Below are positions 1 to 64,000 of a DNA stretch of 64,000 bases, in pieces; the first letter of the stretch is position 1, and each line of letters begins with the position of its first letter. The stretch spans positions 62,001 to 126,000 of the forward strand of contig NZ_PHQQ01000014.1 in the NCBI RefSeq assembly GCF_002909235.1, in the 5' to 3' direction. The notes under the pieces are model-generated. The model was given only the letters and a program-made list of their open reading frames with translations, did no database searches and was not told the origin of the DNA. A program made the position numbers and the translations under genes. The stretch is from Arenibacter catalasegens (lineage in GTDB: Bacteria > Bacteroidota > Bacteroidia > Flavobacteriales > Flavobacteriaceae).

Positions 1-1
1 C

Positions 2-1837
2 CCAAATGGCGATCATGCCAACAGTTGGGTATGGCCAGAATTTTACAATTATATTAAACTAAAGCCGGGAACAAGTCAGAAGACCGTAGAAGCTAAGTTT
101 CCGGGATTCGTAAAAAAATATTTGGGGGATATAATGATCGAGCATGGATTTGAAGCAAAAATGGCACTGCAACCCGTTAAGGACATTCATTTAAAATCAC
201 ACTTATTAAAAGAAATCTCTCCCAATAACAGTGAAGGTACTTTGTACTTTTTATTGATCGTAGCCGGTTTTATCATTGCAATTGCGATGATTAATTTTAT
301 CAACCTCTCTACCGCCAAATCTATGGAGCGCGCCAAAGAAGTGGGGATTAAAAAAGTAGTTGGTGCTCCTAGATCAGTACTTATACATCAATTTCTATTT
401 GAGTCGCTTATCATTAATTTTTTTGCTGTTATTATAGCATTTGTATTGATCAATCTCTTGATTCCTTCCTTTAATTCATTGGTAGGAATAGAGGTGTTAA
501 ACTTTGGAATGTGGGGTGAATGGCAAGTCTGGTTAGCTATGTTAGGTATATTTTTAATAGGAGGTGTTTTAGCAGGTCTTTACCCAGCCTTTGTATTGTC
601 AGGTTTTGTGCCTATTGAAGTTCTTCGAGGAAAGTTTCATAAAACAACCAAAGGGAATACGCTTCAAAAGGCTTTGGTTGTTTCTCAATTTGCCATTTCA
701 ATTGCGCTTATTGCGGGAACATACATTGTTTATAATCAATTCTCCTACATGCAGAACCAGGACCTTGGTTTTAATGCTGAACAAAATCTTGTTTTTGGTG
801 CACCTACATATGCTGATACCACCACGCAGCGGAAAGTAGAATCCTTTAAGCGGGAACTGATTCAAAACCCAAGGATCAATAGTGTTGCCTTGTCCGACGA
901 AATACCAGGTAAACCAATTATACAAGGGAATACCATACGCCAGGCGCATAAACCAATAGAGTTAGGGGTCAGTGCAAATTTCGTGATTATAGATCAAGAT
1001 TTTATAAAAACCTACGACATTGATCTCTTGGCAGGAAGAGATTTTGTCAAGGAAGATGCTACCTCTTTGTATACAAGAGAGGGTCCGGTTCCATCAGGCC
1101 ATCGGGTCTTGATCAATCGTTCGGCAGCAAGAATATTAGGGTTTTCGGACCCTGGAGCGGCTATTAACAAAAAGATGATATTCAAGTATGGTCCTATCGA
1201 TAGAACAGCCGAAATAATAGGAGTGGTAGAAGACCATCATCAACAATCACTACAAAAAGGGTACGACCCTATTGTTTTTATGAATCTTATGGGCTACGGG
1301 GTTTCGTTTGTCACTGTAAATATTGCAAGTGGTAATATTCCTGAAACAACGGGTCAAATAGAGTCCAAGTTCAAAGAGTTTTTCCCGAACGATTTGTACA
1401 ACTCCTTTTTTATGGATGATTACTTTAATCGGCAGTACCAGGCCGAATCGAAATTCGGAATCATTTGTTTGGTGTTTTCATTGTTGGCAATTTTTATTGC
1501 CGCCTTAGGTCTGTTCGGTCTGGGATCGCATATGGCCATGCAAAAAACCAAGGAGATAAGTGTGCGAAAAGTTATGGGTGCCACAGTGGTACAGGCCTTG
1601 TCAATAATTCCAATAAAGTTGCTGAGCCTAGTCCTATTATCAGGGGCAATAGCCTTACCGGTCATCTATTTCGTCACCAAGAAATGGTTGGAAAAATATG
1701 CCTTCAAAATTGACCTTAGTATTTGGATGTTCGCAGTACCCCTATTGGTAGTCCTTCTGGTTGCGGCATTGTCCATCCTATCACAATCTTTTAAAACGGC
1801 AATGGTTAACCCAGCAGAATCATTGAGAAACGAATAA
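2..1837 (+). CDS. MacB-type ABC transporter permease (5' end outside window)
   Basis: The reading frame is open from base 2, so the gene starts before the window; the TTG at 122 is an internal leucine codon. The visible 612 residues contain two halves of an FtsX/MacB-type permease. Hydrophobic segments near the start are followed by an INLSTAKSMERAKEVGIKK block. A periplasmic domain comes next, and at the C-terminus are further membrane spans after a KEISVRKVMGAT motif. Proteins of this family do not carry substrates through the membrane like classical importers; they couple cytoplasmic ATP hydrolysis to periplasmic work such as efflux, lipoprotein handling or peptide export. A second permease and the ATPase lie directly downstream on the same strand. 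The substrate is not predictable from sequence. Confidence 0.9.
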   Translation, partial: PNGDHANSWVWPEFYNYIKLKPGTSQKTVEAKFPGFVKKYLGDIMIEHGFEAKMALQPVKDIHLKSHLLKEISPNNSEGTLYFLLIVAGFIIAIAMINFINLSTAKSMERAKEVGIKKVVGAPRSVLIHQFLFESLIINFFAVIIAFVLINLLIPSFNSLVGIEVLNFGMWGEWQVWLAMLGIFLIGGVLAGLYPAFVLSGFVPIEVLRGKFHKTTKGNTLQKALVVSQFAISIALIAGTYIVYNQFSYMQNQDLGFNAEQNLVFGAPTYADTTTQRKVESFKRELIQNPRINSVALSDEIPGKPIIQGNTIRQAHKPIELGVSANFVIIDQDFIKTYDIDLLAGRDFVKEDATSLYTREGPVPSGHRVLINRSAARILGFSDPGAAINKKMIFKYGPIDRTAEIIGVVEDHHQQSLQKGYDPIVFMNLMGYGVSFVTVNIASGNIPETTGQIESKFKEFFPNDLYNSFFMDDYFNRQYQAESKFGIICLVFSLLAIFIAALGLFGLGSHMAMQKTKEISVRKVMGATVVQALSIIPIKLLSLVLLSGAIALPVIYFVTKKWLEKYAFKIDLSIWMFAVPLLVVLLVAALSILSQSFKTAMVNPAESLRNE

Positions 1838-1916
1838 AGTCAATACTATTTCCGACAAAGGGTAGCGCTTACATAGGAAAACAACGTGAAAAGATAAATC
1901 AAAAACCGAACCGATT

Positions 1917-1947
1917 CCCCCTCTCCAGGAGGGGGTTAGGGGGAGGA
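1917..1947. repeat. G/C-rich hairpin repeat in permease leader
   Basis: A 7-bp stem (CCCCCTC at 1917-1923 and GAGGGGG at 1929-1935, loop TCCAG) is followed by TTAGGGGGAGGA. It lies just upstream of the ATG at 1962. The form resembles extragenic G-rich repeats common in Flavobacteriaceae. A shorter, decayed relative (GGGAGGGTTAGGGGA) occurs at 4531-4545, upstream of the ATPase gene. Confidence 0.5.
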
Positions 1948-1961
1948 CAAAATCGACTGTA

Positions 1962-4379
1962 ATGTATAAAAATTATCTTAAAATTGCTTGGCGAAGCATT
2001 AAAAGCGAAAAGCTCTTCACTTTCATAAAGGTTGGGGGCTTTGCCATGGGCATTGCTGCTTGTCTGTTGATTGCACTTTTCATTAACGATGAACTCAGCT
2101 ATGACCAGAAATACAAAAATAAGGATCGTATTTATAGGGTTGTGTTACAAGGTGTAATGGACGGTGAGCTAAAAAAAAGCGTTCATTTTCAATTGCCATT
2201 TGCGGATGCCCTACAAACTGATTTTCCAGAAATTGTAAAGGCGGGGAAAATAAATATGAGCGAGCTCTTTGGCGCTGGGAAACGAGGATTGCGATTGGCT
2301 GGTGAATCCCAGAACAATTTTGAGGATGGATTTGTATTTGCCAACCAGAACATCCTCGAAATTCTTGAGATTTCCTTGGAACAGGGAAACTCCAAAGAAG
2401 CTTTATTACAACCGGGAAATATTGTAATTTCCAAATCCAAGGCAGATAAATACTTCCCTCATGGGGATGCATTGGGTAAGACCATTGTGTTGGATAACAA
2501 TACTTCAAGACCATATACCATTACGGGGGTAATGCCAGATTTTCCTAAAAATTCCCATCTCCAGTTTAATTTTCTTTTACCCATAGAGGATACCAACATG
2601 AGCTGGACAAATCAGAATTATTTCACCTATGTTCTTGTGGATAAAAATGCTAGTATTCCGGCATTGGAGAAAAAAATGTTTTCCATTATGGAAAACTACA
2701 TAATCCCTGCCCAATTGGCTTATGGTCGTGACCCGGCCTTTATCCAAGTACTGAAAACCATTGAATATAAGTTGCAACCAATCGCCGATATACATTTACG
2801 ATCAGATCTTGCTATGGGGGATGGTCTAAAGCATGGCGATATTCGGTTTGTATGGCTCTTTGGAGCCATTGCAGGGTTTATTTTATTGTTGGCTTGTATC
2901 AATTTCATCAACCTTTCTACCGCCAAATCGGCCAATAGGGCCAAAGAAGTTGGTTTGCGTAAAACAGTTGGGGCATTCAAAAGTAATCTGGTTGCGCAAT
3001 TCCTTACAGAATCCGTGCTTTTCAGTATTATCTCCTTTGTTTTAGGTCTCCTGTTGGCCTGGGCCTTGTTGCCTGCCTTTAATGCCATTGCGGCAAAGTC
3101 GATTTTGTTTCCCTGGGAGGTTTGGTGGTTTGTACCGCTTATGGTAGGTTCTGCGCTGCTAATTGGAATTATGGCAGGAATGTACCCTGCCTTCTACCTC
3201 TCTTCCTTTAGACCCGTAAATGTGCTAAAGGGGAGCCTTAGTGTCGGCAGTAAGAGCGGGAAGCTGAGGAGTGGATTGGTCGTGTTTCAATTTGCTGCAT
3301 CGGTAATCCTGATTATAGGGACATTGATCATCTACAAGCAAATGGACTATATCCTACACAAAGAACTGGGTTACGACAAAGATCAGGTAGTGATTTTGGA
3401 AGGGGCCAATATCTTAGGAAATAAATCGGAAAGCTTTAAGGCACAATTGTTAGAACTTCCTCAAGTACAAAATGTAACAAAAAGTGATTATTTGCCGATA
3501 GATGGTGCCAAAAGAAATGGCAATACTTTTAAAAAGGTGGGGGAAGGAATTGAAGATCGTGGGATTCCTGCACAAGTTTGGCGAGTGGATTATGATTACA
3601 TAAAAACATTGGGGGTAAAGGTGAAGCAGGGTAGGGATTTTTCCAGGGAATTTGCTTCCGACACCATTAACTCGATGATTGTCAATGCTAAAATGGCACA
3701 AGATCTCGGTTATGACAATCCAGTAGGAAAGCATATAAACAATGGAAGGGACTGGGCCATTGTAGGGGTGGTACAGGACTTCCACTTTAAATCCTTGAAG
3801 GAAGATATTGGAGCACTTACCCTAGTGGTTGCAAACAACGATCTGGGTGCAATTTCGGTAAAACTTAAAACAGACAATATTAGGGAGTCCTTGACTTCCC
3901 TTGAAGCCATTTGGAACGAAAATGTTCCCAATCAAGCATTTGCATATTCCTTTTTAGATCAAAAATTCACCCAAATGCACGAGGATGTGCAACGTATGGG
4001 GAAAATATTCAACAGTTTTGCCTTGTTTGCCATTCTAGTAGCTTGTTTAGGACTGTTTGCCCTTTCTGCCTTTATGGTGGAACAACGCAAAAAGGAAATT
4101 AGTATTCGGTTGGTTTTGGGGGCTCCTTTTGAAAGTATCTATAAACTATTGACACTAGATTTTTTAAAGTTGATTCTTTTGGCCATTCTTATAGCGATAC
4201 CCATAGGATGGTATATGATGAACCGATGGTTGGAGGATTTTGCCTATAAGATTAATATTGGATGGGAAATATTCTTTTTCGCTGGCGGAATAGCTTTGAT
4301 TATTGCTGTGGCGACCATTAGTTATCAGTCCATTGGGGCAGCATTGATCAAACCTTTAAAAAGTTTAAGGACGGAATGA
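1962..4379 (+). CDS. MacB-type ABC transporter permease
   Basis: A full-length permease of 805 residues. The N-terminus has the usual amphipathic stretch (KNYLKIAWRSI) followed by the first membrane span. A large periplasmic MacB-type domain follows (about residues 50-290), then an FtsX half with INLSTAKSANRAKEVGLRK, a second periplasmic domain and a C-terminal FtsX half with KEISIRLVLGAP. It is paralogous to the preceding partial gene, and the two probably form a heterodimer with the ATPase at 4572. Spacing is loose (124 bp upstream, 192 bp downstream), so the genes may be partly independent transcription units. The substrate is unknown. Confidence 0.92.
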   Translation: MYKNYLKIAWRSIKSEKLFTFIKVGGFAMGIAACLLIALFINDELSYDQKYKNKDRIYRVVLQGVMDGELKKSVHFQLPFADALQTDFPEIVKAGKINMSELFGAGKRGLRLAGESQNNFEDGFVFANQNILEILEISLEQGNSKEALLQPGNIVISKSKADKYFPHGDALGKTIVLDNNTSRPYTITGVMPDFPKNSHLQFNFLLPIEDTNMSWTNQNYFTYVLVDKNASIPALEKKMFSIMENYIIPAQLAYGRDPAFIQVLKTIEYKLQPIADIHLRSDLAMGDGLKHGDIRFVWLFGAIAGFILLLACINFINLSTAKSANRAKEVGLRKTVGAFKSNLVAQFLTESVLFSIISFVLGLLLAWALLPAFNAIAAKSILFPWEVWWFVPLMVGSALLIGIMAGMYPAFYLSSFRPVNVLKGSLSVGSKSGKLRSGLVVFQFAASVILIIGTLIIYKQMDYILHKELGYDKDQVVILEGANILGNKSESFKAQLLELPQVQNVTKSDYLPIDGAKRNGNTFKKVGEGIEDRGIPAQVWRVDYDYIKTLGVKVKQGRDFSREFASDTINSMIVNAKMAQDLGYDNPVGKHINNGRDWAIVGVVQDFHFKSLKEDIGALTLVVANNDLGAISVKLKTDNIRESLTSLEAIWNENVPNQAFAYSFLDQKFTQMHEDVQRMGKIFNSFALFAILVACLGLFALSAFMVEQRKKEISIRLVLGAPFESIYKLLTLDFLKLILLAILIAIPIGWYMMNRWLEDFAYKINIGWEIFFFAGGIALIIAVATISYQSIGAALIKPLKSLRTE

Positions 4380-4571
4380 CCATAAAGGAATAATCAATGT
4401 TCGGTTGTTGGGATCAGTCTGAGGATTGCGGTTATGGAGGCTATGGAAAAGGAAGAAATTGATTTTCTTAATTAAAGCTGCCAAGAATCCGTTAGTGCTC
4501 CTTGGGATAGTCGGTCCCGCGCATTTCGACGGGAGGGTTAGGGGACATAAATGAATTAAATAGAATACAAT

Positions 4572-5234
4572 ATGCTACTACAACTTAACAACATTTTTAA
4601 ATGGGTAAACTCAGGGGGACAGCGTGTTTTCCTGTTAAAGGATATTAACCTTAGCGTGGAAGAAGGGGAGTTTATTTCCATTATGGGACCATCAGGTTCG
4701 GGTAAATCTACGCTGCTCAATGTCATTGGCATGTTGGATAATTTTGATGAGGGAGAATATAGCTTTTTGCATGAGCCTGTTCATACCCTAAAAGAAAAAC
4801 ACCGTACCAATTTGTACAAACAATATATAGGCTTTGTTTTTCAATCCTACCACTTGTTGGACGACCTTACCGTTCAGGAAAATCTGGAAATGCCCTTGCT
4901 ATATAAAAAAGTGGGCAGCTCTGAACGTAAATCCCTTGTGGCGGATACCTTGGACCGATTTAATATAGTAGGAAAGAAAGATTTGTTCCCTGCACAGTTA
5001 AGTGGAGGACAACAACAATTGGTAGGTGTTGCAAGGGCGTTAATTTCTTCTCCAAAACTTATTTTGGCCGATGAACCAACTGGAAATCTAAACTCTAAGC
5101 AAGGGGAGGAGATTATGGAACTTTTTAGGCAATTGAATAATGAAGGGGTCACCATAATTCAAGTTACCCACTCAGAAAAAAACGCTACCTACGGTTCACG
5201 TATAATTAATCTTTTGGATGGGAGGAAAATATAG
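4572..5234 (+). CDS. ABC transporter ATP-binding protein (MacB/LolD type)
   Basis: A 220-residue nucleotide-binding subunit. Walker A is GPSGSGKST (about residues 39-47), the Q-loop is in GFVFQSYHLL, the ABC signature is LSGGQQQLVGVARA and Walker B is LILADEPTGNL, followed by an H-loop in QVTHSEKNA. Length and motifs fit the MacB/LolD/FtsE group that energises FtsX-type permeases. The signature reads QQQLVGVARA where most relatives have QQQRVAIARA, a mild variation. It is the only ATPase next to the two permeases and is presumably shared by both. Confidence 0.93.
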   Translation: MLLQLNNIFKWVNSGGQRVFLLKDINLSVEEGEFISIMGPSGSGKSTLLNVIGMLDNFDEGEYSFLHEPVHTLKEKHRTNLYKQYIGFVFQSYHLLDDLTVQENLEMPLLYKKVGSSERKSLVADTLDRFNIVGKKDLFPAQLSGGQQQLVGVARALISSPKLILADEPTGNLNSKQGEEIMELFRQLNNEGVTIIQVTHSEKNATYGSRIINLLDGRKI

Positions 5235-5372
5235 GTTTTAGAAGTTTATATTTTAAAAGGAGTCTACACTATGGAAATAATTGCAATTTTCCCATAAGGC
5301 ATTAATTATTTGGGATAATAACAACCAACTAATGTTTTGTTTACTTTTAGGCATTCCATCGGTGAGTTAAAT

Positions 5373-6593
5373 ATGAAAAATTATTGGCAGTATCTTATAA
5401 GTTTTTTGATAGTGCTACTGATCTATGGGATTCATATGCTTCCCGTATCGGATAGTATGTTGAATGAAAACAACACAAAGCTATCCAATGTTTTTCTGGC
5501 TTCCCAAATTAGATATCACCAAGAATTTGCACCCTTTGCCAGACGCCCATTAACATCTTTATTGATCGAGGCTACGTCCGGTGTTTTTGGGGTAACCTTG
5601 GGGGAGTCTTTTGTACTTGTGAACTTATTATTGCTATGGATTAGTGGAATATTGATTTATGCCCTCTCATTAAGACTTAATGCATCAAAGGGTCAGGCAA
5701 TGTTTAATCTTGTGGCCTATTTTCTAAGCTTTTCCATACTATTTGCTTTTTTTCCACCAGTTTTCAGTTATGATGAGCCACTTCAATATTGCTTGATTTT
5801 GCTCAGTATTCTTGCTTTGATCAGGGGAAAGTGGAAATATTATGTTCCATTATTTTTAATGGCAACCATAGCTAGGGAAAGTACTGTTTTTCTATGGCCT
5901 GGGTTGGTTGTTATCTTTTCTGGTCTAAGTTTGAAAACCAACAATAAGTGGACATCAATGGTCAAAAAAAAATTGTTGCTACTTTTCTTGCCACTTCCCT
6001 TATACGGTATTTATTTGGGGGTATTTATTTGGGCGACCGGTATTTGGAAAGAGACCTCCGAGGTGGTAGCCAATAGGCTTAGTTGTTACTTTCAGAACTT
6101 TGGAACTTATGCCAGTTCCGTTGAAACCATAGTATCTTTTTTCTTGGTTTTGGGTCCCGCTCTTTATTTTCTTTATATGTCTATAAAGCCTAAGGCCTAT
6201 ACCATTTTGGAAAAAAAATACATCTTGGCTTTTCTACTTGCATTAGTGATAAATACCCCTATTGTTATGGCAGCTACTTTGGCTAGGGAAACAAGGTTAT
6301 TTGCATTACCCCTTTTTTTTCTATGGCCTTTGGCCGGACAATTGTTTGGAAAGGATTTGACCCTTCTCCTGAAACCCAGGCTGTACCTGGATTGCTTGAG
6401 GGATTGGCGGTATAGCTTTGTTTTAGTGGGGTTATGCCTATTAATTTATATGGTTTCGTTTAAGCTGTATGTTCCTAGTTTTCCTTCTAAGGATAATTTT
6501 TTTAATGAATATTTATTTGTAATTCTATTGATTATGTCGGTGCACTTTTTATTTGTTGATTTTTTAAAGAGAAATACGGAACGTTCAAGCTAG
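5373..6593 (+). CDS. Multi-pass membrane protein, function unknown
   Basis: About 406 residues if the ATG at 5373 is used. The frame also opens upstream at a TTG (5337), but the residues after the ATG (MKNYWQYLI) lead straight into the first membrane span. There are roughly ten hydrophobic spans. An acidic/aromatic loop precedes FARRPLTSLL, and an ARES motif lies near the fifth span. The overall shape (polytopic, extracytoplasmic first loop) recalls GT-C glycosyltransferase-like or EpsG-like proteins. I do not recognise a defined family and assign no function. Confidence 0.7.
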   Translation: MKNYWQYLISFLIVLLIYGIHMLPVSDSMLNENNTKLSNVFLASQIRYHQEFAPFARRPLTSLLIEATSGVFGVTLGESFVLVNLLLLWISGILIYALSLRLNASKGQAMFNLVAYFLSFSILFAFFPPVFSYDEPLQYCLILLSILALIRGKWKYYVPLFLMATIARESTVFLWPGLVVIFSGLSLKTNNKWTSMVKKKLLLLFLPLPLYGIYLGVFIWATGIWKETSEVVANRLSCYFQNFGTYASSVETIVSFFLVLGPALYFLYMSIKPKAYTILEKKYILAFLLALVINTPIVMAATLARETRLFALPLFFLWPLAGQLFGKDLTLLLKPRLYLDCLRDWRYSFVLVGLCLLIYMVSFKLYVPSFPSKDNFFNEYLFVILLIMSVHFLFVDFLKRNTERSS

Positions 6594-6626
6594 GATTGGT
6601 AAAGCCAAATAGTATTGATATTCAAA

Positions 6627-7250
6627 TTACTCCCTAACCTTCTTATGTATTACAGGAGCTACTAAATAGGGGTCAGGGGGTATGGTGGAAAGGTCATATT
6701 CTTTTCTATGCTCACTTCCCATGGTATCATAGGATGCCAATACCAGATCTAAATAACCTTTGTCGATGATACTTTTGTCACTATCCATTTCGGGATTAAA
6801 CTCATATGCCGGTAGCGCCTTGTAGGCATATATTTTTCCGTTTTCAAAGTTGTATTCTTTAACAATATCAGTGACATCTATTCTTTTATATCCTACCTCT
6901 AATTCATCAAACATCTCCAATTCATCAAGGGTTACAAAATACAAGGCACAGTTTAATTGAACCTCTTTATTCTCCACGATATTTAAAAATATGGATTTTT
7001 CAAAGGGGATAGTTTCCTGATTTCTTAGGAAAAAGGAGTCATATTTTAGATATTCGGACGGTAAATTGGGGTCGTTATTGGCGCCGACAAAATTCCAGGC
7101 CCGTTGTAAACCGTTTAAATGCACACAAAATATTTCATCGTGGTATTTTCTTCCAAGGACATCTTCAACACTTTCAAGAGAGGATAACATTCCGTAGCCG
7201 ATCATTCCAACTTTGCCATCTTTTATTTTAATGATTGATTTGTTATTCAT
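6627..7250 (-). CDS. Gamma-glutamylcyclotransferase-like (AIG2/GGCT fold) protein
   Basis: 207 residues, cytoplasmic, no signal peptide. The N-terminus has a beta strand followed by GYGMLSSLESVEDVLGR, comparable to the substrate-binding YGTL loop of GGCT/AIG2 proteins. Later comes a DELEMFDELEVGYKRIDVT stretch, comparable to the family's LDxxEGxxYxR region with its acidic residue. The family releases 5-oxoproline from gamma-glutamyl compounds, but many members have other or unknown substrates. It is the last gene of a minus-strand run starting near 9180. Assignment rests on motif pattern only. Confidence 0.6.
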   Translation of the reverse strand: MNNKSIIKIKDGKVGMIGYGMLSSLESVEDVLGRKYHDEIFCVHLNGLQRAWNFVGANNDPNLPSEYLKYDSFFLRNQETIPFEKSIFLNIVENKEVQLNCALYFVTLDELEMFDELEVGYKRIDVTDIVKEYNFENGKIYAYKALPAYEFNPEMDSDKSIIDKGYLDLVLASYDTMGSEHRKEYDLSTIPPDPYLVAPVIHKKVRE

Positions 7251-7288
7251 AGGCTGTGGTTAACAAATGTCTTTACGATCTTTTGCCT

Positions 7289-7744
7289 TTAAAATATTTC
7301 ATCCAAAGCCTTGGTCCTATAATCGAATATTTCGTTAAGCTTTCCCTTTATAATAAGAGTATTGGCAAGACTTCCCAAGAGTCCCAAAGGTGGTTGGTAG
7401 CTGACAATATCGGTCATTAATGTCCCATTTTCAGTCGGCTCTATCTTATGTTGATGATGCCATATCTTGTATGGTCCAACCCTTTGTTCGTCCACAAAAT
7501 AGCTATTTTCCTTTAAGTGGGTAATTTCAGTGACCCAGGTAGTTTTAATTCCGAAAATGGGTGAAACCTTGTAGCTTATCATCATGCCCTCGTACATTTT
7601 TGAAGGAATGTCCTTTGAGGTAATATCGAAGCCCATGTAATCGGGGGTAATTGCTTTTAGATTGCTTGGATTGGAAATAAATGCCCAAACCTCTTCAATC
7701 GAAGCACTGATCTCTTGTTTTTTCTTAAACTGATAAAAACCCAT
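7289..7744 (-). CDS. SRPBCC (START-like) family protein
   Basis: 151 residues. It begins with a strand-turn pattern (QFKKKQEISASIEEVWAFISNP) typical of the SRPBCC/Bet v1 fold, in which VWxFIxxPxNLxxITP marks the first strand and helix. The C-terminal helix (GSLANTLIIKGKLNEIFDYR) matches the ligand-cavity-closing helix of these proteins. No catalytic residue can be assigned. Members bind hydrophobic ligands or act as cyclases/hydratases. It sits 39 bp from the GGCT-like gene and 102 bp from the VOC gene. Confidence 0.75.
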   Translation of the reverse strand: MGFYQFKKKQEISASIEEVWAFISNPSNLKAITPDYMGFDITSKDIPSKMYEGMMISYKVSPIFGIKTTWVTEITHLKENSYFVDEQRVGPYKIWHHQHKIEPTENGTLMTDIVSYQPPLGLLGSLANTLIIKGKLNEIFDYRTKALDEIF

Positions 7745-7845
7745 ATCACTTTATATTAAGTTTAAAATTCTTTCTGTTAGGACTTCAATATTTACCATTA
7801 ACTTCCAAAGTCAAAATGGTCTGTATACCTACTGCTCCTACACTC

Positions 7846-8193
7846 TTAATGATCGGACCAAACAGCAAGTTCATTGCCGGAAGGGTCTTTAAATTGAAAT
7901 CTGCTTCCGCCCGGAAAGGAAAAGATATCTTTAGAAATTTCACCCCCACTTTCTACAATTTTATTTTTTATCAAATCAAGTTGTTTATGGTACAATACCA
8001 CTAGTGCTCCATTTACAATATTATTTTCAGTCTTTTCAAATCCCCCTTCCAATCCACTACCGGAAAAAGCGATATAGGTAGGGCCATAATCAGTAAAGGA
8101 CCAATTAAAGGCTGAGGTATAAAATTTTTTAGTTTTTTGGAGGTCCTTTGCTTTGAACTCTACATAGTTAATGTGGTTGTCTATATTACTCAT
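7846..8193 (-). CDS. VOC (glyoxalase/bleomycin resistance) family protein
   Basis: 115 residues with one pair of beta-alpha-beta-beta-beta modules. NYVEFKAKDLQKTKKFYTSAF opens module one, and FPGGSRFQFKDPSGNELAVWS forms the closing strands that carry the usual metal-ligand glutamate. VOC proteins include glyoxalases, isomerases and antibiotic-binding proteins; the substrate here cannot be told. The first 47 or so codons plus the leader are duplicated at 9371-9534 (see the pseudogene). Confidence 0.85.
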   Translation of the reverse strand: MSNIDNHINYVEFKAKDLQKTKKFYTSAFNWSFTDYGPTYIAFSGSGLEGGFEKTENNIVNGALVVLYHKQLDLIKNKIVESGGEISKDIFSFPGGSRFQFKDPSGNELAVWSDH

Positions 8194-8205
8194 TTCTATA
8201 GTCTT

Positions 8206-9180
8206 TTAGTTGGAATGCAGTTCTAGAATGAGCTCATCCATTGTTTTGGCGATGGACTCGGGGGCAATATTTTTTTTGATGGTAATATAGGCGTGCTTTT
8301 TATCTTTTTGGCTTTTGCCTGAATGCCATTCGTTACTGCCATCTTTATTTACGGATACATAACCATTGGTGTTGATGTTAAAAAACCGGGAAGCTGTGTC
8401 GTTGTCCAAAAGCATCACAGCTGCTTGGTCCCATGCAGGCCGACCTGCAAAATTGTTATAAAGTTCATAACTTCGGTATACGGGATTGGAAGTGTTTAAT
8501 TTTGACTTTAAATATTCACCTCCGGTAATAATTTGATTTCCGAGTTCCCAACCGCAAAAAACAACTTCTTTTTGCCAATTGGCAAGGCAGTAAACTGTAG
8601 ATTCAGGATCTGGACGATAAAAATTGGCTTCTAAGCCCATAGGATATGTTCCGCCCATACAAAGCCATTTTTTTACTTTTTTGTTCACCAATTCTTTTCC
8701 GGTCAGGGATGAGATTTTATCGCCTTCAGATTTTAACAAATTTTGGAGACTGGTCAAATGCCCAATAGTTACTATGACAACCGAATTGTCCATACTTTCG
8801 GACAGGAGTTTTCGGTAAAGTTGAGCGGCTTCGATTGTTTGATCTATTGTGGTTATGGAATGAGGGAATTCTTCACTTACCTGCCTAGTGTATTTCGAGA
8901 AATTATCAAGATTTTTTTGTTGTTTTAAAAACCCGATAGGGATATCCGATTTGTCGTAAAAGGTGTTGATGGCATCTACACATTGATATGAAAAAATATC
9001 TGAACTGGTCGCTATCACTCCTATTAAGTCTACCTTGCCCATTTTTTGATAAGCATGTAGCATCGCCAAAGCCTGTACATCATCTACGTCCGAATCGATG
9101 TCCGTATCCAGAATGACCTTGGTTTGCGCAGCGCATTGAATAGCCAGTAATATTAAGGGGAGCCAAATAAAAGTTTTCAT
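8206..9180 (-). CDS. Exported inosine-uridine-type nucleoside hydrolase-like protein
   Basis: 324 residues with an N-terminal signal peptide (MKTFIWLPLILLAIQCAAQ), so probably periplasmic. The mature N-terminus carries VILDTDIDSDVDDVQAL, the aspartate cluster that binds Ca2+ in nucleoside hydrolases (IUNH fold). The canonical form is DTDxGxDxDDxxA, so the glycine is replaced here by aspartate. Downstream are IGVIATSS and VVIVTIGHLTSL, which fit the conserved core. Function inferred: N-glycosidic bond hydrolysis of ribosides, possibly nucleoside scavenging. The gene lies between an intact VOC gene and its truncated copy, so the local order may come from a duplication. Confidence 0.8.
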   Translation of the reverse strand: MKTFIWLPLILLAIQCAAQTKVILDTDIDSDVDDVQALAMLHAYQKMGKVDLIGVIATSSDIFSYQCVDAINTFYDKSDIPIGFLKQQKNLDNFSKYTRQVSEEFPHSITTIDQTIEAAQLYRKLLSESMDNSVVIVTIGHLTSLQNLLKSEGDKISSLTGKELVNKKVKKWLCMGGTYPMGLEANFYRPDPESTVYCLANWQKEVVFCGWELGNQIITGGEYLKSKLNTSNPVYRSYELYNNFAGRPAWDQAAVMLLDNDTASRFFNINTNGYVSVNKDGSNEWHSGKSQKDKKHAYITIKKNIAPESIAKTMDELILELHSN

Positions 9181-9370
9181 AAATGATTTTAGGTTAGATT
9201 TTAATTTATTGTGACCTAAAGGTTAATACGTTGGGTCAATATAATTCGTGTCCAAAGTACTTGAAATCGTAATTTTTTAGTCGTTACTCCAGGTGAATCA
9301 CCACTATTTTTCTTAGTTCCTATCGTTGGTTCTGCAATACCCATGGAAGAATGAATTTTTTCGTTAACTA

Positions 9371-9526
9371 TTAACCTTTTTCCAATCCACTACCGGAAAA
9401 AGCGATATAGGTAGGGCCATAATTAGTAAAGGTCCAATTAAAGGCTGAGGTATAGAATTTTTTAGTTTTTTCGAGGTCCTTAGCTTTGAACTCAATATAG
9501 TTAATGTGGTTGTCTATGTTATTCAT
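9371..9526 (-). pseudogene. Truncated duplicate of the VOC gene
   Basis: Bases 9380-9534 align without gaps to 8047-8201 (155 bp, about nine to ten mismatches by eye, so about 94% identity). The duplicated part covers the start codon, 9 bp of leader and about 48 codons. The frame is still open from the ATG at 9526 but ends after GSGLEKG with a TAA at 9371, so about 65 C-terminal residues are missing. Substitutions are few, which suggests a fairly recent duplication followed by loss of the 3' part. Confidence 0.85.
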
Positions 9527-9658
9527 TTCTATAGATTACAATCGTTTATTTAATGCCTTCATTAGTTATTTGGAGTCTTGTAATTTCCTGTAACAAAGTT
9601 CCTGATTTTCAATAGCTGTCCCAAAGCTTCTACCGAACCATAGAACCCCTTTATTTAT

Positions 9659-11149
9659 TTAGTTGGAAGCGAGCTTTTGATGCATTTTTTTTCCTTCCCT
9701 CACCAATATCCCAATGATTTCCTCAATATCTTTTTTTGAGGTCCTAAAGTTAACTATGCATCCCCTTAGACAATATTTATGTTGCACTATAGCATTTGAT
9801 AAGAAAACCTCCCCGCCTTGTTGCAATACATCCAATAAAGCTTCATTTAAAGTGTTTAAATACGCTTCATTCTTGCCCGATTTGTCTCCGTAACCCTCTG
9901 GAACATATCTTAAGGTAGTTATGCTCAAGTTTTGGGTTATAGCCTCCAATTCCGAATGATTTTCGGCTAATTGGAAAAGTAATTTGGATAATTCTATATC
10001 TTCCCTTATCGTTTTCAAATAACCATTTTTTCCTATTTGCTTTAAGGCCATCCAAACCTTAAGAGCTCTAAATCCACGCGAATTTTGAAGCCCATATTCA
10101 TAGAAATTATGAACTAGTCCGTCGTTGTTTTTACTGAAATTGTAATATTCGGGATGCGAACTATAGGTGTCAGTAAGGTGTTTGGGGTCCTTAACTAAAG
10201 TACAGCCAGCTTCCAATGGACTATATAACCATTTATGTGGATCAAGAGCAATGGAGTCGGCCTCTTTAATTCCTTGGAACATCTGTTTTAATTCAGGAAT
10301 TAAGGCGGCAGGGATACCATATGCACCATCTATATGGAACCATAAATTGTATGTTTTGCATATGGCTGCAATAGCCTGTAGGTTATCTACGACTCCTGTA
10401 CTCACATCTCCCGCAGTTCCAACAATCATAAACGGTTGATGGCCATCTTTTAGATCCTTTTTTATGGCTTGTTCCAGAAGGTCGTTGTCCATTCTATTAA
10501 AGCTGTCGGTAGGTATCCATCTGGTAGAATTTGAACCGTGACCAAAGAGAATAGCGGCTTTTTCAACCCATGTATGGGTGGTTTTTGAACAATAGACCAT
10601 TAATTTTTTTGAAGTGCTTGCTAGACCATCTTCTTTGATATTCTTCGGTGCTTTAGCAGTTCTTGCGGCTAAAAAGGCAGTAAAATTGGCCATATTACCT
10701 CCACTGACCAATATACCACCATATTCAGGGGAGACACCGATAAATTCGGCCAACCATTTTACAGTTTGCTTTTCAATTTCGGTTGCTACAGGGCTTAGTA
10801 TATTGGCGCCAACGTTGGAGTTAACCGAGGCCGCTAATAAATCGGCAAACATTCCAATGGGTGCTGGTGATGAGGTGATGTAGCCCATAAATTTAGGGTG
10901 ACCGTTCAGTAGGGAATGGTTCATCAATAATTCAGTGGCATTGGCGATTATATCAGCGGCCGGAATTCCATTGTCCGGTAGGGATGAGACCCCTAATAAT
11001 TTTTGTAATTCTTGGGGCGATTCTCCTGTGGTAACAGGTTTATCATCCATGGTGTCCAGAAATTCCGCGATCCTATCCACTAACTGATAACCGATATTCT
11101 TAAACTGTTCTTTGTTTATTTCCAGGGATGTGTTTCGATTGTCAGTCAT
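9659..11149 (-). CDS. PLP-dependent group II decarboxylase (aromatic amino acid / glutamate type)
   Basis: 496 residues, cytoplasmic. The PLP lysine is in ALDPHKWLYSP (K306). The cofactor-contacting aspartate is in FHIDGAYG (D274; most relatives have HVDAAYGG), and the ring-stacking histidine is in KTTHTWVEKAA (H192). The N-terminal HPKFMGYITSSPAPIG and FTSGGNMANFTAF-like SGGNMANF blocks are typical of DOPA/tyrosine/tryptophan decarboxylases. Substrate specificity cannot be read from sequence; an aromatic L-amino acid or a related acid is most likely. It appears monocistronic. Confidence 0.9.
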   Translation of the reverse strand: MTDNRNTSLEINKEQFKNIGYQLVDRIAEFLDTMDDKPVTTGESPQELQKLLGVSSLPDNGIPAADIIANATELLMNHSLLNGHPKFMGYITSSPAPIGMFADLLAASVNSNVGANILSPVATEIEKQTVKWLAEFIGVSPEYGGILVSGGNMANFTAFLAARTAKAPKNIKEDGLASTSKKLMVYCSKTTHTWVEKAAILFGHGSNSTRWIPTDSFNRMDNDLLEQAIKKDLKDGHQPFMIVGTAGDVSTGVVDNLQAIAAICKTYNLWFHIDGAYGIPAALIPELKQMFQGIKEADSIALDPHKWLYSPLEAGCTLVKDPKHLTDTYSSHPEYYNFSKNNDGLVHNFYEYGLQNSRGFRALKVWMALKQIGKNGYLKTIREDIELSKLLFQLAENHSELEAITQNLSITTLRYVPEGYGDKSGKNEAYLNTLNEALLDVLQQGGEVFLSNAIVQHKYCLRGCIVNFRTSKKDIEEIIGILVREGKKMHQKLASN

Positions 11150-11284
11150 GTCGTTAATAAATTAATTATTTTGTCAATTTAATCTTATTAGTAAATGAAG
11201 AATTATTTAGACTCTATTTAGGACGCTATTTTATAAATTCTTTTTATTTACTCCTTTAAAAGGTTCCACTGAATCCCTATTGGG

Positions 11285-11998
11285 CTATTGAAAATAAGTA
11301 ATGATTTCATCTGCGATAAGTTTGTGTCCTTCCGCATTTGGATGATTCACTTGGGACATAAATTTTGTAATGCTGTCACCCTTAATAACTTTTTCCTTGA
11401 ATAATGCGTAGCTGTCCACCAGTCCAACACCGTTCTCTTTGGCTAATTGTCGAATCTGATTTTTGTGCTGTTCTAAAACATTGTTCACTTCCAAAATATT
11501 TACTCTTTGGTCGGGGGAAGGGGTTAGTAGTATTATTTTAATATTCTTATCCAAAGCTTTTCCTATCATATTGCCCCAAGCCTCGTAGGACTTCTCAAGT
11601 CCAACTCCAACATCGTTCAATGCGTAGTCTATAAAGAGAACATCTGGCTTATGGATTAATACTTCCGATTCAAACCGGTCCGAGCCACTAACAGAATTCT
11701 CACCGCCTATAGAAGTATTAATAATGTTGACTACTGCAAAGGGATATTGATCCTTTATTCTTTTAAGTACTTGAAATGGATAGGAGTCCAAAGTATTTAC
11801 GACGGGGGTCTTAAAATAACCAGCAGGAACAGAATGACCATGAAAGACTAAATTGACTGTTCTATTGTTAGGCCATTTTTTGGTAAGTTCTATCTTGATA
11901 TCCTGTAAATAATCTGAAGGGGAGGCAATCAAATTTTGCGTTCTTGCTTCCCATGAAATTAATGCCAATAGTAATAAGGGAAAGTATATTTTGCTCAT
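11285..11998 (-). CDS. SGNH/GDSL hydrolase, exported
   Basis: 237 residues with a signal peptide (MSKIYFPLLLLALISWEARTQ). Block I is VFHGHSVPAGYF, with the nucleophile serine in GHSVPAG (canonical GDS is altered to GHS). Block II is SIGGENS, with the oxyanion glycine. Block III is YALNDVG, with the asparagine. Block V is NHPNAEGH, which carries the catalytic His; the usual DxxH aspartate position is occupied by Asn (NHPNAEGH), as also seen in some family members. Such enzymes are esterases/acetyl esterases acting on carbohydrates or lipids. The periplasmic location fits deacetylation of glycans. Confidence 0.82.
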   Translation of the reverse strand: MSKIYFPLLLLALISWEARTQNLIASPSDYLQDIKIELTKKWPNNRTVNLVFHGHSVPAGYFKTPVVNTLDSYPFQVLKRIKDQYPFAVVNIINTSIGGENSVSGSDRFESEVLIHKPDVLFIDYALNDVGVGLEKSYEAWGNMIGKALDKNIKIILLTPSPDQRVNILEVNNVLEQHKNQIRQLAKENGVGLVDSYALFKEKVIKGDSITKFMSQVNHPNAEGHKLIADEIITYFQ

Positions 11999-12399
11999 TA
12001 TCGTTTGTTTTTTATCAATTGTTGTCGAAATGACGACATGTATCTAGGCCTCCTGGCAAGGAGAAATTCATCTACAAATTTTTCGTGACGAAAAAGTAAA
12101 GATGATATAGAGTTATATATTCTTGTATCAAATTTACATCATTTCATACAAAGTTTTCTTGGGCAATTTTATCTTTCAGTTCTAAGGAAAAATGTGACAT
12201 CAGCCTAAAAAGCAGCTACTTTTATCGATGCCTGTAGTCTATCTAACCTACTATAATTTTTTAAACTAGGACGAATATTTTATGTGTGTTGGCAATATAT
12301 CTTTAGGTATGACATATTTTTCTACATATGTGAACTCTTTATAATGGTTATAATAATCAAAATTGCTCTTTTCTTCTATCTTTAGGAAAAAGATTGTGC
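11999..12399. other. Intergenic, no gene seen
   Basis: About 400 bp between two divergent genes (SGNH hydrolase and the RsbQ-like hydrolase). It is AT-rich and contains no plausible coding frame or RNA gene that I can support. It should hold the promoters of both neighbours, but no convincing -33/-7 pair at the expected spacing was found. Confidence 0.5.
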
Positions 12400-13209
12400 A
12401 TGGATGTTTTAAAAAGGAATAATGTAAATGTAATTGGGGACGGAACCCAAGTTATTATGTTTGCGCACGGTTTTGGATGCGACCAGGTAATGTGGAGATT
12501 TATTACTCCGGCTTTTATTGCAAATTATAAATTGGTTTTGTTCGATTATGTTGGCTGCGGTAAATCTGTTACGGGGCAATATAGTGAGGATCGTTACGGT
12601 TCACTTTACGGTTATGCCCAAGATGTTCTTGAAATATGTGATGCTCTAAACCTCGAAAACGTAATTTTTGTAGGGCATTCCGTAAGTTCAATGATAGGCA
12701 TTCTAGCTTCCATTCAACAACGGGAATTATTCCGATCATTAATTCTAGTATGTCCATCCCCATGTTATATTAATAAGCCGGGCTATTTTGGAGGCTTTGA
12801 AGAAAAGGACCTATATAGTCTTATGGAGGTCATGGAAAATAATTATGTTGGCTGGGCCAGCTTTCTGGCGCCGGTGGTCATGAAGAACGCAGAAAGGCCA
12901 GAACTTGTGCATGAACTTGAAGAAAGTTTCTGTTCCATGGACAAGGAGATTACAAGTAATTTTGCTAGGGTCACTTTTTTTTCAGACAACAGAGAGGATC
13001 TTTCCAAGGTAAAAGTTCCAAGCCTCATTCTTCAATGTTTGGAAGATGATATTGCCAATGAAAAAGTAGGGACATATGTACACCAAGAATTAAGAAATAG
13101 TGTGATATACCATTTGAACGCTACTGGACATTGTCCACATATGAGTCATCCGGAAGAAACAATTAAATGCATTCAGCGATATTTACAGACTGAAGATAAT
13201 CATACCTAA
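12400..13209 (+). CDS. RsbQ-like alpha/beta hydrolase
   Basis: About 269 residues from the ATG at 12400 (a TTG two codons upstream is possible). It strongly resembles Bacillus RsbQ throughout: FAHGFGCDQVMWR, LFDYVGCGKS, YAQDVLEICDALNL, FVGHSVSSMIG (nucleophile S94), SPCY and GGFEE, FFSDNREDLSKVKVPSLILQC, and GHCPHMSHPEETI. The triad is S94, D217 and H244. In Bacillus, RsbQ is needed for energy-stress activation of the PAS phosphatase RsbP, presumably by acting on a small hydrophobic ligand; plant KAI2/D14 receptors share the fold. The next gene, 24 bp downstream, starts with an RsbP-like PAS domain, so the receptor pair is conserved but feeds a kinase here. Confidence 0.92.
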   Translation: MDVLKRNNVNVIGDGTQVIMFAHGFGCDQVMWRFITPAFIANYKLVLFDYVGCGKSVTGQYSEDRYGSLYGYAQDVLEICDALNLENVIFVGHSVSSMIGILASIQQRELFRSLILVCPSPCYINKPGYFGGFEEKDLYSLMEVMENNYVGWASFLAPVVMKNAERPELVHELEESFCSMDKEITSNFARVTFFSDNREDLSKVKVPSLILQCLEDDIANEKVGTYVHQELRNSVIYHLNATGHCPHMSHPEETIKCIQRYLQTEDNHT

Positions 13210-13233
13210 TTAAACATTTGAAGCTAAGAATCA

Positions 13234-14436
13234 GTGAATATTAATCCTCCCTGTTATATGTTTTCTTTTTCGGTAGACGGCTGTCTTACCGATATAAACC
13301 AATTGATGCTGGGTCATTTGGAATATGAAGACTTGGAAGTAATAGGCCGATTGCGGTTTGAAGACCTGCTAACTGGTGGAAGCCGGATTTTTTATAAGAC
13401 CCATTTCCTGCCTATGTTAATGATGCAGGGTAAAGTAGATGAAATGTTTTTATCCTTATGTTCTAAATCTGGCAAGGAATATCCGGTTCTCATGAATATG
13501 TCCCTTTCCGGCAAAACGGAAATATCTACCGTACAGGCTGTTGGACTTCAAATGGCCAAGCGCAATAAGTATGAAAAAGGAATTCTGGAGGCTAAGCAAG
13601 CGGCAGAAAAGGCACTTGGAGAGAATGCACTTCTGTTGAAAATGAAGGCAGATTTGGAAAGAAATGAGCAATTATTGGAGCACCAATTACGTGAACTAAA
13701 ACGAATTAATCAGGAGCATGTTGAATTTAATAAAGTGCTTTCCCATGACATGCAGGAACCCTTGCGAAAAATACACTTGTTTGCAGGTCTTCTTGAAGGT
13801 AAAAAAGAGAAGGAGGAGGGTGTAGGAGTAGAGTTTACATCCTATCTCAAAAAACTTCGAGACTTATCGGAATATTCTCGGGACTTATTGATGCGGTTAC
13901 AACGCTTTCATTCTTTGGAAAATAGGATGAATGACTTCACCGTGGGTAACTTGGAGGAAATGATCAAAGCCGCCTTGGCAAGACTAGGTATCCCTGAAAT
14001 TCTGCCAGATTTAAGTCAATTGAGGGTACAAGAAGTCCGTGGTGATATACCTAGGTTGACTAGAGTGATGAGGGAATTGTTGGCCAACGCATATCGGTTC
14101 CGAAATCTGGATAAACAGTTGTACATTGAAATTTCATCGGAACTGATTATGGATAATTATTATAAATCTGTAGAAGATGCCTACCGGTATACGGACTTTA
14201 TCCAGATTCGGATCAAGGACAATTCTAAGGGATTTCCCAATAATGCCCAGGGTAAAGTTTTTGGATTGTTACAGAAATTTCACGTTGAAAGTGGTAGGGG
14301 TTTAGGGCTGGCTTATTGTAAAAAGATAGTTGGTTTGCACCAAGGTCATATTTTAATGAAACCCATTGCAGGCGGAGGATCACAAATTATTATTATGCTA
14401 CCTTGTATACCGTCAGGAATAAGGGCAGATAAATGA
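13234..14436 (+). CDS. PAS sensor histidine kinase paired with RsbQ-like hydrolase
   Basis: 400 residues from a GTG. The PAS domain spans about residues 5-105. The text FSVDGCLTDINQLML, DLLTGGSRIFYKTHFLPML and EMFLSLCSKSGKEYPVLMNMS, and the exit MAKRNKYEKGILEAKQAAEKAL, follow the N-terminal PAS and linker of Bacillus RsbP. A coiled coil (about 112-165) leads to a HisKA box LSHDMQEPLRKI (H171). The ATPase domain has N285 in ELLANAYRF, DNSKGF at 329-334 (usually DNGxGF) and GRGLGLAYCKKIV at 355-367. No receiver domain is attached and no response regulator is adjacent. RsbP carries a PP2C phosphatase at this position, so the output has been exchanged. Confidence 0.9.
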   Translation: MNINPPCYMFSFSVDGCLTDINQLMLGHLEYEDLEVIGRLRFEDLLTGGSRIFYKTHFLPMLMMQGKVDEMFLSLCSKSGKEYPVLMNMSLSGKTEISTVQAVGLQMAKRNKYEKGILEAKQAAEKALGENALLLKMKADLERNEQLLEHQLRELKRINQEHVEFNKVLSHDMQEPLRKIHLFAGLLEGKKEKEEGVGVEFTSYLKKLRDLSEYSRDLLMRLQRFHSLENRMNDFTVGNLEEMIKAALARLGIPEILPDLSQLRVQEVRGDIPRLTRVMRELLANAYRFRNLDKQLYIEISSELIMDNYYKSVEDAYRYTDFIQIRIKDNSKGFPNNAQGKVFGLLQKFHVESGRGLGLAYCKKIVGLHQGHILMKPIAGGGSQIIIMLPCIPSGIRADK

Positions 14437-14548
14437 ACCCTTATTCCACAGCTTTCTAGTTTATAATATTAAGGCTATTGTTTAGGAATATATAATCTCC
14501 ATGAACGTAAAATAGTTATAGGGCTCGTTATCTTGAACTTCCTTTCTT

Positions 14549-14556
14549 TATATTTG
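14549..14556 (+). promoter_or_regulatory. Probable -7 box for ppnP
   Basis: TATATTTG matches the Bacteroidota -7 consensus TAnnTTTG and lies 26 bp before the ATG at 14582, a normal leader distance. No TTG at ideal -33 spacing was found (nearest TTG at 14533). Confidence 0.4.
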
Positions 14557-14581
14557 CCAGCTATCCTATAAAAGAAAATTT

Positions 14582-14863
14582 ATGATCTCGAGTAACGAAT
14601 ATTTTGATGGAAACGTAAAATCCCTTGGTTACACCTCGGCAACTGGGAAGTCGACCCTGGGGGTAATGGAACCTGGTGAGTATGAATTTGGGACTACTGC
14701 CAAGGAAACCATGAATGTTATAGAGGGGGAATTAATTGCGCTGTTGCCCGGGGAAACTGAATGGAAATCCTTCAAGGCAGGTGCTTCCTTTAAAGTTGGG
14801 GCCAACACTTCTTTTAAGGTTAAATCGGTTAGACAAACTTCTTATTTGTGTCAATACTCATAA
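14582..14863 (+). CDS. ppnP: Pyrimidine/purine nucleoside phosphorylase
   Basis: 93 residues, the usual length of PpnP (formerly YaiE/DUF1255), a small cupin. It starts with SNEYFDGNVKSLGY and contains LGVMEPGEYEFGT, MNVIEGELIALLPGETEW, FKVGANTSFKVK and the C-terminal TSYLCQY, all matching the family from memory. PpnP performs phosphorolysis of a broad set of nucleosides to base and ribose-1-phosphate in the cytoplasm. It is a single gene with its own -7 box and converges with the VOC gene at 14925. Confidence 0.93.
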   Translation: MISSNEYFDGNVKSLGYTSATGKSTLGVMEPGEYEFGTTAKETMNVIEGELIALLPGETEWKSFKAGASFKVGANTSFKVKSVRQTSYLCQYS

Positions 14864-14924
14864 TCTAACAAATATTTTATCTGGACCTTTTTACCATTGG
14901 TGAGAGACCAAGAATTTAACAGCT

Positions 14925-15362
14925 TCAGAGAATCTGGTTAAATTCCAATTTTTCTCCATCTGGCCCCCTGACGGCAAAATATTTACAGCCCTTTTCCCAG
15001 AAATTCAAGAATATAGGTTGTTCCTCTATTATGGTGAAACCAGCTGCCTTAAGTTCGTTAAATGCTTTTTCAACATCGGCCACATCGAAGGCTATATGGT
15101 CCACATGGCCATCTTTACGGGATTTTAATTCCAATAGGTCGTTTTTGGTAACCTGGTATAGTTCAATAATTACGCCTTTTTGCTCCATCATAGCCACGAG
15201 TATGGTATCGTTTTCTTCAGGAACATCTACATGGGAATCCAAGACTCTCTTAAAGCCTAGGGATTCGTAAAATTTCAAAGAAGCCTTTAAGTTGGAAACA
15301 GGTAGTCCAAGGTGCTGCAGTCCGTTGAAATTGCCTTGGAGGAAGGTTTTTCTTGGGCTCAT
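14925..15362 (-). CDS. VOC (glyoxalase I-like) family protein
   Basis: About 145 residues from the ATG at 15362. The frame is open further to an ATG at 15437, but the extra 25 residues are outside the domain and look non-conserved. NGLQHLGLPVSNLKASLKFYESLGF opens the first module, and GHVDHIAFDVADVEKAFNELKAAGF and RGPDGEKLEFNQ form the second, with histidine and glutamate at the usual metal-ligand sites. This resembles glyoxalase I/lactoylglutathione lyase-type proteins. Substrate unknown. It is not closely similar to the VOC gene at 7846. Confidence 0.82.
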   Translation of the reverse strand: MSPRKTFLQGNFNGLQHLGLPVSNLKASLKFYESLGFKRVLDSHVDVPEENDTILVAMMEQKGVIIELYQVTKNDLLELKSRKDGHVDHIAFDVADVEKAFNELKAAGFTIIEEQPIFLNFWEKGCKYFAVRGPDGEKLEFNQIL

Positions 15363-15634
15363 AGTTATTGATTTTGGATTAGTATTGAAAGATAACAAAT
15401 TAATTTTAGGGCTTTTGCCTTTCAATACTTCGGCCATATGTTAAAAGATGGTACACTTTTAATTGCCTTGTGGTCTATACCTTATAATTTTCACATACTT
15501 ATGTGATTGTCGTCTTCGCACTTTCTGTCTTCCTTTGTCAAGTATATTTTAATCTCTGTCCCATGACTTTATGGGCATCAGATTATAAACTAAATATTCT
15601 CATATCCATAAAATAAAATCTAAATTAAAAGTTT

Positions 15635-16204
15635 ATGAAAAAAACATTTTTCGCGCTTGCCGTCACCAGTTTAATGATAAGTGCATGTGGCTCACCAAAA
15701 CAAAAGGAAGTAACAAAAGAAGATCTGTCAAGCTCCGACGACCGTATAGAACGAGGGGAATTTTTGGTTGCGACCCTAGGGTGCAACGATTGTCACTCCC
15801 CTAAAGTTATGACGGAAAGAGGTCCGGTGCCCGATCCCAATAGATTGTTATCCGGCCATGATTCCAATGAAATTTTGCCTGACTATGATCCCCAATCGGT
15901 AGGGGGCTACGTGCTGTTTAATATGAACGGAACCGCAGCAATAGGACCATGGGGCACTTCTTTTGCCGGTAATTTAACCCCTGATGATACAGGTATAGGA
16001 TTTTGGTCAGAGGAGCAGTTTGTGAAAGCCATACAAAATGGAAAGTTTAAAGGTCTAGACAATAGTAGACCGTTATTGCCCCCTATGCCCTGGGAAGGAT
16101 ATGCCAAATTATCGGAGGAAGACCTGAAAGCCATTTTCAGTTATTTAAAGAGTATAAAGCCGGTTAAGAATATAGTACCACCAGCAATCTTGCCAGAACT
16201 TTAA
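15635..16204 (+). CDS. Cytochrome c-type lipoprotein
   Basis: 189 residues. It has a lipoprotein signal with lipobox ISAC (C18), so it is anchored in a membrane facing the periplasm. One haem c site, CNDCH, is at residues 50-54. The core (GHDSNEILPDYDP, AIGPWGTSFAGNLTPDDTGIG, FVKAIQNGKFKG, PPMPWEGYAKLSEEDLKAIFSYLKSIKPV) matches the cytochrome c family found in Bacteroidota dehydrogenase/respiratory contexts. The methionine in PPMPW is the likely distal haem ligand. It appears to be a single gene, probably an electron carrier for a periplasmic oxidoreductase. Confidence 0.9.
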   Translation: MKKTFFALAVTSLMISACGSPKQKEVTKEDLSSSDDRIERGEFLVATLGCNDCHSPKVMTERGPVPDPNRLLSGHDSNEILPDYDPQSVGGYVLFNMNGTAAIGPWGTSFAGNLTPDDTGIGFWSEEQFVKAIQNGKFKGLDNSRPLLPPMPWEGYAKLSEEDLKAIFSYLKSIKPVKNIVPPAILPEL

Positions 16205-16266
16205 ATGGCCATAAATCTTCTGGAAAGTGCTAGGTCTAATGCCTATTTCAAAATTTTTGGAGTAGA

Positions 16267-17199
16267 CTATTTTTTGTAATCCGATTTTACAATTGCTTTA
16301 ATTCCTTCCAAATAGGGAGTGGTTTTAAAATCAAAATGATTATTGAATTTGTCCGAATTGAAGACATAATCCCTGTCATATTGATACATCATTTCGGGCA
16401 TTTCCTTCATAATAGGAATAAAAAGGCCCATAATTTTCACTATTAATTTATTGGCTACCTGAATTCGAGGTTTCACACCCATTTCTCTGGCAATGGCCCC
16501 AATCCATTCCTTACCGGTAAAGGGGTTATTTGCTGTTGGCAAATGCCATACCTGATTGTACGCTTCTGCGGAATTACCAAGCAAGGCGGTTGCTCTGCCT
16601 GCATCTGGTGTATAGGTGAAGGAATGCCTAAAATCTACAGAGGATAGCCAATTTGCTTTTTTCCCGTTACTTAAAGGTTTAAAAACCATCTCTGTCAACA
16701 TGCTCGAATTTCTAATATTTGGGCCATAAAAATCTGCAGAACGTGCGATCAAGGCTTCAAGTTGCCCTTCTTTGATTTTGTTCATAATCATGGCAGCTAC
16801 TTCCGAACGAATTTCACCTTTCTTGCTTGGGGGATTAATGGTTGTTTCCTCATTCATTTCATTTAAACAATTGAGGTCGTACATGTATATATTGTCAAAA
16901 AACACCAATTTGCACTTACATTCTATGCAGGCATCTATTACATCTTTTATGAATTTTGGCCAGTTATGCTGCCAAACTTTAAGATTATAGGGAAATCCAA
17001 CAGAGACATAAACAATGCTCGAGCCTTGGACTGCTTCAAAAACCTTTGTGCTATCCAAAAGATCAGCGGAAAGAAGTGAGTCCGTATCATTTATCTTTTG
17101 CGGATTTCTACTTACCAATCTGATGTCGGTAGTATAATCTTTTAAAGCCTTGGCCAGTTCAATGCCAAATGCCCCACCAGAGCCCAATATTGTTTGCAT
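16267..17199 (-). CDS. NAD(P)-binding epimerase/reductase-like protein (atypical SDR)
   Basis: 310 residues. The N-terminus, TILGSGGAFGIELAKAL, is a Rossmann dinucleotide loop. RLVSRNPQKI suggests NADP recognition, and YVSVGFPYN and FFDNIYMY are the central strands. ARSADFYGPN corresponds to the substrate region of extended SDRs. The classic YxxxK pair is not evident, as in atypical SDRs such as NmrA-like or complex I-associated types. Substrate unknown. It is transcribed divergently from the glycosidase-like gene at 17491. Confidence 0.78.
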   Translation of the reverse strand: MQTILGSGGAFGIELAKALKDYTTDIRLVSRNPQKINDTDSLLSADLLDSTKVFEAVQGSSIVYVSVGFPYNLKVWQHNWPKFIKDVIDACIECKCKLVFFDNIYMYDLNCLNEMNEETTINPPSKKGEIRSEVAAMIMNKIKEGQLEALIARSADFYGPNIRNSSMLTEMVFKPLSNGKKANWLSSVDFRHSFTYTPDAGRATALLGNSAEAYNQVWHLPTANNPFTGKEWIGAIAREMGVKPRIQVANKLIVKIMGLFIPIMKEMPEMMYQYDRDYVFNSDKFNNHFDFKTTPYLEGIKAIVKSDYKK

Positions 17200-17490
17200 A
17201 GTTGTTTCTTTTATTGATTAAGGGGATATTTTAGATCTTTCTTTTGTTATTGGTTGCTATAGTTGTGAATTAGTTACAGCAATTTCTCGCTAATATTTTT
17301 TGACCGTCAAAAGAACTTGGTTAAAATTAACAATTCTACTCATTCTTATACAGCTGTATTAAGTTTTAATCGGCCTATGTTTGGTGATTTAAACCAGTCT
17401 TTTAGGTTTGGGACTTTGTCAAATATAAAATTGTATTTTAGAAGTGCCTCTATATATCATAGAGGCAGTATACTTAATTTGAAACCCATA

Positions 17491-18849
17491 ATGAATTATA
17501 TGAAGAAATCGATATTAACCTTGTTCTCTATTGCCATTGCGGTATCTGGTTATGGGCAATCTGCATCTACTCAAGAGAGCCCTATTTTAAGTGGTAAGGA
17601 TTTTCAATTCCTGCAAACACTTACGGAAACAATAATTGATAGCTCTCGTATTTACCCTGGTCAAAAGGTGGCGGACAAAATGGGTACCAACAATACAGGC
17701 ATGGTATTGGTAAAACCAGGGGGGAGGGGGAGTTATCCTGCTTTTTGGATACGTGATTACGCCATGTCTTTGGAATCTGGGTTTATAACCGCGGACGAGC
17801 AAAGGAACATGTTAATACTAACGGCTTCAACACAGGCCGATAAAACATGGATTACCAAAAATGGAGCCCTAATCCCTTTTGGGGCTATAGCAGATCACAT
17901 TCGTATGGATGACAGTCTCCCAATATACTTTCCGGGGACCTATAGCTTCGAGGAACAGGGAACTCCACAATTTGGTAGGACGCCTCCCTATGGGGATCAG
18001 TTCCTGTTTGTTCATATGGCCCATTATTATATAAAGAATACGGCCGAAGTATCCATTTTGAATCAGGAAATAAATGGAGCAAGGCTAATAGACCGCCTAG
18101 AAATTGCTTTTAACGTGCCTCCTTCCAGGTTGGATAATCATATCGTAACTACTACAGACCATTTTAGAGGTATCGACTTCGGTTTTAGGGATGTAATGAC
18201 TATTACGGGAGATCTTAGTTTTCCATCCATATTAAAATTCAGGGCAGCTTTGGAGCTTGCTGAATTGTTTGAAAAATTGAAAATTAAGACCAAAGCGGAT
18301 AAATACAGGTCAATTGCCGATAAGATTAAAGTGGCAATACCAACCTTGTTTATGGATGAAAGAGGCATGCTAAGAGCATCAAACGGAAAAGGAGGTCAGG
18401 CAGACGTTTGGTCCACGGCCTTAGCGATTTATTACGATATTTTAAGCAAGGAGGATACCGAAAGGACAAGTCGGTTCTTGTCCATTGCTTATGAAAAAGG
18501 TTACCTAGCGTACAAAGGGAATATTAGACATATATTAACTACAGACGACTTTAACGAATCCACGGCCTGGGAATTCTCATTGGCCAAAAAAAATACCTAT
18601 CAGAATGGAGCCTATTGGGGAACGCCAACAGGATGGGTGTGCTATGCCATTGCCAAGACCAATTTTAACCTGGCCCAGAAATTGGCGAAGGAATTCATAG
18701 AGGATCTACGTCAGAACGATTTTAGGAAAGGGATTGACTACGGGGCCCCTTTTGAATGTATTCATCCTTCCGGGCACACACAAAATCCGTTGTATATGAC
18801 CACATTAAGTTGCCCTTTGGCTGCATTCAGGACTATTAGAAAACCTTGA
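17491..18849 (+). CDS. Exported (alpha/alpha)6 six-hairpin glycosidase-like protein
   Basis: About 452 residues from the ATG at 17491. The frame is open 58 codons further upstream, but a signal peptide (MKKSILTLFSIAIAVSGYGQ) begins just after this ATG. Conserved-looking blocks are RGSYPAFWIRDYAMSLESG (the WxRDxxM pattern of amylase/trehalase-like six-hairpin enzymes), GGQADVWSTALAIYY, NESTAWEFSLAKKNTYQNGAYWGTP split across the domain, and HPSGHTQNP near the end. Acidic residues in IRDYA and TAWEF are candidate general acid/base. I cannot assign a GH family. It is periplasmic and lies upstream of the PSCyt1 operon. Confidence 0.75.
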   Translation: MNYMKKSILTLFSIAIAVSGYGQSASTQESPILSGKDFQFLQTLTETIIDSSRIYPGQKVADKMGTNNTGMVLVKPGGRGSYPAFWIRDYAMSLESGFITADEQRNMLILTASTQADKTWITKNGALIPFGAIADHIRMDDSLPIYFPGTYSFEEQGTPQFGRTPPYGDQFLFVHMAHYYIKNTAEVSILNQEINGARLIDRLEIAFNVPPSRLDNHIVTTTDHFRGIDFGFRDVMTITGDLSFPSILKFRAALELAELFEKLKIKTKADKYRSIADKIKVAIPTLFMDERGMLRASNGKGGQADVWSTALAIYYDILSKEDTERTSRFLSIAYEKGYLAYKGNIRHILTTDDFNESTAWEFSLAKKNTYQNGAYWGTPTGWVCYAIAKTNFNLAQKLAKEFIEDLRQNDFRKGIDYGAPFECIHPSGHTQNPLYMTTLSCPLAAFRTIRKP

Positions 18850-19297
18850 GCATCAATTTTTAAATGTACGACACTATGCCTTGGCTGAGGCAGATTTGAT
18901 CGAATCCGGTTTCGGGCATATTAAAAATAAGTAATACAAGCCGTAGTAAAACGGTTTTTAGTGATTTTGGCGTACAGATTTTTAATCTAATGATTTCCAA
19001 CTTCTAATGCCCCGTGGTTTGTTATTTTAAAGAAAATTCATATTATTTTTTCATAAAAGGCAATGATATTTAAAGAATTAATGCCTTTAACTTTTTCATG
19101 TATATTTATAAATATTTTGTAAATATTAAATTAATGTGGATTCTTATTGTTTTGGTTATAAACAATAAGAAATACAGCTTAAAGGATTAACTCAGCGGTT
19201 AGGGTTTTACTCCTTGTGAGCTGAACAGAATTTTAATTAAATATAAACGGGGAGGCAGTAAAAGAGTAGGAAATTGACATATAAATATATTTTAAAA
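18850..19297. other. Intergenic, no gene seen
   Basis: About 450 bp, AT-rich. The first 85 bp read as a short open tail in the +2 frame (ending ALAEADLIESGFGHIKNK at 18934), which might be the remnant of another gene. Otherwise it should contain the promoter of the operon at 19298; no clear -7 box was identified. Confidence 0.45.
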
Positions 19298-22096
19298 ATG
19301 GCAAAATCTGTTTGCATAAGCAGTATATATAGGCTTACATGGATTTTGACTATCCTTTTTATGGGGTCTTGCGCTGACTCATCAAATAATGAAATAAGCT
19401 TTAATCGCGATGTTCGCCCAATCTTAAATAGTAAATGTTTAAGATGTCACGGAGGGGTTAAGGCTAATGGAGAGTTTAGTTTGTTATTTGAAGAGGATGC
19501 CTTTAGTGAAACACAATCCGGTAAACCTGCCATTGTGCGGGGGAACCATGAAAAAAGTGAACTATATAGAAGATTGGTGTCCAAAGACCCGGAGGTTAGG
19601 ATGCCATTTGAATCTCCACAACTCTCACCGGAGGAAATAGAGATCTTAGCTAAGTGGATCGATCAAGGGGCGAAATGGGAAAAACACTGGGCATATATTC
19701 CTCCTAAAGAAAGCATCGTACCACCTGTAGTGATCGATAGTGGCTGGGCCAAGAATTCAATAGATCAATTTGTGTTTTCCAAATTGAATAAAAAGGGACT
19801 ATCTCCTTCAAAAAGGGCAGATAGAAATACCTTGTTGAGAAGACTTTATTTGGATCTGACGGGTCTTCCGCCGACCATGGAAGAGGCTAAAGCCTTTTTA
19901 GAAGATAATTCTCCTGATGCTTACGAAAAATTGGTAGATAAATTATTGGGATCTCCCCATTTCGGGGAAAGATGGGCCAGTATGTGGTTAGATTTGGCTA
20001 GATATGCTGATTCCAAAGGGTTTGAAAAGGATACCAATCGGGAAATTTGGAAATTTCGGGATTGGGTAATTGCGGCCTTTAATAGCGATATGCCCTTTGA
20101 TCAATTTTCAATTGAACAATTGGCAGGGGATATGCTTCCAGAACCAACGGAGGAACAATTGATTGCTACGGCATTTCACAGAAATACCCTTGCCAATGAT
20201 GAAGGTGGTACGGATAATGAAGAATTTAGAGTGGCCTCTGTTGTGGATAGGGTCTCAACGACCTACGAAGTATGGCAAGGCACTACAATGGCTTGCGTTC
20301 AATGCCATAGTCACCCATATGACCCTTTTAGGCATAGGGAATTTTATGAATCTATGGCTTTCTTTAATAATGCAGCCGATGACGATTCTTATTTTGAAAA
20401 ACCTAAACTTTTCACCTATTCAAAGGAGAATAAAAAAGAGGTAGATGCCCTTTTGAAATATATTAATGGTCAATTGGTCCCTAGTGATGGACAGGTGGCA
20501 AAATCTCGTTTTTTGTACGATCAAAAAGAGACGTTGCTAGCGCATATGGGATATCGGTTCATAGAGGCGGAAGCATTTGATCAAACTAGTCCGTTTATAG
20601 AATTGGATGGAGGTTTAAATTTTTTGTGGCAGATTCAGGATAGTTCATGGGCCAGCTATAATAATGTTGATTTAAGAAAAGTCAATAAAATGGGCTTTTT
20701 GGTATCAGCTTCTCTGAAATATGCAGGTGATATTTCCATTCATTTGGATTCACTTAATGGAAGAAATATTGGTCAAGTACGCATTTCCAGTACGGAAGAT
20801 TCCAAACGTGTAGAAAACGGATTGAAAATAAAGGAGTTTAGCGTCAATATTCCGGAGATTACGGGTGAACACGATGTTTTTCTGCAGTTCCATAAAGGCG
20901 AGAGTTATGTGGCACATCTTTTCTATTTGGATAAGATTTTCTATTATGAGAAAGAACCTCTTATGGAGAAACATGATAAGGAATTCAAGCAAAAACTGGA
21001 GGAACTTGCCCAAATCCCAACTACAAGTACTCCCATAATCCAAGAATTGCAAAAAGATAAAGCTCGTAAGACTTTTGTTTTTGATCGCGGCAGTTGGCTA
21101 AATTTAGGAGAAGAAGTACGTATGGGAATTCCAGATATTTATAGTTTGGGTGATAACAAGGAGCCGAGCAATAGGTTGGAATTTGCCAAGTGGATGGTAA
21201 GTGATAAAAACCCGCTTTCCGCGCGGGTGGTGGTAAATCGTTTTTGGGAGCAAATCTTTGGAAGGGGTTTAGTGGAATCTATGGAGGAATTTGGTTCACA
21301 GGGGAAAAACCCAAGTCATCCGGAGTTGTTGGATTGGATGGCAGTAAAATTAATGAAAGAATACAAGTGGAAGATAAAACCTTTGTTACGGGAATTAGTT
21401 CTTTCGGCGACCTATCAACAATCCTCGATTGCAAATACCGAGATAATAGAAATGGACCCCAATAATATATGGCTTTCCAGAGGGTCCCGTACACGTCTTT
21501 CTGCTGAGCAGATTCGCGATGAAATTTTGATGGTGAGCGGCTTGCTCAATAAAACGATCGGTGGCCCTAGTGTTATTAACACGGATGTAGAAATTGCGGG
21601 TGGGTGGAATACCCTTCCGGATTATGTTCTTAAGGGAGATGATGCCATGTATAGGCGTTCGTTGTATACCTTTTGGAAACGGGTGAACCCACCTATGAAT
21701 ATGATCGTATTCGATAGCCCGGATAGGTCTAGTTGTGTTTCAAGTAGGGTGTTGACGAATACACCCTTACAGGCCCTTAGTTTGCTTAATGATAAAACCT
21801 TCTTTGAAGCATCACAATTATTGGCAAAACAGATGTTTGAAGCGGATAATCAGCTGGAGAATCAAATAAAATTTGGCTATTTTAAAGTGATGGGCAAAAC
21901 CATTAACGAGGAAAAATTGATGCAATTGACACAGTTTTATGATAATGCCCTATTGCATTATGTAAACAATATGGATAGTTCTGAGTTTCCTGAGGTAGCG
22001 TTAGAGTATTCAGGAAAAAATAAACCTAAGATGGCGGCATTGACTATGGTGGCCAATGTATTCCTAAATCTGGATGAATTTATTGTAAAAGGATAA
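19298..22096 (+). CDS. PSCyt1/DUF1549/DUF1553 lipoprotein (planctomycete-type cytochrome)
   Basis: About 932 residues from the ATG at 19298 (a TTG lies 8 codons upstream). The signal peptide ends in lipobox MGSC. Domain order: a planctomycete cytochrome c domain with CLRCH at about residues 47-51 and a MPFESPQLSPEEIEILAKWIDQGA tail; DUF1549 (about 120-330) with a second haem motif CVQCHSHPYDPF; a central carbohydrate-binding-like beta region (about 430-590); and DUF1553 (about 610-900) with NPLSARVVVNRFWEQIFG and CVSSRVLTNTPLQALSLLND. Biochemical function is not established for this family; redox chemistry on polysaccharide-derived substrates has been proposed. It is first of a tight operon with the DUF1501 gene (11 bp gap) and the DUF2231 gene. 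Confidence 0.93.
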   Translation: MAKSVCISSIYRLTWILTILFMGSCADSSNNEISFNRDVRPILNSKCLRCHGGVKANGEFSLLFEEDAFSETQSGKPAIVRGNHEKSELYRRLVSKDPEVRMPFESPQLSPEEIEILAKWIDQGAKWEKHWAYIPPKESIVPPVVIDSGWAKNSIDQFVFSKLNKKGLSPSKRADRNTLLRRLYLDLTGLPPTMEEAKAFLEDNSPDAYEKLVDKLLGSPHFGERWASMWLDLARYADSKGFEKDTNREIWKFRDWVIAAFNSDMPFDQFSIEQLAGDMLPEPTEEQLIATAFHRNTLANDEGGTDNEEFRVASVVDRVSTTYEVWQGTTMACVQCHSHPYDPFRHREFYESMAFFNNAADDDSYFEKPKLFTYSKENKKEVDALLKYINGQLVPSDGQVAKSRFLYDQKETLLAHMGYRFIEAEAFDQTSPFIELDGGLNFLWQIQDSSWASYNNVDLRKVNKMGFLVSASLKYAGDISIHLDSLNGRNIGQVRISSTEDSKRVENGLKIKEFSVNIPEITGEHDVFLQFHKGESYVAHLFYLDKIFYYEKEPLMEKHDKEFKQKLEELAQIPTTSTPIIQELQKDKARKTFVFDRGSWLNLGEEVRMGIPDIYSLGDNKEPSNRLEFAKWMVSDKNPLSARVVVNRFWEQIFGRGLVESMEEFGSQGKNPSHPELLDWMAVKLMKEYKWKIKPLLRELVLSATYQQSSIANTEIIEMDPNNIWLSRGSRTRLSAEQIRDEILMVSGLLNKTIGGPSVINTDVEIAGGWNTLPDYVLKGDDAMYRRSLYTFWKRVNPPMNMIVFDSPDRSSCVSSRVLTNTPLQALSLLNDKTFFEASQLLAKQMFEADNQLENQIKFGYFKVMGKTINEEKLMQLTQFYDNALLHYVNNMDSSEFPEVALEYSGKNKPKMAALTMVANVFLNLDEFIVKG

Positions 22097-22107
22097 TATA
22101 ATTTAGC

Positions 22108-23562
22108 ATGAATATTTTAAACGAGGCACATTATCGCGAAAGTGAATATAATACCCGTAGGCATTTTATAAAGAATTGCATTTCGGGTATGGGGGCCTTA
22201 ACACTAGGTTCTATGTTAGGCGGGGATTTGTTTGCCAACAATTCGCCCGCACTTAACGCGGGTGGGGGAATCCCACATTTTTTGCCTAAAGTTAAGCATG
22301 TGATTTATTTGCACATGGCAGGTGGACCTTCGCAATTAGAACTTTTTGATTATAAACCGGTGCTGAATACCTTGAATGGACAAGATTGTCCCCCTTCCTT
22401 ATTGGAAGGCAAGCGCTTTGCCTTTATAAGGGGAACTCCTAAAATGTTGGGCTCGCAAGCCAGTTTTAAACAGTACGGAGAATCTCGCACTTGGATATCC
22501 AATTATTTGCCAAAATTTGCCAGCGTAGTTGATGAAGTTAGTTTTCTGAAGGCAGTTTCCACGGAAGAATTTAACCACGCACCCGCACAGTTCTTAATGC
22601 AAACGGGATCACCCAGGCAAGGGCGACCTTCATTAGGAAGTTGGGCAACTTATGGGCTGGGTTCGTCCAATGAAAACTTGCCGGGCTTTATTGTTTTGCT
22701 TTCAGGAGGGGTAGTTTCCGGAGGAAAACGCCTTTGGGGAAGTGGATTTTTACCTACCGTTTACCAAGGAGTCCAATGCCAATCCAAAGGTCCTGCAGTT
22801 AGGAATTTACAAAACCCGAAAGGCGTAGATGGAGTTTTGAGAAAGCAATCTGTAGATGCCATAAATAGAATAAATGAATTGGAATATCAAGAATCCCATG
22901 ATCCCGAAATTCTAACGAGAATGTCTCAATATGAGTTAGCGTTTAAAATGCAAACTTCGGTGCCGGGTGTTATGAGTATAGATGATGAACCGGAATATAT
23001 TAAAAAGCTATATGGAGTAACGCCAGGAGAGGGTTCCTTTGCGAATAATTGTCTTTTGGCAAGAAGGTTAGTGGAAAATGGAGTACGTTTTGTTCAGCTT
23101 TATGATGACGGTTGGGATACACATGGGGTTGGAGCTGGCAATGGTGTAGATGTTGGTTTAAATTCGAAATGTAGTCGTATTGATCAGAGTATGACAGCAC
23201 TTATTACCGATTTAAAACAAAGAGGGCTTTTAGAGGAAACCCTAATAGTTTGGGGAGGAGAGTTTGGCAGAACTCCTATGATGGAGGCAAGATCAGGGAA
23301 AGGTTTCTATGGGCGGGACCATCATGGAGAGGCCTTTACAATGTGGATGGCCGGAGGAGGAATTAAAAAAGGATTTACTTTTGGCGAAACGGATGAGATA
23401 GGCTATTCGGCAATAAAAGGTAAGGTTCATGTTCATGACGTACAAGCAACAATTCTTAACCAATTAGGTTTGGATCATGAAAGACTTACATATCATTTTC
23501 AAGGGAGAGATTTTAGACTTACAGATGTAAGTGGCCACGTGGTCAAAGATATTTTAACATAG
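22108..23562 (+). CDS. DUF1501 domain protein (alkaline phosphatase/sulfatase-like fold)
   Basis: 484 residues. The N-terminus carries a twin-arginine-like stretch (NTRRHFIKNCISGMGALTLG), pointing to Tat export. The body has KHVIYLHMAGGPSQLELFDYKP at the start, a FARRL-like block ARRLVENGVRFVQLYDDGWDTH, and near the end LIVWGGEFGRTPMMEARSGKGFYGRDHHGEAFTMW, split over metal-binding-type residues (D, H, E). These are hallmarks of DUF1501, distant kin of alkaline phosphatase-like enzymes. It is almost always found next to a PSCyt1/DUF1553 gene, as here. Enzymatic activity is undescribed. Confidence 0.93.
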   Translation: MNILNEAHYRESEYNTRRHFIKNCISGMGALTLGSMLGGDLFANNSPALNAGGGIPHFLPKVKHVIYLHMAGGPSQLELFDYKPVLNTLNGQDCPPSLLEGKRFAFIRGTPKMLGSQASFKQYGESRTWISNYLPKFASVVDEVSFLKAVSTEEFNHAPAQFLMQTGSPRQGRPSLGSWATYGLGSSNENLPGFIVLLSGGVVSGGKRLWGSGFLPTVYQGVQCQSKGPAVRNLQNPKGVDGVLRKQSVDAINRINELEYQESHDPEILTRMSQYELAFKMQTSVPGVMSIDDEPEYIKKLYGVTPGEGSFANNCLLARRLVENGVRFVQLYDDGWDTHGVGAGNGVDVGLNSKCSRIDQSMTALITDLKQRGLLEETLIVWGGEFGRTPMMEARSGKGFYGRDHHGEAFTMWMAGGGIKKGFTFGETDEIGYSAIKGKVHVHDVQATILNQLGLDHERLTYHFQGRDFRLTDVSGHVVKDILT

Positions 23563-23573
23563 CAGTAGTACAT

Positions 23574-24941
23574 ATGGATATTGAATTATTTCTGGGGAGA
23601 TTTCACCCTTTAGTGGTACACTTGCCCATTGGGTTTATTGTATTGGCCGTAATTATTGAAAGTATTGGTCTGTTTAAGAATGATAAGCAAATCTACAACC
23701 GTATTGTTCAATACGCTCTTATAGCAGTTATTGTGTCCAGTCTTATTACTATTGCCACAGGACTGCTACTGTCCCAAGGAGGAGAATACAATGTAGAAAC
23801 ACTTAATCAACACAAGTGGCTGGGGATAGGAGTGGCCGTATTTTCAGCTTTGATCTTAGTCCTTAAAATAAAAATACGGAAGTATAATCGCAAACAATCT
23901 ATCATAGTATCCTCAATATTTATAATTCTTGTTGGTCTTACCGGGCATCAAGGCGGAGTGCTTACCCATGGGGAAGAATACCTTCTTACCTATGCCCCTG
24001 ATGCCATAAAGAATATGGCCGGATTTGAAATAGAGAGTTCAAAAAAAGGAATCCAACAGAAGAATCAAGATTCGATTGTAATTTACAGGGATGTTATTGA
24101 ACCTATGTTGGAACAAAAATGTACATCGTGCCATAATAATGATAAACAAAAAGGAGATCTTAATCTTATGGGGTATAAAGACTTATTCGCTAAGGCAGAA
24201 AGTGGATATCCAATTGTACAAAGCGTTTTAGAGGAAAGTGAACTATTTAAGCGCATTAGCTTACCCTTGAACAATAAAAAATTTATGCCTCCAAAGGGGA
24301 AGCCATTAAGCTATAGTGAAATAAAAATTCTTGAATATTGGATAAATATTGGAGCAGATAGTTTAGCGGTGTTCGACCATGTAAATATGACACCGGAATT
24401 ATTGCAACTAATGATCCGGGATTATAGTTTGGACTTTAATCCCAAGCCCTATATAGAAACGATTGTAGTTGAGGATGTTGAGCAACAAAAAGTAGATGTG
24501 TTGATCGAAAATGGATTTTCAGTCAATAGGTTGGGAGAAGATAATTTCTTGCTGGATGTAAGTTACGACGGGGTGGCAATAGGTGAGGAACAAATTAGTC
24601 TATTGAAGCAAATAGGCGATAACATTACATTTTTGAACCTATCCAATTGTGGATTAACAGATGAAATGATGGGCAAGTTACCCGAATTAAACAATTTGAC
24701 TAAAATTGATTTACATTCAAATTCAATCACTGACAATGCCATCGAACAATTACAAAAATATAGGCATTTGGAAGTGATTAATCTTTATGATACGGAGATC
24801 TCCGGCAAGGGTTTAAAATTGTTATTGGATATTGATTCGTTGAGAAGATTGTATTTGTGGAAAACCAATGTAACCCAACAGATGGTAGAGGATAGCAGTA
24901 ATAGTACAAATGTTTTAATTGATCTTGGAGGTGCCATCTGA
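23574..24941 (+). CDS. DUF2231 membrane domain - cytochrome c - leucine-rich repeat protein
   Basis: 455 residues, third gene of the operon (11 bp after the DUF1501 gene). Residues 1-150 hold four membrane spans of the DUF2231 type, starting FHPLVVHLPIGFIVLAVIIES (split), with a histidine pair that could bind haem b. Residues about 165-270 form a PSCyt1-like domain with CTSCH and RISLPLNNKKFMPPKGKPLSYSEI. The C-terminus (about 340-455) has leucine-rich repeats of the ribonuclease-inhibitor kind: LNLSNCGLTDEMMGKL, IDLHSNSITDNAIEQL and INLYDTEISGKGLKLL. It therefore looks like a membrane electron-transfer anchor with a protein-interaction tail for its two partners. Confidence 0.92.
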   Translation: MDIELFLGRFHPLVVHLPIGFIVLAVIIESIGLFKNDKQIYNRIVQYALIAVIVSSLITIATGLLLSQGGEYNVETLNQHKWLGIGVAVFSALILVLKIKIRKYNRKQSIIVSSIFIILVGLTGHQGGVLTHGEEYLLTYAPDAIKNMAGFEIESSKKGIQQKNQDSIVIYRDVIEPMLEQKCTSCHNNDKQKGDLNLMGYKDLFAKAESGYPIVQSVLEESELFKRISLPLNNKKFMPPKGKPLSYSEIKILEYWINIGADSLAVFDHVNMTPELLQLMIRDYSLDFNPKPYIETIVVEDVEQQKVDVLIENGFSVNRLGEDNFLLDVSYDGVAIGEEQISLLKQIGDNITFLNLSNCGLTDEMMGKLPELNNLTKIDLHSNSITDNAIEQLQKYRHLEVINLYDTEISGKGLKLLLDIDSLRRLYLWKTNVTQQMVEDSSNSTNVLIDLGGAI

Positions 24942-25177
24942 ACCCTTTATTCAATGGTATAATTATGGCAATTGTATTCCTTCGTTTAAAACGTAAGTTT
25001 GGTTGGGTCTAGAATGGAAATCATTGAAGGCATAAATTGATGGTTCCCGTATTTTCCCCTGCATCTGGTTACCTTTTATCTCGAAGGACCTTATGCAAGG
25101 TTGGTACTAGAAAAATCTGAATTTTGTTGTTAGTTTTTATTATTGAATTGCGGGAATACCGTTCCGCATGCATGTGT

Positions 25178-27055
25178 TTATAATATTTTAAGGTATTCCA
25201 ATCTAAGCTTCACTTCTGAATCTTCTACTACGGTTTTAGATATTTTATCTAACTGAATATCAAATTGATAATTGTAGGTGGCCGACTCCATAAGTACGAT
25301 CGAGTTTAAAATGAGCAAAGCCTCACTTGGTTTTTCAGACTCGTACAAGGAATTTGTCATTACTGCTGAAGGGTCTGTTGTTTTTATAATTCCTAGAAAT
25401 TCAGCTGCGCGTACCCTATTTATTAGCTCTTTGTCCTGAGAGGCCATTTCCCTAATTTGAGACTCCATTGCACTGGCTTGTTGCCCAAAAGTACTACAGG
25501 CGATAATTGCCCAGTATCGTTCCCATGTATCGGAAGAATTAAGGGCAGTGGTAAGGGACTTCTTGGCATCCTCAAAAGTCAATAGGTTTAAATCGGTAAT
25601 AGCGATATATTTTTGAATGTCCTCTTTGTGATTATTCCCAAAATGCACCGGATTTGTGAACGCTTTCTCGATCAGGAAGTGTTCGGGATAGAAAGATAGA
25701 TCGGGCATTTCTTTTACCCATGTAACGAGTTTTTCTCGCATATTAAATAGGGTAGTAGTATACGCTGGGTCATCTGCCAAGTTCTTTGTTTCATAGGGGT
25801 CGGCATCAACATCAAAAAGCATTTCCGGGGCCCGTTTATTAAAAAAGGCGGATTGTAGCTCGTTGAGTTTACCATCGGCGTATAAGGACTGCCACTCTTT
25901 GTAGGCCAATTGCTTGTAACGATAGTTGTTCATTAATCCATCATAATTAAAGGGCTGATAGCTTCTAATGTATTTGTACTTTCCTTTTCGGACAGCCCTT
26001 ACCATATCAAATTTTTCATCAAATCTATCGGCATAACTATAAGTCTCATCACGGGAATTTAATTCTTCACGCTCTATATCCTTGCCTAAAAAAGCGGTTC
26101 CGTCTATTTCCTTGGGAATACTAATGCCAGCAAGATTTAATACTGTTGGTGCCAAATCTATAAAGCTTACAAAACCGTTTATGGTACTACCGATCTCATT
26201 TTTTACCAGATGTCTATATTTTTTTGGAATATGGACCACCATAGGCACATGGAGTCCGGTTTCATAAAGATATCCTTTGCTCCCTGGCAATACACCACCA
26301 TGATCCCCGAAGTAAAAAATGAAGGTGTCATCCAAGCGACCATCATTCTTTAGTTCAATAATGATTTCACCCACCTGACGGTCCATCTCCCTAATTTTAT
26401 CACGGTAGAGGGCATTGGTGTATTTAAATAAGTCTGTGTTGGGATGATTGGGTTGAATTTCGAAGGAGTTTATATCTGTTTCAGTAACGGTGGTGTCCAT
26501 ACCCTGTGCAGTAAAGTGCATGCTGGATTCATGGGAAACCCCAATGTTAAAAACATGGAAAAAGGGTTGATTTTCAGCCCTGTTTTTCCAGCTTGCCTTT
26601 TTTGAAGATGCATCCCAAACACCTTCACTTTTGATTATATTATAATCCTCTTTGCTATTGTTGGTGGTGTAATAACCAGCCTCTCTTAAGTAAGTAGGAA
26701 ACATTTTGAGAGAATCGGGCATGGGAACAGCAGCCATCTTTCTATGAAATTGGGCCCCGATACGAGGTCCGTAGCAACCAGATATTATGGCCGACCGGGC
26801 AACACTGCAGACGGGGGCATTGGAAAATGCGCGATTAAATATCAATCCTTCAGTTGCTAGTGATTCTATGTTCGGGGTAGGAATGCCATTGTCATCAAAA
26901 AGTTTTTGGTAGTGCTTGGAATTGTCCTCGGAGGTGATCCAAACAATATTTGGGGGCAGCTCGACTTTCTGTTTAGTTTGGCAACTAATAACAATAATGG
27001 TGCAAATAAGGATTGCGATGACATTAAAAATATTTCTAGGTTTATTTTTAAACAT
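25178..27055 (-). CDS. Sulfatase (S1 family) with atypical CSVAR motif
   Basis: 625 residues, lipoprotein (lipobox VISC, C25). The N-terminus NIVWITSEDNS provides the first metal ligands. The formylglycine position is C83 in APVCSVARSAIISGCYGP. The usual core is C-x-[P/A]-S-R, whereas here position 3 is Val and position 4 Ala, with the Arg retained. The second metal site is FYFGDHGGVLPGSKG. The alkaline-phosphatase-like fold is complete, followed by a C-terminal HEAT-like stretch (about 480-625). Predicted role: periplasmic hydrolysis of sulfate esters, probably of sulfated glycans. It lies convergent to the DUF2231 gene and divergent from the ThuA gene. Confidence 0.88.
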   Translation of the reverse strand: MFKNKPRNIFNVIAILICTIIVISCQTKQKVELPPNIVWITSEDNSKHYQKLFDDNGIPTPNIESLATEGLIFNRAFSNAPVCSVARSAIISGCYGPRIGAQFHRKMAAVPMPDSLKMFPTYLREAGYYTTNNSKEDYNIIKSEGVWDASSKKASWKNRAENQPFFHVFNIGVSHESSMHFTAQGMDTTVTETDINSFEIQPNHPNTDLFKYTNALYRDKIREMDRQVGEIIIELKNDGRLDDTFIFYFGDHGGVLPGSKGYLYETGLHVPMVVHIPKKYRHLVKNEIGSTINGFVSFIDLAPTVLNLAGISIPKEIDGTAFLGKDIEREELNSRDETYSYADRFDEKFDMVRAVRKGKYKYIRSYQPFNYDGLMNNYRYKQLAYKEWQSLYADGKLNELQSAFFNKRAPEMLFDVDADPYETKNLADDPAYTTTLFNMREKLVTWVKEMPDLSFYPEHFLIEKAFTNPVHFGNNHKEDIQKYIAITDLNLLTFEDAKKSLTTALNSSDTWERYWAIIACSTFGQQASAMESQIREMASQDKELINRVRAAEFLGIIKTTDPSAVMTNSLYESEKPSEALLILNSIVLMESATYNYQFDIQLDKISKTVVEDSEVKLRLEYLKIL

Positions 27056-27389
27056 TGGAGTTTAGGGTTTATGGCAGGCTATTTTTGAAATATGTGTGTT
27101 ATTAAAGTTCCCAATATAGCGAATCTTCTATATCCCATGGGTATTTTATTATGTTTATGGCCCTAGAAAGATGTACCTTTATCTTTAGAAATTTAAACAT
27201 AATATATTGGATATTAACATTTTATGGTGTTAAGTATTATGTATTTTTCAGGTTATAAAAACCTAATTCTTAGGTCGAGCTAACATCTAGAAAGTTTTGA
27301 CTCTTAATTATAGCCTTAAAACCCTTATTTTTATTGAAACAGAGGTTAAGTAAATATGCTTAACTAGAAGGAATTAGGAATTACCAATT
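27056..27389. other. Divergent intergenic region, no gene seen
   Basis: About 330 bp between the divergent sulfatase and ThuA genes. AT-rich with no coding frame. It must hold both promoters; no match good enough to call was found. Confidence 0.45.
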
Positions 27390-28238
27390 ATGAAAAGCGA
27401 AAAAAACCAAATTGTTGTAACCATCTTTTTATCGTTAATCTTTTTATCAACCTTGCCATTAATTGCGCAAGAGCATCTTGATGTTGATCATCAAAAGAAA
27501 ATGCATGAGCGCAATGCCATGGGGAATGGAGCTACATTGAAGGTTTTGCTCTTTTCCGGTACAGGTTGGTTCCGCCATCCAGACATCCCCATTGTAAACG
27601 GATGGATTGTGCGACTAGGTGCCGAACACAATATGCAGATAGATGTAAGTGAAACTGGGGATGATATATCGAAGGAAAAATTGAGTTATTATGATGTCTT
27701 GCTGTTCAACAATGCAAATGTACTCGATAAAGTTTTCAATGAAAACCAGCGGAATGCCATTGAAGAATGGTATAAAGCTGGGGGCGCCATTGTTGGTTTA
27801 CATGCATTGTTGGTGCATCAGGAAAACTGGCCCTGGATAATGGAATTGGGAGGTTGTGATTTCAATAGTGATTCTGAGTTTCTTAAGGCCAAATTGGTGG
27901 TTGATTCCAAGGCCATGGATCATCCTGCCGTTAAGGGAATGGGTAAAGAGTTTTGGTACGAGGCAGATTGGACCAACCACACCAAGGTTGTTACTGGTTT
28001 GCCGGGTGTACAGGTTTTACTCAGGGTGGACGAATCGACATACGAACCAGTTAGAGAATATTTTAAGACCAGAGGAGGCGTAGCAATGGGGAAAGACCAT
28101 CCTATAGCGTGGACTAGGATTTGGGGAGGAGGAAGGTTTTTCTATACAGAATTGGGTCATGACATCCGCTCGTTAGATACGGATTTTGGACGACAACATC
28201 TAATAGAAGGCATAAAATGGGTAGCGAAAAAAGAATGA
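27390..28238 (+). CDS. ThuA-domain protein, exported
   Basis: 282 residues with a signal peptide ending near PLIAQ (residue about 26). The ThuA domain (glutamine-amidotransferase-like fold) occupies the rest: VLLFSGTGWFRHPDIP, LLFNNANVLDKVFNENQRNA, GGAIVGLHALLVH, the acidic/aromatic block EFWYEADW, and the closing GGGRFFYTELGHDIRS. Named after a trehalose-utilisation gene, the domain is frequent in carbohydrate loci; its reaction is not well established, although keto-sugar related roles have been proposed. A sulfatase gene follows 209 bp downstream on the same strand. Confidence 0.88.
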   Translation: MKSEKNQIVVTIFLSLIFLSTLPLIAQEHLDVDHQKKMHERNAMGNGATLKVLLFSGTGWFRHPDIPIVNGWIVRLGAEHNMQIDVSETGDDISKEKLSYYDVLLFNNANVLDKVFNENQRNAIEEWYKAGGAIVGLHALLVHQENWPWIMELGGCDFNSDSEFLKAKLVVDSKAMDHPAVKGMGKEFWYEADWTNHTKVVTGLPGVQVLLRVDESTYEPVREYFKTRGGVAMGKDHPIAWTRIWGGGRFFYTELGHDIRSLDTDFGRQHLIEGIKWVAKKE

Positions 28239-28446
28239 TAAAGCTGTTGTATACCCTTGCTTAAGGGACTCATGCAATTGCAACATTCGCTTATTAGGGC
28301 TTTTCCTATTTTGGGGTATGGTATAAATATTTTGCCTTTCAGATTATCAAGAAGAACATAAGGCAAAAATATTTGATGTTTGTCCCTAAACCATTTATAT
28401 TTAGTGATTCTCTTTAGGAAGAGTTTTATCAATACAAACCAACCAT

Positions 28447-30057
28447 ATGAAAGTACTACAATTATTTTCCCTTGTTACACTTAGCTTTTTGTCATTGCAC
28501 AGTTGTGCTGAGAAAGAGGATAAGAAGCCCCAAAAACCCAACATCCTCTTCATCATGTCCGATGATCATGCTTATCAGGCTATTAGTGCCTATAGTGACC
28601 ATTTGATCAAAACCCCAAACATAGATCGATTGGCAAAGGAGGGAATTCTGTTTAGAAATGCTAGTGTTACCAATTCTATCTGTGCACCGTCCAGGGCAAC
28701 GATACTTACCGGGAAGCATACCCACATTAATGGAAAAATAGATAATCACAATCCATTTGATACTACTCAAGTTACCTTTCCGCAACTGTTTCAAAAGGCG
28801 GGTTACCAAACTGCCATGTTCGGGAAGTTGCATTTTGGAAACAATCCCAAGGGAGTGGACGAATTTATGATCTTGCCAGGACAGGGCCATTATATTAATC
28901 CGGATTTCATCACCCAAAAAGGAGATACCACTATTACTGGATATGTTACCGATATTATTACGGACATGAGCCTTGAATGGTTGGATAAAAAACGGGACCC
29001 CAATAAACCGTTTCTTTTAATGTACCTGCATAAGGCGCCCCATAGACCTTGGTGGCCAAGAGCAGATAAATTTAAGGAGTATACCCAAAAAACCTTTCCC
29101 TTGCCAGAGACCCTTTTCGACGATTATAAGAATAGGGGCACTGCGGCCAAAACGGCCGAGATGAATTTGTTGTACCATATGCAGTATAGCCATGATAGCA
29201 AGATTTGGCCAGAAACCTTGGAAGCTATGGGGGGCGTGGAGCCATTTGTTAAAGGTTCACAGGCAGATGTTTACAACGAATTCAATCGTGGAAATGAAGA
29301 ACAACGTCAAGAATACAAGCCTATTATTGATGCTATTAACCAGGATTTTATGGAAAAATGGCCTTCCATGACCGACGAGGAAAAAATGATCTGGAAATAC
29401 CAGCGGTATATGCAGGATTATTTGGGCAGTATCTCTTCTGTGGATGACAATGTAGGACGGGTGCTGGATTATTTGGATGACAACGGCCTGGCCGAAAATA
29501 CCATAGTAGTTTATACTTCGGACCAAGGGTTTTACTTAGGGGAACATGGTTGGTTCGACAAGCGTTTTATTTATGATGAATCGTTTAAAACGCCATTGTT
29601 GATCCGTTGGCCCAATGAAATTAAGCCGGGAACCACTGAGGAGGAAATGGTACAGAACCTTGATTTTGCCCAGACGTTTTTGGAGGCGGCACAAATAGAG
29701 GCTCCTGCTGATATGCAAGGGGAAAGTCTCATGCCATTGTTAAAAGGTCAAAATGACAAATGGAACAGGGAGGCCGTTTATTACCATTATTATGAATATC
29801 CCAGTGTGCATATGGTAAAACGTCACTACGGGATTGTTACCAAGGAATACAAACTGGCCCATTTTTATTATGATGTGGATGAATGGGAATTATATGACCG
29901 TAAAAAAGATCCCAAGGAAATGAACAATGTATATGATGATCCAGACTATGCCGAGGTCGTTAAGGAGCTAAAGGAAAAACTTACCCAACTGCGGACAAAA
30001 TATAAGGATTCCAAGGAACTGGATGATAAGTACATTGAGCAATCCAAGAAGTATTAA
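28447..30057 (+). CDS. Sulfatase (S1 family, canonical CAPSR motif)
   Basis: 536 residues, lipoprotein (lipobox LHSC, C20). Metal-binding D39-D40 are in IMSDDHAYQA. The formylglycine cysteine is C79 in ICAPSRATILTGKH, the canonical C-x-P-S-R followed by LTG. YTSDQGFYLGEHGWFDK carries the second metal ligands, and a C-terminal subdomain (ELYDRKKDPKEMNN) is usual for polysaccharide sulfatases. Maturation needs a formylglycine-generating enzyme (not in this window) or an anaerobic SME. It is distinct in subtype from the sulfatase at 25178, so the two likely act on different linkages. A strong terminator follows. Confidence 0.94.
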   Translation: MKVLQLFSLVTLSFLSLHSCAEKEDKKPQKPNILFIMSDDHAYQAISAYSDHLIKTPNIDRLAKEGILFRNASVTNSICAPSRATILTGKHTHINGKIDNHNPFDTTQVTFPQLFQKAGYQTAMFGKLHFGNNPKGVDEFMILPGQGHYINPDFITQKGDTTITGYVTDIITDMSLEWLDKKRDPNKPFLLMYLHKAPHRPWWPRADKFKEYTQKTFPLPETLFDDYKNRGTAAKTAEMNLLYHMQYSHDSKIWPETLEAMGGVEPFVKGSQADVYNEFNRGNEEQRQEYKPIIDAINQDFMEKWPSMTDEEKMIWKYQRYMQDYLGSISSVDDNVGRVLDYLDDNGLAENTIVVYTSDQGFYLGEHGWFDKRFIYDESFKTPLLIRWPNEIKPGTTEEEMVQNLDFAQTFLEAAQIEAPADMQGESLMPLLKGQNDKWNREAVYYHYYEYPSVHMVKRHYGIVTKEYKLAHFYYDVDEWELYDRKKDPKEMNNVYDDPDYAEVVKELKEKLTQLRTKYKDSKELDDKYIEQSKKY

Positions 30058-30079
30058 ACTATCTGATTAAGAGGTGTTA

Positions 30080-30109
30080 AAAAAAAGCGGGTATATACCC
30101 GCTTTTTTT
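30080..30109. terminator. Bidirectional rho-independent terminator
   Basis: A perfect 16-bp palindrome GCGGGTATATACCCGC (30087-30102) is flanked by a run of A on the left and a run of T on the right. It is 23 bp after the sulfatase stop codon and would stop transcription from both sides. Confidence 0.88.
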
Positions 30110-30260
30110 GTCAAATTTTTATAAGGTGGCGAGGGAAAAGAAGAAGTATTTTATTTCTTCTGATAAGCCTAAAGAGGAAACCCAGAACAATCAGATTTTT
30201 TAATTGGTATAGGATAATGAATCCTAAGTTTATTATTTTGATTTTTCAATAGAGATAAAA

Positions 30261-30545
30261 GGTGGGAGTCACTTCGACAGAGTCCCTTTTTCGGGACTCC
30301 CGATACCTATCGGGAGAGAAGTCGCACAAGTTGGGTTTTGGCGAAGGCTATTTACTTTTCGGGTTTCGAGAATTTGTGTACGCAATTCATGTTTTGGTTG
30401 CGCTACTTGTGTGATTTCTCCCTCCGGTCGAAATGACTGAGGAGGTCACTTCGAAATGAGTTGTTTTTTTACAACGTCCCGAAAGCTTTCGGGAGAAAAG
30501 TCGCACATAAAGGCTTGGTGCTGCTGCCTAGGTGATTTCTCACAT
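30261..30545. repeat. Extragenic palindromic repeat cluster
   Basis: Two related modules lie in tandem. Module one has hairpin AGTCCC/GGGACT (30281-30298), then CTCCCGATA-CC-TATCGGGAG (30297-30316), then GAAGTCGCACAAG (30318-30330), and is closed by the imperfect inverted partner CTTGTGTGATTTCTCC (30406-30421). Module two has the perfect palindrome TCCCGAAAGCTTTCGGGA (30477-30494), then AAAAGTCGCACA, and closes with GGTGATTTCTC. The text CGGTCGAAATGAC occurs between them. This form recalls dispersed REP-like elements of flavobacteria. No coding frame is evident. Confidence 0.7.
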
Positions 30546-30634
30546 CTACCATTGCCGTATTTATTTCAACCTCAACCAGATTTGCACATTTTAAAATAAA
30601 TGTAAAGCCTCCCTAAGACGTAAAAAATAAAAGC

Positions 30635-30834
30635 TCCTTCCCATGGATAAGGGAAGGTGGATTCTCCGCCAATTACGGAGGAGACGGAAGGGATTGAAAG
30701 CGCAGGCCTTGGGGATGGTAGATTCCAAGAAACATAGGGGGAATGATTCTTACGCAGCCCGGGATTTCAATCTCCCCTTTCTTTCCCCTACCTAAGGGCA
30801 GGGCAATTCATTCCCCTCTTCGTTCCAAGAGGGG
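30635..30834. repeat. Additional extragenic hairpin elements
   Basis: Three further hairpins: CCTTCCC/GGGAAGG (30635-30658), CTCCG/CGGAG just after it (about 30663-30679), and CCCCTCTT/AAGAGGGG (30813-30834). They lie in a G/C-skewed stretch that also contains GGAGACGGAAGGG and CCTAAGGGCAGGG. Such pieces are typical of dispersed intergenic repeats near flavobacterial genes. The remaining sequence to 30989 is AT-rich and shows nothing else. Confidence 0.55.
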
Positions 30835-30989
30835 AGCCCTTAGCTATTGTGCTCAAAAGGAGTTCTCTCCCGATAAGGAAATTATTTCAACATCGTTCCA
30901 ATTTATGTATTTTGGAATAATATTAGGTCGCAATCTGACCTCTGTATCTTATTTTTTTATTGTGTTATGGGAATATACGAATCTAAGGT

Positions 30990-33212
30990 TTATGCATTCA
31001 AAACCTTCTCTGGTGTAATCGGCAGATCATGCACCCGTTTTCCGCAAGCCTTATAGATGGCATTGGCAATTGCCGCAGCGGTTGGAGGTATAGGGACTTC
31101 TCCCACACCCTTGGCATCCTCTTCCGGGCGATTGATAATGGCGACCTCCACTTCAGGTATTTCTGAAAAACGTAGAATGGGGTATTTCAGCCAATCTGTG
31201 CTGGTGACTTCCCGAGGATTGAAAGTTACTTGCTCCTTCAGTGTCCAGCTGGCCGCCTGGATCAGTCCTCCTTCAATTTGATTGGTTATCCCATCCATAT
31301 TAATTACCTCGCCTACATCTACCGCCGCCCACATTTTAATGAGCTTTATATCCCCGTTAATAGTGTCCACGGCAACCTTAGCGGCAACGGCGATATAGGC
31401 GTCCGTATTCTTGTACCTCATAAAGGCATAGCCAATACCTTGATTATCTCCTGTATTTTGAGTAGTGGTTATTTCTTTCACTTTCTGGATAACTGCAATG
31501 GCCCTTTCGTCCTCCAAATGATTTAGACGGAAATCCAAGGGGTCTTGTCCCGCTTTCTCAGCCAAAATATCCATAAAAGATTCTACGGCAAAGATATTGG
31601 TAAAGGATCCCAAGCTACGTAAAGAGGAGACTCGGAAGGGTCCCTTGTAGTAATGGGCATTCAGCTTCATATTGGGAATGTTGTAGTAAGGATCAGCGTT
31701 TCTATGTCCGCCTCCCAAATACCCTCTCGACTTCATTTCGAAGGGCGTTTCCAAATATCGCGCTGCCAATACCGTCCCAGCATCCTTATTTGGGCGAGTA
31801 CTATGGGAGTCCGTCCACACCTCGCCCTTCCATGAATTTATTTTATTTTTTTCATCAAGGCTCGCCTCCAATTCGGTGATCATAGCAGGACCATAAGGGT
31901 CCCAAGAATGTTCATCTTGTCTGGACCATTGTACGCGCAGGTGTTTTTTGGGATATTCCAATGCCAAAAGTGCGGCATCTGCGGCAGCATCATCAGCTGT
32001 ACTATGACCAAAACAACCTGCTCCCGGAACCGACATGATGTGTATTTTATCAGCGTCCATTGTCAGCATGGTCGCCAATGCTTCCCTCAAAGGATATATC
32101 CCCTGACTATGGGACCAGATGTGCAATACTTCCCCATCAAACATGGCTAATCCACATGCCGGACCTAAAGAAGCGTGTTTTAAATAGGGTTTGGTATAAC
32201 TTGCCTTAATGGTTTCCACACCTTTAAAAGCTTCCTCAATATTGCCTTCATTCCTTACCGTTTCGGATTCGTCGGCAATCTCTTTGATATACGTAAACAG
32301 ATTTTCTGGCTCAGGAAAGGGTACGGAAGCTGTCCATTCTGAATGCTTTTTAAGGTATTGTTCTGCTTTAATTGCCTGATGTTCTCTTTCGGCAATTATC
32401 CCCACAAAACTTCCTTTTACTACTGTTTTTATGATACCTGGTACTTCCGATTTTAAACCAGTTTCATCTAAGGCGATAAGCTTGGATTCATACCCCTTGG
32501 GGCGAAGGACCCTGGCGTGCACCATATCGGGGAAACGCAAATCCTGAATATATCCCGCTTTCCCGCGAACCATTTCCGCTATATCGGCCCTAGGTATAAC
32601 TTTTCCAACATAACGATGTTCGGTTTTATTTTTAATGGGGACCGGAATGCTCACTTCTTTCTCTATTTGTTCACCATCTAAGATTGCAGCAAAAGTGAGG
32701 GATTTATTGTCCTGTTTCGATTTAACTATACCATTGAATAATAGTAGTTGATCAACGGGAGTATTCAGTTTTTTGCTTGCCAGTTTAAGTAATTCCTGCC
32801 TTGCTGTGGCGGCTGCATAACGCACGGACATGGCACTGTTTTGAATGGAAGCACTGGCGCCCGTATAACCTTCGTTAGGGGTGAGCCCGGTCTCTGCAAG
32901 TTGAACATGAACCTTGTCCAAATCCATATCCAGTTCTTCTGCGGCAACTTGCTGGATGGCGGTGCGTATTCCCTGTCCCAATTCTACTTTTCCAGATAAA
33001 ACCCTAATACTTCCATCTTCCAATATTTCCAACCAGGCGTTCACGGCGTTGGCACGTCCTATACTGCCGGGAAGTTTTCCGTTATAAGTAACACGGGAAG
33101 CTATGGTAGGGTCTTCCTCACCAATGCAGGCTCCAAAAAGTGAAAATCCTATACTTATATAACCCATATTCTTTATGAATTTTCTTCTGGATTGAAGTGG
33201 CAATGTGGTCAT
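30990..33212 (-). CDS. Molybdopterin-binding subunit of xanthine dehydrogenase-family hydroxylase (IorB-like)
   Basis: About 740 residues from the ATG at 33212, which avoids overlap with the upstream partner. A Tat signal (QSRRKFIKNMGYISIGFSLFGA) shows export after folding with cofactor. The sequence matches isoquinoline 1-oxidoreductase beta-type subunits: VNAWLEILEDGSIRVLSGKVELGQGIRTA, ETGLTPNEGYTGASASIQNS, GGGHRNADPYYNIPN, GPFRVSSLRSLGSFTN, and the active-site glutamate in KGVGEVPIPPTAAAIANAI. The substrate is probably an aldehyde or N-heterocycle but cannot be told. It forms an operon with the 2Fe-2S subunit 13 bp upstream. A cytochrome partner, common for this type, is absent here. Confidence 0.92.
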   Translation of the reverse strand: MTTLPLQSRRKFIKNMGYISIGFSLFGACIGEEDPTIASRVTYNGKLPGSIGRANAVNAWLEILEDGSIRVLSGKVELGQGIRTAIQQVAAEELDMDLDKVHVQLAETGLTPNEGYTGASASIQNSAMSVRYAAATARQELLKLASKKLNTPVDQLLLFNGIVKSKQDNKSLTFAAILDGEQIEKEVSIPVPIKNKTEHRYVGKVIPRADIAEMVRGKAGYIQDLRFPDMVHARVLRPKGYESKLIALDETGLKSEVPGIIKTVVKGSFVGIIAEREHQAIKAEQYLKKHSEWTASVPFPEPENLFTYIKEIADESETVRNEGNIEEAFKGVETIKASYTKPYLKHASLGPACGLAMFDGEVLHIWSHSQGIYPLREALATMLTMDADKIHIMSVPGAGCFGHSTADDAAADAALLALEYPKKHLRVQWSRQDEHSWDPYGPAMITELEASLDEKNKINSWKGEVWTDSHSTRPNKDAGTVLAARYLETPFEMKSRGYLGGGHRNADPYYNIPNMKLNAHYYKGPFRVSSLRSLGSFTNIFAVESFMDILAEKAGQDPLDFRLNHLEDERAIAVIQKVKEITTTQNTGDNQGIGYAFMRYKNTDAYIAVAAKVAVDTINGDIKLIKMWAAVDVGEVINMDGITNQIEGGLIQAASWTLKEQVTFNPREVTSTDWLKYPILRFSEIPEVEVAIINRPEEDAKGVGEVPIPPTAAAIANAIYKACGKRVHDLPITPEKVLNA

Positions 33213-33225
33213 AGGGTGTGTTGGT

Positions 33226-33690
33226 TTAGAGACTATTGGCTGCGGTTTTAATGGCACGGATTATCCTAGTATGGCTTCCGCAACGGCAAAGGTTACCTTG
33301 CAGGGTATTTTTGATTTCCATTTCATTTGGATTGGGGTTTTTGTTCAGCAGGCTAACAGCGGCCATTACCATTCCATTTAGACAATAACCACATTGGGCA
33401 GCTTGCTCCTTTACAAATGCTTCCTGAACAGCATGCAGTTTTCCGGAGTCACTTGCAAGTCCCTCCAAAGTGATGATTTTAGAAGTTCCAATAGACGATA
33501 TTGCCAGCATACAACTGGTTACAGCGCTGCCATTTATTAGCACTGTACAGCTCCCACATTGCGACAGACCACACCCAAACTTAGGTCCGTTCAGTTCCAA
33601 ATAATCCCTTAAAACATAAAGTAAAGGGGTATCTGCTTCTGTTTGTACCTTTTTTTGGAGGCCATTGATGTTGAGGTGGTAGGTTGGCAT
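33226..33690 (-). CDS. 2Fe-2S subunit of the molybdenum hydroxylase (IorA-like)
   Basis: 154 residues from the ATG at 33690, the normal length; the frame is open to 33783 but the extra residues are not family-like. The plant-ferredoxin-type cluster is bound by C40, C45, C48 and C60 (GCGLSQCGSCTVLINGSAVTSC, split), and the second cluster by C100, C103, C135 and C137 (QCGYCLNGM, GNLCRCG). It transfers electrons from the molybdenum centre of the large subunit. It lacks its own signal and is presumably carried across by the Tat signal of the large subunit. A fragment of a second iorA copy occurs at 34560. Confidence 0.94.
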   Translation of the reverse strand: MPTYHLNINGLQKKVQTEADTPLLYVLRDYLELNGPKFGCGLSQCGSCTVLINGSAVTSCMLAISSIGTSKIITLEGLASDSGKLHAVQEAFVKEQAAQCGYCLNGMVMAAVSLLNKNPNPNEMEIKNTLQGNLCRCGSHTRIIRAIKTAANSL

Positions 33691-33925
33691 GCTAACAAGT
33701 TTAGCTTCTAAGATAATGAAATGCTTTTCCAAAACAAATGATGCCACAATTTTGGTAAAATGGGCAATATTGGCTTGCATCAATAGGCTTAATTAATCCT
33801 ATAGTAAATGCTGTATAAAAAGTATTCTCGGTTGGGTTCAAGCCCATTAATGATGTAAAGGCAAATAATAGCCTTATTCCCCTAGTTTAGTTGTATCTTG
33901 ATATACAAACCAAAACATAATTATT

Positions 33926-34414
33926 ATGCGAAAGAATATTGGATTATTGGGATTTATGGCCTTTACCGTTTTAATTTTTTCAGCTTGTTCAACCCCTGAA
34001 AAAAAAGTAAGCCTTGATATGGACCAAATTAAAGTCGAAATTCAAGCTATGGAAGATGCCTATGCGGCCGCCGAAAAAGCAAAGGATGCCGATGGTGTGG
34101 CCGCTTATTACAGTGACGATGCCATGAGTTACAGTCGTAACAGGCAACCTATTTCAGGCAAGCGGGCGATCAGGGAAAATATTGCCAAGAATATTGCGAA
34201 GGATACAACTGGAAATTATAACGTTTATAAAGTTGTTGACCTTTTTGCGCAAGGAGATAATGCAGTTGAGATTGGTAGTTGGATCGAATTTGATGCTTCT
34301 GGTAAACAATTGGAGAATGGAAATTATATGTCTTATTTTGAGAAACGCGACGGAAAATATGTGTGTGTTCGGGATATGACGACCACTACTGCCCCTGTTA
34401 AGTCGGGTATGTAG
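33926..34414 (+). CDS. SnoaL/NTF2-like (DUF4440-type) lipoprotein
   Basis: 162 residues with a lipoprotein signal (lipobox FSAC). The remainder is an NTF2-like cone: MDQIKVEIQAMEDAYAAAEKAKDADGVAAYYSDDAMSY (read in parts), RQPISGKRAIRENI, VEIGSWIEFDASGK, and the last strand MSYFEKRDGKYVCVRDMTTT. Such DUF4440 proteins include ketosteroid-isomerase-like and many uncharacterised periplasmic members. It is divergent from the IorAB operon and appears monocistronic. Confidence 0.82.
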   Translation: MRKNIGLLGFMAFTVLIFSACSTPEKKVSLDMDQIKVEIQAMEDAYAAAEKAKDADGVAAYYSDDAMSYSRNRQPISGKRAIRENIAKNIAKDTTGNYNVYKVVDLFAQGDNAVEIGSWIEFDASGKQLENGNYMSYFEKRDGKYVCVRDMTTTTAPVKSGM

Positions 34415-34559
34415 GCTAGGATACAGGACTTTGGGTCAATTTGCTGCCTAAATATTTGGCGGGAATAATTGACCCTATTAGTATGTTGTTAGTTGTTTAT
34501 TTTAAAAACGGTCTCTTTTATTAAGAAATGGGCCCAACACTTTTTTACTATAGTCTAAT

Positions 34560-34608
34560 TACACTGGGCGGCTTGTCCTTTTATAAATGCCTTCCGAACG
34601 GTATTTAG
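34560..34608 (-). pseudogene. Fragment of an iorA-like 2Fe-2S gene
   Basis: Read on the minus strand, this gives LNTVRKAFIKGQAAQC. It aligns with residues 85-100 of the intact 2Fe-2S protein (LHAVQEAFVKEQAAQC). The frame then ends at once with a TAG. Only these roughly 50 bp are recognisable. The rest of the 343-bp gap (34415-34757) shows no coding signal. Confidence 0.6.
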
Positions 34609-34757
34609 TCATTCTCAAATTAACTAGTTAATACTTGCAACACACTGTCGGGGGGAGAATGTGGAAAGTTGCACAGCTTCGCTCGCTAAATCTTGAGGAG
34701 ACTATAATCATGAAAATTGGACTGTTGCATGCTTTTAATAAGTGTTGGTTCATGGTC

Positions 34758-35948
34758 TTATTTCCCTGCTTCCAGCCGATTAAGCCAGATCAAGGGATTT
34801 CTAACAGGTAAATTTCTTTTCACCTCAAAAACTTCTGGTGTGTGTTCATTTATTTTCCAAAGTTCAAAAAGGTCAGGTCGATCAAAAATGATAGCCCCAA
34901 ATAAGGAAGAGGGATGGGCAACCGGCCAATTTTCCCAATACATTACATCAGGTTCTTTAAACCATGTACTTTTATTTTCTATATAAGGCGCCATATATTC
35001 TAGAGCAAGGGATATAGATTTCCCATCGGGAGTTGAATATTTCCATAAATTGGACGCTTGGTCAGACAGGATTAAGCAATTCATTACCATAGCATCAAGG
35101 TTAAAAAGAGAATATCCGTATGGTTTTGTTCTTTTAAGCTCGAGAGGAAAACTACCATCTAATGCCATTTGATTTGGTAGAATGATATTTTTAAAATTAT
35201 CCCTACAGAAAGCGAGGATACTATCATTATTTGTATAATCGGCATACAAAGCTACCTGCATATTCCAACAGGTTCCATGGTTATTGGGATGCTTCATTTC
35301 ATCTTTACCATACTTGTGGGTTGTTAACCATACAACAAAATCTGAAAACCACTTTTTAAATTCGATCTTGCTGTTTTCGTCGATTAGTCCCTCTTTCTCC
35401 AAAACAGATAAAGATTGAACCACTTCCATAAAATGTATTCCGTCTATAATTCCAATGCCTCTTCCTGTATGTCTGCCTTTAATGGCTTGGGCATATAAAA
35501 AGTGTGGATTCATTTTGGTACTGTCAACTATAAACCATGATTTGCAATGTTTTATCGCTGCATTGCCGTATATAGTATCTTTTGTTATAATATAAGCCGA
35601 GGTAAGATTCCCAACAATTTCGCTTAAACCTAATAAGGCCTCGCGGTGTTCTGTGAAATTATTGGGATTGCTAAGTCCATCTCTTTGTATATAAGGTCCA
35701 TCAAGATTTAGTGTATCTGGCCACCAATAATCCCCTTCTGAAAAAAAGTCATGGATTCCGCCGGAACTTCTAGAAGAAGTGTAAGATGTTATTGTTACGG
35801 GAGTTAATTTCAAAAATTCATTTGCCCTTGCCAATATGGAATCCTTTAAGACTGCTTCAATTTGCGCATTGTAATTTTTAACTTTGTATGAACAGTTATT
35901 CATTAATAGACAGATAAAGGGAACAGGTATTAGTCTTGAAATATTCAT
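34758..35948 (-). CDS. Alginate lyase-family lipoprotein (PL38-like)
   Basis: About 396 residues from the ATG at 35948 (a second ATG lies 6 codons upstream). Lipoprotein signal with lipobox NNC. The (alpha/alpha)-barrel alginate-lyase domain shows DYWWPDTLNLDGPYIQRDGLSNP (split), FTEHREALLGL, NPHFLYAQAIKGRHTGRGIGIID (split), the active-site-like HPNNHGTCWNMQVALYA (Asn-His pair), and KRTKPYGYSLFNLDAM. Families PL5/PL38 cleave uronate polymers by beta-elimination using Asn/His/Tyr residues. The likely substrate is alginate, glucuronan or another uronate polymer in the periplasm. It is a single gene. Confidence 0.82.
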   Translation of the reverse strand: MNISRLIPVPFICLLMNNCSYKVKNYNAQIEAVLKDSILARANEFLKLTPVTITSYTSSRSSGGIHDFFSEGDYWWPDTLNLDGPYIQRDGLSNPNNFTEHREALLGLSEIVGNLTSAYIITKDTIYGNAAIKHCKSWFIVDSTKMNPHFLYAQAIKGRHTGRGIGIIDGIHFMEVVQSLSVLEKEGLIDENSKIEFKKWFSDFVVWLTTHKYGKDEMKHPNNHGTCWNMQVALYADYTNNDSILAFCRDNFKNIILPNQMALDGSFPLELKRTKPYGYSLFNLDAMVMNCLILSDQASNLWKYSTPDGKSISLALEYMAPYIENKSTWFKEPDVMYWENWPVAHPSSLFGAIIFDRPDLFELWKINEHTPEVFEVKRNLPVRNPLIWLNRLEAGK

Positions 35949-36164
35949 ATTTCTATTTTTTAACAATTATGGTGTCCTTTTTTGTTTCCGAAAGTCAGGA
36001 TAAAAAGGCTTGAAATATTTCTTTCATAAATCAGAGGATGGCATAGGATATTCTCAGCCATATATAAGTGCCGATTAGGATGACGTTTATTTATGTTTGT
36101 TCGGTTTTGGTCATTATTGTGATCATTGCTATTGATCGCCAAGGTGTTATAATGGTTTTATACC

Positions 36165-39100
36165 TTAATGGCCAATTTCACAGGAGCATCCTGTATGGGT
36201 TTCCCCATGCCAGTCGAAAGCAGGGGCATAGTCGTTCATTTCCCAATAAAAGGCGCTTCTTGGTCGGTTATAATTTCCAATCTCGTCCATAGTTTCTGTA
36301 TCGTATAATCTACCGTTGATCATGGTGTACCTAACGGTGTTGGAATTTCGAATATTTTCAAGTGGATTTTTGTCCAAAACAATTAAATCTGCCAGCATAC
36401 CTACTTTTAGGGAGCCGATCTGATCATCCATCCCTAAATAATTGGCGCCATTTATAGTTGCTGCTTTTAAGGCTTCCATATTGGTCATGCCACCTTGAGA
36501 TAACATCCAAAGCTCCCAATGTGCCCCAAGGCCTTGGATCTGGCCATGGGCTCCCAAATTAACTTTAACGCCTGCGTCGGCCAGTTTTTTAGCATTTTTG
36601 GAAACTAGGATATGACCATTTTCATATTCTTCTAGGGGGGCCATAACACGGTGCCTGGATCGGGAGTCTATTATACCTCTTGGGGTATATTTTAAGAGTT
36701 TTTTGTCTTCCCAGACGTTGGTGGTTTGGTACCAGTAATATTCCCCGTTCAGTCCGCCATAATTAACGATCAGGGTAGGGGTATATCCGGTCTGGCTAGC
36801 GGCCCATAATTGCAAAACGTCCTTACTTAAATTTGCTACTGGTATATTGTGTTCTATTCCGGTATGGCCGTCCAGAATCATGGACATATTATGGAAGAAA
36901 GTGGAACCACCTTCGGGTACTACCTCTATTTCATTTTCGTGGGCAGCCTTGATAATCTGCTGCCTTTGCTCCCGTCTGGGTTGGTTGTAGCTTTTTACGG
37001 AAAAAGCTCCAAAGGCTTTCGTTCTAAGAATGGCCGAACGGGCATCTTCCAAATTATTTATCGTAGCTTTAAAATCCCCATCTGCTCCATATAAAATGGC
37101 CCCAGTTGAAAAAATTCGAGGGCCCACCATATTTCCAGCGCGCACCATTTCCGCTTGCGAGAATACCATCTCGGTATTTGCAGAAGGATCATGTGTTGTG
37201 GTAACCCCATAGGCCAGATTCGTGTAATATTGCCAATGTTTTTGTGGACTAAGGCCAAATCTAAAATGGCCAAGATGTGCATGTACATCTATTATTCCTG
37301 GCATAATTGTTTTACCGCTTACGTCAATAATTTTGGCATCGGGAGGTATGCTAACGGTATTCTTGGAACCAATGCCCGTAATTTTATTATCCTTGATGAG
37401 AATGGTAGCATTTTCCAAAACTTCATCATCGTTCATGGTAATGATCCTAGCTCCTGTAAAAGCAATAATTCCCTTTGGTTTGTCCGATTCAAGGCTTAGA
37501 TTGATTTTTATACCCAGGGTATCCATCTTTGGTATGGAATCCGGTGCACCCTCCAAAAAGAGAAACCTTTGGTTAATGGCAGTACTAAAATAGGCATCGC
37601 CTAAGGTCCAATTGAGTTTTTTGCTATTGGCAGACCAATGCAAATTAATTCCGGCATCACGTGCAACTTGAGCTACGGGCACATTGGTGGCTTTTCCGTC
37701 CAATTCAATGGTGTTCCCTGTCATGGGTAGTGTTGCAATATAAACCTTGTATAAATTGGTAAAGGCTATCCAATTATCATCAGGACTAGGAATAATTCTT
37801 TGGGCATATTTGGATGTAACCAATTCTCGGGGCTCTTTGCCTTCAAGATTTACAGATTTTAGGGTTTTGGTCAATTCACCAAAAAGATATCCTCCGGTTT
37901 GGTAGTAAATCCTACTCGCATCCTTATTGAACGCAGGAAATTCACCCTCTTTTACGACCAATTTCTTGTTGGACTTTACTCCGGATTTTTTAGTGTAATT
38001 TACATCCAGCAGATAAATCCCGGGTTCTTTTGTGTTTACATAGCCCTGATGTCCATTTCCGTCCTCTTCCCGATATAGAATCAGATTGATGTCTTTAGGC
38101 GAAAAAGAAGGTTCTCTATAAATGGCTTTTTCTTCGGTTATCTGTATTGGTTTATTTTTGGGAGAAGTTAAATCGAGCCTTTGTAAAGTACCCATGTTTT
38201 CATCGTTCCAAGTTACATAAACCAGGTATTTGCCGTCCTTGGAAAAAGAAGGTTCAAATTCTAGATCCGTTCCCGAAGTAAGGCGGACTGGCATGCCATT
38301 TGGAAGTGCCCTTTTCCATAAATAACCAGTGGCATTGAAAATTAAAGTTTTACCATCGGGAGAAGTTACGGCGTTGCGTATTGCCTTTGCATTAAATGTA
38401 TCGGGTGCTGCATTATTTTTAAATTTTAAGGCATTTACTATTTTATGGTTGGCGGTTGCTTCAAAGGGAATGTCAGTAGTGCTTAGAGAATTAATATCAA
38501 TTTTTTTGATTTTACCCTGTGCCCAAATAATTATGAATTTATCATCAGGAGTAAAATTGAATCCTGTGTAAGGTCCAAAGACTGCCCATGTTTCTTGTTG
38601 GTCTTTACTTAGTTGATCGTAAATAGGCCATTCCCTTCCTGATTTAAGATCATGAAGGTAGAGTACAGTTTTTTCTCTAACCCTTTTTATAAAGGCCATA
38701 ACCTTGCCATCATGTGAAATTACTGGGCGTATGGCACCTCCAGGACCACCTGTTATCCTTTCGGTCTCGCCATCTTCTAGGCCATATTTATTAATGACAT
38801 ATATCTGGCTGTTCGGGTCTTTGTTATATTGAAAAGCGCCACCTGGATAAACATCTTCACTATAGAATACAAACTTGCCATCTGGGGATGCCCAGGGTTC
38901 TCCAACATCTTGTTGTTCATTTTTCTTTTTGGTGAGCTGTATGCCCTTTCCACCAGATTTGTGGTACATCCAGATTTCACCGGCTCCAAGTGATCGTGTT
39001 GAGGTGAAATGCTTTTTACAAAAAATATAATTCCCATCAACGGACCATACCGCATTGTTGACTAGCCTAAAATCTTCCTTGGTTATTTGTTTGGCTTCAG

Positions 39101-39467
39101 TGCCATCTGTATTCATAATCCAGATATTATCGCCCCCACCAGCATCACTGGTAAAGCTTATATTCTTGCCATCAGGGCTATATCTTGGTTGTACTTCAAA
39201 CGCATGTCCCTCCCGTATCAGAGTAGCGGTGCCACCAGTGATGGGCATGGTGTAAATGTCACCCAGCATATCAAAAACAATTTGAGTGCCATCAGGACTT
39301 ACATCCAAACTCATCCAAGTACCTTCGTCAGAGGTAATGGAGACATTCTTAAATGATAGAGCGGGATTGGATACATCCCAGCTGTCTTTTTTAGTTTCTT
39401 CTTTATCTTGTGAATGGGAGCTTAGGCAAATAAGTAGGAGCAGCGCCGATAGGATACTATTTTTCAT
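36165..39467 (-). CDS. Exported TolB-propeller amidohydrolase
   Basis: 1100 residues with a signal peptide (ILSALLLLICLSSHS). The first 650 residues form WD40-like/TolB propeller repeats with recurring SPDGK motifs (YSPDGKNISFTSD, ASPDGKFVFYSED, FSKDGKYLVYVTW, PSPDDNWIAFTN). The C-terminal third is an amidohydrolase: GIIDVHAHLGHFRFG (metal-binding HxH), GVTTTHDPSANTE, GHTGIEHNI, GAHGQIQGLGAHWELWML, and the closing ATINGANYLGMDDQIGSLKVGMLADLIVLDKNP (split). Such fusions are common in Bacteroidota and may act on dipeptides or similar amides; the true substrate is not known. The last residues (HTGCSCEIGH) are Cys/His-rich. Confidence 0.92.
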   Translation of the reverse strand: MKNSILSALLLLICLSSHSQDKEETKKDSWDVSNPALSFKNVSITSDEGTWMSLDVSPDGTQIVFDMLGDIYTMPITGGTATLIREGHAFEVQPRYSPDGKNISFTSDAGGGDNIWIMNTDGTEAKQITKEDFRLVNNAVWSVDGNYIFCKKHFTSTRSLGAGEIWMYHKSGGKGIQLTKKKNEQQDVGEPWASPDGKFVFYSEDVYPGGAFQYNKDPNSQIYVINKYGLEDGETERITGGPGGAIRPVISHDGKVMAFIKRVREKTVLYLHDLKSGREWPIYDQLSKDQQETWAVFGPYTGFNFTPDDKFIIIWAQGKIKKIDINSLSTTDIPFEATANHKIVNALKFKNNAAPDTFNAKAIRNAVTSPDGKTLIFNATGYLWKRALPNGMPVRLTSGTDLEFEPSFSKDGKYLVYVTWNDENMGTLQRLDLTSPKNKPIQITEEKAIYREPSFSPKDINLILYREEDGNGHQGYVNTKEPGIYLLDVNYTKKSGVKSNKKLVVKEGEFPAFNKDASRIYYQTGGYLFGELTKTLKSVNLEGKEPRELVTSKYAQRIIPSPDDNWIAFTNLYKVYIATLPMTGNTIELDGKATNVPVAQVARDAGINLHWSANSKKLNWTLGDAYFSTAINQRFLFLEGAPDSIPKMDTLGIKINLSLESDKPKGIIAFTGARIITMNDDEVLENATILIKDNKITGIGSKNTVSIPPDAKIIDVSGKTIMPGIIDVHAHLGHFRFGLSPQKHWQYYTNLAYGVTTTHDPSANTEMVFSQAEMVRAGNMVGPRIFSTGAILYGADGDFKATINNLEDARSAILRTKAFGAFSVKSYNQPRREQRQQIIKAAHENEIEVVPEGGSTFFHNMSMILDGHTGIEHNIPVANLSKDVLQLWAASQTGYTPTLIVNYGGLNGEYYWYQTTNVWEDKKLLKYTPRGIIDSRSRHRVMAPLEEYENGHILVSKNAKKLADAGVKVNLGAHGQIQGLGAHWELWMLSQGGMTNMEALKAATINGANYLGMDDQIGSLKVGMLADLIVLDKNPLENIRNSNTVRYTMINGRLYDTETMDEIGNYNRPRSAFYWEMNDYAPAFDWHGETHTGCSCEIGH

Positions 39468-39498
39468 TGTAATAATGGGTTCTTAAATGTAGTTTTCT

Positions 39499-39506
39499 CA
39501 AAAGTA
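39499..39506 (-). promoter_or_regulatory. Candidate -7 box for the amidohydrolase gene
   Basis: On the minus strand it reads TACTTTTG, matching TAnnTTTG. It lies 32 bp before the ATG at 39467. No TTG at the -33 distance was seen. Confidence 0.35.
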
Positions 39507-39720
39507 CTTATAAGATGCATTAAAATGAAGTTTTCTAATTTTGTTTTTCTCTTATAAGGGTGCATTTTAATTAATGACTGAACAGGGTCGGCAAGCTATT
39601 TTTCATTGCTAGTTGAGGCTTTGTAGTATCCTGACAAAGAAAACAAATGGGGCATTGCATCTAGTTCCTTTAGACATTAAGTTATCCTAAAATCATTTTA
39701 TATAAAACAGTACGGCTTCC

Positions 39721-40014
39721 TTTTTTGATTCCAATTTTTCGGTCAGGATTTTGAAGGCACACAACAAGCTTGCTATTCCAAGAATAGACACCATTTGTGT
39801 AGAAAATATTCCTTGTCACCAAGGACTTCCGGCAGTGTATCCTGTATCAGTGCTGAAAAATGTATACCCATATCTTGGCAGCTCACCTTATATAACAGAT
39901 ATCTTGGATAATCTAGGAATTGAACAATTGGAAGAAGGAGTTTGGGCAAATATTAAGACGGTAACTCCAGGTGATATTGGATAACTTTTATTGATGTTGA
40001 ACTATGGGGTATTG
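39721..40014 (+). pseudogene. Possible decayed gene fragment, family unknown
   Basis: The 834-bp gap 39468-40301 holds one frame that looks protein-like. From about 39724 it reads through FSVRILKAHNKLAIPRI, IPCHQGLPAVYPVSVLKN, GSSPYITDILDNLGIEQ and EEGVWANIKTVTPGDIG, then stops at 39984. A shift of one base continues as TFIDVELWGIEV to a stop at 40014. No plausible start codon precedes it. I read this as a remnant with a frameshift. I do not recognise the family. The rest of the gap is AT-rich and should contain the SusC promoter. Confidence 0.35.
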
Positions 40015-40301
40015 AAGTATAAACTCATTTTCTTGTAGTAATGACAGAAGATCCAGGCATGAAAGCTTGGAAAGTCTAGCGTCGTACATAGCACCTGTTG
40101 ATACTGTGGTTTTAAGGAAGAGTAATATATGAATATGGCTATTATTTAATTATTTGAAATTAAGATGTAATGGGTGTCAAGCAGGACAGTGCAGGATACT
40201 GTTATTAAAATATCAAGGTAATTTTATGAAAAATTTATGATAAAAAATGTTAAATTATTTTTTTACATGGTATTTGGAAAAACAAAATTAAACTCAACTT
40301 T

Positions 40302-43300
40302 ATGAAAAGAACAGGATTTAAAAAATTATTTAGTTTACTTTCAATTTTCCTGAAAGAAGGGATGCCATTAAGGGTGTCCATACTAGCTCTTATGCTATGT
40401 TCTGCCGGCTCGTACGCAACGTCAGTTGATAATTATGAATTTGAAACGAAGGTTTATGAAGACCTTTCTCAAACCGTAAATATATCGGGTACAATTTTAG
40501 ATAACGAAGGAAATCCATTGCCAGGGGCCAGTATTGTTGAAAAAGGGACCACTAATGGAACACAAGCAGATTTTGATGGTAATTTTTCCATAACGGTTAA
40601 GGATCAAAATGCGGTATTGGTTGTTTCTTATATTGGATTTTCCACTCAAGATGTCGTAATTAATGGGCGGTCTCAATTGGAAATCGTACTACAGGAAGAT
40701 TCGGCCAAATTGGACGAAGTTGTTGTGGTTGGGTATGGTACCGCTAGGAGAAAGGACATTTCAGGAGCTGTTAGTACAGTTAGGTTGGAAGATTCCCCAA
40801 TCGCCCTTTCACCAAATACTAACGCCTTGCAGGTTTTAAGGGGGAATGTTTCGGGTGTTAACGTTGGAGTGCAGAATTCACCTGGGACTACACCGGGAAT
40901 TCTGGTACGTGGTCAGAATTCAATTAATGGAAATAACGATCCGTTAATCGTTTTAGACGGCATTATTTATCTGGGAAGTATGACGGATATTAACACTGAC
41001 GATATTTCAACTATCGATGTTTTAAAAGATGCGTCTGCTGCGGCCGTATATGGTTCTCGAGCTGCCAACGGTGTAGTGGTTATTACCACTAAAAAAGGAA
41101 AATCGGATAAACCGATGATTACCTATACTACATCGGTTGGTGTAAATACGTGGCAAAATAAGTTCGACATGATGAATCGAGAGCGATGGACACAAAAATA
41201 TATTGCACAGACCCCTTCTATAGATTCTCCAGAACAAATTATTTTTGATGCCGCTTATGCAACCACACTATGGGAGCAGAAGGAAGTTGATACCAAATGG
41301 ATGGATCTTATTTCGCGCAATGGTTTTAATCAAAATCACCAAATTGCCGTTTCTGGTCAATCAAATCGTATAAACTATTATTTTTCCGGTGGATACACCA
41401 ATAATGAAGGTGCCATTGTCGGTGACGATTACCAACGTGTCTCCATAAGGACAAAGTTGGATGCCGACGTTACCGATTGGTTAAAAGTTGGAATTGACGG
41501 AACTTACAATAATAACGACTATTCGGGGGTTAGGGCGACACTTGGTAATAATGTGTATCAGCAGCAACCCTGGGCATATCCGTACCGTTATGAAGGTATG
41601 CCAGTTAATCCAGGAGCCAATACCGGAACATTATTGGAAAGATATCCTACCGGACAATCTATTCCAAATCCATTATGGGGAACGGATGGGTCAATAAAAG
41701 ATGTTGACGATAGAAACTTCTATAGATTAAGTACTTATGCCTTGATCAAGGTTCCACAGATTGATGGTTTGACCTACCGGTTTAATTTTTCAATTAATTC
41801 AAATAATAATATAAGAGATAGATTTGTTTATGAGGATTATTATGTAGGCGAAGCAACATCTTCACCCTATTTAGACCGGTATTCCCCGGGAGAATTGGCA
41901 AAAAGATTATCCCAGGCAAATGGGTATAACAACCGAACTAACAGTTATACCTATGTAATGGATCATATTTTGAACTATAAGAAAGTGTTGGGAGACCACT
42001 ATTTAGATGCAACATTGGTGGCGACCCGGGACTATTCATATAGCAAGCTGGTAAGTATAGATGGCAGTGACTATTCCTCAAACGGGAATACCTTACTTGG
42101 TATTGACGGAATTCATAAAGCAGCTGTTCAAAAATCAAATTTAGATGTGGAGGAGAGAGCCAATGTTGGTTATGTGGGTCGTCTGGGTTATGCTTATAAA
42201 GACAAATATCATTTAACCGCGACCATGCGTAGAGACGGTGCTTCTGTATTTGGAGAAGATCAAAAATGGGGCGACTTTCAATCGTTAGGGGTTGCTTGGA
42301 CTGCTTCCGAAGAGGATTTTATTAGCGGATCGGAAAAATTGAACTACCTGAAGATTAAAGCTTCCTATGGTAAAAATGGTAACCAAGGACTCGACCCATA
42401 TCAAACTCTGGCGCGAGTGGCCAGTGGTAATGATGGTGGCATTCGCTATGAATTTGGTGATGCACCATCAACCATATTGTATGGTGTTGATCAGACCAAT
42501 TTAGGAAGTCCGAGTCTTGGTTGGGAAACAACCACTGCCTTTAATGGAGGTTTTCAGTCCATATGGTTTAATAATAGGGTATTCTTTGATCTGGATTTTT
42601 ATTTCTCAGAAACATCCGATCAGATATTTTCGCGTCAAATACCGATCATGACAGGATTTAGTTCAATTTTGTCAAGTTTGGGACAAGTGGATAATAAGGG
42701 TATCGAAATAAGCTTAAATACCGTCAATGTATCAAGCGAAAACTTTAAATGGTCATCTGGCCTTACTTACTGGAAAAACCGAAATAAAATTGTTAGCCTC
42801 TATGGTGATGATGTTGATGGTGACGGAAAGGAAGATGACGATATTGCCAACAGCCTGTTTATTGGAGAATCCCTACAGTCTATTTACGGCTACGATTATA
42901 TAGGGGTTGTACAGGAGGATGACACGGAATATATTGAGAATGTAGGGGCTGAACCTGGAGACGCAATGTTTAGGGATATTAGTGGACCAGACGGTGTACC
43001 CGATGGTATCATCTCAGCTGACTATGACCGAGAAATATTAGGTAACCGGAAGGAGAATTTCAGACTTGGTCTTTCAAATACCTTCGAGTATAAAAATTTT
43101 AGCCTGTATGTTATGATTTCGGGAATATTTGGTGGAGGTAAAGACAATTTTTATCTTAGAGAGAATGAATTGTCTAATTCGTTCAAGGATAGATATGCCA
43201 CCAATGAAATAGACCATGACTGGTGGACGCCCGAAAATAAAAGCGAGAAATACTTACGGGCAGATGCATATAGCAACCGCTATTTAGGATTGCAGTCTCG

Positions 43301-43523
43301 CGGTTTTATAAAGATACAGGACATTAACTTATCTTATAAACTGCCGAGAGAGGTATTAGGCAGTATTGGATTAAATTCATTGGAACTCTATACTAGTATA
43401 AATAACCAATTTACATTTACCAATTGGTTTGGAGGAGGTGATCCCGAGGCGGGAATTAGGCCGGATGATAATACACCGCCTGTTCCAACAACTTACACGA
43501 TGGGATTAAAACTAAGTTTCTAA
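40302..43523 (+). CDS. SusC/RagA-type TonB-linked outer membrane transporter
   Basis: 1073 residues. A long signal peptide (about 39 residues) is followed by a carboxypeptidase-regulatory-like domain (ISGTILDNEGNPLPGASIVEKG), a TonB-box region (LDEVVVVGYGT) and a plug with GAVSTVR, ILVRGQNSINGNNDPLIVLDG and ASAAAVYGSRAANGVVVITTKKG (split). The 22-strand barrel ends in LKLSF with the C-terminal aromatic residue. It forms the outer-membrane pore of a substrate-uptake pair with the SusD protein 19 bp downstream and takes up an oligosaccharide or glycoside. No sigma/anti-sigma or hybrid two-component regulator is adjacent. Confidence 0.96.
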   Translation: MKRTGFKKLFSLLSIFLKEGMPLRVSILALMLCSAGSYATSVDNYEFETKVYEDLSQTVNISGTILDNEGNPLPGASIVEKGTTNGTQADFDGNFSITVKDQNAVLVVSYIGFSTQDVVINGRSQLEIVLQEDSAKLDEVVVVGYGTARRKDISGAVSTVRLEDSPIALSPNTNALQVLRGNVSGVNVGVQNSPGTTPGILVRGQNSINGNNDPLIVLDGIIYLGSMTDINTDDISTIDVLKDASAAAVYGSRAANGVVVITTKKGKSDKPMITYTTSVGVNTWQNKFDMMNRERWTQKYIAQTPSIDSPEQIIFDAAYATTLWEQKEVDTKWMDLISRNGFNQNHQIAVSGQSNRINYYFSGGYTNNEGAIVGDDYQRVSIRTKLDADVTDWLKVGIDGTYNNNDYSGVRATLGNNVYQQQPWAYPYRYEGMPVNPGANTGTLLERYPTGQSIPNPLWGTDGSIKDVDDRNFYRLSTYALIKVPQIDGLTYRFNFSINSNNNIRDRFVYEDYYVGEATSSPYLDRYSPGELAKRLSQANGYNNRTNSYTYVMDHILNYKKVLGDHYLDATLVATRDYSYSKLVSIDGSDYSSNGNTLLGIDGIHKAAVQKSNLDVEERANVGYVGRLGYAYKDKYHLTATMRRDGASVFGEDQKWGDFQSLGVAWTASEEDFISGSEKLNYLKIKASYGKNGNQGLDPYQTLARVASGNDGGIRYEFGDAPSTILYGVDQTNLGSPSLGWETTTAFNGGFQSIWFNNRVFFDLDFYFSETSDQIFSRQIPIMTGFSSILSSLGQVDNKGIEISLNTVNVSSENFKWSSGLTYWKNRNKIVSLYGDDVDGDGKEDDDIANSLFIGESLQSIYGYDYIGVVQEDDTEYIENVGAEPGDAMFRDISGPDGVPDGIISADYDREILGNRKENFRLGLSNTFEYKNFSLYVMISGIFGGGKDNFYLRENELSNSFKDRYATNEIDHDWWTPENKSEKYLRADAYSNRYLGLQSRGFIKIQDINLSYKLPREVLGSIGLNSLELYTSINNQFTFTNWFGGGDPEAGIRPDDNTPPVPTTYTMGLKLSF

Positions 43524-43542
43524 AACATAAAAAATAGATCAA

Positions 43543-45234
43543 ATGAAAATCAATAACATAAAAATACAACTTTTCACTCTATTGATGTTGTTATTAACTT
43601 CTGTAGGGTGCAGTGATGAAGAATTCTTAACTGAAGAGCCTAAAACGTTTTATACGACAGATAACATTTTTTCGTCTGAGACTCAGCTAGACCAAGTTAT
43701 CTTGACCATGTACTCCAGGTTACGAAATTTCAAACTTACCAATGATCAAATGCATGGTATTGGTACAGATGTTTTAGATGCACCTGAGTTTAGAGTTTCA
43801 AATTCTTTTAGTGACTACAGTAGGATCAATGCGGAAAGTTCAAATTTTAGAAATGTTTATAATTTCTATTACAACTTAATTGCAACCGCCAATACAGCGC
43901 TCTTTGCAGTAGATGAGGAGGATATTACTTTTGAATCGGAGGCCAAAAAAGAGTACATAATCGCTCAAGCTCGGTTTTTTCGGGCTTACGCACATGGAAT
44001 GTTGGCGGAGCTTTTTGGCGGCGTGCCAATTGTAACTGAGGTGGCGAAGGAACCACGTTTTGATTATGCTAGGAGTTCCCGTGAAGAAACGTATCAGTTC
44101 GCTATTGATGAATTGGAGGCCATTGTAAATGAACTACCCGAAATAACGGAACAAGGCGGTAGACTGGTCAGAGGTGCTGCCCAACATTACTTATCTGAAT
44201 TTTATCTCGCTTTAGGGATTGAGTCATCGAATGCAACGGCATATGATCAGGCCATTAAATATGCCTCTGATGTAATTGACGGAGGCACTTTTGAATTGAT
44301 GACAGAACGTTTTGGTTCGAGGATAGATGAAGAAAACACTGTCACTGGTGGCGCCGACGTATGGTGGGATTTGTTTAGAAAGGGAAATATAAATTATTCC
44401 GATGGAAATAGGGAAAGCATCTGGACTTTTCAGGTAGATTTTGATGCTTTCCTTCAAGAAGATGGTCAATCTGTTTTAAATTATCCAAGATATTTTGCCC
44501 CGGTATACAGAGCCATTGAAGGATTTGGTGGTGAAGGAGACCCAGGAGGTGGTGTTGGAGAAGATGCAGGTGGGAGGGGCGTAGCGTTTTATGCGCCAAC
44601 ACCTTTAACAGAGTTTGCAATCTGGGACGAAAGTATATCGGCAGGCGACCAACGTAATGCAGAACATAACATTAGTCGTAAAATATTTTATAACCAACCT
44701 GCAGATCCTCTTTTTGGAACCCAGGTTCCACAGGATGTAATAGATGCTACAAATGAAGGTCGTGGATGGATTTTTCCGATTTTCTATAAATTGAATACCG
44801 ATAAATACGATGGTTTGGACCAGGGAGAAAATAGGAGCAATATTTTCCGGGATGAATACGCAATTCGTTTGCCGGAAACTATTCTTCTTAGAGCTGAAGC
44901 TTATCATAGAAAAGGAGAAAACCAAAATGCAGCGGACGACATTAACCTTATCAGGTCCCGTGCCCAGTGCGATGTACTGGCTACTGCAGGCGATATTGAT
45001 ATCGACTATATCTTGGATGAAAGAGCAAGAGAATTATTTGTTGAGGAAAGTAGATGGAATACCCTTTTAAGAATGGGTGGGACAGTTGCTACCGATCGTA
45101 TCAAAGAATATGCATTGCATCCACATGTAGCTTTGACACTTACTTTCGATTACAATTTGTGGCCAATACCCCAAAGTACAATCGATAGAAATAAGGATGT
45201 AAAATTGGAACAGAATCCTGGTTGGAACAGGTAA
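43543..45234 (+). CDS. SusD/RagB-family surface lipoprotein
   Basis: 563 residues, lipoprotein (lipobox SVGC). The N-terminus has the family pattern EEFLTEEPKTFYTTDNIF with the early DQVILTMYSRLR helix. TPR-like helices contain AKKEYIIAQARFFRAYAHGMLAELFGGVPIVTE (split). RLPETILLRAEAYHRKG and NLIRSRA are the SusD C-terminal hallmarks, and NLWPIPQSTIDRN...LEQNPGW closes the protein. It binds substrate as the lid on the SusC pore. It likely belongs to one transcript with SusC and perhaps the downstream genes. Confidence 0.96.
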   Translation: MKINNIKIQLFTLLMLLLTSVGCSDEEFLTEEPKTFYTTDNIFSSETQLDQVILTMYSRLRNFKLTNDQMHGIGTDVLDAPEFRVSNSFSDYSRINAESSNFRNVYNFYYNLIATANTALFAVDEEDITFESEAKKEYIIAQARFFRAYAHGMLAELFGGVPIVTEVAKEPRFDYARSSREETYQFAIDELEAIVNELPEITEQGGRLVRGAAQHYLSEFYLALGIESSNATAYDQAIKYASDVIDGGTFELMTERFGSRIDEENTVTGGADVWWDLFRKGNINYSDGNRESIWTFQVDFDAFLQEDGQSVLNYPRYFAPVYRAIEGFGGEGDPGGGVGEDAGGRGVAFYAPTPLTEFAIWDESISAGDQRNAEHNISRKIFYNQPADPLFGTQVPQDVIDATNEGRGWIFPIFYKLNTDKYDGLDQGENRSNIFRDEYAIRLPETILLRAEAYHRKGENQNAADDINLIRSRAQCDVLATAGDIDIDYILDERARELFVEESRWNTLLRMGGTVATDRIKEYALHPHVALTLTFDYNLWPIPQSTIDRNKDVKLEQNPGWNR

Positions 45235-45310
45235 TCTGAAATATTTTTAGTTAAAATATCTGCTCTTTAAATTCAGGCTTTCTGAAATTTTCAGAGTGGA
45301 TATTTTATTT

Positions 45311-45326
45311 TTGATATTAATATCAA
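45311..45326. promoter_or_regulatory. Perfect palindrome after SusD, possible hairpin/operator
   Basis: TTGATATTAATATCAA is a 16-bp perfect palindrome in the 270-bp gap after SusD. It has no U-tract on either side, so it is more likely a protein-binding site or chance than a terminator. Confidence 0.25.
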
Positions 45327-45506
45327 GTTTTACAAATGACCGGAAACTATTAGGCAAAGAAAATTTATTCAACATTCTCCATTAGCTTAAGGCAATTTTA
45401 TAAGTACCTTATTATTGATCAGATTAAAGAATGTAGCAAACTGATTATGGCCTTTGAGCAGTTGTGTCCTAGTATATTACTTTCATTTTAAATATATTTA
45501 GTGATT

Positions 45507-47441
45507 ATGAACATATCTAAAGCGTTAACAATCTTATTGTTAATTGTAACCGGTTCGGTTATGGCTCAAACAGTCGACGACCCAATAGACAAGAGTGGCA
45601 CCCTACCATCAATTAAGGAACTATCAATGCCAACAAAAGGCGGTAAAATGATGGCGACTGTTGTTGATATAATGCCGCACCTAAGAGGTTTTCACGGTTA
45701 CAAAGAGGTTAGGGAAGAAATGGTCTTTTTAAAAAAGTTAGGCTTTAAAAGGGTTTACTTTATTTTGTGTCAACCCGGTTATTCTGCCTTCTCCGACCCA
45801 ACTATCTCGGTTATGTCACCTGGTAAGGGCACGGGAAATCATACCTTGGAATCCATATTAGCACTTGGAGATCCGAATTATGTATATTTATATGAAGCCC
45901 AAAGGTTAGGTATGGAAGCCTGGGCAATTATAAAGCCATATGAGTCAGGAACAGGATTTACAATTCCTCATGGCGCCAATGCTGCGCTCAGCAAACAAAT
46001 AGAGACTATCGGAGGACAACACATCAATTTTGATAATTTAATATCCAGCAATCCTGAATTAAGGGTTAAAAGAAAGCCTGAACAAGATGCTATACTAAAA
46101 AGGTTAAACGAACCTATAAAAACTTTGGAAGTTGCTTTTAGCATGGATTCTTTCAGACAAAAGGCTTCTTCTGATAAATATTTTGAATTTAAGGGGTTGA
46201 AAGATTCGGAAATTCAAATTCCTGAAATTACGCTTTGGTATAGTCAGGATAATGGTAAGTATAACAAATATGAAGGCAATATTGAAGTAGAGTCAAAATT
46301 TGAATATCGTCAGGTAAAAGATGCGAATGGATTTTTATTGGCAGATACGTCAAAGCGTTTTCTGGTATTAACGATCAAAAATTTTAGTTTACCTGAAAAC
46401 CATCCATATTTGGCAATAACCCTTGATCAGCATAAGGATTTATATACTATACCTTATTCAATGATAAGAGCTTTTACTCCTTCCGGAGAGATACCACTTA
46501 CTACAGGCCAACATGTGAGAAGTCCATTAAGTAAAGAGGAAGGAAGGAAATCTCTAAAAGAAAGAGAATGGGGATTGGAAAATCACACTGTTAAAGGTGT
46601 AGAGGCGGCCAGGTCGTTCATGGATTGGGGTTTTGAATTTGAATTTCAAGGAACAGGTCATTGGGGAGACGGTTGGGTCAGTAATCCGGTTTATGGCATA
46701 GCAAAAGGAAAACGAAAATATATGGGAGGAACCCCATGTGAAGCTTATCCTGAAGTACAGGAGTACTGGTTAGATCAAGTCCAACGTGTTGTAAAAATGG
46801 GGTTTGACGGAATTGATTTTCGACTTCAAAATCATTCTGGAATGGTAACCGATTACGTAAACTATGGATACAATGAACCGATTATAAACCGTTACAAGGA
46901 AAAATATGGAGTTGATATTCTAAAGGCAGAAGCGGAACCATTGAAAATTATGGAAATAAGGGGGGAATATTTCTTGTCGTTTCTTGAAAAGGCAGCAGAT
47001 GTAGTACACTCATCTGGTAAAAAAATGCAGGTTCATTTGCGTCATGCCCATGAGGCACCTGTATTGTCTGATGATTTTAATGAATTAGGGTTCTGGGCTA
47101 TGCCAAAGATATTGCTCGATTGGAAGAAAGTAATTGATTTGGCTGATGAGGTAACCCTTAAACATTATTATCATGGCGATTACCGACCTTTGATGGGAGA
47201 TAGTATTAAAAAGTACGCCAATGATCAGGACAAGCGTGTGTGGGTCCATAATTATTTTACCCAAGGGGATGGGGTTAATTACGATTTTTTTAATGAAATA
47301 GAGAAAGACAAAAGAATAGGGGGTATTCTATTGTATGAAGTAAATGGAGGACTTTTATATACTGGTTTTCCTGATCAAAAATGGGGGCAGAATGAACAGA
47401 ATATTAATAAATTGCATAGCGTTCTATTGAAATTGAACTAA
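45507..47441 (+). CDS. Exported putative TIM-barrel glycosidase (GHL10-like)
   Basis: 644 residues from the ATG at 45507, which directly precedes a signal peptide (MNISKALTILLLIVTGSVMAQ). The N-terminal half reads as a barrel: VVDIMPHLRGFHGY, MVFLKKLGFKRVYFILCQPG, EAQRLGMEAWAIIKPYE. A beta domain sits around residues 210-330. The barrel resumes with HWGDGWVSNPVYG, VVKMGFDGIDFRLQNHSG, KKMQVHLRHAHEAP and RIGGILLYEVNGGLL. This matches hypothetical glycoside hydrolase-like (GHL10/DUF4015-like) proteins. Acidic residues in GFDGIDFR and LLYEVNG are catalytic candidates. Its place in the Sus locus supports glycan/glycoside degradation in the periplasm. Confidence 0.72.
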   Translation: MNISKALTILLLIVTGSVMAQTVDDPIDKSGTLPSIKELSMPTKGGKMMATVVDIMPHLRGFHGYKEVREEMVFLKKLGFKRVYFILCQPGYSAFSDPTISVMSPGKGTGNHTLESILALGDPNYVYLYEAQRLGMEAWAIIKPYESGTGFTIPHGANAALSKQIETIGGQHINFDNLISSNPELRVKRKPEQDAILKRLNEPIKTLEVAFSMDSFRQKASSDKYFEFKGLKDSEIQIPEITLWYSQDNGKYNKYEGNIEVESKFEYRQVKDANGFLLADTSKRFLVLTIKNFSLPENHPYLAITLDQHKDLYTIPYSMIRAFTPSGEIPLTTGQHVRSPLSKEEGRKSLKEREWGLENHTVKGVEAARSFMDWGFEFEFQGTGHWGDGWVSNPVYGIAKGKRKYMGGTPCEAYPEVQEYWLDQVQRVVKMGFDGIDFRLQNHSGMVTDYVNYGYNEPIINRYKEKYGVDILKAEAEPLKIMEIRGEYFLSFLEKAADVVHSSGKKMQVHLRHAHEAPVLSDDFNELGFWAMPKILLDWKKVIDLADEVTLKHYYHGDYRPLMGDSIKKYANDQDKRVWVHNYFTQGDGVNYDFFNEIEKDKRIGGILLYEVNGGLLYTGFPDQKWGQNEQNINKLHSVLLKLN

Positions 47442-47599
47442 AACTAGGCTAGATTTCCGTAGATTACAGGCCAAATTATATTTCATTTCGACTTATTAGA
47501 CTCCTTTAAAAATTGTGAATTGAAGTAGTAACATTCCAAGTTGAACGAAAAAAGAATGTATTAGGAGGAGTCTATTATTAATTATTTTTATTTAAAAAT

Positions 47600-48964
47600 A
47601 TGGAAAAAGTTGAAAGAAGATCAGTTCTCAAAGCATTAGGTCTTGCCTCGGTTGGAGCCATGACACCTGCAATGTTAAAAGCCGAAACGCTAAAGGAACC
47701 CTATAAGGTCACTGAGAAGTCTATAAAAACGGATATACTAGTAATTGGCGGAGGTACGGCCGGAACCGTTGCCGCAATTCAGGCCGGAAGAGCAGGTGCA
47801 CAAACAATATTAATAGAAAGCGGGAGCCAACTTGGAGGAACAACCACTACTGGTGGAGTAAGCTTTCCAGGTATTTTCCATGCATGGGGAAAACAGATTG
47901 TAGGAGGAATAGGCTGGGAAATTGTCACGGACTGTGTAAAACTTAACGGCGATAAGTTGCCAGATTTTTCAATTCCTCCCAGCAGCCACTGGAAACATCA
48001 GGTTTCGGTAAATGGGTTTTTATATACGTTATTGGCCGAAGAAAAATGTATTGATGCTGGTGTTGGTATTCGCTATTATGAAACCCCAACCAGTGTAGAA
48101 TTTAAAAATGACCAATGGATTGTGCGAACTATTGGCAAAGGGAGTTCTACACAAATAATCTGCAATCAGATTATTGATTGTACCGGTAATGCGTTAATTG
48201 CCTCTATGGCAGGTTTTAATGTGCTTAGGGAAACAGAAACTCAGCCGGGATCGTTGATCTTTCAAATTGGAGGCTATGATTACGATTCATTGGACCTTAC
48301 GAAAATCCCAAAACAATACCATCGAGTGCTTCGGAATAACATGATGTTTAGTAAGAAAGCAACTAGTGCGGAGAATACATTTGTTCCCTATGGTTATGTC
48401 TATGTTCAGGGGGCGGATTCTACCACTTCGGAATCTCATTCTTTGGCCAATAATACAGGTAGGTCAACATTACTAAAATTAATACGAACATTAAGGACTT
48501 TTCCAGGGTGTGAAGATCTTAGGCTCCTTGATTTAAAAACGGAAACAGCAATACGGGAAACTTACAGGATTGACGGTCTATATAAAATTACCAAAGACGA
48601 TTATCTAGAGGGAAAAGTTTTTGAAGACTCTATTTCGAATTCATTTTATCCTATTGATCTTCATAGAGATGGAAAAACGATCTATCAAGAATTTTTAAAG
48701 CCAGATGTCGTTGCAAGTATTCCGTTAAGGGCACTTATACCTAAAAATAGTAAGAACTTTCTTGTAGCAGGTCGCTGTGTAAGCAGTGACAGGATGGCCA
48801 ATTCCGCACTTAGGGTGCAAGCTTCATCTATGGGTATGGGGCAGGCCGCTGCTGCTGCTGCTGTTTTGGCAAACAACCTCAAGGTTTCACCTCAGGACGT
48901 ACCCATTGCGGAGTTAAAGAAATTACTTGGCAATCATGGTGGAATTATACCATTAAGGACTTAA
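47600..48964 (+). CDS. Tat-exported FAD-dependent oxidoreductase
   Basis: 454 residues. The N-terminus VERRSVLKALGLASVGAM is a twin-arginine-type signal. It is followed by a Rossmann fold with VIGGGTAGTVAAIQAGRAGAQTILIES (GxGxxG variant, split), GGTTTTGGVSFPG, IIDCTGNALIASMAG, and the C-terminal NFLVAGRCVSSDRMANSALRVQ closing the FAD site. This is the PF12831-type oxidoreductase found in many glycan loci. Substrate unknown; sugar or glycoside oxidation is an inference from context. It lies 5 bp before the next gene, so the two are co-translated or at least co-transcribed. A degenerate relative lies at 50160. Confidence 0.9.
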   Translation: MEKVERRSVLKALGLASVGAMTPAMLKAETLKEPYKVTEKSIKTDILVIGGGTAGTVAAIQAGRAGAQTILIESGSQLGGTTTTGGVSFPGIFHAWGKQIVGGIGWEIVTDCVKLNGDKLPDFSIPPSSHWKHQVSVNGFLYTLLAEEKCIDAGVGIRYYETPTSVEFKNDQWIVRTIGKGSSTQIICNQIIDCTGNALIASMAGFNVLRETETQPGSLIFQIGGYDYDSLDLTKIPKQYHRVLRNNMMFSKKATSAENTFVPYGYVYVQGADSTTSESHSLANNTGRSTLLKLIRTLRTFPGCEDLRLLDLKTETAIRETYRIDGLYKITKDDYLEGKVFEDSISNSFYPIDLHRDGKTIYQEFLKPDVVASIPLRALIPKNSKNFLVAGRCVSSDRMANSALRVQASSMGMGQAAAAAAVLANNLKVSPQDVPIAELKKLLGNHGGIIPLRT

Positions 48965-48969
48965 AAAAT

Positions 48970-50148
48970 ATGTTCGATCAGATTAGAAGAATGGTTTTAT
49001 TCTTATTTAATAGGGTTGCACATAATCCCTACAAGGTAAAGATTGCTATTATATTTTTGGGGCTTACAATAGTAAATAGCGAGAGAATAAGGTATTTTCA
49101 GCAACAGACTATTTCGTTGAAACCGCATAGTACAAGTGTATTTCAAGCGGATTTGAACGATTCGATTCCCGAAAATAATTCTTTGTATAAGGTTACATCA
49201 ATAGAGGATTTCCCAATCTTATATTATAGAGAAATATTTTCATCCGTTTGCTTTGATAATAAATGTCGGCCATTAAAGATTAATCTATATTGGAATATAA
49301 CTGGTCGCTATCTTGGTTTCGAGCTTCTGGATGGGGAGTTTTTAAGTAAAACGGACCACGAACCTTTTACAGTTCAAGAGTATGAAAAATTAAATCAAAT
49401 ATTGGCGAATGAAAGTACTCCTTTAGCCGATATGGATTATAACCAATTAACCATAGAACCCAATAGTCATGGTCTAGGAGATATAGACGCAATTTCTTCC
49501 GCAACGCCACAAAATTTGGCGCCATACGTAATTCAGGGAGCTGCTTATACCACCTATAGTCTATGGCATATAATACACGGTGCCACAAAAAAGGAAGTTC
49601 AAAATTTTACTATTGAGGAAATCTCCACCGAGTTAATCATAAAAATATTGGAAAGTCCCAATCAAGTAGATAAAATATGGGCATTGGAACACATAGACGG
49701 ATATGTTGTACTTACTCCCGATCTGATCGATCAATTGTTTGCACTGATAAATGGAGATGATTATATAGTTACGGAGATAGCTCTAAAGGCCATAAACAAA
49801 AGCCAGCTTGATTCCAACCGAATTCAGCAGTTACTGCTGAAAGCCCTAACAAAGGAAAATTATAATGTACAGATTCTTGTCATTGACAAAATTGAAGATT
49901 GTAATCTTTTAAAGGAAGCTATTACAATGGAATTGGTGGAAAATTTAGCTGTCTTTAATGGTCAGGTTTTTAAAAGAGCATTGGAGGTATTGGCAAAACA
50001 ACAACTAAGTGTTGAAATGTATATTAAAATTGCTCAATTGCTTGGGTCGCAGAACAACTACATTTCTAATAATACAGCGCGTTTTTTGAAAAATGAGAAT
50101 GTAAAAGATCCTAGGATTATTTCACTTTTAAAAAAATATGAAGATTAA
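48970..50148 (+). CDS. Membrane-anchored protein with ApbE-type flavinylation motif and HEAT-like repeats
   Basis: 392 residues. The N-terminus has positive residues and one hydrophobic stretch (VKIAIIFLGLTIV), probably an anchor with the rest outside. A beta domain (about 60-160) precedes GLGDIDAISSATPQNLAPYVIQGAAYTTYSLWH (split). D173-A-I-S-S-A-T179 fits the ApbE consensus Dxx(s/t)(s/g)AT, in which the Thr receives FMN, so T179 is the candidate. From about 220 to the end are HEAT-like helical repeats (KIWALEHIDGYVVLTPDLI, VTEIALKAINKSQL, RALEVLAKQQLS). Co-transcription with an exported FAD oxidoreductase suggests an extracytoplasmic electron-transfer partner. I know of no established function. 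Confidence 0.8.
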   Translation: MFDQIRRMVLFLFNRVAHNPYKVKIAIIFLGLTIVNSERIRYFQQQTISLKPHSTSVFQADLNDSIPENNSLYKVTSIEDFPILYYREIFSSVCFDNKCRPLKINLYWNITGRYLGFELLDGEFLSKTDHEPFTVQEYEKLNQILANESTPLADMDYNQLTIEPNSHGLGDIDAISSATPQNLAPYVIQGAAYTTYSLWHIIHGATKKEVQNFTIEEISTELIIKILESPNQVDKIWALEHIDGYVVLTPDLIDQLFALINGDDYIVTEIALKAINKSQLDSNRIQQLLLKALTKENYNVQILVIDKIEDCNLLKEAITMELVENLAVFNGQVFKRALEVLAKQQLSVEMYIKIAQLLGSQNNYISNNTARFLKNENVKDPRIISLLKKYED

Positions 50149-50159
50149 TACTGAAAAAG

Positions 50160-50468
50160 TATCCTAACAAGGATGTCCCAAGCCTTTGGGAATTTAAAGG
50201 GCCATCATCGATTTTAGTCCCTAGGAAATGGTCCAAACTATAGGTGGCAGGAAGATGTAACTCATCCGATGTCAGGGTTCATGGGTCAATTAGGATTCAG
50301 CCTAGGGCGAACATAACGGGCCAGGCGCTTGGCACTGCGGCTGTGTATATAATCAAGACAGGGTAGCCGGCCTGCTAATTGAATACCGAAACATTGGGGT
50401 CTTCATTATGGAAGGAGGGCGGGATATTGCCTCAAAAAAAGTTATCTCCCAAGTTGACACAGCCCTAA
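50160..50468 (+). pseudogene. Decayed C-terminal part of an FAD-dependent oxidoreductase
   Basis: A single frame runs from 50160 to 50468 with in-frame stops at 50241 (TAG), 50364 (TAG) and 50376 (TAA). It reads PSLWEFKGPSSILVPRKWSK, stop, VAGRCNSSD, VHGSIRIQP, ANITGQALGTAAVYIIKTG, stop, stop, LNTETLGSSLWKEGGILP. VAGRC(x)SSD...RxQP...TGQAxGTAA is the closing FAD-binding signature of PF12831-type oxidoreductases and corresponds to VAGRCVSSD in the gene at 47600. The upstream part of the gene is missing. No intact copy is adjacent. The remainder of the gap to 50652 shows no gene. Confidence 0.85.
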
Positions 50469-50652
50469 TTATTGAAACTAGTTTATTTTGGTTTGTTAAA
50501 ATCGATATTTTTAAAGTATTTTAATAATCTGTTAAATAGAAAATGTTTCTAGTTCAGCAGTCTTTAAGATTTTTAATCTATTTGGTCCTCTTAATTTATC
50601 CATTGGATGGAATACATTGGAAGAAATAAAAAAGGAAAACGGATAGAAAATT

Positions 50653-52071
50653 ATGGATACAACGGTACTGAATATAAATAAGGGAAATAAAAGATATCTG
50701 GCGTTGATCTGTTTCGTGGCCTCATTGGGGGGTGTTCTCTTCGGGTTCGATACGGCGGTCATTTCAGGAACCTTCGGATTTGTGGAAACATTTTTTAACC
50801 TGGATAAATTGGAAGTGGGCTGGTTCGCCAGTTCCGCATTGGTTGGGGCCATAGGGGGTGCCGCCATTTCTGGGGTCTTAAGTGATAAATATGGCAGAAA
50901 ACCGGTCCTCATGGCGGCTTCATTGTTGTTCTTTGTCTCGGCATTGGGGTCAATGGTACCACCGAACTTTATTTTTTTGATTATAGCAAGGCTTATTGGG
51001 GGGGTCGGGGTCGGTATGGCATCCGTACTGGCACCGCTGTACATCTCCGAAGTTGCCCCACCCAAAATTAGGGGCAGGCTAGTGGCCCTATACCAACTCT
51101 CTATTGTCATTGGCATATTGCTGGCCTATTTTTCCAATTGGTCCCTGTTGGGCTTTTCACAAGGAAATATCGAGGCCTACGGTGGAACGGGAATTTTTCA
51201 TAAGACCATGGTATCCGAGGTGTGGCGGGGTATGTTCGGTTCCGAGATGATCCCCTCGGGATTGTTTCTGTTATTATTGTTCTTTATCCCTGAAAGCCCC
51301 CGTTGGTTGATAAGAAACGGACAATCGGATAAAGGATATATCATCTTGTCCAAGATTAGTGGTGCAACTGTGGCCAAGAACGAATTGGCTGAAATAACAA
51401 AGACGGTAACGCATATAAAAGGAAAGATCAGTGAACTTCTAAAGCCGGGATTACGATTGGCCTTGATCGTAGGGGTCGGGCTTTCGGTCTTCGGGCAATT
51501 CACCGGAGTTAATATTATCGTGTATTACGGGCCCACCATCCTTGAAGATGCAGGGTTCCAATTGGATAGTGCATTACAGTTCCAAGTAGCCATTGGTATC
51601 ATTAACCTGATATTTACCATCATCGCTTTATGGAAAATAGATAGCTGGGGACGACGTCCATTATTGATTTGGGGCATGTCTGCAGTCTTCATTTCCTTAA
51701 TAATTATAGCAGCCCTATTCTCTACAGGACAGACCTCGGGCATTTGGATCGTTATTATGTTATGCGTATATATGGCCTCCCTGGCCATTTCCATCAATGC
51801 GGTAATCTGGGTGCTGATAGGGGAGATATTTCCCACCCGTATCCGGGGGCGTGCCATGTCAATAGCCACCTTCGCCAACTGGGGCATCAATTTCCTGACG
51901 GCCTTCCTGTTTCCATGGTATGTTGACAAGATAGGTGTGGGAGCCGGCTTTTTTACCTTCGCCTTCATGTGTCTGATAGCGACCATTTTCTTCTACAGAT
52001 ATGTACCCGAGACCAAAGGAAAAAGTCTGGAGGAAATCGAGCAGTTTTGGAAGGAAAAAAGTATTGAATAA
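50653..52071 (+). CDS. Sugar porter (MFS) of the XylE/GLUT type
   Basis: 472 residues with 12 predicted membrane spans. Family signatures are present: GGVLFGFDTAVISG in TM1, DKYGRKPVL (motif A) in the loop 2-3, PLYISEVAPPKIRGRLVALYQL in TM4-5, PESPRWLIRNG before the central loop, GQFTGVNIIVYYGPTI in TM7, and GEIFPTRIRGRAMS and VPETKGKSLEEIEQFW at the C-terminus. It imports a monosaccharide with a proton or by facilitated diffusion across the inner membrane. In context it delivers the sugar released by the Sus locus. The gene is visibly richer in G/C at third positions than its neighbours. Confidence 0.95.
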   Translation: MDTTVLNINKGNKRYLALICFVASLGGVLFGFDTAVISGTFGFVETFFNLDKLEVGWFASSALVGAIGGAAISGVLSDKYGRKPVLMAASLLFFVSALGSMVPPNFIFLIIARLIGGVGVGMASVLAPLYISEVAPPKIRGRLVALYQLSIVIGILLAYFSNWSLLGFSQGNIEAYGGTGIFHKTMVSEVWRGMFGSEMIPSGLFLLLLFFIPESPRWLIRNGQSDKGYIILSKISGATVAKNELAEITKTVTHIKGKISELLKPGLRLALIVGVGLSVFGQFTGVNIIVYYGPTILEDAGFQLDSALQFQVAIGIINLIFTIIALWKIDSWGRRPLLIWGMSAVFISLIIIAALFSTGQTSGIWIVIMLCVYMASLAISINAVIWVLIGEIFPTRIRGRAMSIATFANWGINFLTAFLFPWYVDKIGVGAGFFTFAFMCLIATIFFYRYVPETKGKSLEEIEQFWKEKSIE

Positions 52072-52208
52072 AAAGGTGTTTAAAATTTTATTCCGTTATT
52101 TTGAATTAAGGGATGGCTTTATCTTGGCATTAAAAATTCAATTCTGAAAACCTTAGTGATATCCTTATAGGAGTTTTGTCGAATCATTTATAAAAAAAAA
52201 CAATAAGT

Positions 52209-53681
52209 ATGTTTAAAATGAAAAAGGATGGCGTAGCACCTCATATTCAGGTATCTAAATTAACTGTTCTAGTATTATTTTTTTCTTTATTGATACCTAG
52301 TCAGAACTATAGTCAAGAACAAAAATTAGAATCTTGGAAGCATTTGAAACTTTGGGAAGTGCCAATTTCAGAAAAGCAACTTAGCATGCTTCCTGCAAAA
52401 GGTCCGTACTTTGTTATAGATGATCGTATAATCGAAGACCGTTGGATGATTGAACGCTTTGTTGTTCCATTTGAAAAGTATTTGGATAATCCTGTTATTG
52501 AGAAAGATTTGCCATGGGAAGGTACAGGACCACTATTGGGTGGAACAGTACTATTTGATACACAGGATAGTTTATTTAAAATATGGTATACGATATGGAA
52601 TTCTCATGCCTATTATAACAAACTCCCTTTTTCATACAATATCCTTTATGCAGAATCAGAAGATGGAGTTATGTGGAAAAAGCCAATACTCGATTTATTT
52701 GACTTGGAAGGAACAATTGGCAAAAAAAATAATATTATCAAATTAGGTTGGTATAAAACTCAGAATATAGATGTAGAGTTAAACCCAGCACCGCAATCAT
52801 CGGCAGAAAAATTTGTTGCTATTCATAATGATAATGGCGGTGTTTTTGTCTCTTATTCTGCGGATGGAAAAGATTTTAATTGCTCTTTTGAAAGCCCTGC
52901 GGTATGGTACCATAGTGATACGCAAAATAATTTTGTATTTGATGAAGTTCGTAATCGATGGTTTATGTTCGTACGTCCAAGAGCCTATGCAGGTGAAGGG
53001 TTAAAGGATGTAAACCGACGACGTAGTGCCGTTAAGGAAAGTGATAACCTAGTGAACTGGACTCATGAACGCACGGTGATGGTTCCTGAAGAGGGAGATG
53101 TAACTGATTTTTATGGAATGACCGTTTTTCGGAGAGGGGACTTGTTTTTTGGCCTTCTCAGGAAGTATGATGCTGGAAAAACCGATAAAGTTTCTGTTGA
53201 ACTGGTGTGGAGTAATAATGCATACCAGTGGTTTCGTTTACCAATGGGCGCTGAGAAGAATCCGTTAAATTTGGGAGAGAAAGATGACTGGGACTCCGGG
53301 CAAGTATACATGACAGATAAACCAGTAATAAAAGACGATGAGATGTTGTTTTATTATGGAGGTAATAATACATCACATAATGAGCCAGGTAATCCTGCTA
53401 TTGGTTTAGCCAAAACGAAATTGGACAGGTTATTCGGTGCTCGTTCACTACCTGATACGCTTGGTAGAATTCTTACTCGTCCGTTTGAGGTTAAAGGAGA
53501 TCTGTTTATCAATGCTGACGCTGAAGGAGAAATCCTTGTAGAAGTACGCTCTGCGATTCGAGATGAACCGCTTGAAGGCTGGAGTTTTGATGATTGTACC
53601 CCGTTTACAGGATCAGAAATTAATGCATCAATGAATTGGGGCGATAAAAAATTGAGTGATTTAAAAGGAAAAATGGTGTGA
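52209..53681 (+). CDS. Exported beta-propeller glycosidase-like protein, C-terminus cut by a premature stop
   Basis: 490 residues with a signal peptide (LTVLVLFFSLLIPSQNYSQ). Blade-like repeats with Trp/Tyr and acidic residues recall five-bladed GH32/GH43/GH68-like propellers: FKIWYTIWNSHAYY, NILYAESEDGVMWKKP, FVSYSADGKDF, VFDEVRNRWFMFVRP, VWSNNAYQWFRLP and GQVYMTDKPVIKDDEMLFYYGG. The C-terminal beta domain (RPFEVKGDLFINADAEGEI) ends abruptly in KGKMV-TGA. The same frame continues as LRFQLKDGTLYSFNML to a TAA at 53732, which reads like the natural last strand. The TGA at 53679 is therefore probably a recent nonsense change that removes 16 residues. Activity unknown. Confidence 0.75.
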   Translation: MFKMKKDGVAPHIQVSKLTVLVLFFSLLIPSQNYSQEQKLESWKHLKLWEVPISEKQLSMLPAKGPYFVIDDRIIEDRWMIERFVVPFEKYLDNPVIEKDLPWEGTGPLLGGTVLFDTQDSLFKIWYTIWNSHAYYNKLPFSYNILYAESEDGVMWKKPILDLFDLEGTIGKKNNIIKLGWYKTQNIDVELNPAPQSSAEKFVAIHNDNGGVFVSYSADGKDFNCSFESPAVWYHSDTQNNFVFDEVRNRWFMFVRPRAYAGEGLKDVNRRRSAVKESDNLVNWTHERTVMVPEEGDVTDFYGMTVFRRGDLFFGLLRKYDAGKTDKVSVELVWSNNAYQWFRLPMGAEKNPLNLGEKDDWDSGQVYMTDKPVIKDDEMLFYYGGNNTSHNEPGNPAIGLAKTKLDRLFGARSLPDTLGRILTRPFEVKGDLFINADAEGEILVEVRSAIRDEPLEGWSFDDCTPFTGSEINASMNWGDKKLSDLKGKMV

Positions 53682-53797
53682 TTGAGATTTCAACTTAAGG
53701 ATGGAACATTATACTCGTTTAATATGTTATAAATAGTATTTTTAATTTATTAAAAGCATGACAAGATATTTATGGATTTACCATGGCTTAGTTTTAC

Positions 53798-54112
53798 TTT
53801 ATTAGGGCATCTTTTGTATTCTGATAATTCCCTTCATAATAATCCACCTGAGCACCCACTAAACTAAATCACAATATTCCAAGGCATCTTTTAAAGATAC
53901 TGGCTTACGAATCCTGTATCTGCATAGTACCGCGCGGAATCCAATTGAGATAATCTTTGGTGGGCTAAGTAAAGGTTGTGCCTCAACATCCTAGAATCCC
54001 CAAAATGACTATTTTCATAGGCTTTCTTCTTCAACAAATTTAATGATGGTGTATAGATATCCGCGGTCGCGTGTGGTTGCCCGTTTATATTTCTAATTGC
54101 AGCTATTGCCAT
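53798..54112 (-). pseudogene. Decayed TPR protein fragment
   Basis: On the minus strand the frame from 54112 reads MAIAAIRNINGQPHATADIY, then LRHNLYLAHQRLSQLDSARY and YADTGFVSQYL before stopping at 53891. Beyond, in shifted frames, it continues LKDALEYCDLV (about 53877-53845), then QVDYYEGNYQNTKDALIK (about 53851-53798) and stops. The spacing and residues fit tetratricopeptide repeats such as those in sensor or LuxR-type TPR proteins. At least one frameshift and several stops make this a remnant. It lies between the end of the Sus locus and the integration site. Confidence 0.6.
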
Positions 54113-54232
54113 GGAACGGGTAAGCTAGGGATTAAGGACAATCGATCTTGATCCTAAAATTCTCTATAAACTTTAGATCAATACAGCGAACCAAAACCAT
54201 CAAGAAATCTGGTAAATTGTTTTATGTAAAAT

Positions 54233-54269
54233 GAAAAAGGCAGCTACTTTTGATGTAACTACCTTTTTC
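54233..54269. terminator. Terminator-like hairpin left of first tRNA end
   Basis: GAAAAAGGCAGCTAC (54233-54247) pairs with GTAACTACCTTTTTC (54255-54269), allowing two G-U pairs, with loop TTTTGAT. On the minus strand it lies just downstream of the tRNA 3' end at 54271, as expected for a tRNA terminator. Confidence 0.6.
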
Positions 54270-54270
54270 T

Positions 54271-54290
54271 TAGTAGCGGGAACTGGATTC
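54271..54290 (-). repeat. Short copy of tRNA 3' end (old att remnant)
   Basis: TAGTAGCGGGAACTGGATTC repeats 54447-54466 (one to two differences). It contains only the acceptor end and half of the T-arm of the tRNA. A second, shorter copy with its own hairpin suggests an earlier integration event or tandem tRNA ends. Confidence 0.6.
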
Positions 54291-54337
54291 TTTCCTTCGC
54301 TCTGCTACGGAAAGGGCCTTGGGGGAGGCTTTACTAG

Positions 54338-54368
54338 AAAAGCTTCCAACGCTAATGCGTTGGCTTTT
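54338..54368. terminator. Hairpin between the two tRNA ends
   Basis: CCAACGC-TAAT-GCGTTGG (54346-54363) is flanked by AAAAGC on the left and CTTTT on the right, so it could act as a terminator on either strand. Confidence 0.5.
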
Positions 54369-54419
54369 ATTATGTCGTCCGCTTGCGCAAGTAAACTTGC
54401 TCAGCATCTTCCATAAAAA

Positions 54420-54443
54420 AAGCCTTTCATTTCTGAAAGGCTT
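54420..54443 (-). terminator. tRNA terminator hairpin
   Basis: AAGCCTTTCA-TTTC-TGAAAGGCTT, with an A-run on its left that becomes a U-tract in minus-strand RNA. It lies 6 bp past the tRNA 3' end, the normal place for a tRNA terminator. Confidence 0.75.
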
Positions 54444-54446
54444 ATC

Positions 54447-54491
54447 TAGTAGCGGGAACTGGACTCGAACCAGTGACCTTCGGGTTATGAG
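54447..54491 (-). other. tRNA(CAU) 3' fragment, attachment site of an integrative element
   Basis: On the minus strand the sequence is the 3' part of a tRNA: anticodon loop CTCATAA (anticodon CAU, Met or Ile2), the 3' half of the anticodon stem CCCGA, a variable loop, a T-arm with ACTGG-TTCGAGT-CCAGT, and the acceptor end TTCCCGCTA. The 5' half is absent: the bases upstream do not contain the expected TCGGG partner. A 3'-only tRNA piece beside a tyrosine recombinase is the classical scar of integration into a tRNA gene. The intact, reconstituted tRNA should be at the other end of the element, beyond the window. Confidence 0.8.
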
Positions 54492-54652
54492 TTTTTGATA
54501 CGCATAGTCTAAATTAATACAAATATACTGATACACAATGTATTAAGTAACGTATAATATTCTTTGATATCAATTAACAACAAACAAAACTAACAAATGT
54601 TGTACCTATGTTGTACCTAATATGATTATCTTTATAATCTAATAGTTTTAAT

Positions 54653-55858
54653 ATGGCAACGGTAAGAGTAGTTTTGAGAAAAAAGAAGAATAAAGTTGGG
54701 CAATTCCCTATTGCCATACGGATAACTAAGGACCGCAAAAGTTCTTTCCTAAATACGGGACAATATATAGATGAAAAATTCTGGGACGAAAAAAATCGTA
54801 ACGTTCGGAAGTCGCATCCAAACTCAAAGGTGCTCAATAATTTTATTGTTAGCAAAGTTGCAGAAGCTAATGATAAGGTTTTAAAATCTGAAATGAAACC
54901 AGAGTATGAATCAGTAGCAGAAATTAGAAATAAAATTGTAGAAAAAAAGGGGTTTGATTTCTTTGTTGTTGCCAATATGCACCTTCAAAATCTTAAAAAT
55001 AGAAATAAACATCATCAATATGATACCGAGTTTGGACGTTTAAAAAAGTTCAAGGAATTTTTAGCTAAGGATGTGCTTCCTTTCAACAGATTAAATGTTG
55101 CCTTACTAAAGAAATTTGAAACCTATTTATTGCACAGCAAAAAACTATCCCCAAGAACGGTTGTAAACTACCTTATTTTAATCAGGACCATTTATAATCT
55201 CGCTATTGCAGAATCAATTACGGACAGAGGACTATACCCTTTCGGCAAAGGTAAAATGACAATTAGGATTCCTGAATCTCAAAAAATAGGCTTTACTGCT
55301 GATGAAATACAAAAGCTAGAAAATGCTCAGGATATAACAGAGGCTCAGCAAAAGGCAATCCATATTTGGCTTATCAGTTTTTATTTTGCTGGTATTCGAG
55401 TTGGTGATGTTCTTCAACTAAAGTGGGCGGATTTTAACGATGGCAGACTGCTTTATCGAATGAATAAAAATAGTAAACTGGTTTCACTTAAAGTTCCTGA
55501 GAAAGCAACTGAAATATTCAATAACTATAAGGATGAATCAGAAAGCAATGGACTGGTGTTTCCTCAATTAAAACATATAGACCTTAATGATACACAAGAA
55601 GTTTCAAAAAGAACACAATCCATTACCCGAAATTTAAATAGAAGGTTAAAGATAGCCGCCAAGCAGCTAGGTATAACTAAAAATATAAGTATGCATATTG
55701 CTCGACATAGTTTTGGAAATATTTCTGGCGATAAAATCCCGATTCAGATGTTGCAAAAATTATATCGCCATTCTTCAGTAACAACTACTATACGCTACCA
55801 GGCTAACTTCATCCACAAAGATACTGATGATGCGTTGGATAGTGTTATAAACTTTTAG
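54653..55858 (+). CDS. Tyrosine-type site-specific recombinase (integrase)
   Basis: 401 residues. The N-terminal arm-binding domain (about 1-95; VRVVLRKKKNKVGQFPIAIRI) and phage-integrase SAM-like core-binding domain (about 105-210; FGRLKKFKEFLAKDVLPFNRLN) are followed by the catalytic domain. Catalytic residues visible: Arg in FAGIRVGDVLQLKW, His-x-x-Arg in MHIARHSFGN, His in LYRHSSVTTTIRYQ, and its Tyr as nucleophile. This family is the usual integrase of Bacteroidota genomic islands and conjugative elements. It integrates at and excises from the tRNA att site 160 bp upstream. Confidence 0.94.
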   Translation: MATVRVVLRKKKNKVGQFPIAIRITKDRKSSFLNTGQYIDEKFWDEKNRNVRKSHPNSKVLNNFIVSKVAEANDKVLKSEMKPEYESVAEIRNKIVEKKGFDFFVVANMHLQNLKNRNKHHQYDTEFGRLKKFKEFLAKDVLPFNRLNVALLKKFETYLLHSKKLSPRTVVNYLILIRTIYNLAIAESITDRGLYPFGKGKMTIRIPESQKIGFTADEIQKLENAQDITEAQQKAIHIWLISFYFAGIRVGDVLQLKWADFNDGRLLYRMNKNSKLVSLKVPEKATEIFNNYKDESESNGLVFPQLKHIDLNDTQEVSKRTQSITRNLNRRLKIAAKQLGITKNISMHIARHSFGNISGDKIPIQMLQKLYRHSSVTTTIRYQANFIHKDTDDALDSVINF

Positions 55859-55886
55859 AATAGTTATTGCTCTCTTTTTAAACTAT

Positions 55887-56951
55887 TCAACTATTTGGTC
55901 GATTTTTCGCTTCACGGTAACCTTCATTTCTTAGCTCAGCATAATATCCTGACATTTTATAATACTTAGCGTGCTGTGTTTGTTTTGTGAAGGTTAACTG
56001 TAGGTTAACCATATATGGTGTTCGATGATGCTGAACAATAACAGATTCTGTGTCATCATCTTCAGGAACTGGGTCAAAATGATGCACATCTATTTTTTTT
56101 TGGTTTTCAAATTTGATAGCGTTTTCAAGAATTTTTTCAAAATCATAATTTGTGATTTTATCTGTACCATATAAAGATTTATTGGCGTGCAGACAAGTAA
56201 GCATATTGAGAGCTAGCACATCTTCAATACTTATCTTTATTCTGTCAAACTGCTTTTTGTTTCCGACTTTATAGACTTTGGGGTCGTACATTATTAAAGC
56301 CAAATCTGGTGCTAATGGATAAAATATCTGCAACCCTTTACTGGCCATTCCAGTATGACCATTTGGAAATTTTCGAGATTCTAAAAATTGGTTATATTTT
56401 GAAATAGGATTATCACTTGTAATCAGTTCTTTTGAAGTCTTATTAAATAGAAGTTTGATTTGCATATCCATCAACATAGGAAGGCTTCTCAAAAGCAAGT
56501 CAAGGCTTTTCTCAATTGCATCATCATAGGCAAAAAAGTGAGTTTCAAAATCAAAGTCTTTAAATTTTGGCTCTAATCGCATAGCCGTTTTTAAAGTTGT
56601 ATCTACAACCTTATTAAAATCATTAGAGTTTGACCGAGTACGGTATGACTGCAATAACATAAAAAGCCAAATCCAATAGTAATTATCAGATTTGTTTTTA
56701 GGCAAATTCTTCGTTTCAACTACTTCCCGCAAAACTACAGAAACTTTGTCCTCAATGTTTTCAAACCATTTTTCCCTTTCTAAATCCTTACCATAAAAAT
56801 AAGTTTCTTGAGCTTGGCCTTCTAAATCAGCCTTATCTATTATTTCTCCATTTTTCTTTAAGCATAGCTTAATATGCTTAGAACTATTCTCAAGGCTAAA
56901 GAACCTCAGATAAAATTTAGGAACATAATGTTGCTTCTTTTTCTCTGGCAT
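55887..56951 (-). CDS. DUF4238 domain protein
   Basis: About 354 residues from the ATG at 56951; the frame is open to an ATG at 56996, but a -7 box lies between them. The family start MPEKKKQHYVPKFYLRFFS is unmistakable, followed by QETYFYGKDLEREKWFENIED and, in the middle, LLFNKTSKELITSDNPISKY and GLQIFYPLAPDLALIMYDP. DUF4238 proteins have no established biochemistry. They are often carried by mobile elements, sometimes near defence genes, which fits its place beside the integrase. It converges with the integrase gene. Confidence 0.9.
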   Translation of the reverse strand: MPEKKKQHYVPKFYLRFFSLENSSKHIKLCLKKNGEIIDKADLEGQAQETYFYGKDLEREKWFENIEDKVSVVLREVVETKNLPKNKSDNYYWIWLFMLLQSYRTRSNSNDFNKVVDTTLKTAMRLEPKFKDFDFETHFFAYDDAIEKSLDLLLRSLPMLMDMQIKLLFNKTSKELITSDNPISKYNQFLESRKFPNGHTGMASKGLQIFYPLAPDLALIMYDPKVYKVGNKKQFDRIKISIEDVLALNMLTCLHANKSLYGTDKITNYDFEKILENAIKFENQKKIDVHHFDPVPEDDDTESVIVQHHRTPYMVNLQLTFTKQTQHAKYYKMSGYYAELRNEGYREAKNRPNS

Positions 56952-56973
56952 AATTAGTTTACATTCATTTCTA

Positions 56974-56981
56974 CAAAAATA
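56974..56981 (-). promoter_or_regulatory. Candidate -7 box for DUF4238 gene
   Basis: TATTTTTG on the minus strand matches TAnnTTTG and lies 23 bp before the ATG at 56951. It supports that start over the ATG at 56996. No -33 element was found. Confidence 0.35.
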
Positions 56982-57041
56982 ATAAAGCCCATCCATTACA
57001 GATGAGCTTCATTGGCAAACTAACTCAAACTTAAAATTGTT

Positions 57042-57668
57042 CTATTCAAAAGAGGTCTCGCCCGCATTTGGATTGTACACGTAATTAAAGGTAAAGTATC
57101 GGGATTCACTCGTTTGGTCTGGCTGTGCTGGGTTGTCTTTGTAATAACTTAGAATCTCAACTTTTGCATAGTTGCCTTCCGTGGTTCTAAAGACCAAAAT
57201 TTTTCCGGGAATAGGGGTAATCAAATTTACCTGCGGATTATAGTTATACCAACCGTTATCACTTCCTGTGGAAATTGCAAAAGCACTATTTGCATCTTGT
57301 GCAAACGTTAGACCTTCCGCAGTTGTTACACTTCCAAAAGTTCCCGTAACTATGGTTGCACCAGCATTGCCAGTTCTTGCAGGCTCGTCATCGGTGCCAG
57401 TAACAAAACCACCATTTACGGCAATGGTTGTTCCTCTAAAAGCGATGTCCCAATCGGTATCGCTGGTGGTTTGCATTCCAGTTTCAAAATCAAATTTTGT
57501 GAATTCCCCACCTACTGGTTGTCCTTGACCACCGGTTTGAGGTGCAAAGAGATTGCTGACCTGTTCTGATTGAACTGGGTCTGGTGTTGGCGTATTATCA
57601 TCGTCGCTGCTGCAAGATGTAAATGCCATAAATAATACTGCTAATGTTAGTGATTGTAATGTTTTCAT
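57042..57668 (-). CDS. HmuY-family haem-binding lipoprotein
   Basis: 208 residues from the ATG at 57668 (another ATG lies three codons upstream). Lipoprotein signal with lipobox FTSC followed by an acidic spacer (SSDDDNTPTPDP). The body has GGEFTKFDFETGMQTTSDTDWDIAFRGTTIAVNGG (split), the WDIAFR signature of HmuY proteins, and ESRYFTFNYVYNP near the end. HmuY in Porphyromonas binds haem at the cell surface and hands it to the TonB receptor HmuR. It lies 28 bp downstream of a TonB receptor on the same strand. Typical histidine ligands are not evident, so the ligand may be haem or another iron complex. Confidence 0.88.
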   Translation of the reverse strand: MKTLQSLTLAVLFMAFTSCSSDDDNTPTPDPVQSEQVSNLFAPQTGGQGQPVGGEFTKFDFETGMQTTSDTDWDIAFRGTTIAVNGGFVTGTDDEPARTGNAGATIVTGTFGSVTTAEGLTFAQDANSAFAISTGSDNGWYNYNPQVNLITPIPGKILVFRTTEGNYAKVEILSYYKDNPAQPDQTSESRYFTFNYVYNPNAGETSFE

Positions 57669-57695
57669 TGTTGTCATTTGATTTGTATTTAAAAA

Positions 57696-59777
57696 TTAAA
57701 ATTGATAATTGAGTTTAATGTATCCTTGAATTCCCGGCAACGTCGGGATATTGCTATCGGTATAGTCCAAAAAGTTATTTGCACCAACCTGTAATGTGAA
57801 ATCTTCATAAAAGGTTTTGCTGGCCGCTACATTTGCCGTTACAAAACCATCGATGAAACTGGTATCATAAGAATCGATAAGACCATTTCCATTAGTGTCG
57901 AATTGAGCATATTTGCTTCGATATAGAAGTCGCAGATTGATGTTCGTTTTCGCGGAAGCGATATCATAAAACACCTTGAAGTTGGCATTGTGCCGTGAGC
58001 GGTTCACGAGCCCAAAATAATCGGACTGCGTGACCGCCACGGTCTGATTTGTCGCTGGGTCACGGGCAAATACTTGACCATCTTCTACATCTTGTTGTTT
58101 CCGTTTATCATAGGCATACAATAGCTGATAACCTGCGCTTACATTTATGGCATCATTAATTTTATAGCCTGTGTTGATTTCAAATCCTGTAGTATAGATT
58201 TCATCAAAATTGACATAGCTAAAAACATTCTGACCGTTGGTTTTACGGGCAATGATGCGTGTATCTATAAGGTTATTTATGTCATTTCTAAAGAAATTAA
58301 GCTCGCTGTTCCATTTGCCTTCTTTAAAGGTCAATCCTAAATTATAACCTACCGAACTTTCAGCTTCCAATGGATTATTTAAGTCATCTTCCGAAACCAC
58401 CACATCAAGAATTTGTCCTTGTTCCTGAAGCTCTTGTAATTTTTCCAAAGCCACATTATATCCCAGAACCGTATAACCAACTGCCGAATTTGTAAAGTCA
58501 AAATATAACTGTCTAAAATCTGGTGCTTTAAAACCATAGCCTATCGAACCTTTTACTGCGAATGCATCGGTCAACTTATAACGCATCGCCAGTTTGGGAC
58601 TAAATTGATTACTATATTCTGAATGATTGTCAAATCGAGCTCCAGCAATAACATTAAGTCGTTCTATAGGATTGATGTCATATTGCGCATAGACATATTG
58701 CGAATTGAAACTTACAGATTCATCAAAAAAAGTTCTGTCCAACTCATCATACTGAAAACCCAATCCTGCTGTTAATGTTCCCGCTTTCGCGAAAGCGTAA
58801 CTTCCACGGATTTCAGGGCGCAATAATTTTTGGTCAAAATCACTATCGCTCAACACATCATCTGAAATTGGGTCGGCAAGTCGCTCATTGGCTGTGTAAT
58901 TTGTATAATAAAATTCGTAAGAGGTAGTGAATTTTTCGCTCCATTTTTGGTCGAGCCTTGCGTGGGCATTCCATTCCCGTTCTTTACTATCGCCTTCAAA
59001 CTGAACATCGTTGAAGGTAAATCCAGCATCTTGTACTTGGTCATAAAATCGTGTAGATGTAAATAAAGATAGCTTGTCATTAAAGTCATAATAGACACGC
59101 CCATTAAGTGTATAATTTTCAAATGGGTTTACCGTCTGCCCTTCCACATCAGGGTTTAAGTCATAGCCTTCGCTGGAAAAACGATTGGCAAAAAAACCAT
59201 AGCGTAACTTCTTATAACGTTGTTTTAAATCAAGATTAATGTCTTGTTGCGTAAAACTGCCGATGCGATAGGAAACGTTTCCATTTAGCTCTTCAGACTT
59301 TGGTTTTTCAGTAATAATATTGATGACACCGCCCAAAGCTTCAGAACCATAAAGACTGCTCGATGGGCCTTTTACTACCTCAATCTGTTTAATATTTCCA
59401 ACGGTTATCCTGCTCAAATCAAAATTTCCGGCACTTCTGCCCACAAGCGGAACGCCATCAATAAGAATCAAAATATAATCTGATGCGATACCTTGAATTT
59501 GTACGCCTTCAAAACCACTTTCATCGGCAATGGTTATAATTCCGGTTTGCTCGCTTAATATTTCGTCCAAGCGAATAGTGCCCGATTGTAAAATTTTCTT
59601 TTTTGAGATTAAAGTTACAGGCAATGGCAAGGATGAAAGTTGCCTTTCCGTACGTGTAGCGGTAAGGATAACTTCCTCTAACTTATTGACTTGGATGCTA
59701 TCAACGACTTCTTGGGAAACTACATTTAAAAAGGATAAAATTGTCAATGTGTTTATAATTAGGCATTTATACTTCAT
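57696..59777 (-). CDS. TonB-dependent receptor (HmuR-like, haem/iron)
   Basis: 693 residues from the ATG at 59777; the ATG at 59792 would lie only about 7 nt after the predicted transcription start. Signal peptide (CLIINTLTILSFLNVVSQ), TonB-box-like EEVILTATRTERQ, then a plug with GVQIQGIASDYILILIDGVPLVGR (split) and VKGPSSSLYGSEALGGVINIITE. The barrel ends in YIKLNYQF with terminal Phe. It is the outer-membrane importer, first gene of a minus-strand operon with HmuY. A 16-bp palindrome (CGCTTTCGCGAAAGCG) lies inside the gene at 58792-58807. Confidence 0.95.
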   Translation of the reverse strand: MKYKCLIINTLTILSFLNVVSQEVVDSIQVNKLEEVILTATRTERQLSSLPLPVTLISKKKILQSGTIRLDEILSEQTGIITIADESGFEGVQIQGIASDYILILIDGVPLVGRSAGNFDLSRITVGNIKQIEVVKGPSSSLYGSEALGGVINIITEKPKSEELNGNVSYRIGSFTQQDINLDLKQRYKKLRYGFFANRFSSEGYDLNPDVEGQTVNPFENYTLNGRVYYDFNDKLSLFTSTRFYDQVQDAGFTFNDVQFEGDSKEREWNAHARLDQKWSEKFTTSYEFYYTNYTANERLADPISDDVLSDSDFDQKLLRPEIRGSYAFAKAGTLTAGLGFQYDELDRTFFDESVSFNSQYVYAQYDINPIERLNVIAGARFDNHSEYSNQFSPKLAMRYKLTDAFAVKGSIGYGFKAPDFRQLYFDFTNSAVGYTVLGYNVALEKLQELQEQGQILDVVVSEDDLNNPLEAESSVGYNLGLTFKEGKWNSELNFFRNDINNLIDTRIIARKTNGQNVFSYVNFDEIYTTGFEINTGYKINDAINVSAGYQLLYAYDKRKQQDVEDGQVFARDPATNQTVAVTQSDYFGLVNRSRHNANFKVFYDIASAKTNINLRLLYRSKYAQFDTNGNGLIDSYDTSFIDGFVTANVAASKTFYEDFTLQVGANNFLDYTDSNIPTLPGIQGYIKLNYQF
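58792..58807. repeat. Flavobacterial palindrome CGCTTTCGCGAAAGCG
   Basis: A perfect 16-bp palindrome within the TonB receptor gene, encoding AFAKAG in frame. A degenerate copy (CGTTTTCGCGGAAGCG) is at 57946-57961 in the same gene. This word is a highly iterated palindrome in many flavobacterial genomes. Confidence 0.65.
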
Positions 59778-59805
59778 TTTATTTAGAATCAATCTTGATA
59801 GAGTG

Positions 59806-59813
59806 CAAATATA
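59806..59813 (-). promoter_or_regulatory. -7 box of TonB receptor operon
   Basis: TATATTTG on the minus strand, 29 bp before the ATG at 59777. It forms one half of a divergent promoter with 59848-59855. Confidence 0.5.
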
Positions 59814-59847
59814 TAAATTATTGTTATTTAGATTTAATAAAAATAAC

Positions 59848-59855
59848 TATTTTTG
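59848..59855 (+). promoter_or_regulatory. -7 box of DUF6607 operon
   Basis: TATTTTTG on the plus strand, 33 bp before the ATG at 59889. A TTG at 59821-59823 is a possible -33 element (24-bp spacing, slightly long). The box overlaps the ATG at 59853, which is therefore not the start. Confidence 0.5.
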
Positions 59856-59888
59856 GCAATGAATTTAAAAATCAAAAAATCAATAGCA

Positions 59889-60797
59889 ATGAAAACACCT
59901 TTGTACACCCTATTGGCACTATTATTTTCAATAAGTGCAATTTCTCAAACATCAAAAAAACAAGAAGACCGTGAATCCATCAAGAATATGTGTGGCTGTT
60001 ATGAGGTCACTTTTAACTTTGCAGAGACCTTTAATTACAGCAACGATTCCCTTTACAGACCCTCAAAAACGAAAGTGGACAAAGCATTAGAATGGGCGCA
60101 ATTAGTAACCGATGAAGATGATAAAATTTCTATTCAGCACTTGCTTCAAGTGGGAAACCCAGCTGATCCACAAGTTGTAAAACATTGGCGACAAGATTGG
60201 TTGTTTGAAAACAGAGAATTATACACCTACAATGCGGACAATGAATGGACGTTTGAAAAATTACCTGCTTCTGAAGTTAAAGGACAATGGACGCAGAAAG
60301 TATATCAAGTAGATGACAGCCCACGATATGAAGGTTCTGCCACTTGGGTGCACGTTGATGGGAAAAGCTATTGGGAAAATAAGACACCAGCACCCTTAGC
60401 AAGACGGGAATATACTACCCGTAGCGATTATAATTTGTTGATGCGTGGCAACCGTCAGGAAATTACGGACTATGGTTGGTTACACGACCAGGATAATACC
60501 AAAATCATCCGTGAAGATGGCAAAGAAGACGTGCTATTGGCAAAAGAAAAAGGATACAATACCTATGTGAAAGTAGATGATAGCCGCTGTGCAGCTGCTG
60601 CCCAATGGTGGAAAGACAATGATAATAAATGGGCTTTGGTGCGTACTAAATGGGATGAAGTTTTTGGCCGCAATAAAGATCTTGTTCTTGAAGAAAAAGT
60701 GGACAATAAACCGCTTTATAAGTTCTTATTTGAAGAAGAAGGCTATGAAAAAAAGGCTCAAATTGACGAAGTCATTGAATCTTTTGTAAAAAAATAG
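59889..60797 (+). CDS. DUF6607 family protein, exported
   Basis: 302 residues from the ATG at 59889, just before a signal peptide (PLYTLLALLFSISAISQ). The mature N-terminus has DRESIKNMCGCYEVTFNFAETF, then HLLQVGNPADPQVVKHWRQDW, GQWTQKVYQVDDSPRYEGSATW (split), and a C-terminal WTKxKW-like RTKWDEVFG with lysine-rich end. This is DUF6607, recurring in Bacteroidota next to haem/iron TonB receptors. The reaction is unknown. It is the first gene of a tight plus-strand operon (4-bp gap to the ankyrin gene). Confidence 0.85.
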   Translation: MKTPLYTLLALLFSISAISQTSKKQEDRESIKNMCGCYEVTFNFAETFNYSNDSLYRPSKTKVDKALEWAQLVTDEDDKISIQHLLQVGNPADPQVVKHWRQDWLFENRELYTYNADNEWTFEKLPASEVKGQWTQKVYQVDDSPRYEGSATWVHVDGKSYWENKTPAPLARREYTTRSDYNLLMRGNRQEITDYGWLHDQDNTKIIREDGKEDVLLAKEKGYNTYVKVDDSRCAAAAQWWKDNDNKWALVRTKWDEVFGRNKDLVLEEKVDNKPLYKFLFEEEGYEKKAQIDEVIESFVKK

Positions 60798-60801
60798 CAA
60801 G

Positions 60802-62325
60802 ATGAAAATTTTGAAAAATGTAACACTGTTCGTTATGCTCTTTATGAGTATAGTGGCAGTTGCGCAACAAGAAAATATATTTCTTGACCGTACCTTTTGG
60901 AAGGGCAATCCAGACTTGCAAATCATAAAGCAAAAAATCGCTGAAGGTAATGATGCAACAGTTCTAAACGAGAATGCTTTTGATGCTGTCGTTTTTGCCT
61001 TACTCGAAAAAGCAGATGATGATGTTGTAAAATATTTGTTGTCGTTGGAAGGAAACGCTGTGGATAAAAAAACCCACGACAGCCGCATTTATTTACATTG
61101 GGCGGCTTATGCTGGACAAATAGAAATGGTCAAATATTTACTCGATAAGGGTTCTTCTGTTACGGAATTGGACAGCCACGGATATACACCACTTGCTTTT
61201 GCAGCAAATGCGGGTCAGAAGGACGAAGCTTTATATAATGCTTTTGAGAAACACGATGTGAGCCTTACAGATGAGAAAAATGAAAATGGTGCAAATCTTT
61301 TATTATTGGTTGCGCCTTCATTATCTACAGAAAAAGAGTTAGCTTTTTTTACAACCAAAGGTTTTAAACTTGAAAGTACAGATAACGATGGCAATGGTAT
61401 TTTCAATTATGCTACTAAAAAAGGAAATATTGATTTTCTAAAACTTCTCATCAAAAAAGAAGTGGATTACAAATCTTTAAACCAAGAAGGTGGAAATGCT
61501 TTTTTATTCGCAACACAAGGCGGACGTGGTTATAGCAATCCATTGGCGGTTTATGAATATCTGAAAAGTCTCGGACTTGAACCCAACATCGTTACCAAGG
61601 ATGGTTACACGCCATTACACCGATTGGCTTACAGCAATACCGACCCAGCGATTTTTGATTTTTTCCTAATTGCCGGTGCAGATGTTAACCAAAAAGATGC
61701 AGAAGGCAACACGCCATTTCTCAATGCAGCTTCCCGCAATGAACTGGCAATGGTAAAACTACTTTCCAAAAACGTAAAAGACTTCAATACTACAAATAAT
61801 GACGGACAGTCCGCTTTAATGCTTGCGGTTCAGCGTAACAGTCCCGAAGTGGTTGAATTCTTATTGGATAAAGGAAGTGAGGTTGAAGTTTATACTGAGC
61901 ATAGTCGAAGTGCAAAAGATAATAAAGGCAACACTATGGCTCATTATTTAGTGGAATCTTATGATAGTAGTAAACCGGATGAATTTGACAGCAAATTAAA
62001 ACTGCTTCAAGAAAAAGGTGTCAAAATGAACGCGAAACAAGCCGAAGGAAATACGCTTTTTCATCTTGCCGCCAAGAACAATGATTTAGAATTGTTGAAA
62101 CGTCTTTCAGCGTTTAATATTGATGTCAACGCTAAAAATGATGAAGGACTAACCGCCTTGCACCTTGCAGCTATGAAAGCTGAAAATGACGAGATGATGA
62201 AGTACTTAATCTCAAAAGGTGCCAATACTAAAATCAAAACTGATTTTGAGGAAACGGTTTACGATTTGGCAAGCGAAAACGAACTCCTAAAAAAACAAAA
62301 CACCGCATTGAATTTTTTAAAATAG
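60802..62325 (+). CDS. Exported ankyrin-repeat protein
   Basis: 507 residues with a signal peptide (LFVMLFMSIVAVAQ). About ten ankyrin repeats from residue 85 on, with motifs such as LHWAAYAGQIEMVKYLLDKG, GYTPLAFAANAGQ, DGYTPLHRLAYSNTD, EGNTPFLNAASRNELAMVKL, EGNTLFHLAAKNNDLELLKR and GLTALHLAAMKAEND. Ankyrin proteins bind other proteins; its periplasmic place between DUF6607 and DUF2271 genes suggests a scaffold for the iron/haem system. No enzyme domain is present. Confidence 0.92.
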   Translation: MKILKNVTLFVMLFMSIVAVAQQENIFLDRTFWKGNPDLQIIKQKIAEGNDATVLNENAFDAVVFALLEKADDDVVKYLLSLEGNAVDKKTHDSRIYLHWAAYAGQIEMVKYLLDKGSSVTELDSHGYTPLAFAANAGQKDEALYNAFEKHDVSLTDEKNENGANLLLLVAPSLSTEKELAFFTTKGFKLESTDNDGNGIFNYATKKGNIDFLKLLIKKEVDYKSLNQEGGNAFLFATQGGRGYSNPLAVYEYLKSLGLEPNIVTKDGYTPLHRLAYSNTDPAIFDFFLIAGADVNQKDAEGNTPFLNAASRNELAMVKLLSKNVKDFNTTNNDGQSALMLAVQRNSPEVVEFLLDKGSEVEVYTEHSRSAKDNKGNTMAHYLVESYDSSKPDEFDSKLKLLQEKGVKMNAKQAEGNTLFHLAAKNNDLELLKRLSAFNIDVNAKNDEGLTALHLAAMKAENDEMMKYLISKGANTKIKTDFEETVYDLASENELLKKQNTALNFLK

Positions 62326-62361
62326 TATGAAGCCCATAATGGGCATTAAAAATTTAGCTTG

Positions 62362-62847
62362 ATGAAAATAATATTTAAAGTTATTCCTGCTGTTCTAATC
62401 GCAGGACTATTGCTCACAGCATTTACAACTACTGAAAATAAAGCTATAAAATGCCTTATCCAAATGACCAATTACACAGGCGAAGGGGCTTACGTGATTG
62501 TTTCTTTAATGAATCCATCTGGCGAATATGAGGAAACACTTTATGTGCAAGGTAAAGACAGCGAATGGTTTAGTGAAATCCCTGAATGGTGGAAATTCTA
62601 TGGAAAATATCGCCCTAACATCGATGCTATTTCAGGTGCGACGATAAGCGGTGGCGAACGTACCGTAACCGTTTTGCAGATACCCGAAGATAAAATTGAT
62701 AAAGGATATAGCCTACGTTTTGAAACTTCAGTAGAAGACCAAAAGTATTATGCAGCAGATATTCAGTTCGAGCTTACTTCCGAAAATCTCAAATCCAAAA
62801 AAGAAGGAAAAGGATTTATTCGCTATGTAAAAATGCTGCCACAGTAA
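62362..62847 (+). CDS. DUF2271 protein with flavinylation motif, exported
   Basis: 161 residues from the ATG at 62362. N-terminal signal/anchor (VIPAVLIAGLLLTAFT). The DUF2271 domain has CLIQMTNYTGEGAYVIVSLMN and the motif D88-A-I-S-G-A-T94 in NIDAISGATISGG, which fits the ApbE flavinylation consensus Dxx(s/t)gAT with T94 as FMN acceptor. Such flavin proteins accompany PepSY membrane reductases and TonB iron receptors. It probably passes electrons from the downstream PepSY-flavodoxin protein to an iron substrate. It lies 9 bp before that gene. Confidence 0.88.
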   Translation: MKIIFKVIPAVLIAGLLLTAFTTTENKAIKCLIQMTNYTGEGAYVIVSLMNPSGEYEETLYVQGKDSEWFSEIPEWWKFYGKYRPNIDAISGATISGGERTVTVLQIPEDKIDKGYSLRFETSVEDQKYYAADIQFELTSENLKSKKEGKGFIRYVKMLPQ

Positions 62848-62856
62848 AAATTGCCT

Positions 62857-64000
62857 ATGACCATATCTATCTGGCGATACAGTCATTTTGTACTTGCCCT
62901 TGCCTCTTCTTTGTTTTTACTCATTGCCTCGGTTACAGGTGTGATTTTGGCGGTTGAACCTATTTCGCATCAAGCGAAAGGTTTTGCGATGCAAGATTTA
63001 GATAGAGTATCATTGGCTACGACAATTGATGCCCTAAACGCAACTTATGACGAAGTTTTCTCGCTGGAAGTAGAATCTTCTGACTTTGTTAAAGCTTCAG
63101 TTCTTACTACGGAAATGGAAGCGCTCGATATCTATATCGATGCAAAAACAGGGGTGCAATTGGGCGAGGTACAAGAGCGACCCTTTATTTACAGTTTTGC
63201 TACTAATCTGCATCGTTCTCTTTTTCTTAAAAGTATCGGGCGGTTTTTTGTGGGCTTGATTTCGTTTTTACTTTTACTAATTACCATTACTGGATTCTTA
63301 CTTCTGGCCAAACGTCAAGGAGGTTTTAAACGCCTATTTTCAAAAGTTCAAAAAGATTATTTTGAACTGCGATATCACGTTATTTTAAGCCGATGGTTCT
63401 TTATTCCTATTGTTATTCTTGCTTTTACAGGTGTATATCTTTCCGCAGAAAAATTTAAATTGATTCCCGATGCTACGATAACGCACCAAGAAATTAGTGA
63501 TACAGATACCGCAGAACGTTTTGAGCATATTAGCGATGTTCCATTTTTCAAAGCAACCACGCTTGACCAAATCCGAAAAGTGGAATTCCCATTTTCCGAA
63601 GACCCAGAAGAATACTTTCAGATTGCTTTAAAGGACAAAGAAATTAGGGTCAATCAACAAACAGGGCAGATTGTGAGTGAAGCCGATTATCCCTTTGTAG
63701 CATTGGCATCCCGTTTGAGTTGGCTGTTGCATACAGGCGAAGGAAATGTTTTATGGTCTATCGTTTTACTACTCGCAAGCGCGTCCATTTTATTCTTTAT
63801 GTATTCAGGCTTTGCGATGACCTTGAAGCGCAGAAAAAAAGTGAAAGCCATTTCCATAATGCCCGATAAAGACGAATGTGAATTCGTCATTTTAGTAGGT
63901 TCAGAAACGGGAACAACGTTCGATTATGCAAGGCGACTTTATAATAGTTTGAATGCTGCTGGCAAAAAAGTCTATCTGACTGAATTGAATAATTATTCCG
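62857..64000 (+). CDS. PepSY-membrane/flavodoxin reductase (3' end outside window)
   Basis: The frame is open from the ATG at 62857 to the window edge (381 codons). The N-terminal PepSY-associated membrane region has spans around residues 10-35 (FVLALASSLFLLIASVTGVI), 130-150, 185-205 and 300-325. Conserved YSHF/LHRSLF histidines are possible haem b ligands. From about residue 345 a flavodoxin-like domain starts (FVILVGSETGTTFDYARRLY), with SETGTT as FMN phosphate loop. A C-terminal NAD(P)H-binding reductase domain is expected beyond the edge. It would move electrons across the inner membrane to the DUF2271 flavoprotein for iron reduction. Function inferred. Confidence 0.9.
   Translation, partial: MTISIWRYSHFVLALASSLFLLIASVTGVILAVEPISHQAKGFAMQDLDRVSLATTIDALNATYDEVFSLEVESSDFVKASVLTTEMEALDIYIDAKTGVQLGEVQERPFIYSFATNLHRSLFLKSIGRFFVGLISFLLLLITITGFLLLAKRQGGFKRLFSKVQKDYFELRYHVILSRWFFIPIVILAFTGVYLSAEKFKLIPDATITHQEISDTDTAERFEHISDVPFFKATTLDQIRKVEFPFSEDPEEYFQIALKDKEIRVNQQTGQIVSEADYPFVALASRLSWLLHTGEGNVLWSIVLLLASASILFFMYSGFAMTLKRRKKVKAISIMPDKDECEFVILVGSETGTTFDYARRLYNSLNAAGKKVYLTELNNYS

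Follow-up and report, generated by a model that had tools for sequence, protein, structure and literature searches.

An RsbQ-PAS-histidine kinase pair in Arenibacter catalasegens and the kinase genes of its relatives

A gene for an RsbQ-like hydrolase lies directly upstream of a PAS-histidine kinase gene in Arenibacter catalasegens. This arrangement raises the questions of whether the two proteins form one sensor, whether the kinase output is new, and which protein the kinase addresses. We analyzed a stretch of 64,000 nt from contig NZ_PHQQ01000014.1, hereafter the window. Both ORFs were located as originally predicted, on the same strand and 24 bp apart. The features of the locus are as follows.

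12400..13209, + strand: rsbQ orthologue encoding an alpha/beta hydrolase of 269 aa (ORF, PDB search, pairwise alignment, alignment of relatives)
13210..13233, + strand: spacer of 24 bp between rsbQ and the kinase gene, with no terminator-like site listed within
13234..14436, + strand: PAS-histidine kinase gene, 400 aa, GTG start (ORF, Pfam, family profile)
13243..13548, + strand: RsbP-type PAS domain, residues 4-105 (PAS searches, signature residues, AlphaFold2 model)
13549..13713, + strand: helical, coiled-coil-like linker, residues 106-160 (model helix 113-191, heptad scan)
13714..13929, + strand: DHp (HisKA-like) domain with the phospho-acceptor H171 in SHDMQEPLRK, codon 13744-13746 (Pfam, motif alignment)
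13939..14409, + strand: CA (HATPase_c) domain with N285, D329, G1 box DNSKG and G2 box GRGLGL (Pfam, motif alignment)

The hydrolase and the PAS-kinase

The rsbQ gene runs from the ATG at 12400 to the stop codon at 13207-13209. A TTG at 12394 is a possible alternative start; in the Arenibacter matches L033-L037, the first residue corresponds to the one encoded at 12400. The closest named relatives of the protein, all from Arenibacter, are 74-85% identical. Consistent with the proposal that RsbQ is kept very closely, 144 of 261 aligned residues (55%) are identical to B. subtilis RsbQ, whose structure 1wom was matched in the PDB search with E=3.5e-96; the second-best solved match was the bacterial protein Olei00960, followed by the plant KAI2/D14 receptors. 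The catalytic triad had been given as S94/D217/H244. S94 and H244 stand, but the Asp aligned to D219 of B. subtilis is D216, and the triad is S94, D216 and H244 (S96, D219 and H247 in B. subtilis). The cavity and gate residues F25, V95, F133 and F193 are also kept (F27, V97, F136 and F196 in B. subtilis), and all seven residues highlighted by Nadezhdin, Brody and Price (2011; PMC3183031), namely F27, S96, V97, F136, F196, D219 and H247, are conserved in the window protein. The triad is intact in 88 of 89 RsbQ relatives, the exception being a sequence cut by the contig end.

The kinase gene extends from the GTG at 13234 to the stop codon at 14434-14436. The claim that it ends in a HisKA/HATPase kinase with H171 and N285 was right for both residues; in the Pfam search, HATPase_c scored 55.1 bits, over the cut-off of 26.4, and HisKA 18.3 bits, under the cut-off of 26.9, and no PAS match was returned. 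H171, N285, D329 and the G2 box are present, and Ser takes the place of the first G1 Gly, so that kinase activity of the window protein is not certain. The AlphaFold2 model, computed with 14 relatives (mean pLDDT 79.4; approximately 86-92 over residues 11-90), consists of a PAS fold, a single long helix spanning residues 113-191, a helical hairpin and a CA domain, with low confidence in the ATP-lid stretch 347-355. A heptad scan of the linker, run without a control, gave 75% hydrophobic a/d positions over 42 residues. Foldseek searches with the models of the window protein and of an eroded relative (see below) returned whole-kinase matches with low TM-scores, which are of little use for judging activity. 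The best solved match of the kinase core was 8f71, the kinase domain of the bacteriophytochrome RpBphP2 (E=5.5e-20). The core resembles those of phytochrome-like histidine kinases, a class with an HDLQEP H-box and stand-alone Rcp1/CheY-like receivers.

The second gene had also been proposed to keep the PAS domain of RsbP, and the comparisons agree. The window PAS alone (118 residues) matched the RsbQ-linked PAS of a Streptomyces SpoIIE phosphatase with E=1.5e-16 and that of a Paenibacillus GGDEF protein with E=2.3e-13. Among the host ORFs of loci L119-L185, a set that includes many sensor kinases but not every host PAS, it matched none better than E=2.8. The concern that it might align no better to the RsbP type than to random PAS domains was thus not borne out. 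The separation was less clear with a profile built from 32 partners, in which eight plasmid-borne partners reached 3.2e-18 or better, the GGDEF partners L065, L069 and L070 only 3.6e-7 to 1.4e-11, and host PAS proteins 2.3e-6 or worse. The L070 GGDEF partner matched the window PAS alone with E=0.28. The signature residues were placed by their published numbers and spacing (offset -3, then -2) rather than by alignment to RsbP. Residues C7, F10, L46, R51, F53, Y54, H57, P60, E70 and P84 of the window protein thereby correspond to C10, L13, L48, Q53, F55, C56, Y59, P62, E72 and P86, six of the ten being identical and four similar. Across 80 of the 83 distinct partners described below, the three broken genes left out, the Glu is kept in 78, P62 in 71, P86 in 69 and C10 in 67. 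The DIT motif at the PAS end is absent from the window protein, and a DIT-like triplet (D-I/V-T) is found there in 9 of 80 other partners. The family profile, the published signature residues and the AlphaFold2 model together identify the window PAS as one of RsbP type.

A published module with a patchy distribution

A PAS frame lies directly 3′ of rsbQ in 97 of 102 loci, same-genome duplicates and the window included, and downstream of rsbQ in 46 of 47 loci of named organisms. The five loci without it are L072, L091, L096, L097 and L099, of which L096 is cut by a contig end and L097 is a 35% match. The 97 pairs contain 83 distinct partner sequences, whose output classes were read from motif patterns and, for 19 of the partner proteins, also from Pfam. 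All 65 Bacteroidota partners are kinase-type by motif (62 unbroken and three broken), none having a GGDEF or SpoIIE/phosphatase output, and the 18 partners from elsewhere comprise 12 GGDEF proteins and 6 kinases. Plasmids also encode RsbQ, with matches in 74 plasmid records at E 1e-20; the ten plasmid regions viewed contain five kinase partners, two GGDEF and one SpoIIE, and in two no PAS partner was found. The conserved pairing and the kinase, GGDEF and SpoIIE partners support the view that RsbQ-PAS is a cassette found with different outputs.

The module is patchy across genomes, and its neighbourhoods differ. RsbQ matches were obtained in 16 of 299 genomes of the family (24 of 397 in a larger, overlapping draw), in 22 of 395 genomes of the phylum, in 4 of 9 and 2 of 3 genomes of two other genera, and in 9 of 299 genomes of Flavobacterium, the genus to which G444 was assigned because it shares an identical partner gene with Flavobacterium sp. 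7A. The Arenibacter genome G1045 gave no RsbQ match. The rsbQ homologues without a downstream PAS frame include L072, L091, L099 and L223, of which L072 and L223 are from Hymenobacter; in L223, a BLUF-domain gene adjoins the homologue on the opposite strand. In L017, from a genome that is 68% complete, an rsbQ relative of 38% identity is followed by a PAS-PAS protein with the look of an HWE-type kinase, which is counted among the 65 kinase-type partners.

The two genes could in principle be coincidental neighbours, a housekeeping hydrolase beside an unrelated PAS kinase. Such a reading would fit the lack of a regulator or target gene adjoining the pair, the five rsbQ loci without a downstream PAS frame and the presence in only 24 of 397 family genomes. 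The pair is nevertheless kept in 97 of 102 loci despite the differing neighbourhoods, the window PAS is of the RsbQ-linked type, and in B. subtilis the direct contact between RsbQ and the PAS has been shown by experiment (Nadezhdin et al., 2011). The possibility that the pairing is not conserved in relatives, against which the original prediction was to be checked, therefore did not hold, and the conserved pairs together with the PAS match (1.5e-16 against 2.8) led us to reject chance pairing, which we consider very improbable.

Modules of this kind have been described. Nadezhdin et al. (2011) reported 45 RsbQ/RsbP-PAS pairs, whose outputs are a PPM phosphatase in Gram positives, a histidine kinase in Gram negatives and a diguanylate cyclase in both, and proposed RsbQ and the PAS domain as a 'bipartite sensing module'. 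As defined in the text of that paper, the PAS protein follows rsbQ immediately, the RsbP-PAS is the most N-terminal domain, the coiled-coil linker has at least 21 residues, and the DIT motif is absent. Since the histidine kinase output was already listed in 2011, the kinase form is not new, and the claim that the novelty lies in it was dropped. The designation as an energy-stress receptor fares no better, because the same text calls the signal unknown and the energy assumption possibly gratuitous, the target being known only in B. subtilis. The window pair is a Bacteroidota member of the published RsbQ-PAS module, whose response to energy stress is unproven even for the Bacillus pair. The terms Bacteroidetes, Flavobacteri, Cytophaga, Spirosoma and Pedobacter do not occur in the text of the paper, its species figure 2 lying outside this count. 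What may be new is found in the relatives rather than in the window pair, namely ATP-site erosion and missing kinase starts; among open PMC papers, we found none that deals with the loss of the ATP site or with absent start codons in kinases linked to RsbQ.

The target of the kinase

As RsbQ is very close to its B. subtilis counterpart, the pair might feed a sigma-B-like partner-switching system as in Bacillus. However, its output is a kinase and not a PP2C phosphatase, and a search for SpoIIE-type phosphatases, positive in 5 of 14 control genomes, gave none in the host genome. The sigma-B link was rejected on this negative result, and we assign it next to no probability.

No response regulator was found in the window. 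The only PF00072 match on the contig lies approximately 25 kb from rsbQ, in line with the claim that none is adjacent. The three nearest host paralogues of the window kinase (C19, C82 and C39; E 1.8e-26 to 2.1e-16) each adjoin genes for single-domain receivers. A single-domain receiver also adjoins the pair in L022, L026 and L078, that is, in 3 of the 62 loci L018-L079, most of which have none next to the pair, and in one of the ten plasmid regions viewed (L226, from Bradyrhizobium). The receiver of L022 is most like that of C19 among the host receivers. The receivers beside the paralogous kinases and those adjoining the pair in these four loci suggest that the target of the window kinase is likely to be a stand-alone receiver protein.

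A genome-wide search for orphan regulators, which had been proposed as a check, gave four candidates, none of them tied to the window kinase: single-domain receivers with no HATPase_c match within 3 kb are located at C1:348801, C12:148418, C17:104049 and, below the cut-off, C15:10990. This list is rough because HATPase_c may miss LytS-type kinases. The receivers of C19, C82 and C39, which are most like the L022 neighbour, are not orphans.

Some receiver genes deserve separate mention. On the conjugative Bradyrhizobium plasmid pCC829_1 (L226 2490-4923), the receiver, rsbQ and the PAS-kinase gene stand in this order in one row. The single-domain receiver directly after the kinase in L026 (9507-9968) seems to lack the phospho-acceptor Asp. 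The host encodes three nearly identical single-domain receivers (C15:2475, C15:88002 and C3:139181), the first two of which are located on one contig beside similar kinase genes (C15:1445-5500 and C15:85400-91000), suggesting recent copies.

We consider it very likely that the window encodes a two-gene RsbQ-PAS-kinase sensor; its target would be a stand-alone CheY/Rcp1-like receiver whose gene lies in another part of the genome. In such a sensor, RsbQ would bind or act on a small molecule and, by analogy with B. subtilis, may contact the F-alpha helix of the PAS domain in the F53/H57 region, equivalent to F55 and Y59; direct contact in B. subtilis is lost on F55A, and two models have been put forward: in one the hydrolase supplies a reaction product, in the other it does the sensing itself (Nadezhdin et al., 2011). 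The change would travel along the putative coiled coil of the kinase dimer and set the balance of H171 phosphorylation, from which the phosphate would pass to the receiver. The 65 distinct kinase-type partners of the Bacteroidota provide a set for studying RsbQ-PAS contact residues and for the ligand search.

Start codons and ATP sites in the relatives

In nine unbroken distinct loci on the Flavobacterium/Gelidibacter side (L005, L046, L049, L050, L051, L055, L077, L106 and L112), the kinase frame contains no ATG, GTG or TTG from the preceding in-frame stop to the PAS core; in L005, a TTG occurs within the PAS. Relative to rsbQ, the kinase frame of these loci is shifted by +1, and six of the nine, like L045, have an ATT that overlaps the rsbQ stop. 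For eight sequences, among them L045, the pooled pN/pS upstream of the first ATG was 0.33 across 15 codons and 0.53 across the 11 codons preceding them, and the same 15-codon stretch read in the other frames gave 1.12 and 2.51. The low pN/pS in the kinase frame therefore indicates that the stretch is translated, via an unusual start or a frameshift. A programmed +1 frameshift was disfavoured, as the rsbQ stop is mostly preceded by TAT or CAT, codons that in our judgement would re-pair badly in the shifted frame; we thus prefer a start at the ATT that overlaps the rsbQ stop. In the window clade, the kinase starts are GTG in six of seven Arenibacter rows and TTG in L039 and three Zobellia rows, which hints at deliberately weak kinase translation. 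A promoter scan of the window locus did no better than shuffles (9 matches versus a shuffle mean of 9.9), and an Rfam search of the locus gave no match.

Kinase motifs were aligned for 32 kinases of 350-520 aa, L034, L038 and L044 being left out as they come from the same genomes as L018-L020. A tree was built from 49 of the 83 distinct partners, excluding GGDEF proteins, lengths outside 340-410 aa, L017 and L048. The window kinase falls in a branch of 30 rows supported at 98/95, the midpoint root serving for display only. Three labelled sets that have lost motif residues are each separated from the remaining rows by a well-supported branch. Within the 30-row clade, the H-box His is present in every row and the N-box Asn in 25 (lost in five); the G1 Asp is kept in 25 rows, the first G1 Gly in 10, the second G1 Gly in 23, and the first and second G2 Gly in 16 and 19, respectively. 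All seven motif residues are retained in a single row (L042), and 12 of the 30, the window among them, lack the first G1 Gly only.

The most eroded set consists of L006/L021, L007/L022, L053 (Pseudozobellia) and L054 (Maribacter). The Asn and both G1 glycines are lost in all four, whereas the His and the PAS signature are kept and some G2 letters remain. Pfam did not find HATPase_c in three of them and found it marginally in the fourth (E=0.047); among the partly eroded kinases, L046, L051, L050 and L079 pass the cut-off and L077 just fails. The RsbQ proteins beside the most eroded kinases keep all seven named residues, and the model of the most eroded form has a CA-like fold (mean pLDDT 78.6) that is weak at approximately 304-307 and 335-343. 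Values of dN/dS were calculated for 27 partner kinases from the tree set, leaving out pairs saturated at synonymous sites. In the most eroded set, they were 0.19-0.50 for CA (6 of 6 pairs), 0.10-0.19 for PAS (6 pairs) and 0.09-0.15 for DHp (4 of 6 pairs), and the median for CA in Arenibacter was 0.12 (15 unsaturated pairs of 21). The CA domain of the most eroded set is under purifying selection that is looser than that on its own PAS and DHp domains or on the Arenibacter CA.

As a control, the 63 HATPase_c domains of the host were inspected, and strict G1 and G2 patterns were both met by only 30 of them. Among the others are ATPases of different classes, which we read as gyrase, Hsp90 and MutL, as well as kinases in which a single motif varies. 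The clade is not unique in its partial erosion, because the host hybrid kinases C3:108686 and C2:44271 have lost G1 too; by eye, none of the 63 domains belongs to a kinase lacking N, G1 and G2 together. In L047, L048 and L052, all from assemblies of uncultured bacteria, the kinase gene is broken by an in-frame stop or frame change beside an rsbQ that keeps the named residues. Together with the G1 loss in the host hybrids, these broken genes indicate that part of the erosion may be decay.

These losses bear on the window kinase itself, which might stand at an early stage of erosion and, without self-phosphorylation, act under RsbQ-PAS control as a phosphatase or phosphotransferase towards a receiver charged by another kinase. 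The first G1 Gly is replaced in 20 of the 30 clade rows, the window included, and the His persists in all 30 although one row alone keeps the full set of seven residues. On the other hand, the window kinase and the 12 Arenibacter/Zeaxanthinibacter/Zobellia rows retain N285, D329, both G2 glycines and the second G1 Gly, HATPase_c scores 55.1 bits, the host kinase domain C15:84349 carries the same Gly-to-Ser change with the rest kept, and dN/dS of CA is low in Arenibacter (median 0.12). We therefore regard a window kinase incapable of self-phosphorylation as unlikely and favour the working RsbQ-PAS-kinase sensor described above. For the clade as a whole, we tentatively propose, as a possibility less likely than not, that the RsbQ-PAS cassette has repeatedly turned its kinase output into a non-catalytic, His-bearing DHp protein, a hydrolase-gated switch that acts by phosphotransfer or as a phosphatase on a receiver charged by another kinase. 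The window would then hold a form that is early in this course or still intact. If the eroded relatives are true non-kinases, they would represent a natural split of signal input from kinase activity, with the same hydrolase and PAS and no ATP site, and would permit a direct test of RsbQ-PAS control over dephosphorylation or phosphotransfer alone.

Among known systems, the RsbQ-PAS-histidine kinase modules of Gram-negatives (Nadezhdin et al., 2011) share with the window pair the order of rsbQ and PAS gene, the N-terminal PAS, a linker that in the window protein is helical and possibly a coiled coil, the kinase output and the signature, and the window pair differs from the modules as described there in nothing essential. 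The RsbQ-RsbP pair of the B. subtilis sigma-B pathway has an RsbQ 55% identical to that of the window, with all seven named residues, and the same type of PAS and linker; unlike it, the window pair ends in HisKA/HATPase instead of PP2C, and no sigma-B partner-switching phosphatase was found in the host. The phytochrome-like histidine kinases resemble the window protein in the kinase core (8f71), and its nearest host paralogues lie beside single-domain receivers, but the window protein lacks a photosensory module and has RsbQ-PAS as its input. The plant KAI2/D14 receptors belong to the same hydrolase family (PDB matches with E ~1e-59 to 1e-42) and likewise use a hydrolase for signalling. They work with other partner proteins and are not known to be paired with a PAS kinase, in contrast to the hydrolase of the window. 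Spo0B and ChpT are phosphotransferases in which the DHp His is kept and the CA-like domain lacks the ATP motifs. The eroded relatives, and only these, are like them in both respects, but are of independent origin and retain the RsbQ-PAS input.
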